Shown one piece after another: positions 1 to 64,000 of a stretch of DNA of 64,000 nt (its first letter is position 1; the number at the start of each line of letters is the position of its first letter). Position numbers and translations under genes: made by a program. Source of the stretch: Bordetella parapertussis (GTDB taxonomy: Bacteria > Pseudomonadota > Gammaproteobacteria > Burkholderiales > SG8-41); NCBI GenBank assembly GCA_945901405.1, contig CAMDLH010000008.1, positions 1 through 64,000 on the forward strand, given 5' to 3'. Under the pieces are notes generated by a model. The model did not search any database and was not told the origin of the DNA. It saw only the letters and a program-made list of their open reading frames with translations.

Positions 1-390
1 AAGCCTCATGCTCATCCCAGGTTACCCACCGGGGTGCTCGCCTCCCGCCTGAAAGAGGCGGCGGGCCGCACCCCCGTGGATAACCTTTTGGCCGAGGTGA
101 CTCCCCCAAAAACCCGAAAAACCACCCACAAATACCCGTCACGAAGCGAACTTTTTGATCTACCCAAAAACTGAAAATAGGAGAAACTTCTTCTACTCCA
201 TTCGACACACAGACGTGATCTAGATCGCTGGTGTCCCTTGATTTCCACCAAACCCCGAGTGGTTGAATTCCTTCTTCGTTATTTGGAAATTTTCGAGTCT
301 CGTATGATGCCCCCATTGGCAATGAAGCTTCAAACTCAGTCACTGTGTTAATCCAAATCGCAAGGATCAAGATATCCATTTTCGGTCGCC

Positions 391-1401
391 TTACTGCAAC
401 TCCACATTCGCATCCTTAATCACTTTAGCCCACTTAGCAATTTCCGCCTTGATATGCGCCGCAAACTGCTCCGGCCGATCCCCGACAGGCTCCGCACCCA
501 GCGCCGATAGTCGTTCATTCACATCCGGCAGTTTCAATATGCGTTGCGTTTCGGTGGCAAGTTTGTCGACCACGGGCTTGGGTGTGCCGGCGGGCGCCAC
601 CAATCCAAACCACGCGCTGGTGTTGTAGCCCGCGACACCGGCCTCGCTGATGGTGGGCAGGTCTGGCATTGCTGGTGAGCGTTTTGCGGTACTCACGGCC
701 AGCGCGCGTATCTTGCCCGCTTTTACCTGCGGGATGTAGGGCGGCATGTTGTCGATGGTGACGATGATTTGCCCGCCGATCACATCCGCCAGCACGCCCG
801 CGCTGCCTTTGTAGGGGATGTGCTGCATGTTGGTGCCGGTCATGGTCTTGAACAATTCCGTCGACAGGTGCCCGGTGCTGCCGTTGCCGGGCGTGCCGTA
901 GTTGAATTTGTTCGGGTTCGCTTTCAGATGCACGATGAATTCCTTGACGTTCTTAGACGGCACGCTATTGTTGACCACCATGATGTTGGGCACCAATGCC
1001 ACCAGGCTCACCGGTGCGAAATCTTTCACCGCGTCCCACGGCAGCTTGCGATACAGGCTCGGATTGATGCCGTGCGTGGCGGCCGTCACCATCAACAGCG
1101 TGTGGCCGTCAGCGTTGGCTTTCGCCGCCGCGTCGGTGCCGATGTTACCGGTGGCGCCAGGGCGGTTGTCGACAATCACCGGCTGGCCGAAGGTCTCGCT
1201 CATCTTTTGCCCCACCGCGCGCGCAAGGATGTCGGTGGCGCCGGCGGGTGTGTAGGCGACGATGATGCGGATGGGTTTGCTGGGAAATTGCTGCGCAAGC
1301 GCCATGCCCGGCACGGCAAGGAAGAAATATAAGTATATGTTTTTTAACGATATTTTCACATTGGCTCCGATGGTTGTTGATGGGTTGCACCCATCCTGCA
1401 A
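391..1401 (-). CDS. Bug/TctC-family tripartite tricarboxylate transporter substrate-binding protein
   Basis: ORF with signal-like N-terminus, FPSKPIRIIVAYTPAGATDILAR and PGATGNIGTDAAAKANADGHTLL motifs typical of Bug proteins. Confidence 0.93.
   Translation of the reverse strand: MQDGCNPSTTIGANVKISLKNIYLYFFLAVPGMALAQQFPSKPIRIIVAYTPAGATDILARAVGQKMSETFGQPVIVDNRPGATGNIGTDAAAKANADGHTLLMVTAATHGINPSLYRKLPWDAVKDFAPVSLVALVPNIMVVNNSVPSKNVKEFIVHLKANPNKFNYGTPGNGSTGHLSTELFKTMTGTNMQHIPYKGSAGVLADVIGGQIIVTIDNMPPYIPQVKAGKIRALAVSTAKRSPAMPDLPTISEAGVAGYNTSAWFGLVAPAGTPKPVVDKLATETQRILKLPDVNERLSALGAEPVGDRPEQFAAHIKAEIAKWAKVIKDANVELQ
1329..1357 (+). repeat. Dispersed AT motif copy A (within Bug gene, antisense)
   Basis: ATAAGTATATGTTTTTTAACGATATTTTC; 25/27 core identity to copy D. 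Confidence 0.75.
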
Positions 1402-1429
1402 ATACTGTTACCGCACCAGCATGGGGTTA

Positions 1430-1471
1430 ACTAAAAACTCATCACTCAAAACTAATCACTGAACTAATCAC
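1430..1471. repeat. Heptanucleotide STRR-like array (ACTNANC), copy 1
   Basis: ACTAAAA ACTCATC ACTCAAA ACTAATC ACTGA ACTAATC AC. Confidence 0.65.
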
Positions 1472-2460
1472 GGCCCTTTAATCCCAGCCGCCTTGATCAC
1501 TCTCGCCCACTTGGCGATTTCTTCTTGAATGAACGCGGCGTATTGCTCGGGGGTGTTGCCCACCGGGTCTGCGCCGCTTTTCATCAGCGAATCGCGCAGC
1601 TCCGGCGACTTCAATGCGCGCACGGTGTCGGCGTGCAGCCGTTCGATGATGGCACGCGGCGTTTTCGCGGGTGCTGCGAGACCAAACCAGTTGGTGACAT
1701 CAAAGCCCGCGAGGCCGCCTTCGGCGATGGTGGGAATCTCGGGCGCTGCGTTGGAGCGCCGCGCGCCGCTCACCGCCAGCGCACGCAATTTGCCACCGCG
1801 CGCGTGCGGCAGCACGGCCGGCATGTTCGGAAAGGCGAGCGAGGTATGCCCCGCGATCAGATCAATCACCGCCGGGCCCGCGCCCTTGTATGGCACATGC
1901 AGCCATCGCACACCGGCCATGAACTGAAACAACTCGCCCGTCAAATGCCCGCTGGAACCCGTGCCCTGCGAGGCAAAATTGATCTGCCCCGGCCGCGCTT
2001 TGGAGAAAGCGATCAACTCCTTCACCGTGCGCGCGGGGAACGATGGATGCGTCACCAGCAGATTCTGTGATTCGGTAAGCAACGAGATAAACGCGAAGTC
2101 GCGCACCGCATCGAAATTCAGTTTCATCAGCGACGGATTCGTGACATGCCCCGCCGCGTTGATGATGAGCGTGTAGCCATCCGGTGCCGCGCGCGCGGCC
2201 GCCTCGGTGGCGATGGCGGTGTTCGCACCGCCGCGATTTTCGACCACCACGATTTGCGCCAGCGATTCGGTGAGCTTTTGCGCGAGCAGGCGCGCCACTA
2301 CATCGGTCGAGCCGCCGGGCGCGAAGCCCACCAGCAGGCGCACGGGTTTGGTGGGGTAGGCCTGTGCCTGCACATAACCACTGGTAAGCAACATGAAAAG
2401 CGCAATCAAAGATTGGGATTTATGCACTTTACTCAACACTAAACACTTAACATTCATCAT
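1468..2460 (-). CDS. Bug/TctC-family substrate-binding protein
   Basis: YPTKPVRLLVGFAPGGSTDVVARLL...NRGGANTAIATEAAARAAPDGYTL; start codon uncertain because the 5' end overlaps a heptad repeat. Confidence 0.92.
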   Translation of the reverse strand: MMNVKCLVLSKVHKSQSLIALFMLLTSGYVQAQAYPTKPVRLLVGFAPGGSTDVVARLLAQKLTESLAQIVVVENRGGANTAIATEAAARAAPDGYTLIINAAGHVTNPSLMKLNFDAVRDFAFISLLTESQNLLVTHPSFPARTVKELIAFSKARPGQINFASQGTGSSGHLTGELFQFMAGVRWLHVPYKGAGPAVIDLIAGHTSLAFPNMPAVLPHARGGKLRALAVSGARRSNAAPEIPTIAEGGLAGFDVTNWFGLAAPAKTPRAIIERLHADTVRALKSPELRDSLMKSGADPVGNTPEQYAAFIQEEIAKWARVIKAAGIKGP

Positions 2461-2461
2461 T
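2426..2461. repeat. Heptanucleotide STRR-like array, copy 2
   Basis: ACTTT ACTCAAC ACTAAAC ACTTAAC ATTCATC ATT. Confidence 0.6.
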
Positions 2462-3425
2462 GCCCTTTAATCCCTGCCGCCTTGATCACCTTCGCCCACT
2501 TGGCGATTTCGCGCTCGATGAACGCGGTGTATTGCTCCGGCGTGTTGCCCACCGGCTCGGCGCCTTGATCGAGAAAACGCGCGCGCAGGTCGGGCGCATT
2601 GACGGCGCGCACGATGGCGCTGTTGAGTTGATCGACGATCGCGCGCGGCGTTTTCGCGGGTGCGGCGATGCCAAACCATGAAGTCACGTCAAAGCCGGTC
2701 AAGCCGGATTCGGTGAGCGTGGGTATGCCCGGCACCGCCTGATTGCGCCGCGTGCCTGATAGCGCGACTGGCCGCAGCCGCCCATTGCGCACGTGCTGAA
2801 TTGCCACCGGGATATTGGCGAAGTACATCGAAATCTCACCCGAGAGCAGCGCCACCATGCCCGCGCCGCTGCCCTTATACGGCACGTGCACCAGTTTCAC
2901 GCCGGTCATAAATTGAAACAGTTCCGCCGACAGGTGCGGCGTGCTGCCCGCGCCGGATGAGCCGTAGTTGATGTCGCCGGGGCGTTGTTTGGCGAAGGCG
3001 AGAAATTCCTTCACGGTTTTCGCCGGGATTGAGGTGTGCAGCACCAGCAGGTTTTGCGATTCAGCCACCAGCGAGATGAACGAAAAATCGCGGATCGAAT
3101 CGTAGTTGGGTTTCGCCAGTGTCGGGTTGGTGGAATGCGCGGGCGCGTTTAGCAAAATGGTGTAGCCGTCGGGCACGGCGCGCGCCACCAGCTCGGTGGC
3201 GATCATGGTGCTGGCGCCGCCGCGGTTATCGACAATGACTTGCTGGCCCAGATACTCCGCCAACTTCGGCGCCACCGCGCGCGCGAGAAAATCATTGGTG
3301 CCGCTGGGCGGAAAACCGACGATGAAGCGGATGGGTTTTGTGGGGTAGTTTTGCGCTTGCGCGGCGGTGAACAACAGCCCGCAGCACAGCGCGCCAATAT
3401 ATTTCAGGGGTTGTTTCATGGGCAT
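2457..3425 (-). CDS. Bug/TctC-family substrate-binding protein
   Basis: YPTKPIRFIVGFPPSGTNDFLARAV...; ORF track starts at 3584 but the signal peptide start (MPMKQPLKYIGALCCGLLFTAAQA) is at 3425/3419. Confidence 0.9.
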   Translation of the reverse strand: MPMKQPLKYIGALCCGLLFTAAQAQNYPTKPIRFIVGFPPSGTNDFLARAVAPKLAEYLGQQVIVDNRGGASTMIATELVARAVPDGYTILLNAPAHSTNPTLAKPNYDSIRDFSFISLVAESQNLLVLHTSIPAKTVKEFLAFAKQRPGDINYGSSGAGSTPHLSAELFQFMTGVKLVHVPYKGSGAGMVALLSGEISMYFANIPVAIQHVRNGRLRPVALSGTRRNQAVPGIPTLTESGLTGFDVTSWFGIAAPAKTPRAIVDQLNSAIVRAVNAPDLRARFLDQGAEPVGNTPEQYTAFIEREIAKWAKVIKAAGIKGQ

Positions 3426-3448
3426 ATTCTCGCATGCCCCGTCCGTGG

Positions 3449-5068
3449 TTATCCCTTGAACACGCCGCGCAGCCACGCCTCCAGCGTGATCAACAGCCAG
3501 ATTTTTACGCCGCGGCGCGGATGGATGCCGCCGAGCCTGCCGTCGAGCAGACGTTCGAGCCATGCGCGCTCGAATAGCCCCCACGGCGCCAGGCCATCCA
3601 GCAGCCGTTCGCGCGCCTGCGGCAGCAGCGGCCCGCGAAACCAGCCGTGCACCGGCACCAGCATGCCACTCTTGGGGCGCTCGATAATTTCGCGCGGCAG
3701 CAGATCGCGCACGGCTTCCTTCAACAGATATTTTTCAATCGAACCACGCAGCTTCAGTTGCGGTGGGATCGCAAACGCCGTCTCCACCACCGCGCGGTCG
3801 AACAGCGGCGCGCGCGGCAGCACGCCGTAGGGCGCGCTGATGGCGTCCACCTTCGACAAAATGTGGTGCGCGCCCTTGCACGCGAGGTTGATCGCCATCA
3901 GCCGCGCGACGAAATTGTTCCAGCGCGCGTCTTCGAGGTGCGGCGTCACCCAGTCTTCGAGCGCGTCTTGCGCGATGCCGGCGCGCGTTTCGGGCGCGAG
4001 CATGTCCGCCAGATCGTCGTAACATTTCTGGTGCGCGCGCAGAAAACTCGCCGCACGCTGGCGGCGGTTGTCATCCGCATACAGGCCGCCGAAGAGTTCC
4101 GCCAGCACCATGGGCACATTCTTCGGCCCGCCGAAACACGGGTCGCCGCCTTCGCCGTTGAGCACCACGCCCACCTCGCGCGCGGCCGCGTCAAACAGCA
4201 TCGCGTTGGGCACGGTGAGGGGGTCACCGATGGGGTCGGAGAGCATGGCGATGGTGCGGTCGAGATTGGCCACCACCGTGGCGGGGGAGAGCTCAACCAC
4301 GCGATGCTCGACGCCGCAGTGCCGCGCCACCATCGAACTGAAAGGCAGCTCGTTGCGATACTCATCACCGAACGAAACCGAATAGCTGATGACCGGCGCA
4401 TCGTGCAGCCTCGCCGCGAGTGCCACCACCAGGCTCGAATCGATGCCGCCGGAGAGCGTGGCGCCCACCGGCTCGCCGCGCGGCAAGCGGCTTTTTACCG
4501 CCGCCTCCAGCCGCTCGCGCAGCTCCGCGCGCAGTGCGTCCTCGCCGCGCCACTGCGCCGGTTCGCGAGGCAATGTCCACCACGCGCCGCGCGTGATGCC
4601 GCCATCGCGAAACGTAACGATCTCACCAGGCAGCACCTTGTAGACGCCGCGCACCAGCGTCTCGCGCCCCGGCAGATAGGCCCACGAGAGATAAGCCGCC
4701 ACGCTCGCAGGATCGAGCTCGCGCGCAACCTGGCCGCTGGCGAGTATGTCGCACAGGCGCGAGGCGTAGACGATGCGCCGGTCGCGCGTGAGCGCGTAGT
4801 AGAAACTGCGCTCGCCGATGGCATCGCGCGCCAGTCTGACCGAGCCATCCGCGTCTTCCGCCGCGAGCGCGAATGGGCCGCGCGTTTCACTGAAATCGCC
4901 CGCATGCAGCCAGCGACGCCACTCTTGCGCGCGCGGCGCGGGCGTGCAATCGTGTTCAACACTGAGCGCGGCACCCTGCCCCGCGACGCCCGCGATGCGC
5001 GGCGCAATTTGCGCGTGCGGCGGCCTAACCAAAGCCGTCCGCGTCGGATTCGATATCGCTGGCTTCAT
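3449..5068 (-). CDS. Asparagine synthase-like protein, degenerate class II glutaminase domain
   Basis: PP-loop LSGGIDSSLVVAL and NGEGGD motif of the AsnB synthetase domain; N-terminus MKPAISNP...APRIAGVAG lacks MCGI/Cys2. Confidence 0.85.
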   Translation of the reverse strand: MKPAISNPTRTALVRPPHAQIAPRIAGVAGQGAALSVEHDCTPAPRAQEWRRWLHAGDFSETRGPFALAAEDADGSVRLARDAIGERSFYYALTRDRRIVYASRLCDILASGQVARELDPASVAAYLSWAYLPGRETLVRGVYKVLPGEIVTFRDGGITRGAWWTLPREPAQWRGEDALRAELRERLEAAVKSRLPRGEPVGATLSGGIDSSLVVALAARLHDAPVISYSVSFGDEYRNELPFSSMVARHCGVEHRVVELSPATVVANLDRTIAMLSDPIGDPLTVPNAMLFDAAAREVGVVLNGEGGDPCFGGPKNVPMVLAELFGGLYADDNRRQRAASFLRAHQKCYDDLADMLAPETRAGIAQDALEDWVTPHLEDARWNNFVARLMAINLACKGAHHILSKVDAISAPYGVLPRAPLFDRAVVETAFAIPPQLKLRGSIEKYLLKEAVRDLLPREIIERPKSGMLVPVHGWFRGPLLPQARERLLDGLAPWGLFERAWLERLLDGRLGGIHPRRGVKIWLLITLEAWLRGVFKG

Positions 5069-6128
5069 AGGTAAACGATTCCGTGTCGTCGACGACGCGG
5101 CTGTTGCTGCCGCTACTGCTGCTGTCGCTGCCGCCGCCGCCGGAATCGTTGTCGCTTTCCAGATCGCGATTGAGCGCCTTGTAAAGCCGCTTCAGGACTT
5201 GCTCCGGCCGGATTACCGCGAGCTCCAGTTCCTGGCTCGACAGCCACGTGGCTTCCCAAGCGGAAACGCCATGGCCGGCCGGCACTGCGGCACCGGTGTG
5301 CGGCTTGTAAAGGCCGATAAAGGCCTTCGCCTGCCGCGGACGCAATCCCACATCCGATACCGTGACATCCTGCGCAAACCACGCGTGGTCCGTAGCCAGC
5401 TTGTGCGCGAGCCGGCAGCCGTTGGGCGTGGCATCGTGCAGCGCAAACACGCGCAGGCGCGGATTGCGCTTTAACATCGCGCGTATGGTTTCAAAGTGCG
5501 CCTCCGGGTAGCCATCCGCCGACAGTACCGCGCAGTTATTTTCGAAGTGAAAATTGTTGGCGAGCAGAATGTCGGTGGTGCGCGCGCGGTCGCAGATCAC
5601 CGCGCGATCGAATGAATAATCCGCGATGTCGGCTTCGAGCTTGCGCGGCACGGGCGCGGGGGAGCCGCGCGCGTGTGCACGCACAATCATGCCTTTCGGG
5701 TTGCCGTGCACTTTTTGCCAGGCGATCAGCATGCGGTCGAAGACCTTTTGATCCAGCCGCACAAAGCGCTGCGTCTTGGCGCGCCGGATCGAATATGCAA
5801 AAAAAATAGCGATCAACGCCGCCAGCACGGCGAACGGGTATCGTGCAATCGCGAAACAAACCAGCGTGGCAATAGCAAAAACAATCAGGCCCACGATCGC
5901 GCAACCAATTTTCACGCGCTGCCGCCGCGCGATCTCGTAATACAAATGTTCCGCGCCCCAGCGCAACTGGCCCTTGGCCGACACCGCGTTAATGGCATTC
6001 TCAAACGCGCTGTCGGTTAGCAAATCCCCTTTCTTTGGCTCAAATGCGAAGCGCCCGTTGCATTTCGGGCACGCGCCGTTGGAGCGTTCGCTGTACTTCG
6101 CGTCATTGCCGCAACGTATGCACTTCAT
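5025..6128 (-). CDS. Uncharacterised protein: N-terminal zinc ribbon (CxxC...CxxC), two TM helices, possible Toprim-like region, acidic Ser/Gly C-terminal tail
   Basis: MKCIRCGNDAKYSERSNGACPKCNGRF; hydrophobic VKIGCAIVGLIVFAIATLVCFAIARYPFAVLAALIAIFFAYSI; tail SDNDSGGGGSDSSSSGSNSRVVDDTESF. Lies between two asn-synthase-like genes and overlaps both. Confidence 0.75.
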   Translation of the reverse strand: MKCIRCGNDAKYSERSNGACPKCNGRFAFEPKKGDLLTDSAFENAINAVSAKGQLRWGAEHLYYEIARRQRVKIGCAIVGLIVFAIATLVCFAIARYPFAVLAALIAIFFAYSIRRAKTQRFVRLDQKVFDRMLIAWQKVHGNPKGMIVRAHARGSPAPVPRKLEADIADYSFDRAVICDRARTTDILLANNFHFENNCAVLSADGYPEAHFETIRAMLKRNPRLRVFALHDATPNGCRLAHKLATDHAWFAQDVTVSDVGLRPRQAKAFIGLYKPHTGAAVPAGHGVSAWEATWLSSQELELAVIRPEQVLKRLYKALNRDLESDNDSGGGGSDSSSSGSNSRVVDDTESFTYEASDIESDADGFG

Positions 6129-7879
6129 CGCCAGTCACCCGTGGGGCGCTTGCCGCCGCCGTCGATGAACACGCGCAGCCACGCTTCGAGCATGGCCAGC
6201 GCCCACAGCCGCTCGCCCACGCGGCGGCGGCGTGTCTCTCCGGGCAGATTGCGCCCTTGCAGCAGCGGTGCGATGTAGTCGTTGCGAAACAGACCGCGTT
6301 TTTCGAGTGATGCCTTGCCGAGCAACTCGTGCATCGCGGGCGCCAGCGGCCCCAGTGCCCAGTCGGTGATGGGCACGCCCATGCCAAGTTTTTTACGCCA
6401 TACAATCTCGCGCGGCAGTTTGCCGCGCACTGCAAGCTTCAGCACGAATTTTTCCACCGCACCATGCAACTTGAGTTGGGGCGCGAGCGCAAATGACGCT
6501 TCAGCGAGCTTGCGGTCAAACAGCGGCGTGCGCACATCCAGCCCCCACGCATTCGCCATGCGTTCGGCGCGCGGCAAAATATTCTGGCAGCCCTTCAACG
6601 CAAAATCGGCAAGGCGTATGTGATTGGCGAACGTGCTCGCCTTGTCGCCCTGCAAGTAAGGCATCAGCAACGCACGCCGCTGTCCGGCGGGGCCGACGCG
6701 CGCGCGAAACTCGGGTGTGTAGAGCGCATCTTCCGCGCCATAAAACCGGTGATAACTGCGCAGGTAGATTTCTTCGCGGGAATCCTCATTGCCAGTGTTC
6801 GCATACAAGTTGGCGTACAGCTCTGCGCCTATCATCGGCTTTTGCGTCCAGCCACCAAAGAGTTGATCGCCGCCTTCGCCGTTGAAAATACAATCGCAAC
6901 CCGCCTCGCGTGCCGCTTTGCCGAGCAGATATTGCGGGCCGGTTACCGCGTCGCCGAACGGCAGATCGAGCCGCCAGGTGAGATCAGGCAATATCGGCAG
7001 GATGTCTTCGCCGCCGACCTTAACGAATTGCAGCGGGATTTTTAGAAGATCGGCCACTTCTTGCGCACGGTCTTTCTCGATGCTTTTTTCACCGAAATCG
7101 AGGCTGAAGGCGCTGACGTTCGCGCCCGCTTCCTTCAGCCACAACGCAACCGATGACGAATCCAGCCCGCCGCTCAAGAATAGCCCGATGTTCTCCTTGC
7201 CATTAAGCCGCTTTGTAACGGCGGCCTTGCACAACTCCGCGATGGTACGCACCGCCGCGCCGCGGTCGGCGAGCGTTTCGTCCAGCGCCTCGCGCAACTC
7301 GAAGTATTGCGTGATCGTGAGCCGGCCATTCTCATGCACGGCAATGCGCCGCGGCAGCAGGCGGCGGATGCCTTTCACCGGCGTGTCTTCGCCGGGCACA
7401 AAGGAGAACGTCAGATACTTATGAATCGCCGCGTCGTCGATCTCGCGCGGCATGCCGGGCACGGCCAGTAACTGTTTGATTTCGCTGGCAAAATAAAACA
7501 CGCTGCGATGTTCGGTGTAATACAGCGAACGCACTCCGAACGGGTCGCGCAGCAGCGTGAGGCGGCGTTTGTCGCCATCCCACCACGCGGCGGCAAATGC
7601 GCCATCAATGTCATCCAGGCTGCCCTGCAACTTGCCTGTCAATGACGCGGCAGGCGAATCCACCGGCGGCGCAAACGTGCCCGCGCATGCAACCAGGTGA
7701 TTGCCATCGCGATGTATGCCCGGCGATTTGCCCGGCCGCCCGCCCCACCAGCGGTAGCCAAGCGCAACACCGGGCGCAACCGCTTTGTCGGTGCGATCAC
7801 CTCGATAGTCGATCGCACCCAACATCGCGTCCAGCACGGACGGATCAGCCTCACCCACCCAACCGCAGATTCCGCTCAT
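6125..7879 (-). CDS. Asparagine synthase-like protein with Ser in place of catalytic Cys2 (MSGICGW)
   Basis: MSGICGWVG N-terminus, FGVRSLYY, LFLSGGLDSSSVAL PP-loop, NGEGGDQLFGG. Confidence 0.88.
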   Translation of the reverse strand: MSGICGWVGEADPSVLDAMLGAIDYRGDRTDKAVAPGVALGYRWWGGRPGKSPGIHRDGNHLVACAGTFAPPVDSPAASLTGKLQGSLDDIDGAFAAAWWDGDKRRLTLLRDPFGVRSLYYTEHRSVFYFASEIKQLLAVPGMPREIDDAAIHKYLTFSFVPGEDTPVKGIRRLLPRRIAVHENGRLTITQYFELREALDETLADRGAAVRTIAELCKAAVTKRLNGKENIGLFLSGGLDSSSVALWLKEAGANVSAFSLDFGEKSIEKDRAQEVADLLKIPLQFVKVGGEDILPILPDLTWRLDLPFGDAVTGPQYLLGKAAREAGCDCIFNGEGGDQLFGGWTQKPMIGAELYANLYANTGNEDSREEIYLRSYHRFYGAEDALYTPEFRARVGPAGQRRALLMPYLQGDKASTFANHIRLADFALKGCQNILPRAERMANAWGLDVRTPLFDRKLAEASFALAPQLKLHGAVEKFVLKLAVRGKLPREIVWRKKLGMGVPITDWALGPLAPAMHELLGKASLEKRGLFRNDYIAPLLQGRNLPGETRRRRVGERLWALAMLEAWLRVFIDGGGKRPTGDWR

Positions 7880-7889
7880 GATTTTTTCA

Positions 7890-7930
7890 ACTCATCACTA
7901 AAAACTATGCACTCAACACTATTTGTCACT
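7890..7930. repeat. Heptanucleotide STRR-like array, copy 3
   Basis: ACTCATC ACTAAAA ACTATGC ACTCAAC ACTATTTGTC ACT. Confidence 0.65.
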
Positions 7931-8888
7931 CCCCCTTGATGCCCGCGGACTTGATCACCTTCGCCCACTTGGAGATTTCGCTTTGCACGAACGCAGTATA
8001 TTGCTCCGGCGTGCTGCCCACAGGGTCGGTGCCCAGATCGATCAGCCGAGCGCGCAGATCGGGGGACTTCAGCGCGCGCACTATTTCGTTGTTGAGTTTG
8101 TCAATGATGGCGCGCGGCGTTTTCGCGGGTGCGGACACACCATACCACGCGGTGACTACAAAGCCAGGCAGCCCGCTTTCGACAACTGTCGGCACGTCCG
8201 GCGCGGCGGATGAACGCTTCTCGCCCGTTACCGCAATGGCACGCAGGCGGTTGCCGCGCACGTAGCCGATGACGCCGGCGATGTTGGTGAAATACAGCAC
8301 GTGGTGCCCCGCCAGCAGATCGATCAGCGCGGGGCCGGCGCCCTTGTACGGGATATGCACCCACTTCACACCTGTCATGATCTGAAACAACTCACCGGAG
8401 AGATGCCCGGTGGAACCCGTGCCGGCGGAGCCGAAATTAAGCTGCCCCGCGTGTTGTTTGGAAAACGCGATTAACTCTTTGACGGTGCGCACCGGCAGCG
8501 ACGGATGCACGGTCAGCAGATTCTGCGCATCGGCCAACTGCGTGATAAAGGCAAAATCCTTGATGGGATCGAAGCTTAGTTTCATCAGCGCCGGGTTGGT
8601 GGCGTGGCCCGGCGCGTTCTGCAAAATCGTGTAGCCATCGGGCGGCGAACGCACCAGCAACTCCGACGCAATCGCGGTGTTCGCGCCCGCGCGATTTTCA
8701 ACCACGAACTGCTGGCCCGTCTGCTCGATCAGCTTTGCCGCCAGCGCGCGCGCGACGATGTCGTTGGGGCCGGCGGGTGTGAAGCCGATCAGAAAGCGTA
8801 CGGGTTTGGCAGGGTATTGCTGCGCATGACCCGCTAACGGCGTGGCGGCGAGTGCGCATACTAGGTAGATGCTTTTTATCACTTTCAT
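7926..8888 (-). CDS. Bug/TctC-family substrate-binding protein
   Basis: MKVIKSIYLVCALAATPLAGHAQQYPAKPVRFLIGFTPAGPNDIVARAL; start refined to 8888 from the signal peptide. Confidence 0.92.
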   Translation of the reverse strand: MKVIKSIYLVCALAATPLAGHAQQYPAKPVRFLIGFTPAGPNDIVARALAAKLIEQTGQQFVVENRAGANTAIASELLVRSPPDGYTILQNAPGHATNPALMKLSFDPIKDFAFITQLADAQNLLTVHPSLPVRTVKELIAFSKQHAGQLNFGSAGTGSTGHLSGELFQIMTGVKWVHIPYKGAGPALIDLLAGHHVLYFTNIAGVIGYVRGNRLRAIAVTGEKRSSAAPDVPTVVESGLPGFVVTAWYGVSAPAKTPRAIIDKLNNEIVRALKSPDLRARLIDLGTDPVGSTPEQYTAFVQSEISKWAKVIKSAGIKGE

Positions 8889-9191
8889 TCCGAAACCTTG
8901 CTCCACTGGTAACCGCCGATTCGAACAAGCCTCAAGTTTACAGCGCCTGATTCTCACTACGGATTCGCCGTGGAAACTCATGGTAACTTAAAGTGGCAAG
9001 GATTTTGGAGGAGTAATTTGCTCTGATAGCCGTTGTCGGGAGGCGTGTCTGATGACCGGCATGTTACGACCCGGCGCCGCTATTCCAGCTTCCAGGAAGC
9101 GGCCATCCGACCTCGAGAAAAACACCCGCAAATACTCCTTGCAGGTAGCCGCACCGCCACCTCCGACTGGCGTGCCAGCTACCACGCACCT

Positions 9192-9535
9192 TCAAATGTA
9201 CGCCTGCGTTGTCGGCCTGATAATCAGTTCGGGCACCGACACATGCGGGGGCAGCGTCGCCACGAACAGCACGGCGTTGGCCACGTCCTCCGGCTTCATC
9301 ATCTTCGCCCGTTGCTCAGCCGGGTCAGGTATGGGTCGCGTCAAGTGTTGCGGCGTATCGATCGCACCGGGGTAAATGCTGCTGACGCGGATACCGCTTT
9401 CCAGTTCCTCGCTGGCCAGACAACCCGCCAGAGCGTGCAAACCGAATTTGCCCGCCGCGTAGCCAGCTCCCGCGGCGCGATGGGTCCGTTTGCCCGAGAT
9501 ATTGGCACGAACGCTTCCACCGCGAGCCGGGGAAT
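9192..9535 (-). pseudogene. C-terminal remnant of a short-chain dehydrogenase/reductase
   Basis: Minus-strand frame reads GGSVRANISGKRTHRAAGAGYAAGKFGLHALAGCLASEE...IRVSSIYPGAIDTPQ...PEDVANAVLFVATLP (YxxxK motif); upstream frame has stops and no Rossmann N-terminus. Confidence 0.75.
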
Positions 9536-9575
9536 GCCTGGATGAGAGGCGAGTACATCAGGCTGATCAAGTAAA

Positions 9576-9995
9576 TCAAGCAGATCGCCTGATCACGCTA
9601 ACCGTCTTGCGCACGGGATCAACCCGCACGATATCGCCAGTTTTGATCGTATCGTAAGGCGACTTCGACCAGCCTTCGGTGATGGTGATGCCGGCAAACA
9701 CCGCGCCCTGCACCATCACCGGGTTGGTGACGCCGAACACAAATGCGCGTGGCGCGATGCCCTTGGCCTTGATGTCGTAGAACGCCCAGCCCGCCGCAAT
9801 GCCGCCCTTGGCACTCGGCGTGATGAGGATGGCGTCCTTGAGGTTGTGGCCTTCGAGCGCGTGGCCGGGGCGCGAGATGAGGCCTGTCCAACGGTCAAGA
9901 TCGTAACGCGGGCTGAATCCCTCGGTGGAGACCAGAGCGATGCCTTCGACGACCTGGCCGAAGGCGCGTTTGACTTTGAATGAGACGGGTTTCAA
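9576..9995 (-). CDS. Aconitase X swivel-domain (small) subunit, DUF126 family
   Basis: GQVVEGIALVSTEGFSPRYDLDRWTGLISRPGHALEGHNLKDAILITPSAKGGIAAGW. Confidence 0.85.
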   Translation of the reverse strand: MKPVSFKVKRAFGQVVEGIALVSTEGFSPRYDLDRWTGLISRPGHALEGHNLKDAILITPSAKGGIAAGWAFYDIKAKGIAPRAFVFGVTNPVMVQGAVFAGITITEGWSKSPYDTIKTGDIVRVDPVRKTVSVIRRSA

Positions 9996-10010
9996 GGCAA
10001 CACCTTTTTC

Positions 10011-10087
10011 GACGCAGATTTACGCAGATTTACGCGGATGAACCGCAGACAAAATCTGCTTTCATCTGCGTCAAAAAGCTTTTTTGC
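10011..10087. repeat. Intergenic GCAGATTTACGCAGAT-type repeat, copy 1 (shortened)
   Basis: GACGCAGATTTACGCAGATTTACGCGGATGAACCGCAGA...TCTGC TTTCATCTGCGTCAAAAAGCTTTTTTGC. Confidence 0.8.
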
Positions 10088-10094
10088 GGTTGAC

Positions 10095-11339
10095 TCACAG
10101 TGCATCCTTGCCGGTGCAGGCTATGTCCACGCACTCACGCGTGCGCCGCAGGATGGCATTGAACTTGTGCGCGCCAATGATGTTGGCGAGCTTGGCGGAG
10201 CTGGTAACGATGTTGCTCCAGCTTTGCTCGATGCGCATTTGTGCGATGTTTTGCAGAATATAAAAACATACACCTTCGAGCACCATCGCGCCGGACGCTT
10301 CGATGGCTTCCATATAGCCGAGTTTCTTCGCCGCGCTTTTGACGCCGTGGCTGGTGGTGATGATGAGCTGGCTGCCCTTCTTGACCTTGCGCCCGGCGAG
10401 CAACTGCGCCAGCGTCTGCATTTCAAACAGCGATTGCTGCGGGCCGGAGAACACCACGAGGTTGAGCGGATTGCCCTTGGTGTCGTAGCTAGCGTAGACG
10501 CGCTCGATGTCGCGGTTGGTGATGGTGATGATTTCCTTGGGCTTATTTCCGCCGAACGCGGCTTTCAGCGTGGGCGCTTCGGGTGTGACGCCGACCATGT
10601 GAAACATGCCCATCGAGCCGTAACTCGCGAGCGATGCACCCAAGTGCTTGAGCTGATCGGAGCTCGGGCGTTTTTTCATGCCGGTGAACACGGGCACGCA
10701 AAAATAATCCTGGTGCGTGGCGCCGATGAGTTTGCCCACCGCGCCCCAATCGGCGAAGTCGTGAAGATCGGCTTTGAGGTTGACCTGGATCACGCCCTTG
10801 CGATGGCGATCCAACTGAAAGCCATACTCGGGCACGCGGCCGGTGAGGGAGGCCGCCAGCGCCGCAGGCCCCGCCTCGAAGTTGGTGCGCGCGCCGAATA
10901 CGGAGTTGGCGTAGATCACCGTGCCGGTGTCGCCCCACGCCACGCGCTCGCCGACGGTCGGCTGGTACAGCGTTTGATAATTGATGCAGGTGTCGGCGGT
11001 GATGGCGTTAATCTGCTGCATGCACGCAATGATTTTCTTTTCCTTGCGCGCTTCGCCGGCGTCTTGATTCAGGCGCTTGACGTAATCGAAATCAAAACAG
11101 CGCGGGTTGGTGGTGGTCGGCCGCGCGCACTTCGCACCCGACTTGGCGACGCGTTCGAGAAACGATTGCCCGGCGTCGCCCATGACCTCGATGTCACCCA
11201 TCATGTGCACGTTCGATATCTGCACGAAGCGCTCGGCGCCGAAAAACTTGCCGACCTCGAGTTGCAGCTCGAGCGCTTCCTTGACTGCGACGCCCTTGGC
11301 GCCGGCGAGCATTTCCTTCTCTTCAGCAGTCAGCCGCAT
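10095..11339 (-). CDS. Aconitase X catalytic (large) subunit, DUF521 family
   Basis: LTAEEKEMLAG...VQISNVHMMGD...; adjacent to the swivel subunit. Confidence 0.87.
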   Translation of the reverse strand: MRLTAEEKEMLAGAKGVAVKEALELQLEVGKFFGAERFVQISNVHMMGDIEVMGDAGQSFLERVAKSGAKCARPTTTNPRCFDFDYVKRLNQDAGEARKEKKIIACMQQINAITADTCINYQTLYQPTVGERVAWGDTGTVIYANSVFGARTNFEAGPAALAASLTGRVPEYGFQLDRHRKGVIQVNLKADLHDFADWGAVGKLIGATHQDYFCVPVFTGMKKRPSSDQLKHLGASLASYGSMGMFHMVGVTPEAPTLKAAFGGNKPKEIITITNRDIERVYASYDTKGNPLNLVVFSGPQQSLFEMQTLAQLLAGRKVKKGSQLIITTSHGVKSAAKKLGYMEAIEASGAMVLEGVCFYILQNIAQMRIEQSWSNIVTSSAKLANIIGAHKFNAILRRTRECVDIACTGKDAL

Positions 11340-11346
11340 GATATAA

Positions 11347-11372
11347 CTAATTGATTATAAACAATTATTTAG
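11347..11372 (-). repeat. Dispersed AT motif copy B (cupin stop codon / acnX upstream)
   Basis: Minus strand CTAAATAATTGTTTATAATCAATTAG. Confidence 0.6.
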
Positions 11373-11880
11373 CAACAGTGCCGCTGCGTCCCAAGCGCTT
11401 GGCGATCTTCGCCTGGCCCGTCTTGGCGTCAAAACCCTTGAGATACACCGGCCCGGCCATGGTGCCGTCCACCGCCATGCCGACGATGCCCTGCGACAGA
11501 TCCTTGATCGCGAGAAATATCACGTCCTCGTCCTTCGGGTCCGCGATCAGCGTATGCGGCGCATTGGCGGGGATGTAAATCAGCGAGCCGGCGGGCGCTT
11601 TCACTTTGACGCCGTTGACCGAGCCCATAAGCGTGCCGCGCACCACGTAATTAAGTTGCTCGTTGTTGTGCGTGTGCATTCGCGAGCCGGTGCCGCGCGG
11701 CTTGTGGATGTAACCCACGAGTATGCGCTCGCCCTCGACCACGCCGCCATGCGAGGTGGAATAGCCGGTGCCGGCATCAACGACTTTCAACGCCGCCATT
11801 TTGAATTGATACTTGTTGCCCGCGCCGCCTTTGACCGCGCCCGCGGTTTTGGTTTTTGTGCTTTTCTTTGCTGCTGCCAT
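11365..11880 (-). CDS. Cupin-domain protein
   Basis: GSRMHTHNNEQLNYVVRGTLMGSVNG...AGSLIYIPANAPHTLIA. Confidence 0.85.
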   Translation of the reverse strand: MAAAKKSTKTKTAGAVKGGAGNKYQFKMAALKVVDAGTGYSTSHGGVVEGERILVGYIHKPRGTGSRMHTHNNEQLNYVVRGTLMGSVNGVKVKAPAGSLIYIPANAPHTLIADPKDEDVIFLAIKDLSQGIVGMAVDGTMAGPVYLKGFDAKTGQAKIAKRLGRSGTVAK

Positions 11881-11932
11881 TGCCGTTCTCCCTTGTTATC
11901 GATTCACCATCCACGTATCACGCCTCACGCAG

Positions 11933-13282
11933 TTATAAATAGTCAGCGATCTTCCACTCGCCCGGATTCACATTTACCACGTTCTTGCTTTTCCCCGCGC
12001 GCCGGTCGGCGTAAACGCGCCCTTCCTTCATCACGATCTGAATATTCTTTTTCTCTTGCAACACGGTGATGTTTTTCAGCGGGTCGCCCTTTACAGCAAG
12101 GATATCGGCGAGCTTGCCTACCTCTATGGTGCCGAGTTCTTTTTCCATTTTTAACGCGTGCGCGGCGTTTTTGGTGGCGGTCATGATCGCTTCCATCGGC
12201 TTCATGCCGAGACTGACGTAGACCGCGAGCTCCTTGGCGTTGGTGCCCATTTCCGGGTCGAAGCCCATGTCGGTGCCCATGGCGATCTTCACACCCGCCT
12301 TGTACATTTTCTGGAAGGTCTCGTAGCAATACGGCTGCAACGCCTTCATCTTATTGATGACGAACATCGACGTGCCCTGATCGAGCCGCGTCTGGATTGC
12401 GCCGTCGGTGCGGTGCAGCAGCGTGGGTGTCATCCACGCGGGCGAGTCGACGATCATGTCGATCACTTCCTCGTCGTGAAACACCATGTGCTCGATGGTG
12501 TCAGCACCCGCTTCGAGCGCCATGCGGTGCCCGTTCGGCGTGAAGCAATGCACCGCCGCCGGCTTGTGAAACGCGTGCGCCTCATCGACGATGGCGTTGA
12601 TTTCCTCCTGCGTCATGTTGCGGATGTCGGGTTCTTCCTTGTCCGTGCCGCCGCCGCCGGTGGCGCAGGTTTTCACGATGTCGCAGCCCGCCAAGAGATT
12701 GGTGCGTGCGAGCTTGCGCAGCTCCCACGGGCCATCGGCCGTCTGAAAGCCCAGGCGCTGTGCCGCGCGCGGCTGAATCAGATCAAGATGCGAGCCGGTG
12801 ATGGTGGTGAAGCCGCCGATGAACATGCGCGGGCCTTCGACGATGCCGGCGTTGATCGAATCACGCACCGCGCACAGATGCGCGGTGAGCAGGCCGCGAT
12901 ACGAATTCAAACCCAGATCGCGCAGCGTGGTGAAGCCCATGTCGAAACAAAGTTGCGCGTGGAACAAACCGTACATCTGCTGCAACTCGGGCGTGATTTC
13001 CCATTGCGCGACGCGGTAGTTATGAAACGTCAGGCAATTGAACATCATGGTGTGCAGATGCACATCCATCATGCCCGGCATCAGCGTGAGGCCAGCGCAA
13101 TCGATGACCTCGGCCTTGGGCGGAATCTTTACCTTGCCCTTGGCGCCAAGCGCTTTGATGCGCCGGCCTTCGAGCACGATCACCGGGTCTTTGAGCGGCG
13201 TGCCGCCGTTGCCGTCGATGAGTGTCGCGCCGGTGATGACTTTGACCGCGCCCTTGGGCTCGGGTACTTTGTAATCAAACAT
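11933..13282 (-). CDS. Amidohydrolase family protein
   Basis: LMPGMMDVHLHT metal motif, GVKIAMGTDMG, LGTIEVGKLADILAV. Confidence 0.88.
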   Translation of the reverse strand: MFDYKVPEPKGAVKVITGATLIDGNGGTPLKDPVIVLEGRRIKALGAKGKVKIPPKAEVIDCAGLTLMPGMMDVHLHTMMFNCLTFHNYRVAQWEITPELQQMYGLFHAQLCFDMGFTTLRDLGLNSYRGLLTAHLCAVRDSINAGIVEGPRMFIGGFTTITGSHLDLIQPRAAQRLGFQTADGPWELRKLARTNLLAGCDIVKTCATGGGGTDKEEPDIRNMTQEEINAIVDEAHAFHKPAAVHCFTPNGHRMALEAGADTIEHMVFHDEEVIDMIVDSPAWMTPTLLHRTDGAIQTRLDQGTSMFVINKMKALQPYCYETFQKMYKAGVKIAMGTDMGFDPEMGTNAKELAVYVSLGMKPMEAIMTATKNAAHALKMEKELGTIEVGKLADILAVKGDPLKNITVLQEKKNIQIVMKEGRVYADRRAGKSKNVVNVNPGEWKIADYL

Positions 13283-13391
13283 GCTGGAAATTCCTCTCTG
13301 ACGAACGCTTGATGTGTTAAGGCGAGCGACGAACGTTAGTAAATAGCCCAGGCAATGTCAAGCTGGTGGTTGGATGAATAGCTTTGTTTTG

Positions 13392-14471
13392 TCAGTGAAT
13401 TTTCTTCATCGCCGCGACGAACTTCGCGTACGCCGCGGGATCGAGCGGTTGCGGCGTCGGGCTGTTGTTGACCGTGCGCAGACACAGCATGTCGAGCGTG
13501 CGTTCGATGTCTTCGCGCGACATGTCGCGCGTGATGAACACAATGCGCGAGCGGCGATCGTCGTCGGGCCAGCGCGCGAGTTCGATCGGTTCGTGGATCA
13601 GCGTTTGCACCGCGTGCACCGCCACCGGCGCGCCATCGACATTGAGCAATGCCTTCACGCGCAGCAAGTTCGCGCCGCGCAATGACGCGAGTGCCGTGAG
13701 CCATGCCGTCATGCCCGAGCGGCTGACCGGCTCGTCGAGCGTCAGGCAGTACGAGCGCACGCTGTCATCGTGATGATTGCCTGTGCGTGTGTAGAGTGAT
13801 TCCGCCCGCGCCACCGCTTGCACCGGCAGCCAGCGCGCGAATTCACCGGTGTCCGCACGCGGGGTCAGACCCAAGCCGAAAAGTTGCGAGGCTTCAATTT
13901 TGCCGTGGCGCGCTTCGAGGTGTTGCGCGCCGGGATTCATGCGCGTCAACCGCTCGCGCAGGGTGTTCGTATCTGAAAATAAATCGGTTTTGGTCAGCAC
14001 CAGCCGGTCGGCGACCGCCGCCTGTTTAACCGCCTCGGTTTGTTGATCCAACTGCGCCATGCCGTTGACGGCATCCACCAGCGTCAACACACCGTCCATT
14101 TCAAAACGCGGCGCGATCTGCTCGTCGGCGACGACGGTTTGCATGATCGGCACTGGGTCGGCGAGGCCCGTGGTCTCGATCAACACGCGGTCGAACGGCG
14201 GCAATTCGCCCTTGCGCCGCTGGCGTTCGAGATTGCGCATGGTGTCGACCAGATCGCCGCGCACAGTGCAGCAGATGCAGCCGCTGGCCAGCAGCACGGT
14301 GTTTTCGTTGGGGGTTGCGATCAGCAGATGATCGAGACCGATCTCGCCGAATTCGTTGATGATCACCGCGGCGCCCGCCATCGCCGGGTCTTGCAGCACG
14401 TGGTTCAGCAGCGTGGTTTTACCGCTGCCGAGAAAACCGGTGATGATGGAAACGGGGGTACGGGCTTGCAA
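13392..14471 (-). CDS. CobW/P47K-family (COG0523) GTPase
   Basis: GFLGSGKTTLLNH Walker A, CICC metal motif, ETTGLADP. Confidence 0.9.
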   Translation of the reverse strand: MQARTPVSIITGFLGSGKTTLLNHVLQDPAMAGAAVIINEFGEIGLDHLLIATPNENTVLLASGCICCTVRGDLVDTMRNLERQRRKGELPPFDRVLIETTGLADPVPIMQTVVADEQIAPRFEMDGVLTLVDAVNGMAQLDQQTEAVKQAAVADRLVLTKTDLFSDTNTLRERLTRMNPGAQHLEARHGKIEASQLFGLGLTPRADTGEFARWLPVQAVARAESLYTRTGNHHDDSVRSYCLTLDEPVSRSGMTAWLTALASLRGANLLRVKALLNVDGAPVAVHAVQTLIHEPIELARWPDDDRRSRIVFITRDMSREDIERTLDMLCLRTVNNSPTPQPLDPAAYAKFVAAMKKIH

Positions 14472-14481
14472 CGTGACAGCC

Positions 14482-14579
14482 CTTCACCGCAGAGGCGCGC
14501 AGGCGCAGACGTTACGCAGAGAACCCCAAAAAAGATTTACTCCGCGGTTCCTCTGCACCTGCGCGCCTCTGCGGTGAAT
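14482..14579. repeat. Large intergenic palindrome, ACCGCAGAGGCGC type
   Basis: Left arm TTCACCGCAGAGGCGCGCAGGCGCAGA; right arm reverse complement TTCACCGCAGAGGCGCGCAGGTGCAGA. Confidence 0.9.
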
Positions 14580-14586
14580 ATTCAGG

Positions 14587-15603
14587 TTATGCCTGCTTTT
14601 CCATGCTCGCCGAGTATTTCCCAAGGCTGGCCAATCCGTTCATGCGCCCGCGGTGGGCGAGCGCGGCTTGCGCGGCGGGGACGTTGGCGGCCGAGCCGCG
14701 CCAGGCTTTGAGGCATGCTTGTTGCAACGCGCGGCCGTATGAGAACGACAGCGGCCACGGATTGCCGCCGATCTTGTTCATCGCATCGAGATGCGCGGTG
14801 GCTACTTCGTCGCTCTGCCCGCCCGACAAAAATGCAATACCCGCAACCGCCGCCGGCACGGTGCGTTTCAGAATGCGCACGGTGCGCTCGGCCACTTCAT
14901 CGACCCCCGCCTGGCGCGCGCAGCCCTTGGCGGAAATCACCATCGAGGGTTTCAGCACCGAGCCTTCGAGCGACACGCGGTTGATGTAGAGCGCGTCGAA
15001 TACCGCGTTCAGCGTCCACTCGGTCACCTGCTCGCAGCGCTCGATGGTGTGATCGCCATCCATCAGCACTTCGGGTTCGACGATGGGCACGAGGCCCGCC
15101 TCCTGGCAGATCGCAGCGTAGCGTGCGAGCGCGTGGGCGTTGGCGGCGATACAGGTGGTGCTGGGAATTTCGGCGCCGATGGTAATCACCGCGCGCCACT
15201 TGGCGAACTTGGCACCAAGTTTCACATACTCCGCGCAGCGCTTGGGCAGGTTGTCGAGGCCCTCGGTCACCAGCTCGCCGGGGCAAAACGCGAGGTCTTT
15301 AGCGCCCGCATCGACCTTGATGCCGGGCAGCACGCCGTTTTTATTGAGCAGATCGACGAAGCTGGTGCCGTCGGCGGATTTTTGCCGCAGCGTTTCGTCG
15401 TACAGGATTACGCCGCTGATCGAGTCGCCGATGCCCTTGGTGGTGAACAGCATGTCGCGATAGGCGCGGCGGTTTTCCTCGGTGTTTTCAACCTTGATGC
15501 CGTCGAAGCGTTTGCCGATGGTGCCGGTGCTCTCGTCGGCGGCGAGTATGCCCCTGCCGGGGGCGACCATCGCCCTGGCGATGGCGTTCAGATCATTGGA
15601 CAT
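14587..15603 (-). CDS. Fructose-bisphosphate aldolase class I
   Basis: GRGILAADESTGTIGKRF...ENRRAYRDMLFTT...GVILYDETL. Confidence 0.93.
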   Translation of the reverse strand: MSNDLNAIARAMVAPGRGILAADESTGTIGKRFDGIKVENTEENRRAYRDMLFTTKGIGDSISGVILYDETLRQKSADGTSFVDLLNKNGVLPGIKVDAGAKDLAFCPGELVTEGLDNLPKRCAEYVKLGAKFAKWRAVITIGAEIPSTTCIAANAHALARYAAICQEAGLVPIVEPEVLMDGDHTIERCEQVTEWTLNAVFDALYINRVSLEGSVLKPSMVISAKGCARQAGVDEVAERTVRILKRTVPAAVAGIAFLSGGQSDEVATAHLDAMNKIGGNPWPLSFSYGRALQQACLKAWRGSAANVPAAQAALAHRGRMNGLASLGKYSASMEKQA

Positions 15604-15642
15604 GTTTCCTCCACAATTTTCACAGTACTGCGTTCACGAATT

Positions 15643-17070
15643 TCAAGTGTGGCGATGTTCGCCAACCTTGACGACCTTCATGGTGTTGGTGCCGCCGGCC
15701 TTGCCGTAGGGCTCGCCGATGGTAAGCACGATGTAATCACCGTTTTGCACCGCGCCGCGTTTCAATAGCTCGTCCTCGGCCAGATGCAGCGCTTTTTCGG
15801 GATCGCGCGCGCCCTTGAATTTTATCGGAAACACGCCCTTGAACAAGGTCACGCGGCGGCGCGTTTCGACCAACGAGGACAGCGCATAAATCGGCACCGC
15901 CGTGGACAGCCGCGACATCAGCATGGGCGTCTTGCCGCTTTGCGTGAGCGACGCAATTGCCTTGATATTCAAATTATTGGCGGTGAATACCGTTGCGCGC
16001 GAGATCGCCTCCTCGACTTCGCTCGGCGGGTTGCGCCGCACGCGCTCGCTGGCGGTAGGGTCTTCTTTTTCGGCCTCGATGCACACGCGCGCCATCGCCG
16101 CCACGGTTTCCGCCGGATACTTGCCGGCGGCGGTTTCGCCCGACAGCATCACCGCATCGGTGCCGTCGAGCACGGCGTTGGCCACGTCGGACACTTCCGC
16201 GCGCGTGGGAATCGGATTCTCGATCATCGATTCCATCATCTGCGTGGCGGTGATCACCAGTTTGTTTTTCTCGCGCGCGAGGCGAATCATTTTCTTTTGC
16301 AGCGCGGGCACCACCGCGTCGCCGACTTCCACCGCGAGATCGCCGCGCGCCACCATGATGCAGTCTGAGGCGTCGATGATTTCCTCGAGCGCCACGATCG
16401 CCTCGGCGCGCTCGATCTTCGCCACCATCAGCGAACGGCCGCCGGCCTTTTGCATGAGGTCGCGCGCCCAACGCATGTCCTCACCCGAACGCGGAAACGA
16501 CACGCCGAGAAAATCAGCCTTCAACTCTGCCGCGGTCTTGATGTCCTGCTTGTCTTTTTCGGTGAGCGCTGGCGCGGTGAGTCCGCCGCCCTTGCGATTG
16601 ATACCCTTGTTGTTGGAAAGCGGCCCACCCTGCTCGACCACGCAATGGATGCGCGAGCCTTTTACGCTCGACACGCCGAGCACGATGCGCCCGTCGTCGA
16701 GCAGCAACGTGTCGCCGGTGCGCACGTCCTTGGGCAGATTTACGTAATCGAGGCCGACCGTATTTTGATCGCCGAGCTTGCATTCGGCGTCGAGCACAAA
16801 TTTGGCGCCCGCGGCGAGCTCGATCTTGCCATCCTTGAATTTGCCGATGCGGATTTTCGGGCCTTGCAGATCGACGAGTACGCCTACCGCGCGGCCGGCC
16901 TGACGCGCGAGCTTGCGCACCAATTCGACGCGCGCCTTGTGTTCGGCTGCGGTGCCGTGGGAGAAATTCATGCGCACCACGTCGAGACCCGCCTCGATCA
17001 TGCGCGAAAGAGTTGCGGCGTCGCTGGATGCAGGCCCCAGCGTGGCTACGATTTTTGTGCGGCGTTGCAT
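15643..17070 (-). CDS. pyk: Pyruvate kinase
   Basis: RRTKIVATLGPASS...VRMNFSHG...MVARGDLAVEVG...TATQMMESMI. Confidence 0.97.
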   Translation of the reverse strand: MQRRTKIVATLGPASSDAATLSRMIEAGLDVVRMNFSHGTAAEHKARVELVRKLARQAGRAVGVLVDLQGPKIRIGKFKDGKIELAAGAKFVLDAECKLGDQNTVGLDYVNLPKDVRTGDTLLLDDGRIVLGVSSVKGSRIHCVVEQGGPLSNNKGINRKGGGLTAPALTEKDKQDIKTAAELKADFLGVSFPRSGEDMRWARDLMQKAGGRSLMVAKIERAEAIVALEEIIDASDCIMVARGDLAVEVGDAVVPALQKKMIRLAREKNKLVITATQMMESMIENPIPTRAEVSDVANAVLDGTDAVMLSGETAAGKYPAETVAAMARVCIEAEKEDPTASERVRRNPPSEVEEAISRATVFTANNLNIKAIASLTQSGKTPMLMSRLSTAVPIYALSSLVETRRRVTLFKGVFPIKFKGARDPEKALHLAEDELLKRGAVQNGDYIVLTIGEPYGKAGGTNTMKVVKVGEHRHT

Positions 17071-17088
17071 GGGCGTTGGTGAGCTCGG

Positions 17089-18261
17089 TTATGCGCGGAT
17101 TTCGAGGATGTCGATGGCCGGCAGTTTCTTGCCTTCCAGAAACTCGAGGAAGGCACCGCCACCAGTCGATATATAGGAAATTTTATCGGCGACGCCATAC
17201 TTCGTGATCGCCGCGATGGTGTCGCCGCCGCCGGCCAGTGAAAACGCTCGTGAATTGGCGATGGTTTCCGCGAGTACCCTGGTGCCGTTGCCGAATTGGT
17301 CGAACTCGAACACGCCGACCGGGCCGTTCCACACCACCGTGCCCGCGCGCGTGAGCAGCGTCGCGTATTCGCGTGCAGTGTCGGGGCCGATGTCGAGTAT
17401 CAGATCATCATCGGCAACCGCATCGACGGATTTTGTTTCGGCCTTGGCGTCTGCCGCGAATGTTTTTGCGCACACGACATCCACGGGCAGGGGTACTTTG
17501 CCGCCTTTATTATTCATCAACTGCATGATCTTTTGCGCTTCGGCCACGAGGCCGGGTTCAGCCAGCGACTTGCCGATTTTCTTGCCGGCCGCGAGCAGAA
17601 AAGTATTCGCGATGCCGCCGCCGACAATGAGTTGATCGACTTTTTCGGCAAGCGACGCAAGTATCGTGAGCTTGGTCGAAACCTTGGAGCCGGCGACGAT
17701 GGCGATCATCGGGCGGCCCGGTTGTTGCAGCGCTTGCGTCAGCGCATCGATCTCGGCCGCCATCAGCGGGCCGGCGCAGGCGACCTTGGCGTATTTGCCG
17801 ATGCCGTGCGTGGTCGCCTCCGCGCGGTGCGCGGCGCCGAAAGCATCGTTGACGTAGATGTCGCACAGCCTGGCCATTTTTTTGGCCAGCGCGTCGTCGT
17901 CTTTTTTCTCGCCCACGTTAAAGCGGCAATTCTCCAGCATCACCGCTTTGCCTGGTTCAACCTCCACGCCATCCAGCCAGTCACGGATCAGCGGCACATC
18001 CTGCCCGAGCAGTGACGACAGATGTTTTGCGATCGGCGCCAGTGAATCCGCTTCGCTGAACACGCCCTCTTTCGGGCGCCCGAGGTGCGACACCAACATA
18101 AGGCGTGCGCGGCGCGCGAGCGCATGCTTGATGCCGGGGAGCGCCGCGCGGATACGGGTGTCGTCGCTGATCTTGCCCTCGTGCATGGGGATGTTGAAAT
18201 CCACACGCATGAACACGCGTTTGTCGATGAGTTCGAGATCGGTGAGCTTGATTACTTTCAT
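17089..18261 (-). CDS. pgk: Phosphoglycerate kinase
   Basis: [24 protein letters not shown]...[11 protein letters not shown]...[10 protein letters not shown]...[17 protein letters not shown]. Confidence 0.97.
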
Positions 18262-18291
18262 TTAGTACCAGTTACCCCAAAACCCTGACTA

Positions 18292-18386
18292 GACGCAAAT
18301 TTACGCGGATTTACACAGATGAACGCAGATAAAACCAACGGGTTTAATCTGCGATCATCCGCGTTAATCTGTGTCAAATAAGCTTT

Positions 18387-18388
<2 letters not shown>
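18292..18388. repeat. Intergenic GCAGATTTACGCAGAT-type repeat, copy 2 (fuller hairpin)
   Basis: GACGCAAATTTACGCGGATTTACACAGATGAACGCAGATAAAAC...TTTAATCTGCGATCATCCGCGTTAATCTGTGTCAAATAAGCTTTTT; same layout as the 10011 copy. Confidence 0.85.
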
Positions 18389-19423
<1,035 letters not shown>

Positions 19424-19429
<6 letters not shown>

Positions 19430-21427
19430 TATGCCTTTTAGCGTGGCCGCGATGTTCGCCGCGGTGAAACCAAAATATTTGAACAACTCGCCGGCGGGCG
19501 CGGATTCGCCATAGCGGTCGATGCCGACGACAGCGCCTTCGAGGCCCACGTATTTGCGCCAAAAGTCTGTCACGCCCGCTTCGACCGCGACACGGGGCAT
19601 ACCCTTCGGCAGCACGCTTGCGCGATACGCGGCGTCTTGGCGGTCGAATACATTGGTTGATGGCATCGACACCACGCGCACCGCGATGTTTTCCGCGGCG
19701 AGCAGCTTTTGCGCGTCGAGCGCGAGTGCAACTTCGGAGCCGGTGGCGATGATGGCGGCCTTCGCATTCGGGGCATCCGACAACACGTAGCCTCCGCGCG
19801 CAACATCGGCCAGCTGCGCCGCGCTGCGTTTCTGGAAATTAAGATTCTGCCGCGAGAACAGCAGGCTCGACGGCCCGTCGCGGCGCTCGATCGCGGCAAT
19901 CCACGCCACGGTGGATTCAACCGTATCGCAAGGGCGCCACACATCCATATTGGGCAACAGGCGCAATGTTGACGCATGTTCGACCGGTTGATGCGTGGGG
20001 CCGTCTTCACCAAGACCAATGGAGTCGTGGGTGTAGACAAATACCACGCGCTGTTTCATCAGTGCCGCCATGCGCAAAGCGTTGCGCGCGTAGTCGGAGA
20101 ACGTGAGAAACGTAGCCACATAGGGCAGACAACCGCCATGCAGCGCCAAGCCATTGGCCATGGCCGACATGCCGAACTCGCGCACGCCGAACAAAACGTA
20201 ACTGCCGCCACCGGTGTTACCCACGGGTTTGGAACCCGACCACAGGGTCAGATTGGAGCCAGCAAGATCAGCCGAGCCGCCGATGAGTTCCGGCAGCGCG
20301 GGCGCCAGCGCTTCGATGGCGTTTTGCGAAGCCTTGCGCGTGGCGATGGTTTCAGCCTTGTCGTTGACTTGCGCGAGTATTTTCGCCGCGTGATCTTTCC
20401 AGTTGCGCGGCAACTCACCCGCCATGCGGCGTTTTAATTCAGCGGCAAGTTCGGGATATTGTTTCGCGTACGCCGCGAATTTTTCGTTCCATGCCGCTTC
20501 GGCTTGCGCGCCGCGCGCGCGCGCATTCCAGCCGGCGTAAATCGATTCAGGAATTTCAAACGGCGGATGATTCCATCCGATCGCCTTGCGCGTGGCCGCG
20601 ATTTCTTCCGCGCCCAACGGTGCGCCGTGCGCGCCGCCGGTGTTGGCTTTTTTCGGCGCGCCCTTGCCGATGATGGTTTTGCAGCAGATCAGCACCGGCT
20701 TTGCGGTTTCCGTTTGCGCCTGTTTGATCGCGGCATCAACGGCCTCCGCGTTGTGACCATCGACATCACGAATCACGCGCCAGCCATAGGCCTCGAAGCG
20801 CTGTGGCGTGTTATCCGTAAACCACTGTTTTAATTGATGTTTTTCTGAATCTATCGAGATGCCGTTATCGTCGTACAACGCGATCAGTTTGTTCAGGCCC
20901 AGCGTACCGGCGAGCGAACACACTTCGTGCGAAATGCCTTCCATCAGGCAGCCGTCGCCGAGAAACACGTAGGTGCGATGATCGACGACAGCGTGGCCGT
21001 CGCGATTGAATTCCGCCGCCAGCACACGCTCGGCAAGCGCCATGCCCACCGCGTTGGCGATGCCCTGCCCGAGCGGCCCGGTGGTTGTTTCCACGCCGGG
21101 TGCCATGCCGTGTTCCGGGTGTCCGGGTGTTTTCGAATGCAGTTGGCGAAAGTTTTTCAGTTCTGCCATCGGCAGATCGTAGCCGGTCAGATGCAGCAGC
21201 GCATACAGCAGCATCGAGCCGTGACCATTGGAGAGCACAAAGCGGTCTCGATTCACCCATGCCGGGTTCGCCGGGTTGTGGCGCAAGTGTCCACTTCGGC
21301 CATTCCACAACGCTTCGGCGATTTCGGCCATGCCCATGGGCATGCCGGGGTGTCCGGAATTGGCTTGCTGTACGGCGTCCATGGCCAGCGCGCGGATGGC
21401 GTTGGCCAGGTCGGATCGGGTGGTCAT
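19424..21427 (-). CDS. tkt: Transketolase
   Basis: [26 protein letters not shown]...[14 protein letters not shown]...[19 protein letters not shown]. Confidence 0.97.
20816..20845 (+). repeat. Dispersed AT motif copy L (inside tkt)
   Basis: CGTAAACCACTGTTTTAATTGATGTTTTTC. Confidence 0.5.
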
Positions 21428-21507
21428 TGGGGGTGCTGCCTGAGGGTAATGTGCGGCGGAAAAACCCGATTATCCCAGAAAATCACTCTGACAAAAAACT
21501 CAAATTC

Positions 21508-21576
21508 TTCACCGCAAAGTCGCAAAGGCGTAAAGAACAACACGCAAAGAAGTTCAAGGATTTTCTTTGCGGTTGC
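21508..21576. repeat. Intergenic palindromic repeat, ACCGCAAAG type
   Basis: TTCACCGCAAAGTCGCAAAGGCGTAAAGAACAACACGCAAAGAAG...TTTTCTTTGCGGT. Confidence 0.75.
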
Positions 21577-21589
21577 AGTTTTTGAACTG

Positions 21590-22840
21590 TTACTCGTCCT
21601 TGCGCGACAGCCGGATGCCCAACTGCTTGAGTTTGCGATACAAATGCGTGCGTTCGAGGCCGACGACCTCTGCCACCTTGCTGATGTTGCCGCCTTCGCG
21701 CGTAAGGTGAAACTCGAAATACGCCCGTTCAAAAGCGTCGCGCGCCTCGCGCAGCGGCTGATCGAACGCCAGCGCAGAGGCGTTGGGCGAGAGCGCCGGA
21801 TTGGGCAGCGCGCGATTGACATCCTCGACGAGAATCTGCTCGCCCGAGGCGGTTTGCGCCAGGGTGCGCACCACGCTTTCGAGTTGCGCCAGGTTGCCCG
21901 GCCAGTCGAAATTGCGCAGCGCATTCAGTGCCGCGGTTGAAAACTGGCGCGGCGGCGCTTCCTTGGCCTCAATCATGCGATTCAACATGAACGCGGACAG
22001 TTCAGGCACGTCCTCGCGATGCTCGCGCAGACTCGGCACGGTAATCGTCATCGACGAGAGCATTTCATACAAACGCGCTTCAAGTATGCCTTCGCCCGCG
22101 GCCTCGGCGAGCGGGCGCGATGCGCCGCACACCACGCGCGCGTTGTAACGTTCGAGTTTCGCCAGCAGCAGCATCAGGCCTTTTTGCTCGGCGCGATTCA
22201 GTTCGGTGACGTCAAAGATGAACAACATGCCGTCGCGTGCCTGATTGAGCAGATCGAACGGCGCGTCGGCAAGTTGCGTGGTGGTTTCCGGCGCCACCCA
22301 CGGCGTGTTGCGTGCGTGCAGAAACCGCGCGCAAAGTTCAACGCCGCAGCCTGGTTCGCCGGTTAGCACCACCGGTGTTTTGAGATTGGCGATGCGTTCG
22401 AGCCGCTGCTTCAAATCGGCGATCGCGGGCGCGCGGCCCAAACTCGCCAGCGACAGCGCGGGTGCGGGTTGCGCCGCGCCGTGTTTTAACGCCTTGCCCA
22501 CGGAGGTTAGCAACTTTTGCAGCGCGATGGGCTTTTCAAGAAAATCAAACGCGCCGATGCGCGTGGCCTCGACCGCGGTATCGATGGTACCGTGGCCGGA
22601 CATCATCACCACCGGCATCGTCAGCAGGCCGGAGCTCGCCCACTCTTTCAGCAGAGTGATGCCATCGGTATCCGGCATCCAGATGTCGAGCAACACGAGA
22701 TCGGGCCGCGTGTGACTGCGGAAATTGCGCGCCGCACCCGCGTTTTCAGCAAGCTCGATCTTGTAACCTTCGTCGGTCAATATCTCCGACAGCAGCTCGC
22801 GTATGCCGATTTCGTCGTCTACCACCAGTATTTGTTGCAT
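21590..22840 (-). CDS. ntrX: NtrX-like response regulator with degenerate AAA+ domain
   Basis: ILVVDDEIGIRELLSEILTDEGY receiver, Fis-type HTH; Walker A is GEPGCGVE (no Lys) and no GAFTGA loop; followed by ntrY-like kinase. Confidence 0.82.
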   Translation of the reverse strand: MQQILVVDDEIGIRELLSEILTDEGYKIELAENAGAARNFRSHTRPDLVLLDIWMPDTDGITLLKEWASSGLLTMPVVMMSGHGTIDTAVEATRIGAFDFLEKPIALQKLLTSVGKALKHGAAQPAPALSLASLGRAPAIADLKQRLERIANLKTPVVLTGEPGCGVELCARFLHARNTPWVAPETTTQLADAPFDLLNQARDGMLFIFDVTELNRAEQKGLMLLLAKLERYNARVVCGASRPLAEAAGEGILEARLYEMLSSMTITVPSLREHREDVPELSAFMLNRMIEAKEAPPRQFSTAALNALRNFDWPGNLAQLESVVRTLAQTASGEQILVEDVNRALPNPALSPNASALAFDQPLREARDAFERAYFEFHLTREGGNISKVAEVVGLERTHLYRKLKQLGIRLSRKDE

Positions 22841-22868
22841 GACTAAGTGTCTCCCGCCTGCTTTACGT

Positions 22869-25052
22869 TCATGCTGCGTTCTTCTGCCGTGCCGCCACCG
22901 GAATCGTGATCAACACGCGCGCGCCGTGTGGCGCCACGTTGCTGATCGCGACATCTCCGCCGTGCTCTTCGATGATTTTTTTAACGATCACCAGCCCCAG
23001 GCCCGTTCCCTTGGGCTTGGTTGTCACATAGGGTTCGAATGCGCGCTTCATCAGATTTTCCGGAAAACCGCTGCCGTTATCGGTAACGCTTAACTGTACG
23101 GCATTACCCGAAGGTGTGCTCGCCACCACGATCACAGGCGCATCCGTATCGCCGAGTGCATCCTGCGCGTTCTGCAACAGATTATGTATCACTTGCCGCA
23201 GTTGCGCGGCGTCCCCCACGATGTGCGGCAGGCCGGCGGAAAGTTCGATGCGGATACGCGAGCCGAGCGATTCGTACAGCGTCAGCACTTCGTTGACCAA
23301 TGAATTCACATCGAGTTCGCGCATCGACGGCTCCGGCGCGCGCGCGTATTGGCTGAATGCATCGACCATGCGTTTTAGCGCGGCGACTTGGGTGACGATG
23401 GTGCTGGTGGAACGCGACAACATTTCCGCGTCGGCGGGTGCTAACTTGGATTCGAGTTTGAGTTGCATGCGCTCGGCCGAGAGCTGAATCGGCGTCAGCG
23501 GGTTCTTGATTTCGTGCGCCAGCCGCCGCGCGACTTCGGCCCACGCCGCGTCGCGCTGCGCCTGCAACACGTGAGTCACGTCGTCGAACACCACGACGTA
23601 ACCGCTTTCCGCACCCGCTGGCAGCGGCGTGCCGCGCAACATCAGTAATTGATCTCCGGCAATGAGTTTACGCGTCACCTGATGCTCCCATGCAGCGCCG
23701 GCGGATTTTTCGAACGCGATACTGATCTCGCCGGCGACATCGGCCAGCGCGGGCAGGCGCGCGGCCCAGTCGGCCAGCGCCACGCCCAGCAGCGGCGCGC
23801 ATTCGTTGCCCAGCAGATTTGACGCGCTGGGGTTCGCCGAACGCAAATTCAGCGTGCCGTCGAATACCAGCACACCCGCCGATAGATGCGCCAGCACGCC
23901 TTCGAGATAGGCCTTGGATTGCGTGACTTCGGCTTGCTGGCGCTGCGCCAGGCTGCGCGCGTCGTCAAGCTGGGTGGTCATGCTGTTGAAAGACTGCGTG
24001 AGTACGCCGAGTTCATCGCGGCTGGCCACCGCCGCGCGTCGGCTGAAGTCGCCCTGCGCGATCGCGCGCGTGCCCTCGACCAGGGCATTTAGCGGCGCCG
24101 AGAATTCCTCCGAAAGATAAAACGCCGCCGCCACCGCCGACAGCAGCGCGAGCAGCATGGTAAGCGTCAACGTGATGCCGTAGAGCCGTTTAAGTCCGAC
24201 CCGCGACAGGATCAATTCCTGATATTCGCGATAACCGTTCTGTATGGTTTCGGCATCCTGCGCCAGCGCGCGCGGCACCGGTTGAATCAATTGCAACACG
24301 CGCGGCTCTTCGCCCACCGACAACACCGACACCGGAGCGAGCACGCGCAACACCAGTCCGCGGTCGGGCAAGGCGTCCACCGCCGCGTAAATACGTTGCA
24401 GGCGCATCTGCCGCAACGCGTCCGGAGCGGGCGCTTCGGGCGCGATGCCGGCGCGTTCGTTGCCTGCGTAGGCGATCACTCTGCCGCGCGCGGTGAACAG
24501 CGCGACTTCTTGCACCCGGACCTGTTCGCGTAATTGATTCAGCAGGACGGCGTGTTCGTTGGCGGGCTTTAACGACAATTGCAAGGCCATGGCATCGGCC
24601 TTGCCGCGCGCGTCCTGCAACAACGTGTCGAGCGCGCCGCGGCTCAGGTTCAAGCCCCCTTCCAGGGCCTTGTCCACGCGCACCTGAAACCACGAGTCGA
24701 TGCTGCGTCCGAGAAACTGCACCGAGACACCATACAGAATCACGCCCGGCACCACGGACATCATTGCCAGCAACGCCACCAGCCGCAGGGTGAGCTTGGC
24801 GCCGAAGACTCGCGCGCGCAGCTTGCCGAGCAACGCATACAACTGGTAACCCACCAGTATCGCCAGCAACGCGGCCACGGCGCCGTTTAACCACAGCAGT
24901 ATGCGGTAGCGCTCGGTGAACCATTGGGAACTGGCGCTCGCGGTGGCCAGCAGAAACAAGGCAACCGCGCCCAGACTCACGCTCAGCAACAGCACGTAGC
25001 GCATGCGGTTTACGGGCCGCGCCGGATTGACCGGCAAGGAGGTTTCGCTCAT
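22869..25052 (-). CDS. ntrY: NtrY-like sensor histidine kinase
   Basis: TM N-terminus, HAMP, PAS, RRLAHEIKNPLTPIQLSAERMQ H-box, NGSGFPE, GTGLGLVIVKKIIEEHGG. Confidence 0.92.
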   Translation of the reverse strand: MSETSLPVNPARPVNRMRYVLLLSVSLGAVALFLLATASASSQWFTERYRILLWLNGAVAALLAILVGYQLYALLGKLRARVFGAKLTLRLVALLAMMSVVPGVILYGVSVQFLGRSIDSWFQVRVDKALEGGLNLSRGALDTLLQDARGKADAMALQLSLKPANEHAVLLNQLREQVRVQEVALFTARGRVIAYAGNERAGIAPEAPAPDALRQMRLQRIYAAVDALPDRGLVLRVLAPVSVLSVGEEPRVLQLIQPVPRALAQDAETIQNGYREYQELILSRVGLKRLYGITLTLTMLLALLSAVAAAFYLSEEFSAPLNALVEGTRAIAQGDFSRRAAVASRDELGVLTQSFNSMTTQLDDARSLAQRQQAEVTQSKAYLEGVLAHLSAGVLVFDGTLNLRSANPSASNLLGNECAPLLGVALADWAARLPALADVAGEISIAFEKSAGAAWEHQVTRKLIAGDQLLMLRGTPLPAGAESGYVVVFDDVTHVLQAQRDAAWAEVARRLAHEIKNPLTPIQLSAERMQLKLESKLAPADAEMLSRSTSTIVTQVAALKRMVDAFSQYARAPEPSMRELDVNSLVNEVLTLYESLGSRIRIELSAGLPHIVGDAAQLRQVIHNLLQNAQDALGDTDAPVIVVASTPSGNAVQLSVTDNGSGFPENLMKRAFEPYVTTKPKGTGLGLVIVKKIIEEHGGDVAISNVAPHGARVLITIPVAARQKNAA

Positions 25053-25678
25053 GGCGTGATGTTCCAGCGAAACCAGTCGGAGGCCAGATTCCAGTCGCGC
25101 GAGCCCAGCGCATTGACCTGAAAAGGCTTGGGCAATTGCGTGATATCAAGCCGCATGCGCAGCGCCGCGGCATAAGGGCCTTCGCTCTTGAGCGCTGCGG
25201 GATCCACCTCGATACGCCGGCGCACTTTGGAGAGAAAGTTCAGCGCCTCGGGCAGGTCGGCGAAATTCTGGTAGAGCGCGCCGGCGCCGACGCGATACTG
25301 CCGGGTGAGGGTGTTATACGAGATCCGTATCGGCTGTTGCTTGGTGACAATCTTTTCATTTAGCCAATACCAGCGCGGCCGCACGACCTCGAATTCAAGC
25401 ACGAAATATAAAGGCACGCCTTTGTTGAGCGCGCCTTCGAGCACGGGTGTGAGTCCGATATCAAGCTCGGCGCTCAGTATATGACCGTCTTCGCCGCTGG
25501 TGAACGCCGCCGAGCGTATTGCAATGACGCCGGGTTGCGCCGCCGCCGCATCGCCCGCCGTAATCGTCGCGCCCGCGCACAGCACAAACCACAAAACGTA
25601 GGTGACGCAGGCGAACGGAGCCATCAACGTAGCCGCGAGGCTAGTTTTTTTGCAACAGTGCGTAATAAAACCCGTCAT
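25049..25678 (-). CDS. DUF4390-family protein
   Basis: Located between ntrY and rsmB; sequence LDIGLTPVLEGALNKGVPLYFVLEFEVVRPRWYW. Confidence 0.75.
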   Translation of the reverse strand: MTGFITHCCKKTSLAATLMAPFACVTYVLWFVLCAGATITAGDAAAAQPGVIAIRSAAFTSGEDGHILSAELDIGLTPVLEGALNKGVPLYFVLEFEVVRPRWYWLNEKIVTKQQPIRISYNTLTRQYRVGAGALYQNFADLPEALNFLSKVRRRIEVDPAALKSEGPYAAALRMRLDITQLPKPFQVNALGSRDWNLASDWFRWNITP

Positions 25679-26930
25679 GCAAGGTGTCTGGAAGTATTTG
25701 CCCTGTGTTGCCCGCGTTCATGCCGGCGCTGGATGATTCAACCGTCGAGGCGTCGGCATGCTGCCCGATAAACCGTTCGATGCGTGTCTGATTCTCCTCG
25801 CGAAAAACCGAACACGTCGCATACAGCAATTTACCACCACGCGCGAGCAGCCGCCACAAGGCGCTTAGCATGATCTCCTGTTGCTCGGCGAATCGCGCAA
25901 TGTCCTCCGCGCGCCGGCGCCACTTGATGTCGGGATGGCGGCGCACCACGCCCGAGGCCGAGCAGGGGACATCGGCGAGTATGCGATCAAACGGACGGCC
26001 ATCCCACCATGATTGCGGATCACGCGCGTCACCGCACCGCACTTGCGCCGCAAGACCCAGGCGCCGCAGATTGGATTCGACGCGCGCGAGGCGCCGCGGG
26101 TCGTTGTCAAGCGCGGCCAGTTCAAGGTCGGCGTGCTCGAGCAGGTGCGCGGTCTTGCCGCCCGGCGCGGCGCAGGCATCGAGCACGCGCATGCCGGTGG
26201 TCACATCGAGCAAGTACGCGGCTCGCTGCGCGGAAGTGTCTTGTACTGACACCAGGCCCGCGCTAAAGCCGGGGATACGTTCCACCGGCATGGGCTTTTC
26301 CAGCACCACGGCGTCACTTTCGAGCGCCGAGGCTGCTACGCCTTCACGTGTGAGTAGCGCGAGAAAGTCTTCACGCGTGGTGCGGCGCCGATTCACGCGC
26401 AGAATTAACGGCGCATGGACGTTTCCCGCATCAAGTATGGCGGCATGGTGTTGCGGATATTGTGACCGCAGTTTGTCGATCCACCACTGGGGGTGCGAAT
26501 AGCGGCCCTGATCGGTGCGCGCGGCCGCTTCACGCAGGGCGGCGCGCTGGCGCAGAAAATTGCGCAGTACCGCATTGACCAAACCCTTGGCGGCGCCCAG
26601 TTGTAATTTTTCGCAGGAGCCGACCGCATGATCGACCACGGCGTGCGGTGCGGCACGCGTGTGTTCAAGCTGGTAGAGCGCGATGCGCAACAGTTGGCGC
26701 AAGCGTTCGTCGCTCAAGGGTTTGTTGAGCAAGCTGCCCAAAATGGCATCCAGCGCCCCCAGATGCCTGGTCACACCGTAACAAAGGTCCTGAATCAGCG
26801 CGCGTTGTTGTGGGGGTAACGAGGGTAGCGCGGATTGTTGCGGCCATGTATCCGCGAATTCGGTATCCAGACGCTGGCCCGTGAATACGCGGCCCAGAAT
26901 ACTGGCCGCCGTCAGTTGCGCGTCGTGCAT
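25641..26930 (-). CDS. rsmB: 16S rRNA (cytosine967-C5)-methyltransferase
   Basis: NusB-like N-terminus plus VLDACAAPGGKTAHLLE, ADVPCSASGVVRRHPDIKW; start refined to 26930 (ATGA overlap with fmt). Confidence 0.93.
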   Translation of the reverse strand: MHDAQLTAASILGRVFTGQRLDTEFADTWPQQSALPSLPPQQRALIQDLCYGVTRHLGALDAILGSLLNKPLSDERLRQLLRIALYQLEHTRAAPHAVVDHAVGSCEKLQLGAAKGLVNAVLRNFLRQRAALREAAARTDQGRYSHPQWWIDKLRSQYPQHHAAILDAGNVHAPLILRVNRRRTTREDFLALLTREGVAASALESDAVVLEKPMPVERIPGFSAGLVSVQDTSAQRAAYLLDVTTGMRVLDACAAPGGKTAHLLEHADLELAALDNDPRRLARVESNLRRLGLAAQVRCGDARDPQSWWDGRPFDRILADVPCSASGVVRRHPDIKWRRRAEDIARFAEQQEIMLSALWRLLARGGKLLYATCSVFREENQTRIERFIGQHADASTVESSSAGMNAGNTGQILPDTLHDGFYYALLQKN

Positions 26931-27847
26931 CAGACTCCGAACCGAGCGCCGCGCGCGATTGGATTGCCGGCGAGAAACGCGGCCGCGGCCAGGCGTTTGC
27001 CGCCGGCGCGTTGTAGTTCGTGTATTTCCAGCGCACCTTCGCCGCAGGCGATGGTAATAGTTTCCGTCGTGACATCGGTTACCGTGCCGGGCGCGGCTTC
27101 GGCTCGTTCGCGGATGCTTGCGCGCCACAATTTGATGTTGACGCCGGTAAACTGCGTCGCGGCACCAGGGTGCGGATTAAACGCACGGATCTGCCGGTGG
27201 ATGTGTTGTGCGCTGTCGGTCCACAAGATGCGCGCTGCGCTTTTTTCGATCTTTGCGGCATAGGTTGCCACGGCGTTGTCTTGCGGCTCCCGCTCGAATG
27301 TATTCGCCAGCACCCGCACGATGAGGCCGCCGCCCAACGCGGCCAGCCGGTCGTGCAGGCTGCCCGTGGTGTCGTCATCCGTGATCGCCGTGCCTTGGCG
27401 CAACAGCACGTCGCCTGTGTCCAGCCCTTCGTTCATTTGCATGATTGTGATGCCCGTCTCCTTGTCGCCGGCGAGCAGCGCACGTTGTATCGGCGCCGCG
27501 CCGCGCCAGCGCGGCAACAGCGAGGCGTGGATGTTAAGGCATCCCAGGCGTGGGATCGCGAGTATTGTTTTCGGCAGCAGGAGGCCGTAGGCGGCAACCA
27601 CCATTGCGTCGGCCTCCAGCGCTCGCAGCCGGGCGGCAATCGCTTCGTCCTTGAGCGTCACGGGCTGCGCGAGTGCAAGGCCGCGCTCGAGCGCCAGCCG
27701 CTTGACCGCCGAGGGTTCGAGTTTGAGGCCGCGTCCGGCGGGACGGTCCGGCTGGGTCAGCACAAGTTCGATGCGATGGCCCGCGCCCAGCAGCGCGTTT
27801 AACGCCACCGCCGCGAATTCGGGCGTGCCCGCGAAGATGATTTTCAA
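26930..27847 (-). CDS. fmt: Methionyl-tRNA formyltransferase
   Basis: MKIIFAGTPEFAAVALNALL...NIHASLLPRWRGAAPIQRA. Confidence 0.96.
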   Translation of the reverse strand: MKIIFAGTPEFAAVALNALLGAGHRIELVLTQPDRPAGRGLKLEPSAVKRLALERGLALAQPVTLKDEAIAARLRALEADAMVVAAYGLLLPKTILAIPRLGCLNIHASLLPRWRGAAPIQRALLAGDKETGITIMQMNEGLDTGDVLLRQGTAITDDDTTGSLHDRLAALGGGLIVRVLANTFEREPQDNAVATYAAKIEKSAARILWTDSAQHIHRQIRAFNPHPGAATQFTGVNIKLWRASIRERAEAAPGTVTDVTTETITIACGEGALEIHELQRAGGKRLAAAAFLAGNPIARGARFGV

Positions 27848-27893
27848 ATAGGTTTCCGTTTGGCGCTGCTATGTGACAGCACTACCACGATGA

Positions 27894-28397
27894 TTACTCT
27901 GGCGCGCGCGCGCGTTTTTGCAGTTTGGCGCGGATGCGCTGTTGCTTCAAACGCGAGAGTTTGTCGACGAAAACCTTGCCGTCGAGATGATCCATCTCAT
28001 GTTGTATGCACACCGCCGGCAGGCCTTCGGCTTCGAGTGTAAACGAATTGCCTTCGCCATCCAGCGCACGCACCACGATACGTTCCGCGCGCGGCGTAAT
28101 GTCGTAGATGCCGGGCACGGAAAGACAGCCTTCCTCGCGGTTTGCGTTGCCGCTGGATTCAATGATTTCTGGGTTGATAAACACGCGCAATTCGTCATGC
28201 GTGGGCGAGGTATCGACCACGATTACGCGCAGATGCACATCAACCTGTGTTGCGGCGAGGCCAACACCAGGGGCGGCGTACATCGTGTCAGATAAGTCTT
28301 TGATTAATTTACGAATTTTATCATCGACACGAGCCACGGGTAGTGCTACCTTGTGCAGACGCGGGTCGGGATACAAAAGTATGGGTAGTAAAGCCAT
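27894..28397 (-). CDS. def: Peptide deformylase
   Basis: [29 protein letters not shown] motifs. Confidence 0.96.
28292..28320 (+). repeat. Dispersed AT motif copy M (inside def)
   Basis: ATAAGTCTTTGATTAATTTACGAATTTTA. Confidence 0.5.
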
Positions 28398-28566
28398 GAA
28401 AAGCTTGCTAATTGAAGTAGCTAGATGCTAAATTTAATCCATTACGTCATGTTTTTTCGGGCGTCGGCTTAGAGCTTTGACTTCGGCTTTGACTTCGGGC
28501 TTTGTTTTCTGGCTTTATGCGGCCGGCCGCTGCGGGAATTCGACGCGTTTTTCATCGGGGTGGGTC

Positions 28567-29709
28567 ATGAACAAAAACATTATATCGCTGCTTTTAGTGC
28601 TGGCTTCGGCTTTTACCGCCAGTTCCAACGTACTGGCGCAGCCTTCTCAAATCAAGGCTGATGCTCCGGATCGATACACGGTCGAACGCGGCGACACGCT
28701 GTGGGGCATTTCTGGACGCTTCCTGGAACGGCCTTGGAACTGGCCGCAGCTCTGGAACATGAATCGCGACCAGGTTCGCAATCCGCACCGTATTTATCCG
28801 GGCGATGTACTGGTGCTGGATCGTGCATCCGGCAGCTTGCGCGTGCTAAGTGGCGGTACGGTCAGGCTTTCCCCCGGCATCCGCTCCGAAGCGCTGACGC
28901 AGGGCATTCCGACCATCCCGCCAACGGCGATAGACGCATTTCTTTCCCGTCCGCTGGTGGTTACCGAGACCGAGCTTGATTCGGCGCCGTACGTGTTCGC
29001 GACGCAGGAAGATCGTGTAGCGCTGGGCGCGGGCAATGTCGCCTACATCAAGGGCATTACCAAGGACAAAGGCACGCAGTGGCAAATTTATCGCCGTGGC
29101 GACAAGATGGTCGATCCCGATTCCGGTGAAACCTTGGGCTATATCGCCATCTATCTGGGTGAAGCGCGTGTGCGTGCGTTTGGCGAGGTGACCACGGTCG
29201 AAATCACCAAATCCACTCAAGAAGTTTATGTCAATGACCGTTTGATTGCGGTAACCAAGGAGAAACCGGTTTTCGCTTACGTGCCGCGCGCTCCCGAGGC
29301 GAAGATCTCCGGTCGCGTTGTATCCATGCACGACGGCGCGGAAGAAGCAGGGCCGTTGTCGATAGTGTCGCTGTCCAAGGGTTCCAAGGACGGTATCCAG
29401 GTTGGCCACGTGCTGGCGATTTACCGCAGCCAGTCGGCGTCGCGTTACACCATGCGCATGAGCCCGATGTGGGGCAAGACGGGTCCCACCGGTGACGATG
29501 GCCGGCGCACCTATTACGGCACGAAAATAACGCCCCGCGACACATTGCTGCCCCAGATGGAGTCGATTTCTCCCGCTGAAGTCAGCCAAATTCCGGACGA
29601 GCGTTACGGCTTGGTGATGGTGTTCCGCACCTTCGACCGCGCTTCGTTTGGCCTGGTGATGCAGGCTTCCAAGCAAGTGGCCATCGCCGACGTCGTCAAG
29701 AATCCCTGA
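28567..29709 (+). CDS. LysM-domain exported protein
   Basis: Signal peptide MNKNIISLLLVLASAFTASSNVLA; YTVERGDTLWGISGRFLERPWNWPQLWNMNRDQVRNPHRIYPGD; start refined to 28567. Confidence 0.9.
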   Translation: MNKNIISLLLVLASAFTASSNVLAQPSQIKADAPDRYTVERGDTLWGISGRFLERPWNWPQLWNMNRDQVRNPHRIYPGDVLVLDRASGSLRVLSGGTVRLSPGIRSEALTQGIPTIPPTAIDAFLSRPLVVTETELDSAPYVFATQEDRVALGAGNVAYIKGITKDKGTQWQIYRRGDKMVDPDSGETLGYIAIYLGEARVRAFGEVTTVEITKSTQEVYVNDRLIAVTKEKPVFAYVPRAPEAKISGRVVSMHDGAEEAGPLSIVSLSKGSKDGIQVGHVLAIYRSQSASRYTMRMSPMWGKTGPTGDDGRRTYYGTKITPRDTLLPQMESISPAEVSQIPDERYGLVMVFRTFDRASFGLVMQASKQVAIADVVKNP

Positions 29710-29759
29710 TTTACTCGTTGGTCTTTTTGTAGCCGCGGGCTTCCTGCCCGTACGCGCCC

Positions 29760-30839
29760 ATGCCGCTGTCCGATGAACTTGCGGCATGGTTGCGCCTCTC
29801 CCTTACACTAGGCTTGAGCGGCGAGTCGTTTCGCAAGCTGTTGCAGGCTTTTGGCGGTCCCGAACAAGTATTTAACGCGAGCCGCTCATCGCTTGCCGCC
29901 GTGGTCGGCGGCAAGATCGCCGATGCCATTGTCGACGGCAAACTTTTCGGCGAAGTTTCCGCGGTTGAGGGTTGGTTGACGGATGCCAACAATCATGTGG
30001 TGACGCTTGCGGACGCGGAGTATCCACAGGCGTTGTTGCAGACACCGGATCCGCCTCCACTGATTTACGTTAAAGGTAACGTCAGCCTTTTGAACCGACC
30101 GGCGTTTGCCGTCGTCGGCAGCCGTAACGCGTCGGCTCAGGGCAAGATCACCGCGGAATCATTTTCACATGCACTGTCGGACGCCGGCCTTGCTATCGTT
30201 AGCGGGTTGGCGCTCGGCATCGATGCCGCCGCGCATAAAGGCGCGCTGGAGGGCGCTGGATCAACGGTCGCTGTCATCGGCACCGGGCTCGACAAGGTGT
30301 ATCCCGCGCGCAATCGCGAGCTCGCGCATGCGATCGCCGTCAAGGGCGTCATCATCTCGGAGTTTGCACTAGGCACGCCGCCGCTGGCCTCCAACTTCCC
30401 GCGCCGTAATCGTATTATCAGCGGCATGTCTGGCGGGTGCCTGGTGGTCGAGGCGGCGTTGTCCAGCGGCTCGTTGATTACCGCGCGCATCGCCAACGAA
30501 CTGGGCAAGGATGTGTTCGCGATTCCGGGGTCGATACACTCCACGCTGTCCAAGGGCTGCCACGCGCTGATCAAGCAGGGCGCCAAGCTGGTGGACGATG
30601 CCGCCGATATCCTGGAAGAGCTACGGCTGCCGTTGCCCGCCAGCTCGATAACCCCTGGCAGCGTCGCTACTTCCAAGCATCCGTTGCTGGCCCATTTGGG
30701 TTATGACCCTTGCGATATCGACACCCTCGCCACACGTGCCGCGTTGCCGGTGCACGAGGTTTCTGCGGCGCTTACCGGGCTTGAACTGGAAGGAGCGGTA
30801 GCGCCTCTACCGGGCGGTTTGTGGCAGCGCACGTCGTAA
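29760..30839 (+). CDS. dprA: DNA-processing protein DprA
   Basis: FAVVGSRNASAQGK...VSGLALGIDAAAHKGAL...NFPRRNRIISGMS...AIPGSIHSTLSKG. Confidence 0.95.
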   Translation: MPLSDELAAWLRLSLTLGLSGESFRKLLQAFGGPEQVFNASRSSLAAVVGGKIADAIVDGKLFGEVSAVEGWLTDANNHVVTLADAEYPQALLQTPDPPPLIYVKGNVSLLNRPAFAVVGSRNASAQGKITAESFSHALSDAGLAIVSGLALGIDAAAHKGALEGAGSTVAVIGTGLDKVYPARNRELAHAIAVKGVIISEFALGTPPLASNFPRRNRIISGMSGGCLVVEAALSSGSLITARIANELGKDVFAIPGSIHSTLSKGCHALIKQGAKLVDDAADILEELRLPLPASSITPGSVATSKHPLLAHLGYDPCDIDTLATRAALPVHEVSAALTGLELEGAVAPLPGGLWQRTS

Positions 30840-30862
30840 ATCTTTGTTTTTATTGATAAAAC
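30835..30862 (+). repeat. Dispersed AT motif copy F (dprA stop codon)
   Basis: CGTAAATCTTTGTTTTTATTGATAAAAC; 22/25 identity to copy G. Confidence 0.75.
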
Positions 30863-30995
30863 AGTATTGATATGGCTGAGGCGTGACTTTTTGCGCTTGC
30901 GCTTTCGCCCGGTTTGTTCTTATTATCTGCCGCTCTTTTGGTGCCACCCATGGCGCTAAACCTTTGATCACCCGCGCGGACGTACTGAAAAAACC

Positions 30996-33497
30996 ATGGC
31001 AAAACAATTAATTATCGCTGAAAAGCCCTCTGTGGCCGGCGATATAGCGCGCGTACTCGGCGGCTTCAAGCGCCACGATGACTATTTCGAAAGTGATGAT
31101 TTCGTGCTGTCGTCTGCGGTTGGCCATCTGGTACAGATCGCCGTCCCCGAAGAATTCGAGGTCAAGCGAGGCAAGTGGTCGTTTGCAAACCTGCCGGTCA
31201 TTCCGCCGCATTTTGACCTGCTGCCGATCGAGAAGTCCGAGGCACGTCTCAAACTGCTGACCAAATTGCTCAAGCGCAAGGACGTCGCTGGCGTCATCAA
31301 CGCTTGTGACGCGGGCCGCGAGGGCGAGTTGATCTTCCGCTATATCGCCAGCCATGCCGGCAGCAAAAAGCCGGTACAACGCCTATGGTTGCAGTCGATG
31401 ACGCCCGGCGCGATCAAGGACGGTTTCAAGCATTTGCGCGGCGACGATGAAATGCTGCCGCTGGCCGATGCCGCGATATGCCGCTCGGAGGCCGACTGGC
31501 TGGTGGGCATCAATGGCACCCGAGCAATGACCGCGTTTAATTCCAAGAGCGGCGGCTTTCACAAGACGCCGGTGGGACGCGTGCAGACACCGACGCTGGC
31601 GATCCTGGTCGAGCGCGAAGAGAAAATCAAGCGCTTCATTCCCAAAGATTATTGGGAAGTACATGGCACGTTTGGAGTCGCCGCGGGCAGCTATACGGGC
31701 CGCTGGATCGACGAAAAATTCGCCAGGGCCAAAAAGGAAGATGAAGGTGATCCGGACCTGCGCGCCGAACGCATCTGGAGCGAAAAAGCCGCACTTGCGA
31801 TCAAGGCCAAATGCGACGGCAAGCCCGGTGAAATCGAGGAAGAAAGCAAGCCCACGACACAGGCTTCACCGCTATTATTTGATCTGACCAGCTTGCAGCG
31901 CGCGGCCAATGGACGCTTTGGGTTCTCGGCGCGCACCACGCTTTCGCTGGCTCAAGCGCTGTATGAAAAACACAAGGTGCTGACCTATCCGCGCACTGAC
32001 GCGCGCGCGCTGCCGGAAGATTATCTCGATACCGTAAATGAAACTCTGGGCGTGCTGTCCGCGTCGGAATATGGCCCCTTCGCGAAAAAGATTTTGAAGC
32101 AGGGCTGGGTCAAACCCAACAAGCGCATATTCAATAACGCAAAAATTTCCGATCACTTCGCGATTATTCCGACCACGCAGCCGCCAAAGGCGCTGAACGA
32201 GATCGAGCAGAAACTCTACGACCTGGTGGTGCGCCAGTTTCTCGCGGTGTTTTACCCGAGCGCGGAATACATGGTGACCACGCGCATCACGCGCGTCGAA
32301 AAACAAGCCTTCAAGAGCGAAGGCAAGGTGCTGGTCAATGCAGGCTGGCTCGAGGTACACGGCAAAGCGGCGGCGGAAGACGGCGACACGCCGAATCTTG
32401 TCGCGGTGAAAAAAGACGAAAAAGCGAAGTCCGAAAAAATCGAGGTGTTGGCCACGCAAACCAAGCCGCCAGCGCGTTTTTCCGAGGCGACATTGCTTAC
32501 CGCGATGGAAGGCGCGGGTAAACTGGTGGAAGACGAGGAACTGCGCGATGCCATGAAAGAGCGCGGCCTGGGCACGCCGGCCACGCGCGCGGTGGTCATC
32601 GAGAAGCTGATCGCGGAAGAATACCTGATCCGCCTTGGCCGCGAGTTGCAGGCGACGCCCAAGGCGTTTTCGCTGATCACGCTGCTGCGCGGGCTGGAAA
32701 TTCCCGAGCTTGCGTCGCCGGAGATGACTGGCGAGTGGGAGTTCAAACTCAAGCAGATGGAGCAGGGCAAGCTGAAACGCGACACCTTCATGCGCGAAAT
32801 CGGCAAGATGACTCGCCATATCGTCGAGCGCGCAAAAGCGCACGAAAGCGAGACGGTGCCCGGCGATTACGTCACGCTTGAAGCCAAGTGCCCTGCGTGC
32901 GGCGGCACCATCAAGGAGAACTACAAGAAATTCCAGTGCGAGAAGTGCGAGTTTTCGCTGTGGCGCATACTCGCCGGGCGGCAGTTCGAATCCACCGAGA
33001 TCGATGAACTTATCGCCAAGAAAAGTATCGGGCCGCTGCAAGGATTTCGCAGCCGGCTCGGGCGGCCTTTTGCCGCCAACATCAAGTTGAACGGCGAGTT
33101 AAAGCTCGAATTCGATTTCGGCCAGGCGAATGAAGATGCCGAACCGGTTGACTTCACTGGAGAACAGTCATTGGGCGCATGCCCGAAGTGCGGCGGTAGC
33201 GTTTACGCTCATGGCATGGCATATCTGTGCGAGAAAGCCGCCGCACAGCCGCGCACCTGCGATTTTCGCACCGGCAAGATCATCCTTCAGCGCAACATCG
33301 AGCCCGAACAAGTCACCAAACTGTTGAAGGAAGGCAAGACCGATCTGCTGCACAAGTTCATCAGCAAAAAGGGCCGCCCGTTCTCGGCGTTTCTGGCGCG
33401 CGGTGCTGATGGCAAGGTGACGTTTGAGTTTGCGCCGCGTGAAGCGAAGGCGGGCGCGGCAAAAAAAGCTCCTGCCAAGGCGAAAAAAACGGCGTAG
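30996..33497 (+). CDS. topB: DNA topoisomerase III
   Basis: LIIAEKPSVAGDIARVLGG, NACDAGREGELIFRY, VGRVQTPTLAILVERE; C-terminal Zn-ribbon CPACGG...CEKC. Confidence 0.93.
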   Translation: MAKQLIIAEKPSVAGDIARVLGGFKRHDDYFESDDFVLSSAVGHLVQIAVPEEFEVKRGKWSFANLPVIPPHFDLLPIEKSEARLKLLTKLLKRKDVAGVINACDAGREGELIFRYIASHAGSKKPVQRLWLQSMTPGAIKDGFKHLRGDDEMLPLADAAICRSEADWLVGINGTRAMTAFNSKSGGFHKTPVGRVQTPTLAILVEREEKIKRFIPKDYWEVHGTFGVAAGSYTGRWIDEKFARAKKEDEGDPDLRAERIWSEKAALAIKAKCDGKPGEIEEESKPTTQASPLLFDLTSLQRAANGRFGFSARTTLSLAQALYEKHKVLTYPRTDARALPEDYLDTVNETLGVLSASEYGPFAKKILKQGWVKPNKRIFNNAKISDHFAIIPTTQPPKALNEIEQKLYDLVVRQFLAVFYPSAEYMVTTRITRVEKQAFKSEGKVLVNAGWLEVHGKAAAEDGDTPNLVAVKKDEKAKSEKIEVLATQTKPPARFSEATLLTAMEGAGKLVEDEELRDAMKERGLGTPATRAVVIEKLIAEEYLIRLGRELQATPKAFSLITLLRGLEIPELASPEMTGEWEFKLKQMEQGKLKRDTFMREIGKMTRHIVERAKAHESETVPGDYVTLEAKCPACGGTIKENYKKFQCEKCEFSLWRILAGRQFESTEIDELIAKKSIGPLQGFRSRLGRPFAANIKLNGELKLEFDFGQANEDAEPVDFTGEQSLGACPKCGGSVYAHGMAYLCEKAAAQPRTCDFRTGKIILQRNIEPEQVTKLLKEGKTDLLHKFISKKGRPFSAFLARGADGKVTFEFAPREAKAGAAKKAPAKAKKTA

Positions 33498-33551
33498 TTT
33501 TCACGCGCCTGAACAACGGCTTAACACTTCAAGTTTTCAAGGGAGAATGTT

Positions 33552-33968
33552 ATGAAGATCAAGCGTATTGAGCACGTGGGCGTGGTGGTAAAAGACGTGG
33601 AAAAAAGCCGCGCGTTGTGGGAAGGTTGCTTCGGCATCAAGCTCGGCGAGGTGGAAACCAACCCGGTTCGGCCGGTGAAGCTGGCGCTGTATCCGGTCGG
33701 CGAATCGATGGTCGAGCTGATCGCGGGCACCACGCCCGACAGCAAACACGCGAAAATGATCGCCGAGGGCAAGGGCGGCATCAATCACCTGTGCTTTGAA
33801 GTCGAGAACATCGACGAAGCGCTGGCGGAACTGAAAGCCAAGGGAATACCGCTGCTCGATCAAGTGCCGCGCATCGGGCATGCGGGCTGCCGTATCGCAT
33901 TCCTCGACCCGGCGGGTACCGAAGGTTGTTTGATCGAGCTCGCTGAATTGCCAGCGCACCATGCGTGA
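33552..33968 (+). CDS. VOC-family / methylmalonyl-CoA epimerase-like protein
   Basis: IKRIEHVGVVVKDVEKSRALW...GGINHLCFEVENIDEAL...FLDPAGTEGCLIELAE. Confidence 0.85.
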   Translation: MKIKRIEHVGVVVKDVEKSRALWEGCFGIKLGEVETNPVRPVKLALYPVGESMVELIAGTTPDSKHAKMIAEGKGGINHLCFEVENIDEALAELKAKGIPLLDQVPRIGHAGCRIAFLDPAGTEGCLIELAELPAHHA

Positions 33969-34009
33969 CGTAGCGTAGCCTGCCCGCCACGCCGCGTACC
34001 TCGACAAGA

Positions 34010-37586
<3,577 letters not shown>

Positions 37587-37784
37587 AAGTAGTTATTTAA
37601 ACTAGTAAGACTAATAGAGAAGATGTTTTGCTGTGGATAACATTCAATATGTTGATATCTAAGTAACTTTCTTCATTCTTGCGTTGTGGATAAGGTTACT
37701 TGGAGTGAAGCACGGTTTGTGCGGGAAAATAATTACTAGCGCTTTAAAGTGATTTATTAACAATTTGTGCAGGGCTTATTACGT
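37587..37784. promoter_or_regulatory. oriC: Candidate origin region between dnaA and dnaN with DnaA boxes
   Basis: Two exact TGTGGATAA boxes at 37632-37640 and 37685-37693 in an AT-rich intergenic stretch. Confidence 0.55.
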
Positions 37785-39131
37785 TTACGTTCTTAATACC
37801 TTGAGCAAGGAATTTACGTCTCGGCTGATGTCGCCGTTGGTGGTTTTTAGTAAGGATATTCTGCGGCAGGCGTGGAGTACGGTGGTGTGGTCGCGTCCTC
37901 CGAAGGCCTCGCCGATATCAGGCAGGCTAAGTTGAGTGAGTTCCTTGGCCAGCGCCATGGCGACTTGCCGGGGGCGGGCTACGTTGCGGCTGCGTTTTTT
38001 TGAGTACATTTCAGCGACTTTGATTTTGTAATAATCGGCTACGGTGCGCTGAATGTTTTCGACTGACACTTGGCGGTTTTGTACGGCGAGCAGGTCTCGC
38101 AGTGCATCGCGGCATAGGTCCACGGATATGGTCATGCCGGAGAAACGCGCATACGCGAGGATGCGTTTTAAACCGCCCTCGAGTTCGCGCACGTTGGATT
38201 GAATATGCTTGGCGAGAAAGAAGGCGACATCTTCGTCCAGCTTTATTGATTCGGCCTCGGCTTTTTTAAGAAGTATCGCCACGCGCATTTCGAGTTCAGG
38301 GGGTTCTACCGCGACGGTCAGACCCCATCCAAAGCGGGATATAAGTCGATTCTCCATTCCCGCGATTTCCTTGGGATAGGTGTCACAGGTGATGACGACT
38401 TGTTTGTGGGATTCGACCAGAGCATTAAATGCGTAGAAGAATTCTTCCTGTGTGCGGCTCTTTCCGCTGAAAAACTGTATGTCGTCCACCAACAGCAAAT
38501 CAAGTGAATGATAATAGCGCTTGAAGTCGTCGAATGCCTTGTGCTGATAGGCGCGCACGACGTCGGAGACATATTGTTCGGCGTGTATATAGCGTATTTT
38601 GCTTTGCGGACTGCGCGCCAGCATCTGGTTGCCGATCGCATGCACCAAGTGGGTTTTACCAAGACCTACGCCGCCATAAATGAAGAGTGGGTTATAGGCC
38701 TGGCCGGGCTTTTCAGCGACTTGAGTCGCGGCCGCACGGGCAAGATCGTTGGCTTTACCAGTGACGAAGTTGTCAAAGGTGAACGCGGGATTAAGGCGCG
38801 AGAGGTCTCTGGATGAGGTTTTGGCTTGAGGCACCGTTGCCTCGACTCGCGTCGGAGTTATTGCTGGTGGCGGGATTACGCTGTCGCGCTCTTGCAACAA
38901 CAGCCTTATCTCGGGAGGATTGGGAGCGGTCGCGAAGTAAGTCGCCGCCAACTCGGAAATGCGCCCATGAAATTTATTACGCACCCACTGCAGAACAAAA
39001 CGGTTGGGCGCGGTGATGGTCAATACGTCGGCGGTTACGCCGACCCGCAGTGGTTTGATCCAGGTTATAAACTGCTGCGCCGGGAGTTCTTTTTCAAACT
39101 CGCCCAGGCAGTGTCGCCAAAAGTCATGCAT
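37785..39131 (-). CDS. dnaA: Chromosomal replication initiator DnaA
   Basis: [55 protein letters not shown]; start refined to 39131. Confidence 0.98.
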
Positions 39132-39289
39132 CTTGAAAGTTAGAGTCTCGACTTGTGCGAAGGGCCGCGCGATTATAGGTTTATGGCGGGACGAAATTTC
39201 GTAACACCATGTTGAACGAATAAAAGTATCCAGCGCTGAAATTCGAAAACGGACCCGTTGTGAAAAAGCGCCGGGACAGAGAGGGATTT

Positions 39290-39400
39290 TACGTGGTTTA
39301 GGCGGGGTTATCCACAGAAAAAAGGGGCTGTGTACAAGCTGTGTACACAATCGGGAAAATCGTTTTGGATCAAAAACATCTCCGTGTACAAGTTTGACAA
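39290..39400. promoter_or_regulatory. dnaA upstream region with DnaA box and repeated GTGTACA
   Basis: TTATCCACA at 39308-39316; TGTGTACAA at 39329, TGTGTACAC at 39340, GTGTACAA at 39384. Confidence 0.5.
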
Positions 39401-39510
39401 AGGGTGGCAAAAAGTGGTGAAATCACCGGTTTTCCGAATTGAAGGCTGGTGGGACTGGCAAGCGTTGCCGGGCCATCGGTACTAGCGGTACTAATAGCGA
39501 GCAACATCAA

Positions 39511-39645
39511 ATGAAGCGAACTTATCAACCATCGAAAATCAGCAGGCAACGCACTCACGGGTTCCGGGCACGCATGAAAACCAAGGGCGGGCGGGCAGTT
39601 ATTCGTGCTCGCCGGGCAAAAGGACGCGCGCGTCTTAGCGTTTAG
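39511..39645 (+). CDS. rpmH: 50S ribosomal protein L34
   Basis: [44 protein letters not shown]. Confidence 0.98.
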
Positions 39646-39709
39646 TCACGTTCCCGCGGTAGCTAGGGGCGTGGGGCATGGGTGTTGGGCGGCATGGTAA
39701 CTTGCATAT

Positions 39710-40123
39710 ATGCCGGATAGCGGTCAGCGCAGGGTGCGTCCAGTAGAGAGATTGACTAAAGGCGTGCAGTTTCGCTCGGTGCTTTCGCTGGGAACACGCC
39801 GCTCGAGCGTGAATTTCGCGATCAGGGCGATGCCGAACGGGCTAACCATACCACGGTTGGGTATTGTGGCCGCGAAGAAAATCGCCAAGCGCTCCGTCGA
39901 TCGGAATCGTGGAAAACGGCTGGTACGAGAGCTGTTCAGGCTAGGACACGGACACGCGGTTATGCTTGCGTCCCTTGATATCGTTGTGCAGATACGAAGC
40001 GATTTACGTGGGTCAAGCAGTGCCGTATTGCGTGCAGAGCTTGGCGGATTGCTGGATAAGCTAGGTAACATTGCCGCGAAACCGGCTATCGAATCACCCC
40101 AAATTGGTTTGGACTTGAAGTAA
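39710..40123 (+). CDS. rnpA: Ribonuclease P protein component
   Basis: GIVAAKKIAKRSVDRNRGKRLVRELFRL. Confidence 0.93.
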   Translation: MPDSGQRRVRPVERLTKGVQFRSVLSLGTRRSSVNFAIRAMPNGLTIPRLGIVAAKKIAKRSVDRNRGKRLVRELFRLGHGHAVMLASLDIVVQIRSDLRGSSSAVLRAELGGLLDKLGNIAAKPAIESPQIGLDLK

Positions 40124-41841
40124 TGGACAGTCAGCGCCTAATCCTGTTTTTCGTGTTTTCGTTTTCGCTGTTTTTCCTCATGGATGCGTGGCAGCGGGAT
40201 CAAAAGCCATCCGTGCAGCCAGCAGCGCCAGCGAGCGTTATCGGAGCAGGGCCTGCTAAAGGCGATACTAAGGGGCCGTCCGGTACGCCCATACCCGCCG
40301 CGCCGACGGGTTCGGCGGCGGTTGTGCCAGCCGCGCCTCAAACGGGGGCCGCGCCTCCACAGGCGACGGCTTCGGCAGGCGGTGAGGTAATCAAGGTAGA
40401 GACGGATATTCTGCGGGCAGAAATCGGGCTCACGGGCGGTGATATCCGGCGGATGGAATTCCTGCGGCACAAAGGGACGCTCGACAAAACAAAAAACTTT
40501 GTGCTGTTCGAGAGCGGCACGGATCACACTTATATCGCGCAGACCGGGTTGATCGGCAATGGTTTGCCTAATCACCGCAGTGCCTATACCGCGTCTTCGC
40601 GTGAATACCGTCTGGCGGACGGCTCGCAAACGGTGGAGGTGCGTCTGGAGGCTCCTGAGACGGCGGGCCTCAAGTCGGCGCTAATTTATAAGTTTTCCCG
40701 CAGCAGCTACGTTGTAGACGTGACCTTTGAGGTGACGAATGGAGGAGCCGCGGCCACTCCGCTGTTTGCGTATTACCAACTGGTGCGTGACAGTAAGCCG
40801 CCGGATGGTGACTCGGCGATGCTGCCCACATACACGGGCCCGGCGGTTTATACCAAGGCCGAGAAATTTCAGAAGGTAGTGTTTGCCGACATCGACAAGG
40901 GCAAGACGCCGTACAGCAAGACGGGCACCGAAGGCTGGGTTTCGATGATCCAGCATTATTTCTTGAGTGCTTTCCTGCCCAAGGATGGACTGCCGCGAGA
41001 GTTTTACACCAAGAAGGACGGCGGGTTGTATTCGGCGGGGCTGGTGGTGACTGGCAGCAGCATAGAGCCGGGGAAAAGCGGGACAATTACCACGCCGCTT
41101 TATGCCGGGCCGCAAACCACCGACAAGCTGGAGAAACTCGCGCCGGGCCTGGATTTAGTCATTGATTACGGCGTGCTGACGATTATTGCGGTGCCGCTGT
41201 TCAGCGTGTTGTCGTGGATACACCAGTGGGTAGGTAACTGGGGCATCGCTATCATCCTGCTCACGGTATTGATCAAGCTGCTGTTCTATCCGCTGCAGGA
41301 AGCCAGCTATCGGGCCATGGCGAAGATGAAGGTTATCGCGCCGAAGATGCAAAAGCTTAAAGAACAATACGGCGACGACCGTCAGCGCATGCAAAAAGCG
41401 GTTATGGAGATGTATAAGAAGGAAAACGTGAATCCGATGGCAGGCTGTTTACCGATATTAGTGCAAATGCCTGTTTTTATTGCACTTTACTGGGTAATTC
41501 TGGCATCGGTCGATTTACGTCACGCGCCGTTTTATGGCTGGATTACCGACCTGTCGGCGATCGACCCGTGGTACATACTGCCGGTGTTAATGGGCGCCAG
41601 CATGATCATCCAGACCCGGCTGAATCCTGAGCCGCCGGATCCGGTGCAAGCCAAGGTCATGAAGATCATGCCGATCGCATTCAGCGTGTTTTTCTTCTTC
41701 TTTCCGGCGGGGCTGGTGCTTTATTGGCTGATAAACAACATCCTGTCGATCGCGCAGCAATGGCATATCAATAGCAAGATTGAACGGGCGGCGCTAAAGC
41801 CCGCCATGAAAAGTACGGATAGCAGCAAGCCGGAGAAGTAG
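40123..41841 (+). CDS. yidC: Membrane protein insertase YidC
   Basis: MDSQRLILFFVFSFSLFFLMDAWQ...NPMAGCLPILVQMPVFIALYWVIL. Confidence 0.97.
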   Translation: MDSQRLILFFVFSFSLFFLMDAWQRDQKPSVQPAAPASVIGAGPAKGDTKGPSGTPIPAAPTGSAAVVPAAPQTGAAPPQATASAGGEVIKVETDILRAEIGLTGGDIRRMEFLRHKGTLDKTKNFVLFESGTDHTYIAQTGLIGNGLPNHRSAYTASSREYRLADGSQTVEVRLEAPETAGLKSALIYKFSRSSYVVDVTFEVTNGGAAATPLFAYYQLVRDSKPPDGDSAMLPTYTGPAVYTKAEKFQKVVFADIDKGKTPYSKTGTEGWVSMIQHYFLSAFLPKDGLPREFYTKKDGGLYSAGLVVTGSSIEPGKSGTITTPLYAGPQTTDKLEKLAPGLDLVIDYGVLTIIAVPLFSVLSWIHQWVGNWGIAIILLTVLIKLLFYPLQEASYRAMAKMKVIAPKMQKLKEQYGDDRQRMQKAVMEMYKKENVNPMAGCLPILVQMPVFIALYWVILASVDLRHAPFYGWITDLSAIDPWYILPVLMGASMIIQTRLNPEPPDPVQAKVMKIMPIAFSVFFFFFPAGLVLYWLINNILSIAQQWHINSKIERAALKPAMKSTDSSKPEK

Positions 41842-41851
41842 TAACCCGGCT

Positions 41852-43192
41852 GTGCGCAATGATGACACCATAGCGGCGATTGCCACCGCGCCAGGGAGGG
41901 GCGGCATCGGCGTGGTAAGGGTATCTGGCCCGGCAGTGCGGGAAATCATCCACGGAATAATCGAGACAGCGCTTGGTCCGAGAATGGCTACGCGCGCGCG
42001 GTTTCGCGACTCGTGTGGGGAAACCATGGACGAGGGAATTGCTCTCTATTTTCCAGGACCGCGTTCCTACACCGGCCAGGATGTGCTGGAACTGCAAGGG
42101 CACGGCGGGCCGCTGGTGCAGCAGCGCATACTAAGACGTTGCCTGGAACTAGGGTCGCGCTTGGCGGATCCGGGGGAGTTCACCCGCCGGGCGTACCTCA
42201 ACGGGAAGCTTGATCTGGCACAAGCAGAATCCGTTGTGGATCTGATCGACGCCTCAACGGAATTGGCCGCGCGCTGCGCGGTGCGCGCGTTGTCTGGCGA
42301 CTATTCACTAAGAATTCACGAAGTCGCCGAGTCTATTGTCGAATTACGCGCCCTGACCGAAGCCACGCTGGATTTCCCCGAGGAAGACATCGATACGGCT
42401 ACACGTGGTGATCAAATATCGCGATTGGCCGCTATCCGCACGAAGTTGGCTGCGCTGTTGGCGGCCTCGGTTCAGGGGAGCTTGTTGCGGGAGGGTGTGC
42501 ATGTCGTACTGGCGGGGCAGCCTAATGCAGGCAAGTCGAGCCTGCTTAATCGGCTGGCCGGGGAAGATATTGCCATTGTGACGGAGATTCCAGGTACTAC
42601 GCGTGACGCGATTCGCCAAAGCATCAATCTCCAGGGCGTGCCGGTACATATGGTCGATACCGCAGGTTTGCGGGATTCTCCCGACCTGGTGGAACGGGTA
42701 GGCGTGGACAGGGCGTGGACGGCTATCGACAAGGCCGATGTGGTGGTGTTGATGCTGGATGCCAGAACGGGTGTAACCGAGGCCGACCGGGCGATACTGG
42801 CGCGACTGCCAAGCCGTATGAAATGCATACGGGTCTTTAACAAGATCGATTTAGCTGAGCTGCCGCCAAGGAAGCATGTTAAGGATGGCGCGACGTCGAT
42901 ATGGCTGTCGGTAAAAAGCGGCGCGGGTGTGGACTTGCTGCGTAGTGAACTCGCCTCGGCCATTGGCTGGCAGGGCAGCGCAGAGGGTGTGTTCATGGCG
43001 CGCGCGCGGCATCTGGAATCCATGCGCCGCGCGGAATCGGGTTTGGCGCGGGCGGCTGCGCAGTTGGCGCGGCAAGAATTGTTCGCCGAGGAACTCCGTC
43101 TGGCGCATGAAGCCTTGATGAGTATTACCGGCGAATTCACGCCGGACGACCTGCTGGGGGAGATTTTTTCCCGCTTCTGCATCGGCAAGTAA
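41852..43192 (+). CDS. mnmE: tRNA modification GTPase MnmE
   Basis: IAAIATAPGRGGIGVVRVSGP...GQPNAGKSSLLNRLAGEDIAIVTEIPGTTRD...FCIGK C-terminus; GTG start. Confidence 0.97.
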   Translation: MRNDDTIAAIATAPGRGGIGVVRVSGPAVREIIHGIIETALGPRMATRARFRDSCGETMDEGIALYFPGPRSYTGQDVLELQGHGGPLVQQRILRRCLELGSRLADPGEFTRRAYLNGKLDLAQAESVVDLIDASTELAARCAVRALSGDYSLRIHEVAESIVELRALTEATLDFPEEDIDTATRGDQISRLAAIRTKLAALLAASVQGSLLREGVHVVLAGQPNAGKSSLLNRLAGEDIAIVTEIPGTTRDAIRQSINLQGVPVHMVDTAGLRDSPDLVERVGVDRAWTAIDKADVVVLMLDARTGVTEADRAILARLPSRMKCIRVFNKIDLAELPPRKHVKDGATSIWLSVKSGAGVDLLRSELASAIGWQGSAEGVFMARARHLESMRRAESGLARAAAQLARQELFAEELRLAHEALMSITGEFTPDDLLGEIFSRFCIGK

Positions 43193-43210
43193 TTTCGCCG
43201 GGAGCGTCGT

Positions 43211-43226
43211 TGTTTCACGTGAAACA
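43211..43226. promoter_or_regulatory. parS: parS centromere site (perfect 16-mer)
   Basis: TGTTTCACGTGAAACA, exact ParB-binding consensus, near parAB. Confidence 0.95.
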
Positions 43227-43255
43227 CCAGGGTTCGATCAGTTCGCGCCTGCCAT

Positions 43256-43271
43256 TGTTTCACGTGAAACG
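43256..43271. promoter_or_regulatory. parS: parS centromere site (15/16)
   Basis: TGTTTCACGTGAAACG. Confidence 0.92.
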
Positions 43272-43354
43272 TCGTTGCCAGCGTTACATTACTGCACTAC
43301 CTTTTTGCTCCGTACTTGGCTATACTACGCCACTATACGTGCAGCCTGTTTATT

Positions 43355-45247
43355 ATGCAAAATATTGATTTTTATGATATAATTGTAGTTGGCGGCGGGC
43401 ATGCCGGCACCGAGGCCGCGCTTGCAGCCGCACGCATGGGCTGTACTACGCTGCTGTTGACACATAATGTCGAAACTCTGGGCCAAATGTCGTGCAATCC
43501 GTCGATTGGCGGTATCGGCAAGGGACACCTGGTCAAGGAGGTTGATGCTCTAGACGGTGCGATGGCGGCGGCAACCGACGAGGCCGGCATACAGTTTCGC
43601 ATCCTCAATTCGCGCAAAGGGCCGGCTGTGCGCGCGACACGGGCACAGGCTGACCGCGTTTTGTATCGTCAAGCCATACGCGGCCGGCTCGAAAATCAAC
43701 CCAACCTTAAAATCTTCCAGCAGGCGGTTGACGACCTCACCGTGGAGGGCGATCGCATTACCGGCGTGGTGACGCAGATCGGCGTGCGATTTCGTGCGCG
43801 CACGGTGGTGTTGACCACCGGTACGTTCTTGGCGGGCCTGGTGCACGTCGGCTTGCAAAACTATCAGGCTGGACGCGCTGGTGATCCGCCGGCGGCAACG
43901 CTTGCTCAAAGATTGCGCGAACTAAAACTTCCGGTGGGGCGGCTCAAAACCGGAACGCCTCCACGTATTGATGCACGCAGCATTGATTTTTCCGTGATGA
44001 CCGAACAGCCGGGCGATGACCCGGTACCAGTGTTTTCATTCCTGGGCGCGCGCGGCCAGCACCCGCGGCAAGTGCCGTGCTGGATCACGCACACCAACAC
44101 GCGCACGCATGACATCATTCGCGCGGGGCTCGATCGCTCGCCCATGTTCACCGGCGTGATCGAGGGCATAGGGCCGCGTTACTGTCCGTCGATAGAAGAC
44201 AAGATCACGCGCTTCGCCGACAAGAATTCGCACCAGATATTCCTTGAACCCGAGGGCCTGACCGTCAACGAATACTATCCCAATGGAATTTCGACCAGTC
44301 TGCCGTACGACGTGCAGCAGGCGCTGGTGCGCTCCATTCCTGGTCTTGAAAACGCGCACATCACGCGGCCGGGCTACGCCATCGAATACGACTACTTCGA
44401 TCCGCGTGCGCTCAAGAGTTCGCTGGAAACCAAGGCGATCGCCGGACTGTTCTTCGCTGGCCAGATCAACGGCACCACCGGCTATGAGGAAGCCGCCGCA
44501 CAGGGCCTGCTCGCGGGACTAAACGCCGCGCTGCTGGTGAAAGAGCGCGACGTATGGTGTCCGAAACGTAGCGAGGCTTACCTGGGCGTGTTGGTGGATG
44601 ACTTGATTACACGAGGCGTATCCGAGCCGTACCGAATGTTTACCAGCCGCGCCGAATACCGGCTGTCGCTGCGCGAAGATAATGCCGATATGCGGCTCAC
44701 GGAAATCGGCCATAAACTCGGCGTGGTTGACGATGCGCGTTACGATGCTTACGCGCGTAAGCGCGATGCCATCGCACGCGAGCAGGAACGGTTGAAAAGC
44801 ACCTGGGTCAATCCGCGCACGCTGGATGCACTCGAGGCGCAAAGAGTGCTGGGACAGGATATCGAACGCGAATACTCGCTCGCCGATCTCTTGCGCCGGC
44901 CCGATGTAACCTACGACACACTGATGACATTACCCGGCGCCGGCCCCGCCGTGAACGACACGCTGGTCGGCGAGCAAGTGGAAATCCAGGCCAAGTATCG
45001 CGGCTATATCGACCGTCAGGCCGAAGAAATCGAACGCAGCGCGCAACATGAGAATATGCCGTTGCCGCCGGACATGGATTACGCCAAGGTGCGCGGTCTC
45101 TCGGTTGAAGTCCAGCAAAAACTCAACAAGCAGCGTCCCGAAACGCTGGGTCATGCGGCGCGAATCTCAGGCGTGACGCCGGCGGCGATTTCAGTGTTGA
45201 TGGTGCACGCCAAGCGTGGTTTTGCCGGCATGCGAAAAAGCGCATGA
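43355..45247 (+). CDS. mnmG: tRNA uridine-5-carboxymethylaminomethyl modification protein MnmG
   Basis: [24 protein letters not shown]...[24 protein letters not shown]; start refined. Confidence 0.97.
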
Positions 45248-45867
45248 CGTTGCACGAAACACTTGCCGATGGCCTCGCGCGCCTGCAACTGGCGATGCCG
45301 GAAAGCGCGCAGCGCAAGCTTATTGATTACGTTGCACTCATCGCCAAATGGAATCGCGTTTACAATCTGACCGCAGTCCGCGACGCGGAGAAAGTGCTGA
45401 CGCACCATATACTCGATTCACTTGCGGTCGCGCCGCATATCAACGCAAGCACGCTGCTCGATATCGGCAGCGGGGCGGGCCTGCCAGGCATCCCGCTGGC
45501 GCTGGCGCTGCCGCATGCCCGGGTTACGCTGCTCGACAGCAATCAGAAGAAATGCGCTTTTCTCAATCAGGCCGTGATCGAGCTCAAGCTCGAAAACGTA
45601 AGCATCGCCTGTGCTCGTGTTGAAGATTGGAATTCCGCACAGAAATTTGATTTGGTTATTTCGCGTGCGTTTTGTGATCTGGCAAAGTTTGCCGTGATGG
45701 CCGCGCGTTTGTGCGCACCCGGCGGCGCTTTGTTGGCGATGAAAGGCGTGGAGCCGGTAGCCGAGATCGAGCAACTACCCAAAGACTTTCGCCTGAGCCG
45801 GGTAACACCGCTTCATGTGCCGGGACTGGATGCGCAACGCCATCTGGTATTTTTGCAGGCAGCCTGA
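45244..45867 (+). CDS. rsmG: 16S rRNA (guanine527-N7)-methyltransferase
   Basis: [13 protein letters not shown]...[17 protein letters not shown]. Confidence 0.95.
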
Positions 45868-46644
45868 TTGATGACAAAGATACTCGCGATCACCAATCAG
45901 AAGGGCGGTGTCGGCAAGACCACCACCAGCGTCAATTTGGCCGCCAGCCTCGCGGCGACGCGGCAACGCGTGCTGCTGGTTGATCTTGATCCGCAGGGCA
46001 ATGCCACCATGGGCAGCGGCATCGACAAACGCACGCTTAAGGCCACGGTTTACCAGGTGCTGCTTGGCGAAAACACAGCCGCCGATGTGCGTGTGCGCTC
46101 GGCCAATGGCGAATTCGATCTCATTCCGGCGAATCGCGAACTGGCCGGTGCGGAAGTCGAAATGGTAGATCTCGAGCAACGCGAAACTCGCCTCAAGGAC
46201 GCACTGGCGACGTGCGCCGCGGAATACGATTTCATCCTTATCGATTGCCCGCCGGCGTTGAACCTGCTTACGGTGAACGGATTGACGGCGGCGCACGCGG
46301 TGATGATTCCGATGCAATGCGAGTATTACGCGCTGGAAGGATTATCCGACCTGTTGCAAACCATCAAGAAGGTTCGTACGCACCTCAATCCCACGCTCGA
46401 AATCGAGGGCTTGCTGCGCACCATGTACGACCCGCGCAGCACGCTTGCGCAACAGGTGTCGCAGCAACTGGTATCGCACTTTGGCGACAAGGTTTATCGC
46501 ACGGTAATCCCTCGTAACATCCGCCTTGCGGAGGCGCCGAGCCACGGCCTGCCAGTGCTGAAATTTGACCGCGCGTCCAAGGGTGCGCAAGCCTACATCG
46601 CGCTGGCTGGTGAAATGCTTAATCGCGCTGTTCCTCAAGTATAA
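45868..46644 (+). CDS. parA: Chromosome partitioning ATPase ParA
   Basis: ILAITNQKGGVGKTTTSVNLAASLA. Confidence 0.97.
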   Translation: MMTKILAITNQKGGVGKTTTSVNLAASLAATRQRVLLVDLDPQGNATMGSGIDKRTLKATVYQVLLGENTAADVRVRSANGEFDLIPANRELAGAEVEMVDLEQRETRLKDALATCAAEYDFILIDCPPALNLLTVNGLTAAHAVMIPMQCEYYALEGLSDLLQTIKKVRTHLNPTLEIEGLLRTMYDPRSTLAQQVSQQLVSHFGDKVYRTVIPRNIRLAEAPSHGLPVLKFDRASKGAQAYIALAGEMLNRAVPQV

Positions 46645-46647
46645 AAA

Positions 46648-47511
46648 ATGGCGAAACTTAAGGGCCTGGGCCGTGGGCTGGACGCGCTGTTAGGCGGAGA
46701 TGAGCCCGCGTCCGCGCAGACTACCGCTCCCGCCGCGGACGCGTTGCGTCAACTTAGCGTCGATCTCTTGCAGCCGGGTAAATATCAGCCGCGCAGCCGC
46801 ATGGATCAGGAGGCATTAAAAGAGCTTTCCGACTCCATCGTGACGCAAGGCGTGATCCAGCCGATACTGGTGAGGCCGGTCTCCGCCGAGCGTTACGAAA
46901 TTGTCGCCGGTGAGCGCCGCTGGCGCGCCGCGCGCATGGCGGGTCTTACGCAGGTGCCGGTGGTCATCAAGGATATTCCGGATAATCAGGCGCTTGCCGC
47001 CGCGTTGATCGAGAACATACAACGCGAAGACCTCAATCCGCTGGAGCAAGCCACGGGTATTCAGCGGCTTATCAACGAATTCGGCTTGACCCATCAAAGC
47101 GCGGCGGACGCAGTTGGACGTTCGCGTACGGCGGTAACCAACCTGTTGCGGTTGCTGGAATTGGCGCCGCCGGTGCGCGACTTGCTGGCCGAAGGCAAGC
47201 TGGACATGGGCCACGCACGCGCGTTATTGATTCTGCCTCCGATACGTCAGGTGGAGTTTGCCAATGACACGGTTGCGCAAGGGCTATCGGTGCGGGATGT
47301 CGAAAAGCGCGTGGGCGAAGCGATTGCCAAGCCCAAGCCGAGAGTGCCGCGCCGCGCCGATCGTGATGTCGAGCGCCTGCAGGAGGAGCTCGCGCAAAAA
47401 CTCGGCACACGCGTGCGTATCCGTGGCAAACGCGGCGGACGCGGCGCATTGGTAATCGACTACGGCAATCTTGACCAACTGGAAGCAATTATTGCGCGCT
47501 TGATGCGCTAA
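46648..47511 (+). CDS. parB: Chromosome partitioning protein ParB
   Basis: GLGRGLDALLGG...KYQPRSRMD...GERRWRAARMAG...LIENIQREDLNPLEQA. Confidence 0.97.
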   Translation: MAKLKGLGRGLDALLGGDEPASAQTTAPAADALRQLSVDLLQPGKYQPRSRMDQEALKELSDSIVTQGVIQPILVRPVSAERYEIVAGERRWRAARMAGLTQVPVVIKDIPDNQALAAALIENIQREDLNPLEQATGIQRLINEFGLTHQSAADAVGRSRTAVTNLLRLLELAPPVRDLLAEGKLDMGHARALLILPPIRQVEFANDTVAQGLSVRDVEKRVGEAIAKPKPRVPRRADRDVERLQEELAQKLGTRVRIRGKRGGRGALVIDYGNLDQLEAIIARLMR

Positions 47512-47597
47512 TTTCGCCTATGTTGCGCTGCACTGTGGTTTGACGATTCGTTGTAAAACCGCGTACAATCAACGGGTTTGCTACACGAGCCGTCCAG

Positions 47598-47972
47598 ATG
47601 TTATTGAAACGCATCGAGAGCAAACCGATACGCACCGTGATAGGGTGGCAGGTCATCGCCACGGCGGTAATTACGGTGTGCGCCGGATTGTTGTTCGGCG
47701 GGCATGCGGCAATATCGGCGTTGCTGGGTGGCGTGATAAACCAGATCGCGGACTTTGCTTACGCAATGTTGGTATCGGGCGGTGGCATAAGAACAGCAGG
47801 GGGCACGCTACGCACACTTTTGCGTGCGGAAGCGGCAAGAATAGTCCTTATTGTTTTTCTGTTGGGGTGGGCGCTGACATCGTACAAGGATGTGGTGCAT
47901 CCAGCGTTGTTTTTATCGTTTGTCGTCTCCGTGATTGTTTTCCGGATGGCGATTTTGGTTCGAGACAAATAA
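47598..47972 (+). CDS. atpI: ATP synthase subunit I
   Basis: Small membrane protein immediately upstream of atpB. Confidence 0.85.
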   Translation: MLLKRIESKPIRTVIGWQVIATAVITVCAGLLFGGHAAISALLGGVINQIADFAYAMLVSGGGIRTAGGTLRTLLRAEAARIVLIVFLLGWALTSYKDVVHPALFLSFVVSVIVFRMAILVRDK

Positions 47973-47987
47973 AAAGTAATTACAAAG

Positions 47988-48794
47988 ATGGCCGCCGCTC
48001 AAGAACTGACCCCGACCAGTTATATAGGTCATCACCTCACCAATCGCACGGTATCGTTGGGTGAAGGTTCGTTCTGGACGCTGCATCTTGATACTTTCGC
48101 GACCTCACTGTTTCTAGGCATCGTCGGTTTCGGCTTGCTGTGGTGGGTGGTGCGTGGCGCCACTTCGGGTGTGCCCAACAAGCGCCAGGCCTTTGTCGAA
48201 ATGTTGTTTGATTTCGTCGACAATCAGGTCAAGGGTATTTTCCACGGCAATCGCGCGTTCGTGGCGCCCTTGGCGCTCACGGTGTTTGTGTGGGTGCTGC
48301 TGATGAACTCGATGGATTTCATCCCGGTTGATCTTGCCGCGCTGTTCACGGACAAGGTGCTGCATCAGCACGAATGGAAACCGGTTCCCACTTCCGACGT
48401 GAACACCACGTTTGCGCTGTCGCTGTCGGTGTTCAGCCTGATGATTTTCTACAATCTCAAGGTCAAAGGCATCGGCGGCTGGACGCATGAACTATTCTGC
48501 TCGCCGTTCGGCAGCAACGTTCTGCTGTGGCCACTGAACTTCCTGTTCAATATCGTTGAATATGTGTCCAAGCCTCTTTCGCACTCGCTGCGGCTTTACG
48601 GCAACATCTACGCAGGTGAAATTATTTTCATGCTGCTGTGGATGTGGGCCGCCACCGGTCTGGTAGGGTCTGTCGCGGGCGGCGTACTGGCGCTGGGTTG
48701 GGCGATCTTCCACATTCTTATCGTTGCATTACAAGCCTACATCTTCATGATGCTGACGATTGTGTACATGGCCATGGCGCACGAAAGCCACTAA
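47988..48794 (+). CDS. atpB: F0F1 ATP synthase subunit a
   Basis: [13 protein letters not shown]...[19 protein letters not shown]. Confidence 0.97.
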
Positions 48795-48795
48795 T

Positions 48796-48826
48796 ACGTA
48801 ACTATTTGTTTTTATTGATATTATTT
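48796..48826 (+). repeat. Dispersed AT motif copy E (atpB-atpE intergenic)
   Basis: ACGTAACTATTTGTTTTTATTGATATTATTT; 21/23 identity to copy G. Confidence 0.75.
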
Positions 48827-48828
48827 AA

Positions 48829-49113
<285 letters not shown>

Positions 49114-49148
49114 TTTTAGCCTTGTAACTATTCCCGCAGGGGAAGCCT

Positions 49149-49619
49149 ATGAACCTAAACGTCACGATGGTCGCTCAGGCGGTCACGTTCTTCGTCTTTG
49201 TATTTTTCTGTGCGAAGTTCGTGTGGCCGCCGCTGGTCAAGGCCATTGAAGCGCGCCAGAAACAAATCGCTGACGGACTGACGGCCGCCGAAGAAGGCAA
49301 GAAGTCGCTCGAAAGCGCGTCCAGGCAGGCGGACGAAGCCATTGCGCAAGCGCGTTCGCGAGCCACTGAAATCGTCAGCCAGGCCGAAAAGCGCGTGAGC
49401 CAAATGATCGAAGAAGCGAAAAATGCCGCCAAGGCCGAGGGTGATCGCGAAAAAGCCGCCGCCAAGGCTGAGATCGAGCAGGAAGTCTCGCGTGCCAAGG
49501 AAACGCTGCGCACGCAAGTCGCCGCACTCGCGGTGGCGGGTGCCGAGCAGATACTCAAGCGCGAAGTCGATGCCAAGGCGCACGCCGATTTGCTCGATGC
49601 CGTACAGCGTCAGTTATAG
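49149..49619 (+). CDS. atpF: F0F1 ATP synthase subunit b
   Basis: [44 protein letters not shown]. Confidence 0.97.
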
Positions 49620-49626
49620 ATAGAAC

Positions 49627-50175
49627 ATGGCCGAACCCGTCACCGTCGCCCGTCCCTACGCCGAAGCCGTATTCAAGCTCGCGCAAGAAGGCAGCGCATT
49701 GTCCGCATGGTCCGAGGCGCTGGCTAACCTCGACGCCGTGGTGAGCGACGCCGAGGTGCAGACACGCATTACCGATCCCAACGTGAGCATGCGGCAGCTC
49801 GAAGGCTTGGTGCTTGGCGTGATCGGCGACCGGTTCGACGCCAAGGTCGCCGGCGCCGCGCGCAACTTCGTGCAGGTGCTGGTGCAAAACGGGCGGTTGG
49901 AATTAACGCCGCTGATTCGCACGCACTACGAAAATCTCAAGCGCGAGCACGAGGGCGTGCTCGAAGCCAGGATTATTTCCGCGCTGCCGATGAGCGACCA
50001 GCAAGTGACGCAACTGGTATCCGCGCTCGAAACAAAATACCAGCGCAAAGTCACCGCTAAAGTTCAAACCGACGCACAACTTATCGGCGGCGTGAAAATC
50101 GTGATCGGCGACAAAGTCATCGATGGCACGGTACGCGGCAAGCTCGACGCAATGGCCGCCGCGCTCACTCATTAA
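49627..50175 (+). CDS. atpH: F0F1 ATP synthase subunit delta
   Basis: [13 protein letters not shown]...[24 protein letters not shown]. Confidence 0.96.
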
Positions 50176-50206
50176 GCTGACATCAAGAGTCACGGAGCAC
50201 AAAACT

Positions 50207-51748
50207 ATGCAACTCAATCCTTCCGAAATCAGCGAACTCATCAAGAGCCGCATACAGAACCTTGCGAGCACCACCGAAGCGCGCACGCAGGGCACGGTGA
50301 TTTCGGTGACCGACGGTATTTGCCGCATTCACGGCTTGGCTGACGTGATGCAGGGCGAGATGCTGGAGTTCCCGAAAAACACATTCGGCCTCGCGCTGAA
50401 CCTTGAGCGTGACTCCGTCGGCGCGGTGATTCTGGGCGCCTACGAACATATTTCCGAAGGCGACACGGTCAAGACCACCGGCCGCATTCTCGATGTGCCC
50501 ATCGGCCCCGAACTGATCGGTCGCGTGGTGAATTCTCTGGGTCAGCCTATCGACGGCAAAGGCCCCGTCAATGCCAAGATGACCGACGTGATCGAAAAAG
50601 TGGCGCCCGGCGTGATCGCGCGTAAATCGGTATCACAGCCGGTGCAGACCGGCTTGAAGTCGATTGACGCGATGGTGCCCGTAGGCCGCGGTCAGCGTGA
50701 ATTGATCATTGGCGACCGTCAAACCGGCAAGACCGCGGTGGCGATCGACACCATCATCAATCAAAAGGGCAAAGACCTCATTTGCATTTACGTCGCGATC
50801 GGCCAGAAAGCCTCCTCGATCAAGAACGTGATTCGCAAGCTCGAAGAACATGGCGCAATGGCCTACACCATCGTGGTTGCCGCCACGGCCTCGGAATCAG
50901 CGGCGATGCAATTTATTGCGCCCTACTCCGGCTGCACCATGGGCGAGTATTTCCGTGACCGCGGTCAGGACGCGCTGATCATTTATGATGACTTGACCAA
51001 ACAAGCGTGGGCGTATCGCCAAGTATCGCTGCTGTTGCGCCGCCCGCCAGGCCGCGAAGCTTATCCCGGTGACGTGTTTTATTTGCACTCGCGTTTGCTC
51101 GAACGCGCCGCGCGCGTGAACGAAGAATACGTCGAGGCCTTCACCAAGGGCGCGGTCAAGGGTAAGACTGGTTCGCTCACCGCGCTGCCAGTGATTGAAA
51201 CGCAAGCCGGTGACGTGACCGCGTTTGTACCGACCAACGTGATATCGATCACCGACGGTCAGATCTTTCTGGAAACCGATTTGTTCAACGCCGGTATCCG
51301 TCCCGCCATCAACGCCGGTATTTCAGTGTCGCGCGTGGGTGGTGCTGCGCAAACCAAGATTATCAAACGTCTGGGCGGCGGTGTACGTCTGGCGCTCGCG
51401 CAATATCGCGAGCTGGCCGCGTTCGCGCAGTTCGCGTCCGACCTCGACGAAGCCACGCGCAAACAGTTGGAGCGCGGCCGTCTGGTCACCGAACTCATGA
51501 AACAGCCGCAGTACGAGCCCTTGCAGGTGTGGGAAATGGCGCTGACGCTGTTCGCCGTGAACAGCGCGTACTTCGACGACGTGGATGTGAAAAAAGCGTT
51601 GGCGGCGGAGCGCTCCATGCGCGATTACATCAAGGGTAAATTCGGCGACCTGCTGCAGCGCATCGAGGACACCAAGGATTTGACCAAGGACGACGAAGAA
51701 AAACTGCATGCCGCGATCAAGGACTGGAAGCAGAACGGCAGTTATTGA
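50207..51748 (+). CDS. atpA: F0F1 ATP synthase subunit alpha
   Basis: [16 protein letters not shown]...[15 protein letters not shown]; start refined. Confidence 0.98.
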
Positions 51749-51753
51749 TAGTT

Positions 51754-51786
51754 AAAAATATCGTTAATAAACAAATACTTACGTAA
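51754..51786 (-). repeat. Dispersed AT motif copy D (atpA-atpG intergenic)
   Basis: Minus strand TTACGTAAGTATTTGTTTATTAACGATATTTTT. Confidence 0.78.
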
Positions 51787-51797
51787 TAACTTAGGTC

Positions 51798-52661
51798 ATG
51801 CCAGGCTCGAAGGAAATCCGCACCAAGATCAAGAGCGTGCAAAACACGCGCAAGATCACCAAGGCGATGGAAATGGTTGCGGCCTCCAAGATGCGCAAGG
51901 CGCAGGAGCGCATGCGCATGGCGCGCCCGTACGGTGAAAAAATCCGCAACGTCGCCGCGCACATCAGCCACGCCAACCCAGAGTACCGCCATCCGTTTTT
52001 GGTGAACCGCGATTCGGTCAAACGCATCGGCATTATCGTCATCACCACCGACAAGGGCCTGTGCGGCGGCTTGAACACTAATATATTGCGTCTCGCGCTC
52101 AACAAGATCAAAGAGTGGGAAGCGCAAGGCGAGGAAATAGAAGTCTGCACCATCGGCAACAAGGGTTTGGGCTTCATGCAGCGGCTGGGTGCGCAAATCA
52201 GTTCGCAAGTCATCGGTCTGGGCGACAAACCGCACATGGAAAAACTGATTGGCGCGTTGAAAGTCATGCTCGATGGCTACACCGCGGATCGGTTTGACCG
52301 GCTGATGATTTTTTACACCAAGTTTCTCAACACCATGAAGCAGGAACCGGTGATGGAGCAGTTGTTGCCGCTTTCCGGCGATGCGCTCGGCGCGCCCACC
52401 GGCACGTGGGACTACATTTACGAGCCGGACGCAAAAATTGTGCTCGACCAGGTGTTGACGCGCTACGTCGAGGCGCTGATTTATCAGGCGGTGTCCGAAA
52501 ACATGTCCTCCGAGCAATCGGCGCGCATGGTGGCGATGAAAGCCGCGTCGGACAACGCGGGCAGTGTGATCGACGAGCTGACGCTGATTTATAACAAATC
52601 GCGTCAGGCGAGTATTACGAAAGAGCTGTCGGAGATTGTCGGCGGCGCGGCAGCGGTATAG
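51798..52661 (+). CDS. atpG: F0F1 ATP synthase subunit gamma
   Basis: [30 protein letters not shown]. Confidence 0.98.
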
Positions 52662-52675
52662 AGATAATTGACTAG

Positions 52676-54085
<1,410 letters not shown>

Positions 54086-54089
54086 GACC

Positions 54090-54521
54090 ATGGCCGAAGC
54101 CGTACACACCATGCACGTAGACGTTGTCAGCGCCGAAGAGCAAATCTACTCGGGCGAGGCGGAATTTGTCGTGCTGCCGGGCGAAGCAGGCGAACTTGGC
54201 ATCTATCCGCGTCACACGCCGCTGATCACGCGCATCAAGCCGGGCGCGGTGCGCATCAAGGTGCCGGGGCAGACCGAAGAAGAATTCGTTTTTGTCGCCG
54301 GCGGCGTGCTGGAAGTGCAGCCCAAGCTGGTAACCGTATTAGCCGACACCGCGATACGCGGCGCCGATCTCGATGAAGCGAAAGCCACCGAGGCGCTCAA
54401 GCAGGCCGAAGAAGCGCGCAAGAATGCGCAAAGCAAGCAGGAAATCGCCACGGTCGAGGCCGAATTCTCCATGCTGGCCGCGCAGCTTGCGGCAATCCAG
54501 AAGCTGCGTAAGAAACGCTGA
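54090..54521 (+). CDS. atpC: F0F1 ATP synthase subunit epsilon
   Basis: [39 protein letters not shown]. Confidence 0.97.
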
Positions 54522-54550
54522 GTTGATATTTTCCGGCGGTAGTGCAACAG

Positions 54551-54580
54551 GGGCGGTCGCAAACCGCCCTTTTTCTTTTT
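54551..54580 (+). terminator. Rho-independent terminator after atpC
   Basis: GGGCGGT-cgcaa-ACCGCCC followed by TTTTTCTTTTT. Confidence 0.9.
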
Positions 54581-54616
54581 TGCGCGAGGGAAATTCCCGC
54601 GCCATACTATCCGTCC

Positions 54617-56140
54617 ATGGATACGAATACTACGAATGGCCATTTCGATTTGCTGGTTGTCGGCGGCGGCATCAACGGTGCCGGAATCGCCCGTGACGCG
54701 GCAGGCCGTGGGCTGAAAGTCCTGCTGTGTGAGCAGCACGATCTCGCGCAGCACACCTCGTCCGCCAGCAGCAAGCTGGTGCACGGTGGATTGCGTTACC
54801 TCGAACAATACGAATTTCGTTTGGTATCCGAGTCGCTGGGTGAACGGGAGGTGTTGCTGCGCGCGGCGCCGCACATCGTGCACCCGATGCGTTTCGTGAT
54901 GCCGCATGTGCCGGAGCTGCGGCCTGCCTGGATGATACGCGCGGGACTTTTTCTCTACGACTATCTCGCGCGCCGCGATACCTTGCCCGGTTCGCATGGC
55001 ATTGATTTGCGAGTTGCGCCTTACAACGCCGGCCTCAAGCCCGGACTGAGCAAGGGTTTCATCTATTCCGATTGCTGGGTAGACGACGCGCGCCTGGTAG
55101 TTGCCAACGCACGCGCCGCCGCCGAATCAGGTGCGATCATACTCACGCGCACGGCGTGCGTGGGCGCAAGCCGCGATGGCACGCGGTGGCGGGTGACGTT
55201 GCAACGCGAAGATGGCGTGACGCAGAATGTGTCGTGTGCTGCCTTGGTCAATGTCACCGGCCCTTGGGCGAAAGACTTTATCAATAAAAACATATACTTA
55301 CAGACTACCTTCGGATTGAAGCTGGTGAAAGGCAGTCACATCGTGGTGCCACGCCTCTACGATGGAGACCACGCATTCATTTTGCAGAATGACGATCGGC
55401 GAGTGGTGTTTGTTTATCCCTATCAAAATCAATACACGCTGATCGGCACCACGGATGTTGAACATCACGGCGCACCCGGCGAGTGCGAGGCCAGCACCGA
55501 AGAAATCGAATATTTGTGCCGTGCCGCGAACCGCTACTTCGCGCGTGAACTCAAACCCGAGGATGTCGTATGGCACTACAGTGGCATACGCCCGTTGTTC
55601 GACGACGGCGCGAAAAATGTTTCCAAGATCACTCGCGATTACACCCTGCGCGTCGACGGCGACGATCACACCGCGCCCGTGCTTTCGGTGTTCGGCGGAA
55701 AAATAACAACCTATCGTAAGCTTGCCGAACACGCATTGGAAAAAATCGCGCCGTGGTTCACGCAAATGAAAGCGCCGTGGACCGAACACGCATTGCTGCC
55801 GGGCGGCGAACTGGGCGCCGCCACTTTCGATGATTTTGTAAAGATGTTGCATGACGGCTATCCCGAGCTGCCCGTTACGCTGATCAAGGTGCTTGCCCAC
55901 AGGCACGGCAGTGCCGCGCGCGCAGTTCTGGGTAACGTGAAAACAATCGCGGACCTCGGCACATCGTTCGGCGACAACCTCTATGCGCGCGAAGTTGACT
56001 ACTTCATGGAACACGAATGGGCCGCCAGCGCCGAAGACGTATTGTGGCGCCGTACCAAGGCAGGCTTAACTGTAAATCCCTTGCAAAAACAATTGCTTAC
56101 AGAATATATGTTGCACCATAGTAAGTCAGTCGTGAGATAA
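54617..56140 (+). CDS. glpD: Glycerol-3-phosphate dehydrogenase (FAD-dependent)
   Basis: [58 protein letters not shown]; start refined. Confidence 0.95.
55277..55302 (-). repeat. Dispersed AT motif copy G (inside glpD, antisense)
   Basis: Minus strand TGTAAGTATATGTTTTTATTGATAAA. Confidence 0.75.
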
Positions 56141-56147
56141 TTTTCAC

Positions 56148-57506
56148 ATGTCACTGAACGTAGTCATACTCGCCGCCGGACAAGGCAAGCGCATGAACTC
56201 GCGGCTGCCGAAAGTGCTGCACGCGCTTGCCGGCAAACCGCTGCTCGCGCATGTGATCGCCACCGCGCGCGCGTTGTCGCCAGAGAAAATCATCGTGGTC
56301 TACGGCCATGGCGGCGAGGCCGTGCGCAACGCCGTTGCCGCGCCGGACATCGAATTCGCCTTGCAGGCCGAGCAAAAAGGCACTGGCCACGCGTTGCAAC
56401 AGGCGCTGCCCTATCTGGCCAAGGCCGACACGACACTGGTGCTTTACGGCGACGTGCCGCTGACGCGCGCTGAAACATTGCGCGGCCTGATTTCCGGCAA
56501 AGGCGCGCGCATATTGACCGCGCTGCTTGACGAGCCTGCGGGATACGGTCGCATCGTGCGCAAGAATAAACAAGTGCGCGCAATCGTCGAAGAAAAAGAC
56601 GCGAGCGCCGCACAAAGGAAAATTCGCGAAGTAAACACCGGCATCATGGCGCTGCCCACGGTGCGCCTCGCGCGCTGGCTCGGCAAATTAAAGCCGCTGA
56701 ACGCGCAAAAAGAATACTACCTTACCGATATCGTGCCGCTGGCCCTGAGCGACAAGGTTCCCGTCGCTGGCATCCCGGTTGTGGATGCGTGGGAGACGTT
56801 GGGCGTCAACAGCAAGACCCATCTTGCGCAACTCGAACGCCATGTGCAGCAGCAAACCGCGCATCGTTTACTGGAACAAGGCGTCACACTGGCGGACCCG
56901 GCGCGCGTGGATGTGCGCGGCGAGCTTGCCTGCGGGCGCGATGTCAGCATCGACATCAATTGCATATTCGAGGGCACTGTGTCGCTAGCCGATAACGTGT
57001 CGGTGGGCGCGCACTGTGTGCTACAGAATATTTTCGTGGAAGCGGGCACACGCATAGAGCCGTACTCGCATCTGGTGGATGCAAGCATCGGCGCTAACTG
57101 CCGTATCGGCCCTTATGCGCGCATACGGCCCGGCACCAAGCTTGCGCACGACGTGCACATCGGTAATTTCGTCGAGGTCAAGGCAAGCGACATCGGCGCG
57201 GGTTCCAAGGCGAATCATCTGGCGTACATCGGAGACTCCAGCGTCGGCAGCGAGGTCAACGTGGGCGCGGGCACCATCACCTGCAATTACGACGGTGCGA
57301 ACAAACACCGCACCATCATCGAAGACAATGTACATATCGGCTCCGACGTGCAACTGGTCGCTCCGGTAACGGTGGCAAAAGGCGTGACAGTTGCCGCGGG
57401 TACAACGGTTTGGAAGAACACGTCCGAAGGCGGACTCATACTCAATGCGAAAACGCAGGAGCACCGCCCCGCCTGGCAGCGCCCTCAAAAGAATGTGAAA
57501 AAATAA
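56148..57506 (+). CDS. glmU: Bifunctional GlmU
   Basis: [32 protein letters not shown] and left-handed beta-helix repeats. Confidence 0.97.
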
Positions 57507-57507
57507 C

Positions 57508-59334
57508 ATGTGCGGCATCGTCGGCGCCATAGCCAAACGCAATGTAGTTCCCATCCTGATCGAAGGCTTGAAACGCCTCGAGTATCGCGGCTACGACTCC
57601 GCTGGTATCGCGGTGTTGAACGGAAGTCTGAAGCGCGTGCGCAGCACCGGCCGCGTGGCGGAACTTGAAAAACTAGCGCAATCGCAGGGCTTGGATGGTG
57701 CGCTCGGCATCGCGCACACCCGCTGGGCAACGCATGGCGTGCCGTCCGAAAAAAACGCTCACCCGCATGTTTCCGGCGGCGTGACGGTGGTGCATAACGG
57801 CATCATCGAAAATCACGAAGAAATGCGCAAGAAGCTGCGCGCGCAAGGCTACGAGTTCGTATCCGACACCGACACCGAAGTCATTGCGCACCTGGTGCAT
57901 TCGCATCTCGCGGGCGGCGGCAGCCTGTTCGATGCCGTGCGGCGCGCGGCCGCTGAGCTCATCGGCGCGTACGCGATCGCGGTGTTAAGCGATAAGGATC
58001 ATCAGCACATGATCGTCGCGCGCCATGGAGCGCCATTGTTGTTGGGCTTGGGCGACGGCGAAACGTTCGCCGCGTCGGACGCCTCGGCGCTGGTGCAAGT
58101 GACGCAGAAAATGGTTTATCTCGAAGATGGCGACTGCGCTGAAATCACCTTGGACGGCGCGCGTATCGTCGATGCCAAAGGCAATGCAATTGAGCGCGCC
58201 GTGCATGTTTCGCAGCTCACCGCCGCAGCCGTGGAGTTGGGGCCCTATCGCCATTTCATGCAGAAGGAAATCTTCGAGCAGCCGATGGCCGTGGCCAACA
58301 CCCTGGAAATGGTCACCCGCGCGCAAACGCTCTCGCCAAACCTGTTCGGCGCCAAAGCCGAAGAAGTATTTTCTCAATTAAAACAAATACTTATACTCGC
58401 CTGCGGCACCAGCTACCATGCCGGTATGGTGGCGCGTTATTGGCTGGAAGGGATCGCGGGGGTGCCGTGTAACGTCGAGATCGCCAGCGAATATCGTTAT
58501 CGCGAGTCGGTGCCCGACCCGCGTACGCTGGTGATCACGATTTCGCAATCAGGTGAAACCGCCGACACGCTGGCGGCCCTGCAGTACGCTAAAACGTTGG
58601 GTCAGCAACACAGCCTGTCGATATGCAACGTACCGGAATCCGCGTTGGTGCGTGCCTCGGATTTGCGTTTTCTCACGCGCGCCGGGCCGGAGATCGGCGT
58701 CGCCTCCACCAAGGCGTTTACCACGCAACTCGCGGCGCTCGCATTGCTCACCATGGTGATCGGCAAGTTAAGAGGCCGTATCACGGCCGAGCGCGAAGCG
58801 GCGCTGCTTAACGAATTGCGTCACTTGCCCACCGCGCTGTCCACGGTGTTGCACGTGGAGCCGCAAATAAAAATGTGGGCGGAAAAATTCATGGGCCGCC
58901 ATCACGCGTTGTTCCTGGGCCGCGGCGTACACTGGCCGATCGCGATGGAAGGCGCGTTGAAATTGAAGGAGATTTCGTACATCCACGCCGAAGCTTACGC
59001 CGCGGGTGAATTGAAACACGGCCCGCTGGCGCTGGTGGACAAGTACATGCCGGTGGTGGCGATCGCGCCTAAAGACGCGCTGCTGGAAAAGCTGAAATCA
59101 AACCTGCAGGAAGTGCGCGCGCGCGGCGGCGAGTTGCACGTGCTGGCCGATCAGGACACGAAAATCACGCCCGAAGACGGCATGCACGTAATCCGCATGC
59201 CCGATCATGCGGGGATGTTGTCACCGATACTGCATACGATACCGCTGCAACTGCTGGCGTACCACGCGGCACTTGAGCGCGGCAACGACGTGGATAAGCC
59301 GCGCAATCTGGCGAAAAGCGTCACCGTCGAATAA
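57508..59334 (+). CDS. glmS: Glutamine-fructose-6-phosphate aminotransferase
   Basis: [33 protein letters not shown]. Confidence 0.98.
58367..58395 (-). repeat. Dispersed AT motif copy H (inside glmS, antisense)
   Basis: Minus strand TATAAGTATTTGTTTTAATTGAGAAAATA. Confidence 0.7.
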
Positions 59335-59347
59335 CGACCGCGACGGT

Positions 59348-60004
59348 TTACTGCGCGGCGGCCTTGGCGCGCCGCTCGCGCGCGACGTTGATCAACGCTT
59401 CCATCACCGGCACGAGATTTTTCACTCCGCCCGCGATGCCGCTGGTGGACATGAAACGCCCGTCCACCACGATCGCAGGCGTGCCCGAGATGGCATAGGC
59501 GCGCGACATATTCACCGCGCGTATCACGCGGTTTTGCACATCCTTCGAGTGATACGCCGCCAGCCATTTGTCCTTGTCGATGCCGTTTTTGACGGCCCAT
59601 TCCTCGACTTGTTCCGGAATATTCGAGATCAACCGTTCCTTGTGGTGTGCGTCAAACGCCTTATCGTGCAACTTGTCCGCGACGCCGAGCACGTCGAGCG
59701 TGTAATACATGTGCGCCTGCGCGAGCCAGTTCTCGCGCAATACCGCCGGGATGCGCCGTACCACCACATCGTCAGGCTTGTTCTTGAGCCATTCATTAAA
59801 CAGCGGCATCAGCTCGTAGCAATACGGGCATCCGTACCAGAAGAAATCGATAACCTCGATCTTGCCGGCTTCTTGCAGCGGCTGCTGCATGATAACGACG
59901 AAGTTCTGGTTGGGTTTTAGCTCGATGGATTGCGCGTTTACCGCCGTGGAGAAACACAACGCCGCGATCGTTGTAAAAAAACACCGGGCGATTTTACCGA
60001 GCAT
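59348..60004 (-). CDS. DsbA-family thiol:disulfide interchange protein (CPYC)
   Basis: Signal peptide; EVIDFFWYGCPYCYELMPLF; SGTPAIVVDGRF. Confidence 0.9.
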   Translation of the reverse strand: MLGKIARCFFTTIAALCFSTAVNAQSIELKPNQNFVVIMQQPLQEAGKIEVIDFFWYGCPYCYELMPLFNEWLKNKPDDVVVRRIPAVLRENWLAQAHMYYTLDVLGVADKLHDKAFDAHHKERLISNIPEQVEEWAVKNGIDKDKWLAAYHSKDVQNRVIRAVNMSRAYAISGTPAIVVDGRFMSTSGIAGGVKNLVPVMEALINVARERRAKAAAQ

Positions 60005-60007
60005 GAT

Positions 60008-60679
60008 TTACTTTCCGGTTTTGCGCGAGGCGCGCGCCATGGCTATTACTTGATCGACCGCCGTGAAAAATCGCGCGTAGTCGACGCTATTGCCACCCAT
60101 GAAGCTGCCGGGCGACATCAGATAACGGCCATCCACCACCATTGCCGGCGTGCCGGTAATATCGTGCGCGGCAGTGATGTCCTTGGTGCGCTGCGCCTTG
60201 CTCGCAACGGCAAAGGAATTATAAGTATCGACGAATTTCTTCCGATCCACTCCCTTGGTGGCAACCCAGTCAAACAACGTCGTTTGATCCTTGAACAGTG
60301 TCTTCGGATCGAGCTTGTTCTGCGCATGAATCGCGGCGAATACTTCACTATGAAGTTTATCCACCAGCCCCATTGCTTCTATTGTGTAGTAGGTTCGTGC
60401 GAGTTGCACCCAGGTGTCGTTGAATGCCGCAGGCTGGCGCTTGAGTTCCACATCGAGCGGCAGTTTTTTCAGCCATGCATGTAACGCGGGCTGAAGGTTA
60501 TTGCAGTGTGAACAGCCGTACCAGAAAAATTCAGAAACCTGAATTTTGTTGCCGCTGTCGGTGGGTTGCGGCGGTTTGAGAACCTGGTAATCCTTGCCCG
60601 CCATCGGCTGCGCCATGGCGGACGTGCCGCACAACAATGCCGCACATACAAACAATGCCCAGCGCTTTAATACTTTCAT
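60008..60679 (-). CDS. dsbA: DsbA-family thiol:disulfide interchange protein (CSHC)
   Basis: Signal peptide; VSEFFWYGCSHCNNLQPAL; TGTPAMVVDGRYL; start refined to 60679. Confidence 0.9.
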   Translation of the reverse strand: MKVLKRWALFVCAALLCGTSAMAQPMAGKDYQVLKPPQPTDSGNKIQVSEFFWYGCSHCNNLQPALHAWLKKLPLDVELKRQPAAFNDTWVQLARTYYTIEAMGLVDKLHSEVFAAIHAQNKLDPKTLFKDQTTLFDWVATKGVDRKKFVDTYNSFAVASKAQRTKDITAAHDITGTPAMVVDGRYLMSPGSFMGGNSVDYARFFTAVDQVIAMARASRKTGK

Positions 60680-60717
60680 GCTTGCTCCATTCAAACTTGC
60701 CGCTGGAAAACTACTAA

Positions 60718-61305
60718 CTATTTTCCGGACTCGCGCACCTTGATTAGAGTGGTGTCGACGCCGTTTTGTTTCAGCGTGTTGCGCGCGCGATTCACTTCTT
60801 CGACATCGGTATAGGGGCCTACCCGCACGCGATGCCACACGCCTTTGTCGGGCAGCGTCGTGGTTTGGATAGCCGCTTCTACGCCAAGCAACGCCAGCCG
60901 CGCCTTGAGATTGTCCGCGTCCGGTGCGCTTTGAAATGCACCGGCTTGCAGATAAAACGCTTCCTTGCCCGCGGCCGTTGACTTTTGAGCGTCCTTTAAC
61001 TGCTGGTCGGTGGCCGGCTCTTCCTTGCCCGGCAGCACTGTGTAGAAATCAAACCGCGGCTTGTCTTTATCCGCGGCCTTGGCGGGCGGCTCAGCCGTCT
61101 TCGGCGCGGGGGTTGCCCTGGGCGGCTCCAACTTGGGCGCCGGCGGCGCGGGTTTGGGGCTGAACGGGTTGGGCATCTTGTTGATATACCAGGCCACGGC
61201 GAGCGCCAGCGCCAGCCCCAGCACGAGGCCGATCATGATGCCGAGCAGCATCGAACCTTTGCGGCCGCCGGTGTGTTTTTCGGGCTTTTTGTAGTCTTTT
61301 GGCAT
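60718..61305 (-). CDS. SPOR-domain protein (FtsN-like)
   Basis: Single TM, Pro/Ala-rich linker, C-terminal FYLQAGAFQSAPDADNLKARLALLG...VRVGPYTDVEEVNRARNTLK. Confidence 0.88.
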   Translation of the reverse strand: MPKDYKKPEKHTGGRKGSMLLGIMIGLVLGLALALAVAWYINKMPNPFSPKPAPPAPKLEPPRATPAPKTAEPPAKAADKDKPRFDFYTVLPGKEEPATDQQLKDAQKSTAAGKEAFYLQAGAFQSAPDADNLKARLALLGVEAAIQTTTLPDKGVWHRVRVGPYTDVEEVNRARNTLKQNGVDTTLIKVRESGK

Positions 61306-61314
61306 GGCGCTATC

Positions 61315-63090
61315 TTACATTTTTTCCGGCGCGGATACACCCAACAGCGCAAGCGCGTTTTGCAGCACCTGCTGCACGGCGGTCGCCAGCGCCAGCCGCG
61401 CGAGCTTCAGTGGCGCGTTGTCCACCAGGAAACGCGTGGCATTGTAATAGCTGTGAAATGCCGCCGCGAGGTCTTTCAGGTAAAACGCGATCAAATGCGG
61501 CGCCAGCTCGCGCGCGGCGGTTTCGATGGTTTCGGGATACTCGTCGAGCTTTTGCAGCAGAGCAAGTTCGTGCTCGGAATCCAGCAACGCCGGGTCCGAT
61601 TCCAGCAGCTCGGCGCGCGTGCCGCCCCACTGCTCGTGCACGCTGCACACGCGCGCGTGCGCATACTGGATGTAATAAACCGGGTTTTCGTTGGTGCGTG
61701 ACTTTGCCAGATCCAGATCGAAATCAAGATGCTGATCGCTCTTGCGTAGCACATAAAAAAACCGTGCGGCGTCGTTGCCGACTTCGCCGCGTAACTCGCG
61801 CAGCGTGACAAACTCGCCCGCGCGCGTGGACATCGATACTTTTTCGCCATTGCGGTAGAGCACGGCAAACTGCACCAGCGCCACCGTCATTGTTTCTGCG
61901 TTCTTATCCAGCGCCTTCAGCGCTCCGGTCACGCGCGGAATGTAGCCGTGATGATCCGCGCCCCACACATCAATAATCTGCGCGAAGCCGCGTTCGAATT
62001 TATTCAGGTGATAGGCGATGTCGGAGGCGAAATAGGTGCACACACCATTCTCGCGCTGCACGACACGATCCTTCTCGTCGCCAAAGCTCGATGAGCGAAA
62101 CCACTTTGCGCCGTCCTGCACATAAATGTGGCCGTGTTGTTCGAGTGCCGCCACCGCGCGCTCGACCATGCCGGTGTCGAACAGCGAACGTTCGGAAAAC
62201 CACCGGTCGAATACCACGCCGAATTCAGTGAGATCGTCGCGGCCATCTTCAAGTTGCTCATTCAACGCGTGCTGATGTACCGTCGCGTAATCCGCGCCCA
62301 GCAGGTTTTTCGCCTTCGCGATCAGCGCATCGAGATGTGTTTCACGCTCGGCCTTGGCCTTGGCATCCTCGCGCTCGGCGGCCGGCAGCGGCGGCACGCC
62401 TGACAGTATTTCGCTCGCGCCATGAACGAACTTGACGCCATGCAGCTCGCGCACGCGTTGTGCCATGTCGCGGACGTAACCACCTTGATACGCATTGGGC
62501 GGAAACGGCACGTGCACGCCATGCGCCTCAAGGTAGCGCAGCCACGTTGACAGCGCGAGGATATCCATCTGGCGGCCGGCGTCGTTGACGTAGTATTCGC
62601 GCGAAACGTCAAAGTCCGCCGCTGTCAACACGTTCGCAAGGCTCGCGCCATAGGCCGCGTGGCGGCCATGGCCCACGTGCAGCGGGCCGGTGGGGTTGGC
62701 CGAGACAAACTCGACCAGCACTTTTTTCTTGTTGCCGAGGGTGCTCTTGCCGAAATCCGTGCCTGCGGCCAATACGCGATTCACGATGCGTTGTTTGTAA
62801 GCGCGCTTGAGGAACAGATTGATGAAACCCGCGCCGGCGATCTCCGCTTTTTCCAGCATTGGCGACGCGGGCAATGCGGCTACGAGTTTTTGCGCGATGT
62901 CGCGCGGCTTCGCGCGCAATATTTTGGCAAGCTGCAATGCGATATTGCATGCATAGTCGCCGTGCTGCAATTGCTTGGGGCGTTCGAGGACGATGCCGGT
63001 CGCGGCGCTGTCGGGTGCTACCGCGGAAAGTGCCGCAGACAACAAGCCGGCCAAGTGTGATTTCGCGTCTTCTGGGGCGGAGATTTCCAT
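61315..63090 (-). CDS. argS: Arginyl-tRNA synthetase
   Basis: VEFVSANPTGPLHVGHGRHAAYGASLANVL HIGH-type motif. Confidence 0.97.
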   Translation of the reverse strand: MEISAPEDAKSHLAGLLSAALSAVAPDSAATGIVLERPKQLQHGDYACNIALQLAKILRAKPRDIAQKLVAALPASPMLEKAEIAGAGFINLFLKRAYKQRIVNRVLAAGTDFGKSTLGNKKKVLVEFVSANPTGPLHVGHGRHAAYGASLANVLTAADFDVSREYYVNDAGRQMDILALSTWLRYLEAHGVHVPFPPNAYQGGYVRDMAQRVRELHGVKFVHGASEILSGVPPLPAAEREDAKAKAERETHLDALIAKAKNLLGADYATVHQHALNEQLEDGRDDLTEFGVVFDRWFSERSLFDTGMVERAVAALEQHGHIYVQDGAKWFRSSSFGDEKDRVVQRENGVCTYFASDIAYHLNKFERGFAQIIDVWGADHHGYIPRVTGALKALDKNAETMTVALVQFAVLYRNGEKVSMSTRAGEFVTLRELRGEVGNDAARFFYVLRKSDQHLDFDLDLAKSRTNENPVYYIQYAHARVCSVHEQWGGTRAELLESDPALLDSEHELALLQKLDEYPETIETAARELAPHLIAFYLKDLAAAFHSYYNATRFLVDNAPLKLARLALATAVQQVLQNALALLGVSAPEKM

Positions 63091-63176
63091 CTACTGTGTG
63101 TCCGGGTGACGCAGTTTGCGAATTGAGCAAAGTCCTTGAATACACATGATTTTATCACGTGCGACTACGCAGTCCG

Positions 63177-64000
63177 CTAAAGTTCCAGCGGGTCCACGTC
63201 GATCGACCAGCGCGCGCGGCTCGACTTTTCCGCCGCCAATTGCGCATGCCACTTCGCAAGAAAACCTTGCAACGCGCGGCGCGACGCACTTTGCACCAGT
63301 AACTGTGCGCGCTCCCTGCCCGAGAGCCGCACCATCGCCGAAGGCACGGGTTCATAAATCGTGACGGGGCCGCCGGCCTCGCGCCCCAGTTGCGCCGCGC
63401 GTTCAAGCCAATCGGTTGCCACCGCGAGCTTGTCAGCCTCGGCCCGCAGCAGCGCCTGAAACATGAACGGCGGAAATTTTGCGCTGCGCCGCTCTTTCAC
63501 CAATTCATCGGCAAAACGCCGATAGTCTTGATCACGCAACGCGGCGTAGATTGGATGCTGCGGAAACTCTGTTTGTATCAATACGTCGCCACGCGTGTCG
63601 CCGCGCCCGGCCCGGCCCGACACCTGTGTGAGCAGTGCATACAGCCGCTCCGGTGCACGAAAATCCGTGCTGTAGAGCAGGCCATCGGCGTTGATGACGC
63701 ACACCAGATTCAGGTGCGGAAAATCATGACCCTTGGCGAGAATTTGCGTGCCGACGAGGATATCGACCTCGCGCGCGGCGATGCGCTCGCGCATGCCGGC
63801 CCACGCGCCGCGTTTACGGGTGCTGTCGCGGTCGATACGCAGTATTCGCGCATCGGGAAATCTTGCGGACAGTGTTTCCTCGATGCGCTGCGTGCCCTGC
63901 CCCACCGGCGCCAGCGCGGCGTTGCCGCAGTCCGGGCACGACGGCGGTGTTTTTGCTTGATACCCGCAGTGGTGGCAATGCAGCTGTCGGTCTTGCAGGT
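63177..64000 (-). CDS. priA: Primosomal protein N' (PriA), 5' part beyond window
   Basis: Frame continues to the window end as LHCHHCGYQAKTPPSCPDCGNAALAPVGQGTQRIEETL...VGTQILAKGHDFPHLNLV. Confidence 0.93.
   Translation of the reverse strand, partial: LQDRQLHCHHCGYQAKTPPSCPDCGNAALAPVGQGTQRIEETLSARFPDARILRIDRDSTRKRGAWAGMRERIAAREVDILVGTQILAKGHDFPHLNLVCVINADGLLYSTDFRAPERLYALLTQVSGRAGRGDTRGDVLIQTEFPQHPIYAALRDQDYRRFADELVKERRSAKFPPFMFQALLRAEADKLAVATDWLERAAQLGREAGGPVTIYEPVPSAMVRLSGRERAQLLVQSASRRALQGFLAKWHAQLAAEKSSRARWSIDVDPLEL

Follow-up and report, generated by a model that had tools for sequence, protein, structure and literature searches.

Which substrate is served by two asparagine-synthetase-like (AsnB-like) enzymes that have lost their glutaminase nucleophile and are encoded on either side of a gene for a membrane protein? 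Such a trio lies in the window, by which we mean the whole 64,000-nucleotide stretch of DNA analysed here. The reading we favour, with belief and doubt evenly weighed, is that the trio is a protein-tail modification system in which the C-terminus of the membrane protein would be modified, as suggested by comparison of sequences across related loci.

The A-Z-B locus and its two ligases

The three reading frames are all intact and lie on the minus strand in the order A-Z-B:

6125-7879, minus strand: gene A, 584 aa, starting MSGICGW; AsnB-like ligase of the A-type (NGEGGDQLFGGW), with Ser2 at the glutaminase nucleophile position
5025-6128, minus strand: gene Z, 367 aa; zinc ribbon, transmembrane hairpin, Toprim-like domain and a predicted disordered tail ending in DGFG
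3449-5068, minus strand: gene B, 539 aa; AsnB-like ligase of the B-type (NGEGGDPCFGGP), with an N-terminal extension and no nucleophile

The gene overlaps described in the original prediction were found again, with 4 nt shared by A and Z and 44 nt by Z and B. Both A and B match the Asn_synthase family PF00733 (2e-63 and 9e-70, respectively), and a single partial match was the only other PF00733 protein in the window's assembly.

TctC-family (Bug-type) receptor genes are found on either side of the trio, forming an array at 391-3584 and 7926-8981 that encloses it. The same setting recurs in the Burkholderiales loci L004-L008, and the trio may thus have been inserted into the array. Two of these loci, L004 and L008, come from MAGs titled Bordetella parapertussis. 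Their TctC setting is that of the other Burkholderiales MAGs, and the species label is probably wrong.

For the enzymes, we aligned 77 AsnB-like homologues from the family loci, with E. coli AsnB as the reference. The catalytic motifs in the window are placed as follows:

7874-7876, minus strand: Ser2 codon of A, at the AsnB catalytic Cys position (from the sequence)
7154-7174, minus strand: PP-loop SGGLDSS of A (from the sequence and the 77-homologue alignment)
4433-4453, minus strand: PP-loop SGGIDSS of B (from the sequence and the 77-homologue alignment)
6866-6883, minus strand: NGEGGD of A, followed by Gln instead of Glu (from the alignment)
4139-4159, minus strand: NGEGGDP of B (from the alignment)

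The loss of the glutaminase nucleophile and the retention of the synthetase site, both proposed originally, extend to all 77 homologues. The column of the catalytic Cys contains Cys in 0/77 sequences, being occupied by Ser in 15, Ala in 13, Gly in 9 and a gap in 29, and no alternative start giving an N-terminal MCGI was found. Ser2 of A was considered as a replacement Ntn nucleophile and rejected, as its relatives carry Thr, Ala, Gly or Asp at this position.

The synthetase site, on the other hand, is almost invariant: SGGxDS, Glu348 and Asp351 are each conserved in 77/77 sequences and Lys449 in 76/77. The departures from E. coli AsnB concern Glu352, which is Gln in A and Pro in B, and Tyr357, which is Trp and Pro, respectively. 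NGEGGD had been singled out as unusual for an AsnB; the oddness of GEGGD alone was not borne out, but that of the residue following it was, since the Glu352 column holds Pro or Gln in every one of the 77 sequences. The Glu352-Tyr357 pair is replaced by Pro-Pro in 43 homologues and by Gln-Trp in 31, with the remaining 3/77 falling outside the search pattern, and the synthetase domains separate cleanly into a Q-W type (A) and a P-P type (B). By our own mapping, this pair corresponds to the Glu-Tyr dyad that is important for carboxylate recognition in peptide-amidating relatives (PMC13060819). These enzymes thus have an intact half for ATP activation, a dead glutaminase half and a remodelled pocket on the acceptor side. 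From these sequence patterns we infer, in agreement with the original prediction, that A and B are carboxylate-activating ligases that would use another nucleophile.

Several identities were rejected because A and B score below the NCBIfam cut-offs: the AsnB equivalog (TIGR01536; 237 and 206 bits against 267), the lasso peptide cyclase (NF033535; 142 and 110 against 525), the XrtA/PEP-CTERM amidotransferase (TIGR03108; 210 and 244 against 817) and the NAGGN amidotransferase. A role in anti-phage defence was also rejected, as no PADLOC model matched convincingly; the sole match was a weak, partial QueC in A.

The membrane protein Z and its Phe-Gly C-terminus

Z is the third component of the trio, and its features are the following:

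6060-6122, minus strand: zinc ribbon, with C3, C6, C20 and C23 invariant in 32 homologues
5775-5906, minus strand: two hydrophobic helices (residues 75-118), a predicted membrane hairpin
5349-5609, minus strand: Toprim-like domain (residues about 174-260), from Pfam TOP6A-Spo11_Toprim and PDB folds
5028-5147, minus strand: C-terminal tail (residues 328-367), low-confidence and predicted disordered
5028-5033, minus strand: C-terminal Phe-Gly codons, TTT GGT, followed by the stop TAG

The AlphaFold2 model of Z, based on 32 homologues, has a pLDDT of 87 and a pTM of 0.84, with low confidence for the last ~40 residues. PF21180 (TOP6A-Spo11_Toprim) was detected in 22 of the 32 Z sequences (best 8.9e-6), the window's Z itself staying under the gathering score, and topoisomerase VI-A was the best PDB fold in both searches (Foldseek probability 0.98-1.00, E 0.01-0.03 with best values of 0.01-0.015, TM about 0.3). 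The Toprim DxD motif reads HDA in Z instead of DGD. As the second acidic residue is lost, Z is probably a non-catalytic relative, and a role as an active Spo11/topoisomerase VI nuclease is unsupported. No family model covering Z was found in the libraries searched.

The most informative feature of Z, which the original prediction had missed, is its C-terminal Phe-Gly. Overall, 48/58 Z sequences end exactly in these two residues. This end is found in 48/52 Z sequences with family AsnBs in the locus or genome, and in 0/6 of those where such AsnBs were not found; for these six, the loci contained none, and the genome searches yielded nothing beyond partial hits on other AsnB-like proteins. In L124, an FG-tailed Z is not linked to any AsnB, but both an A-type and a B-type enzyme are encoded elsewhere in that genome. 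Ignoring kinship, the association gives a Fisher p of 5e-6. AsnB losses on the tree are few, however, with two that are well supported and independent and four on the best tree, so that an independent-pairs test cannot reach significance. The association is thus strong in pattern and not formally significant after correction for kinship.

The four exceptions, Z1 of L010 and Z1-3 of L143, all lie in loci that encode another FG-tailed protein. In Enhygromyxa (L010), Z1 lacks both the FG and the membrane hairpin, and a second, divergent Z2 ends in EDVGFG. In Streptomyces (L143), a 179-aa membrane protein unrelated to Z and located between the three FG-less Z-like genes and the AsnB ends in NNDDGAWSDDDFG (DDDFG). 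Among the ORFs of at least 100 aa in the loci, 50/1770 end in FG, and only one of these is neither a Z nor the Streptomyces tail protein.

The tails of Z vary in length and sequence and are usually acidic and Gly/Ser-rich. Residue -4 may be D, E, V, G, A, Q, H or S, and residue -3 S, G, D or N. With no acidic residue fixed upstream, the terminal carboxylate is the sole invariant one. The codons vary freely, Phe being encoded by either of its two codons and Gly by any of its four. An origin of the FG as a by-product of the overlap with B was rejected on account of this variation and of the convergent orientation of B in cyanobacteria.

Distribution of the gene set

A search of GTDB contigs with the protein sequence identified relatives of A (54-88% identity) in eight loci, and the A-Z-B order is kept in seven of them: four from Betaproteobacteria/Burkholderiales MAGs and one each from a 'Cyanobacteria' MAG, a Deltaproteobacteria MAG and Enhygromyxa salina. 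The eighth, L008, lacks Z and most of B. There (L008:8001-9721), A is truncated at residue 524, with a B fragment and a TctC gene directly behind it, which reflects either a deletion or an assembly chimera. In L007 (6722-7866), Z carries a frameshift and an in-frame stop, due to a sequencing error or to its being a pseudogene; its C-terminus nonetheless reads DSDGFG.

With a Z profile, we then surveyed sampled genomes. Besides the window's own genome, only 1/250 from its order contained a Z homologue, and among 399 genomes sampled from its phylum no other genome had one. For Enhygromyxa and the Deltaproteobacteria MAG, three overlapping samples from their groups gave Z homologues in 15/284, 16/237 and 13/144 genomes, and in the phylum of the 'Cyanobacteria' MAG they were present in 23/194. 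The gene set is present in at least four bacterial phyla. Co-conservation of the three genes, which the original prediction had named as its own test, is strong and extends across phyla.

Rearranged or reduced sets occur in cyanobacteria, in Myxococcota and on a Streptomyces plasmid. In a typical cyanobacterial locus, a small membrane protein is followed by A, a LysA-like decarboxylase and Z, and B is convergent; in Gloeothece verrucosa PCC 7822 the set is located on a plasmid, and Z is annotated as 'hypothetical protein'. Reduced loci in Myxococcota and the cyanobacterial phylum comprise Z and one B-type enzyme, and B plus Z thus look like the core of the family. The Enhygromyxa salina locus (L010:740-13196) consists of two tandem modules: the first comprises, in this order, ornithine aminotransferase, AsnB, Z2 and a cupin, and the second A, Z1, B and a DUF3050 protein. 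The plasmid of Streptomyces sp. NBC_01237 (L143:4483-10161) carries three tandem Z-like genes, the FG-tailed membrane protein and one B-type AsnB, all without annotation in the sequence collection.

Three other genes recur around the set: a LysA-like PLP decarboxylase (23 loci, often overlapping A), a small membrane protein (19 loci) and a cupin (12 loci). A dedicated LysA-like decarboxylase was not found in the window's genome, which encodes only a 31%-identical LysA, and the decarboxylase and the cupin are thus accessory. In L108, L110 and L111, Z and one B-type AsnB were the only components found, with no coupled LysA-like gene.

Candidate mechanisms and relation to known systems

In the proposed tail modification, A and B would be ATP-pyrophosphatase-type ligases of the asparagine-synthetase fold, with dead glutaminase halves, that recognise the flexible tail of Z and adenylate its C-terminal glycine carboxylate (...DGFG-COOH), the putative acyl donor. 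The acyl group would be transferred to an amine not supplied by glutamine, which could be free ammonia, a di- or polyamine, an amino acid or an amine of a protein. Where it is coupled to A, the LysA-like decarboxylase may supply or trim this amine, and the cupin may do likewise; in the window's genome, without that decarboxylase, the amine would come from elsewhere. Conservation of the Phe-Gly end moves the candidate substrate from an unspecified acid to the C-terminal Gly of Z. We infer glycine adenylation and amide formation on Z from this conservation and from related peptide enzymes; as A and B lack the Glu-Tyr dyad, the carboxylate of Z would be bound differently. Two AsnBs, a zinc ribbon and a Toprim-like domain, on the other hand, exceed the needs of a simple tail amidation, and the conserved C-terminus could be a docking motif.

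Docking combined with a small-molecule product is the main rival, which we consider unlikely while taking it seriously. Here, the Phe-Gly tail would bind A and B, or their dead glutaminase pocket, and recruit them to the membrane, and the true substrates would be a small acid and an amine, as for carbapenam or beta-lactam synthetase. The LysA-like decarboxylase and the cupin would perhaps make the rest of the metabolite, and the recurrence of both genes and of the small membrane protein fits such a pathway. Beta-lactam synthetase and CarA are AsnB-like enzymes that are not glutamine-dependent; of the solved relatives, CarA is one of the nearest to B (2.5e-13), and both synthetases also lack the Glu352-Tyr357 pair. 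However, the loci reduced to Z and one B-type AsnB contain no coupled LysA-like gene, and docking has no need for an exact C-terminal placement with an invariant Gly. Furthermore, the Streptomyces locus has the tail on an unrelated protein, a shift that would be expected of a substrate tag, although docking could accommodate this as well.

A and B may be the activating enzymes of a bacterial protein-conjugation system with Z as its tag or carrier, a reading that we hold to be rather improbable. The C-terminal Phe-Gly would be adenylated by an asparagine-synthetase fold and linked to amino acids, polyamines or the amines of proteins, and in Streptomyces the FG-tailed membrane protein unrelated to Z would serve as tag or carrier. 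Such a system would parallel ubiquitin-like or Pup conjugation, or the LysW amino-group carriers, with an unrelated enzyme fold.

It is very unlikely that the FG tail has a separate role, in membrane sorting, proteolysis or Z-Z contact, and that the AsnBs merely share its operons. The sequences are related to one another and four FG-less Z proteins do lie beside AsnBs, but the FG is absent exactly where family AsnBs were not found (6/6), and each of those four is accompanied by a separate FG-tailed protein in its locus. Least probable of all is that A and B activate an Asp or Glu of the tail to form a lasso-cyclase-like isopeptide or lactam, with the FG for recognition only: lasso cyclases, which activate the carboxylate of a side chain, are indeed AsnB-like relatives, and the tail is usually acidic and Gly/Ser-rich, but its variable positions -4 and -3 offer no invariant acidic residue, and A and B score well under the lasso-cyclase cut-off.

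We found no published description of the trio in the literature searched, and the original statement that no known family has this exact composition holds, there being also no family model for Z. If tail modification is correct, the trio represents a widespread undescribed system of Betaproteobacteria, Myxococcota, cyanobacteria and at least one actinomycete, in which a resident membrane protein would have its C-terminus modified by asparagine-synthetase-like ligases. The scope of this enzyme family, so far small molecules and short peptides, would then widen to include the modification of proteins, and proteins annotated as 'hypothetical' or 'asparagine synthase-related', such as CYAN7822_RS31755 to RS31775 of Gloeothece verrucosa, would gain a possible function and a testable substrate.

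Compared with known systems, Z resembles topoisomerase VI-A/Spo11 in its predicted Toprim-like domain and in an aligned GYP ... D..P-G stretch, and differs in its added zinc ribbon, membrane hairpin and tail and in having HDA for DxD. CarA and beta-lactam synthetase resemble A and B in the absent Glu352-Tyr357 pair, but have Tyr (TGYG) where the A/B family keeps Glu348 (NGEG), and they act on small molecules to form an intramolecular lactam. The adjoining YgiC/YjfC and DUF1190 (YgiB) proteins provide a parallel to the trio as a pair of a ligase and a Gly-ended partner: E. coli YgiC carries the annotation peptide--spermidine ligase (Pederick 2023 as cited in PMC12568646), and the YgiB protein encoded next to it has a Gly-Gly end (...SMGG). 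YgiC and YjfC, however, have the ATP-grasp fold, whereas A and B belong to PF00733, and YgiB is unrelated to Z. Finally, TsrC, ScdTA and PesC share the asparagine-synthetase fold of A and B and adenylate C-terminal carboxylates of ribosomal peptides (PMC13060819). PesC takes its ammonia from glutamine and possesses the Glu-Tyr dyad, whereas the glutaminase of A and B is dead and the dyad lost; and while the substrate of TsrC, ScdTA and PesC is a short precursor peptide, the putative substrate of A and B is a conserved zinc-ribbon/Toprim-like membrane protein.
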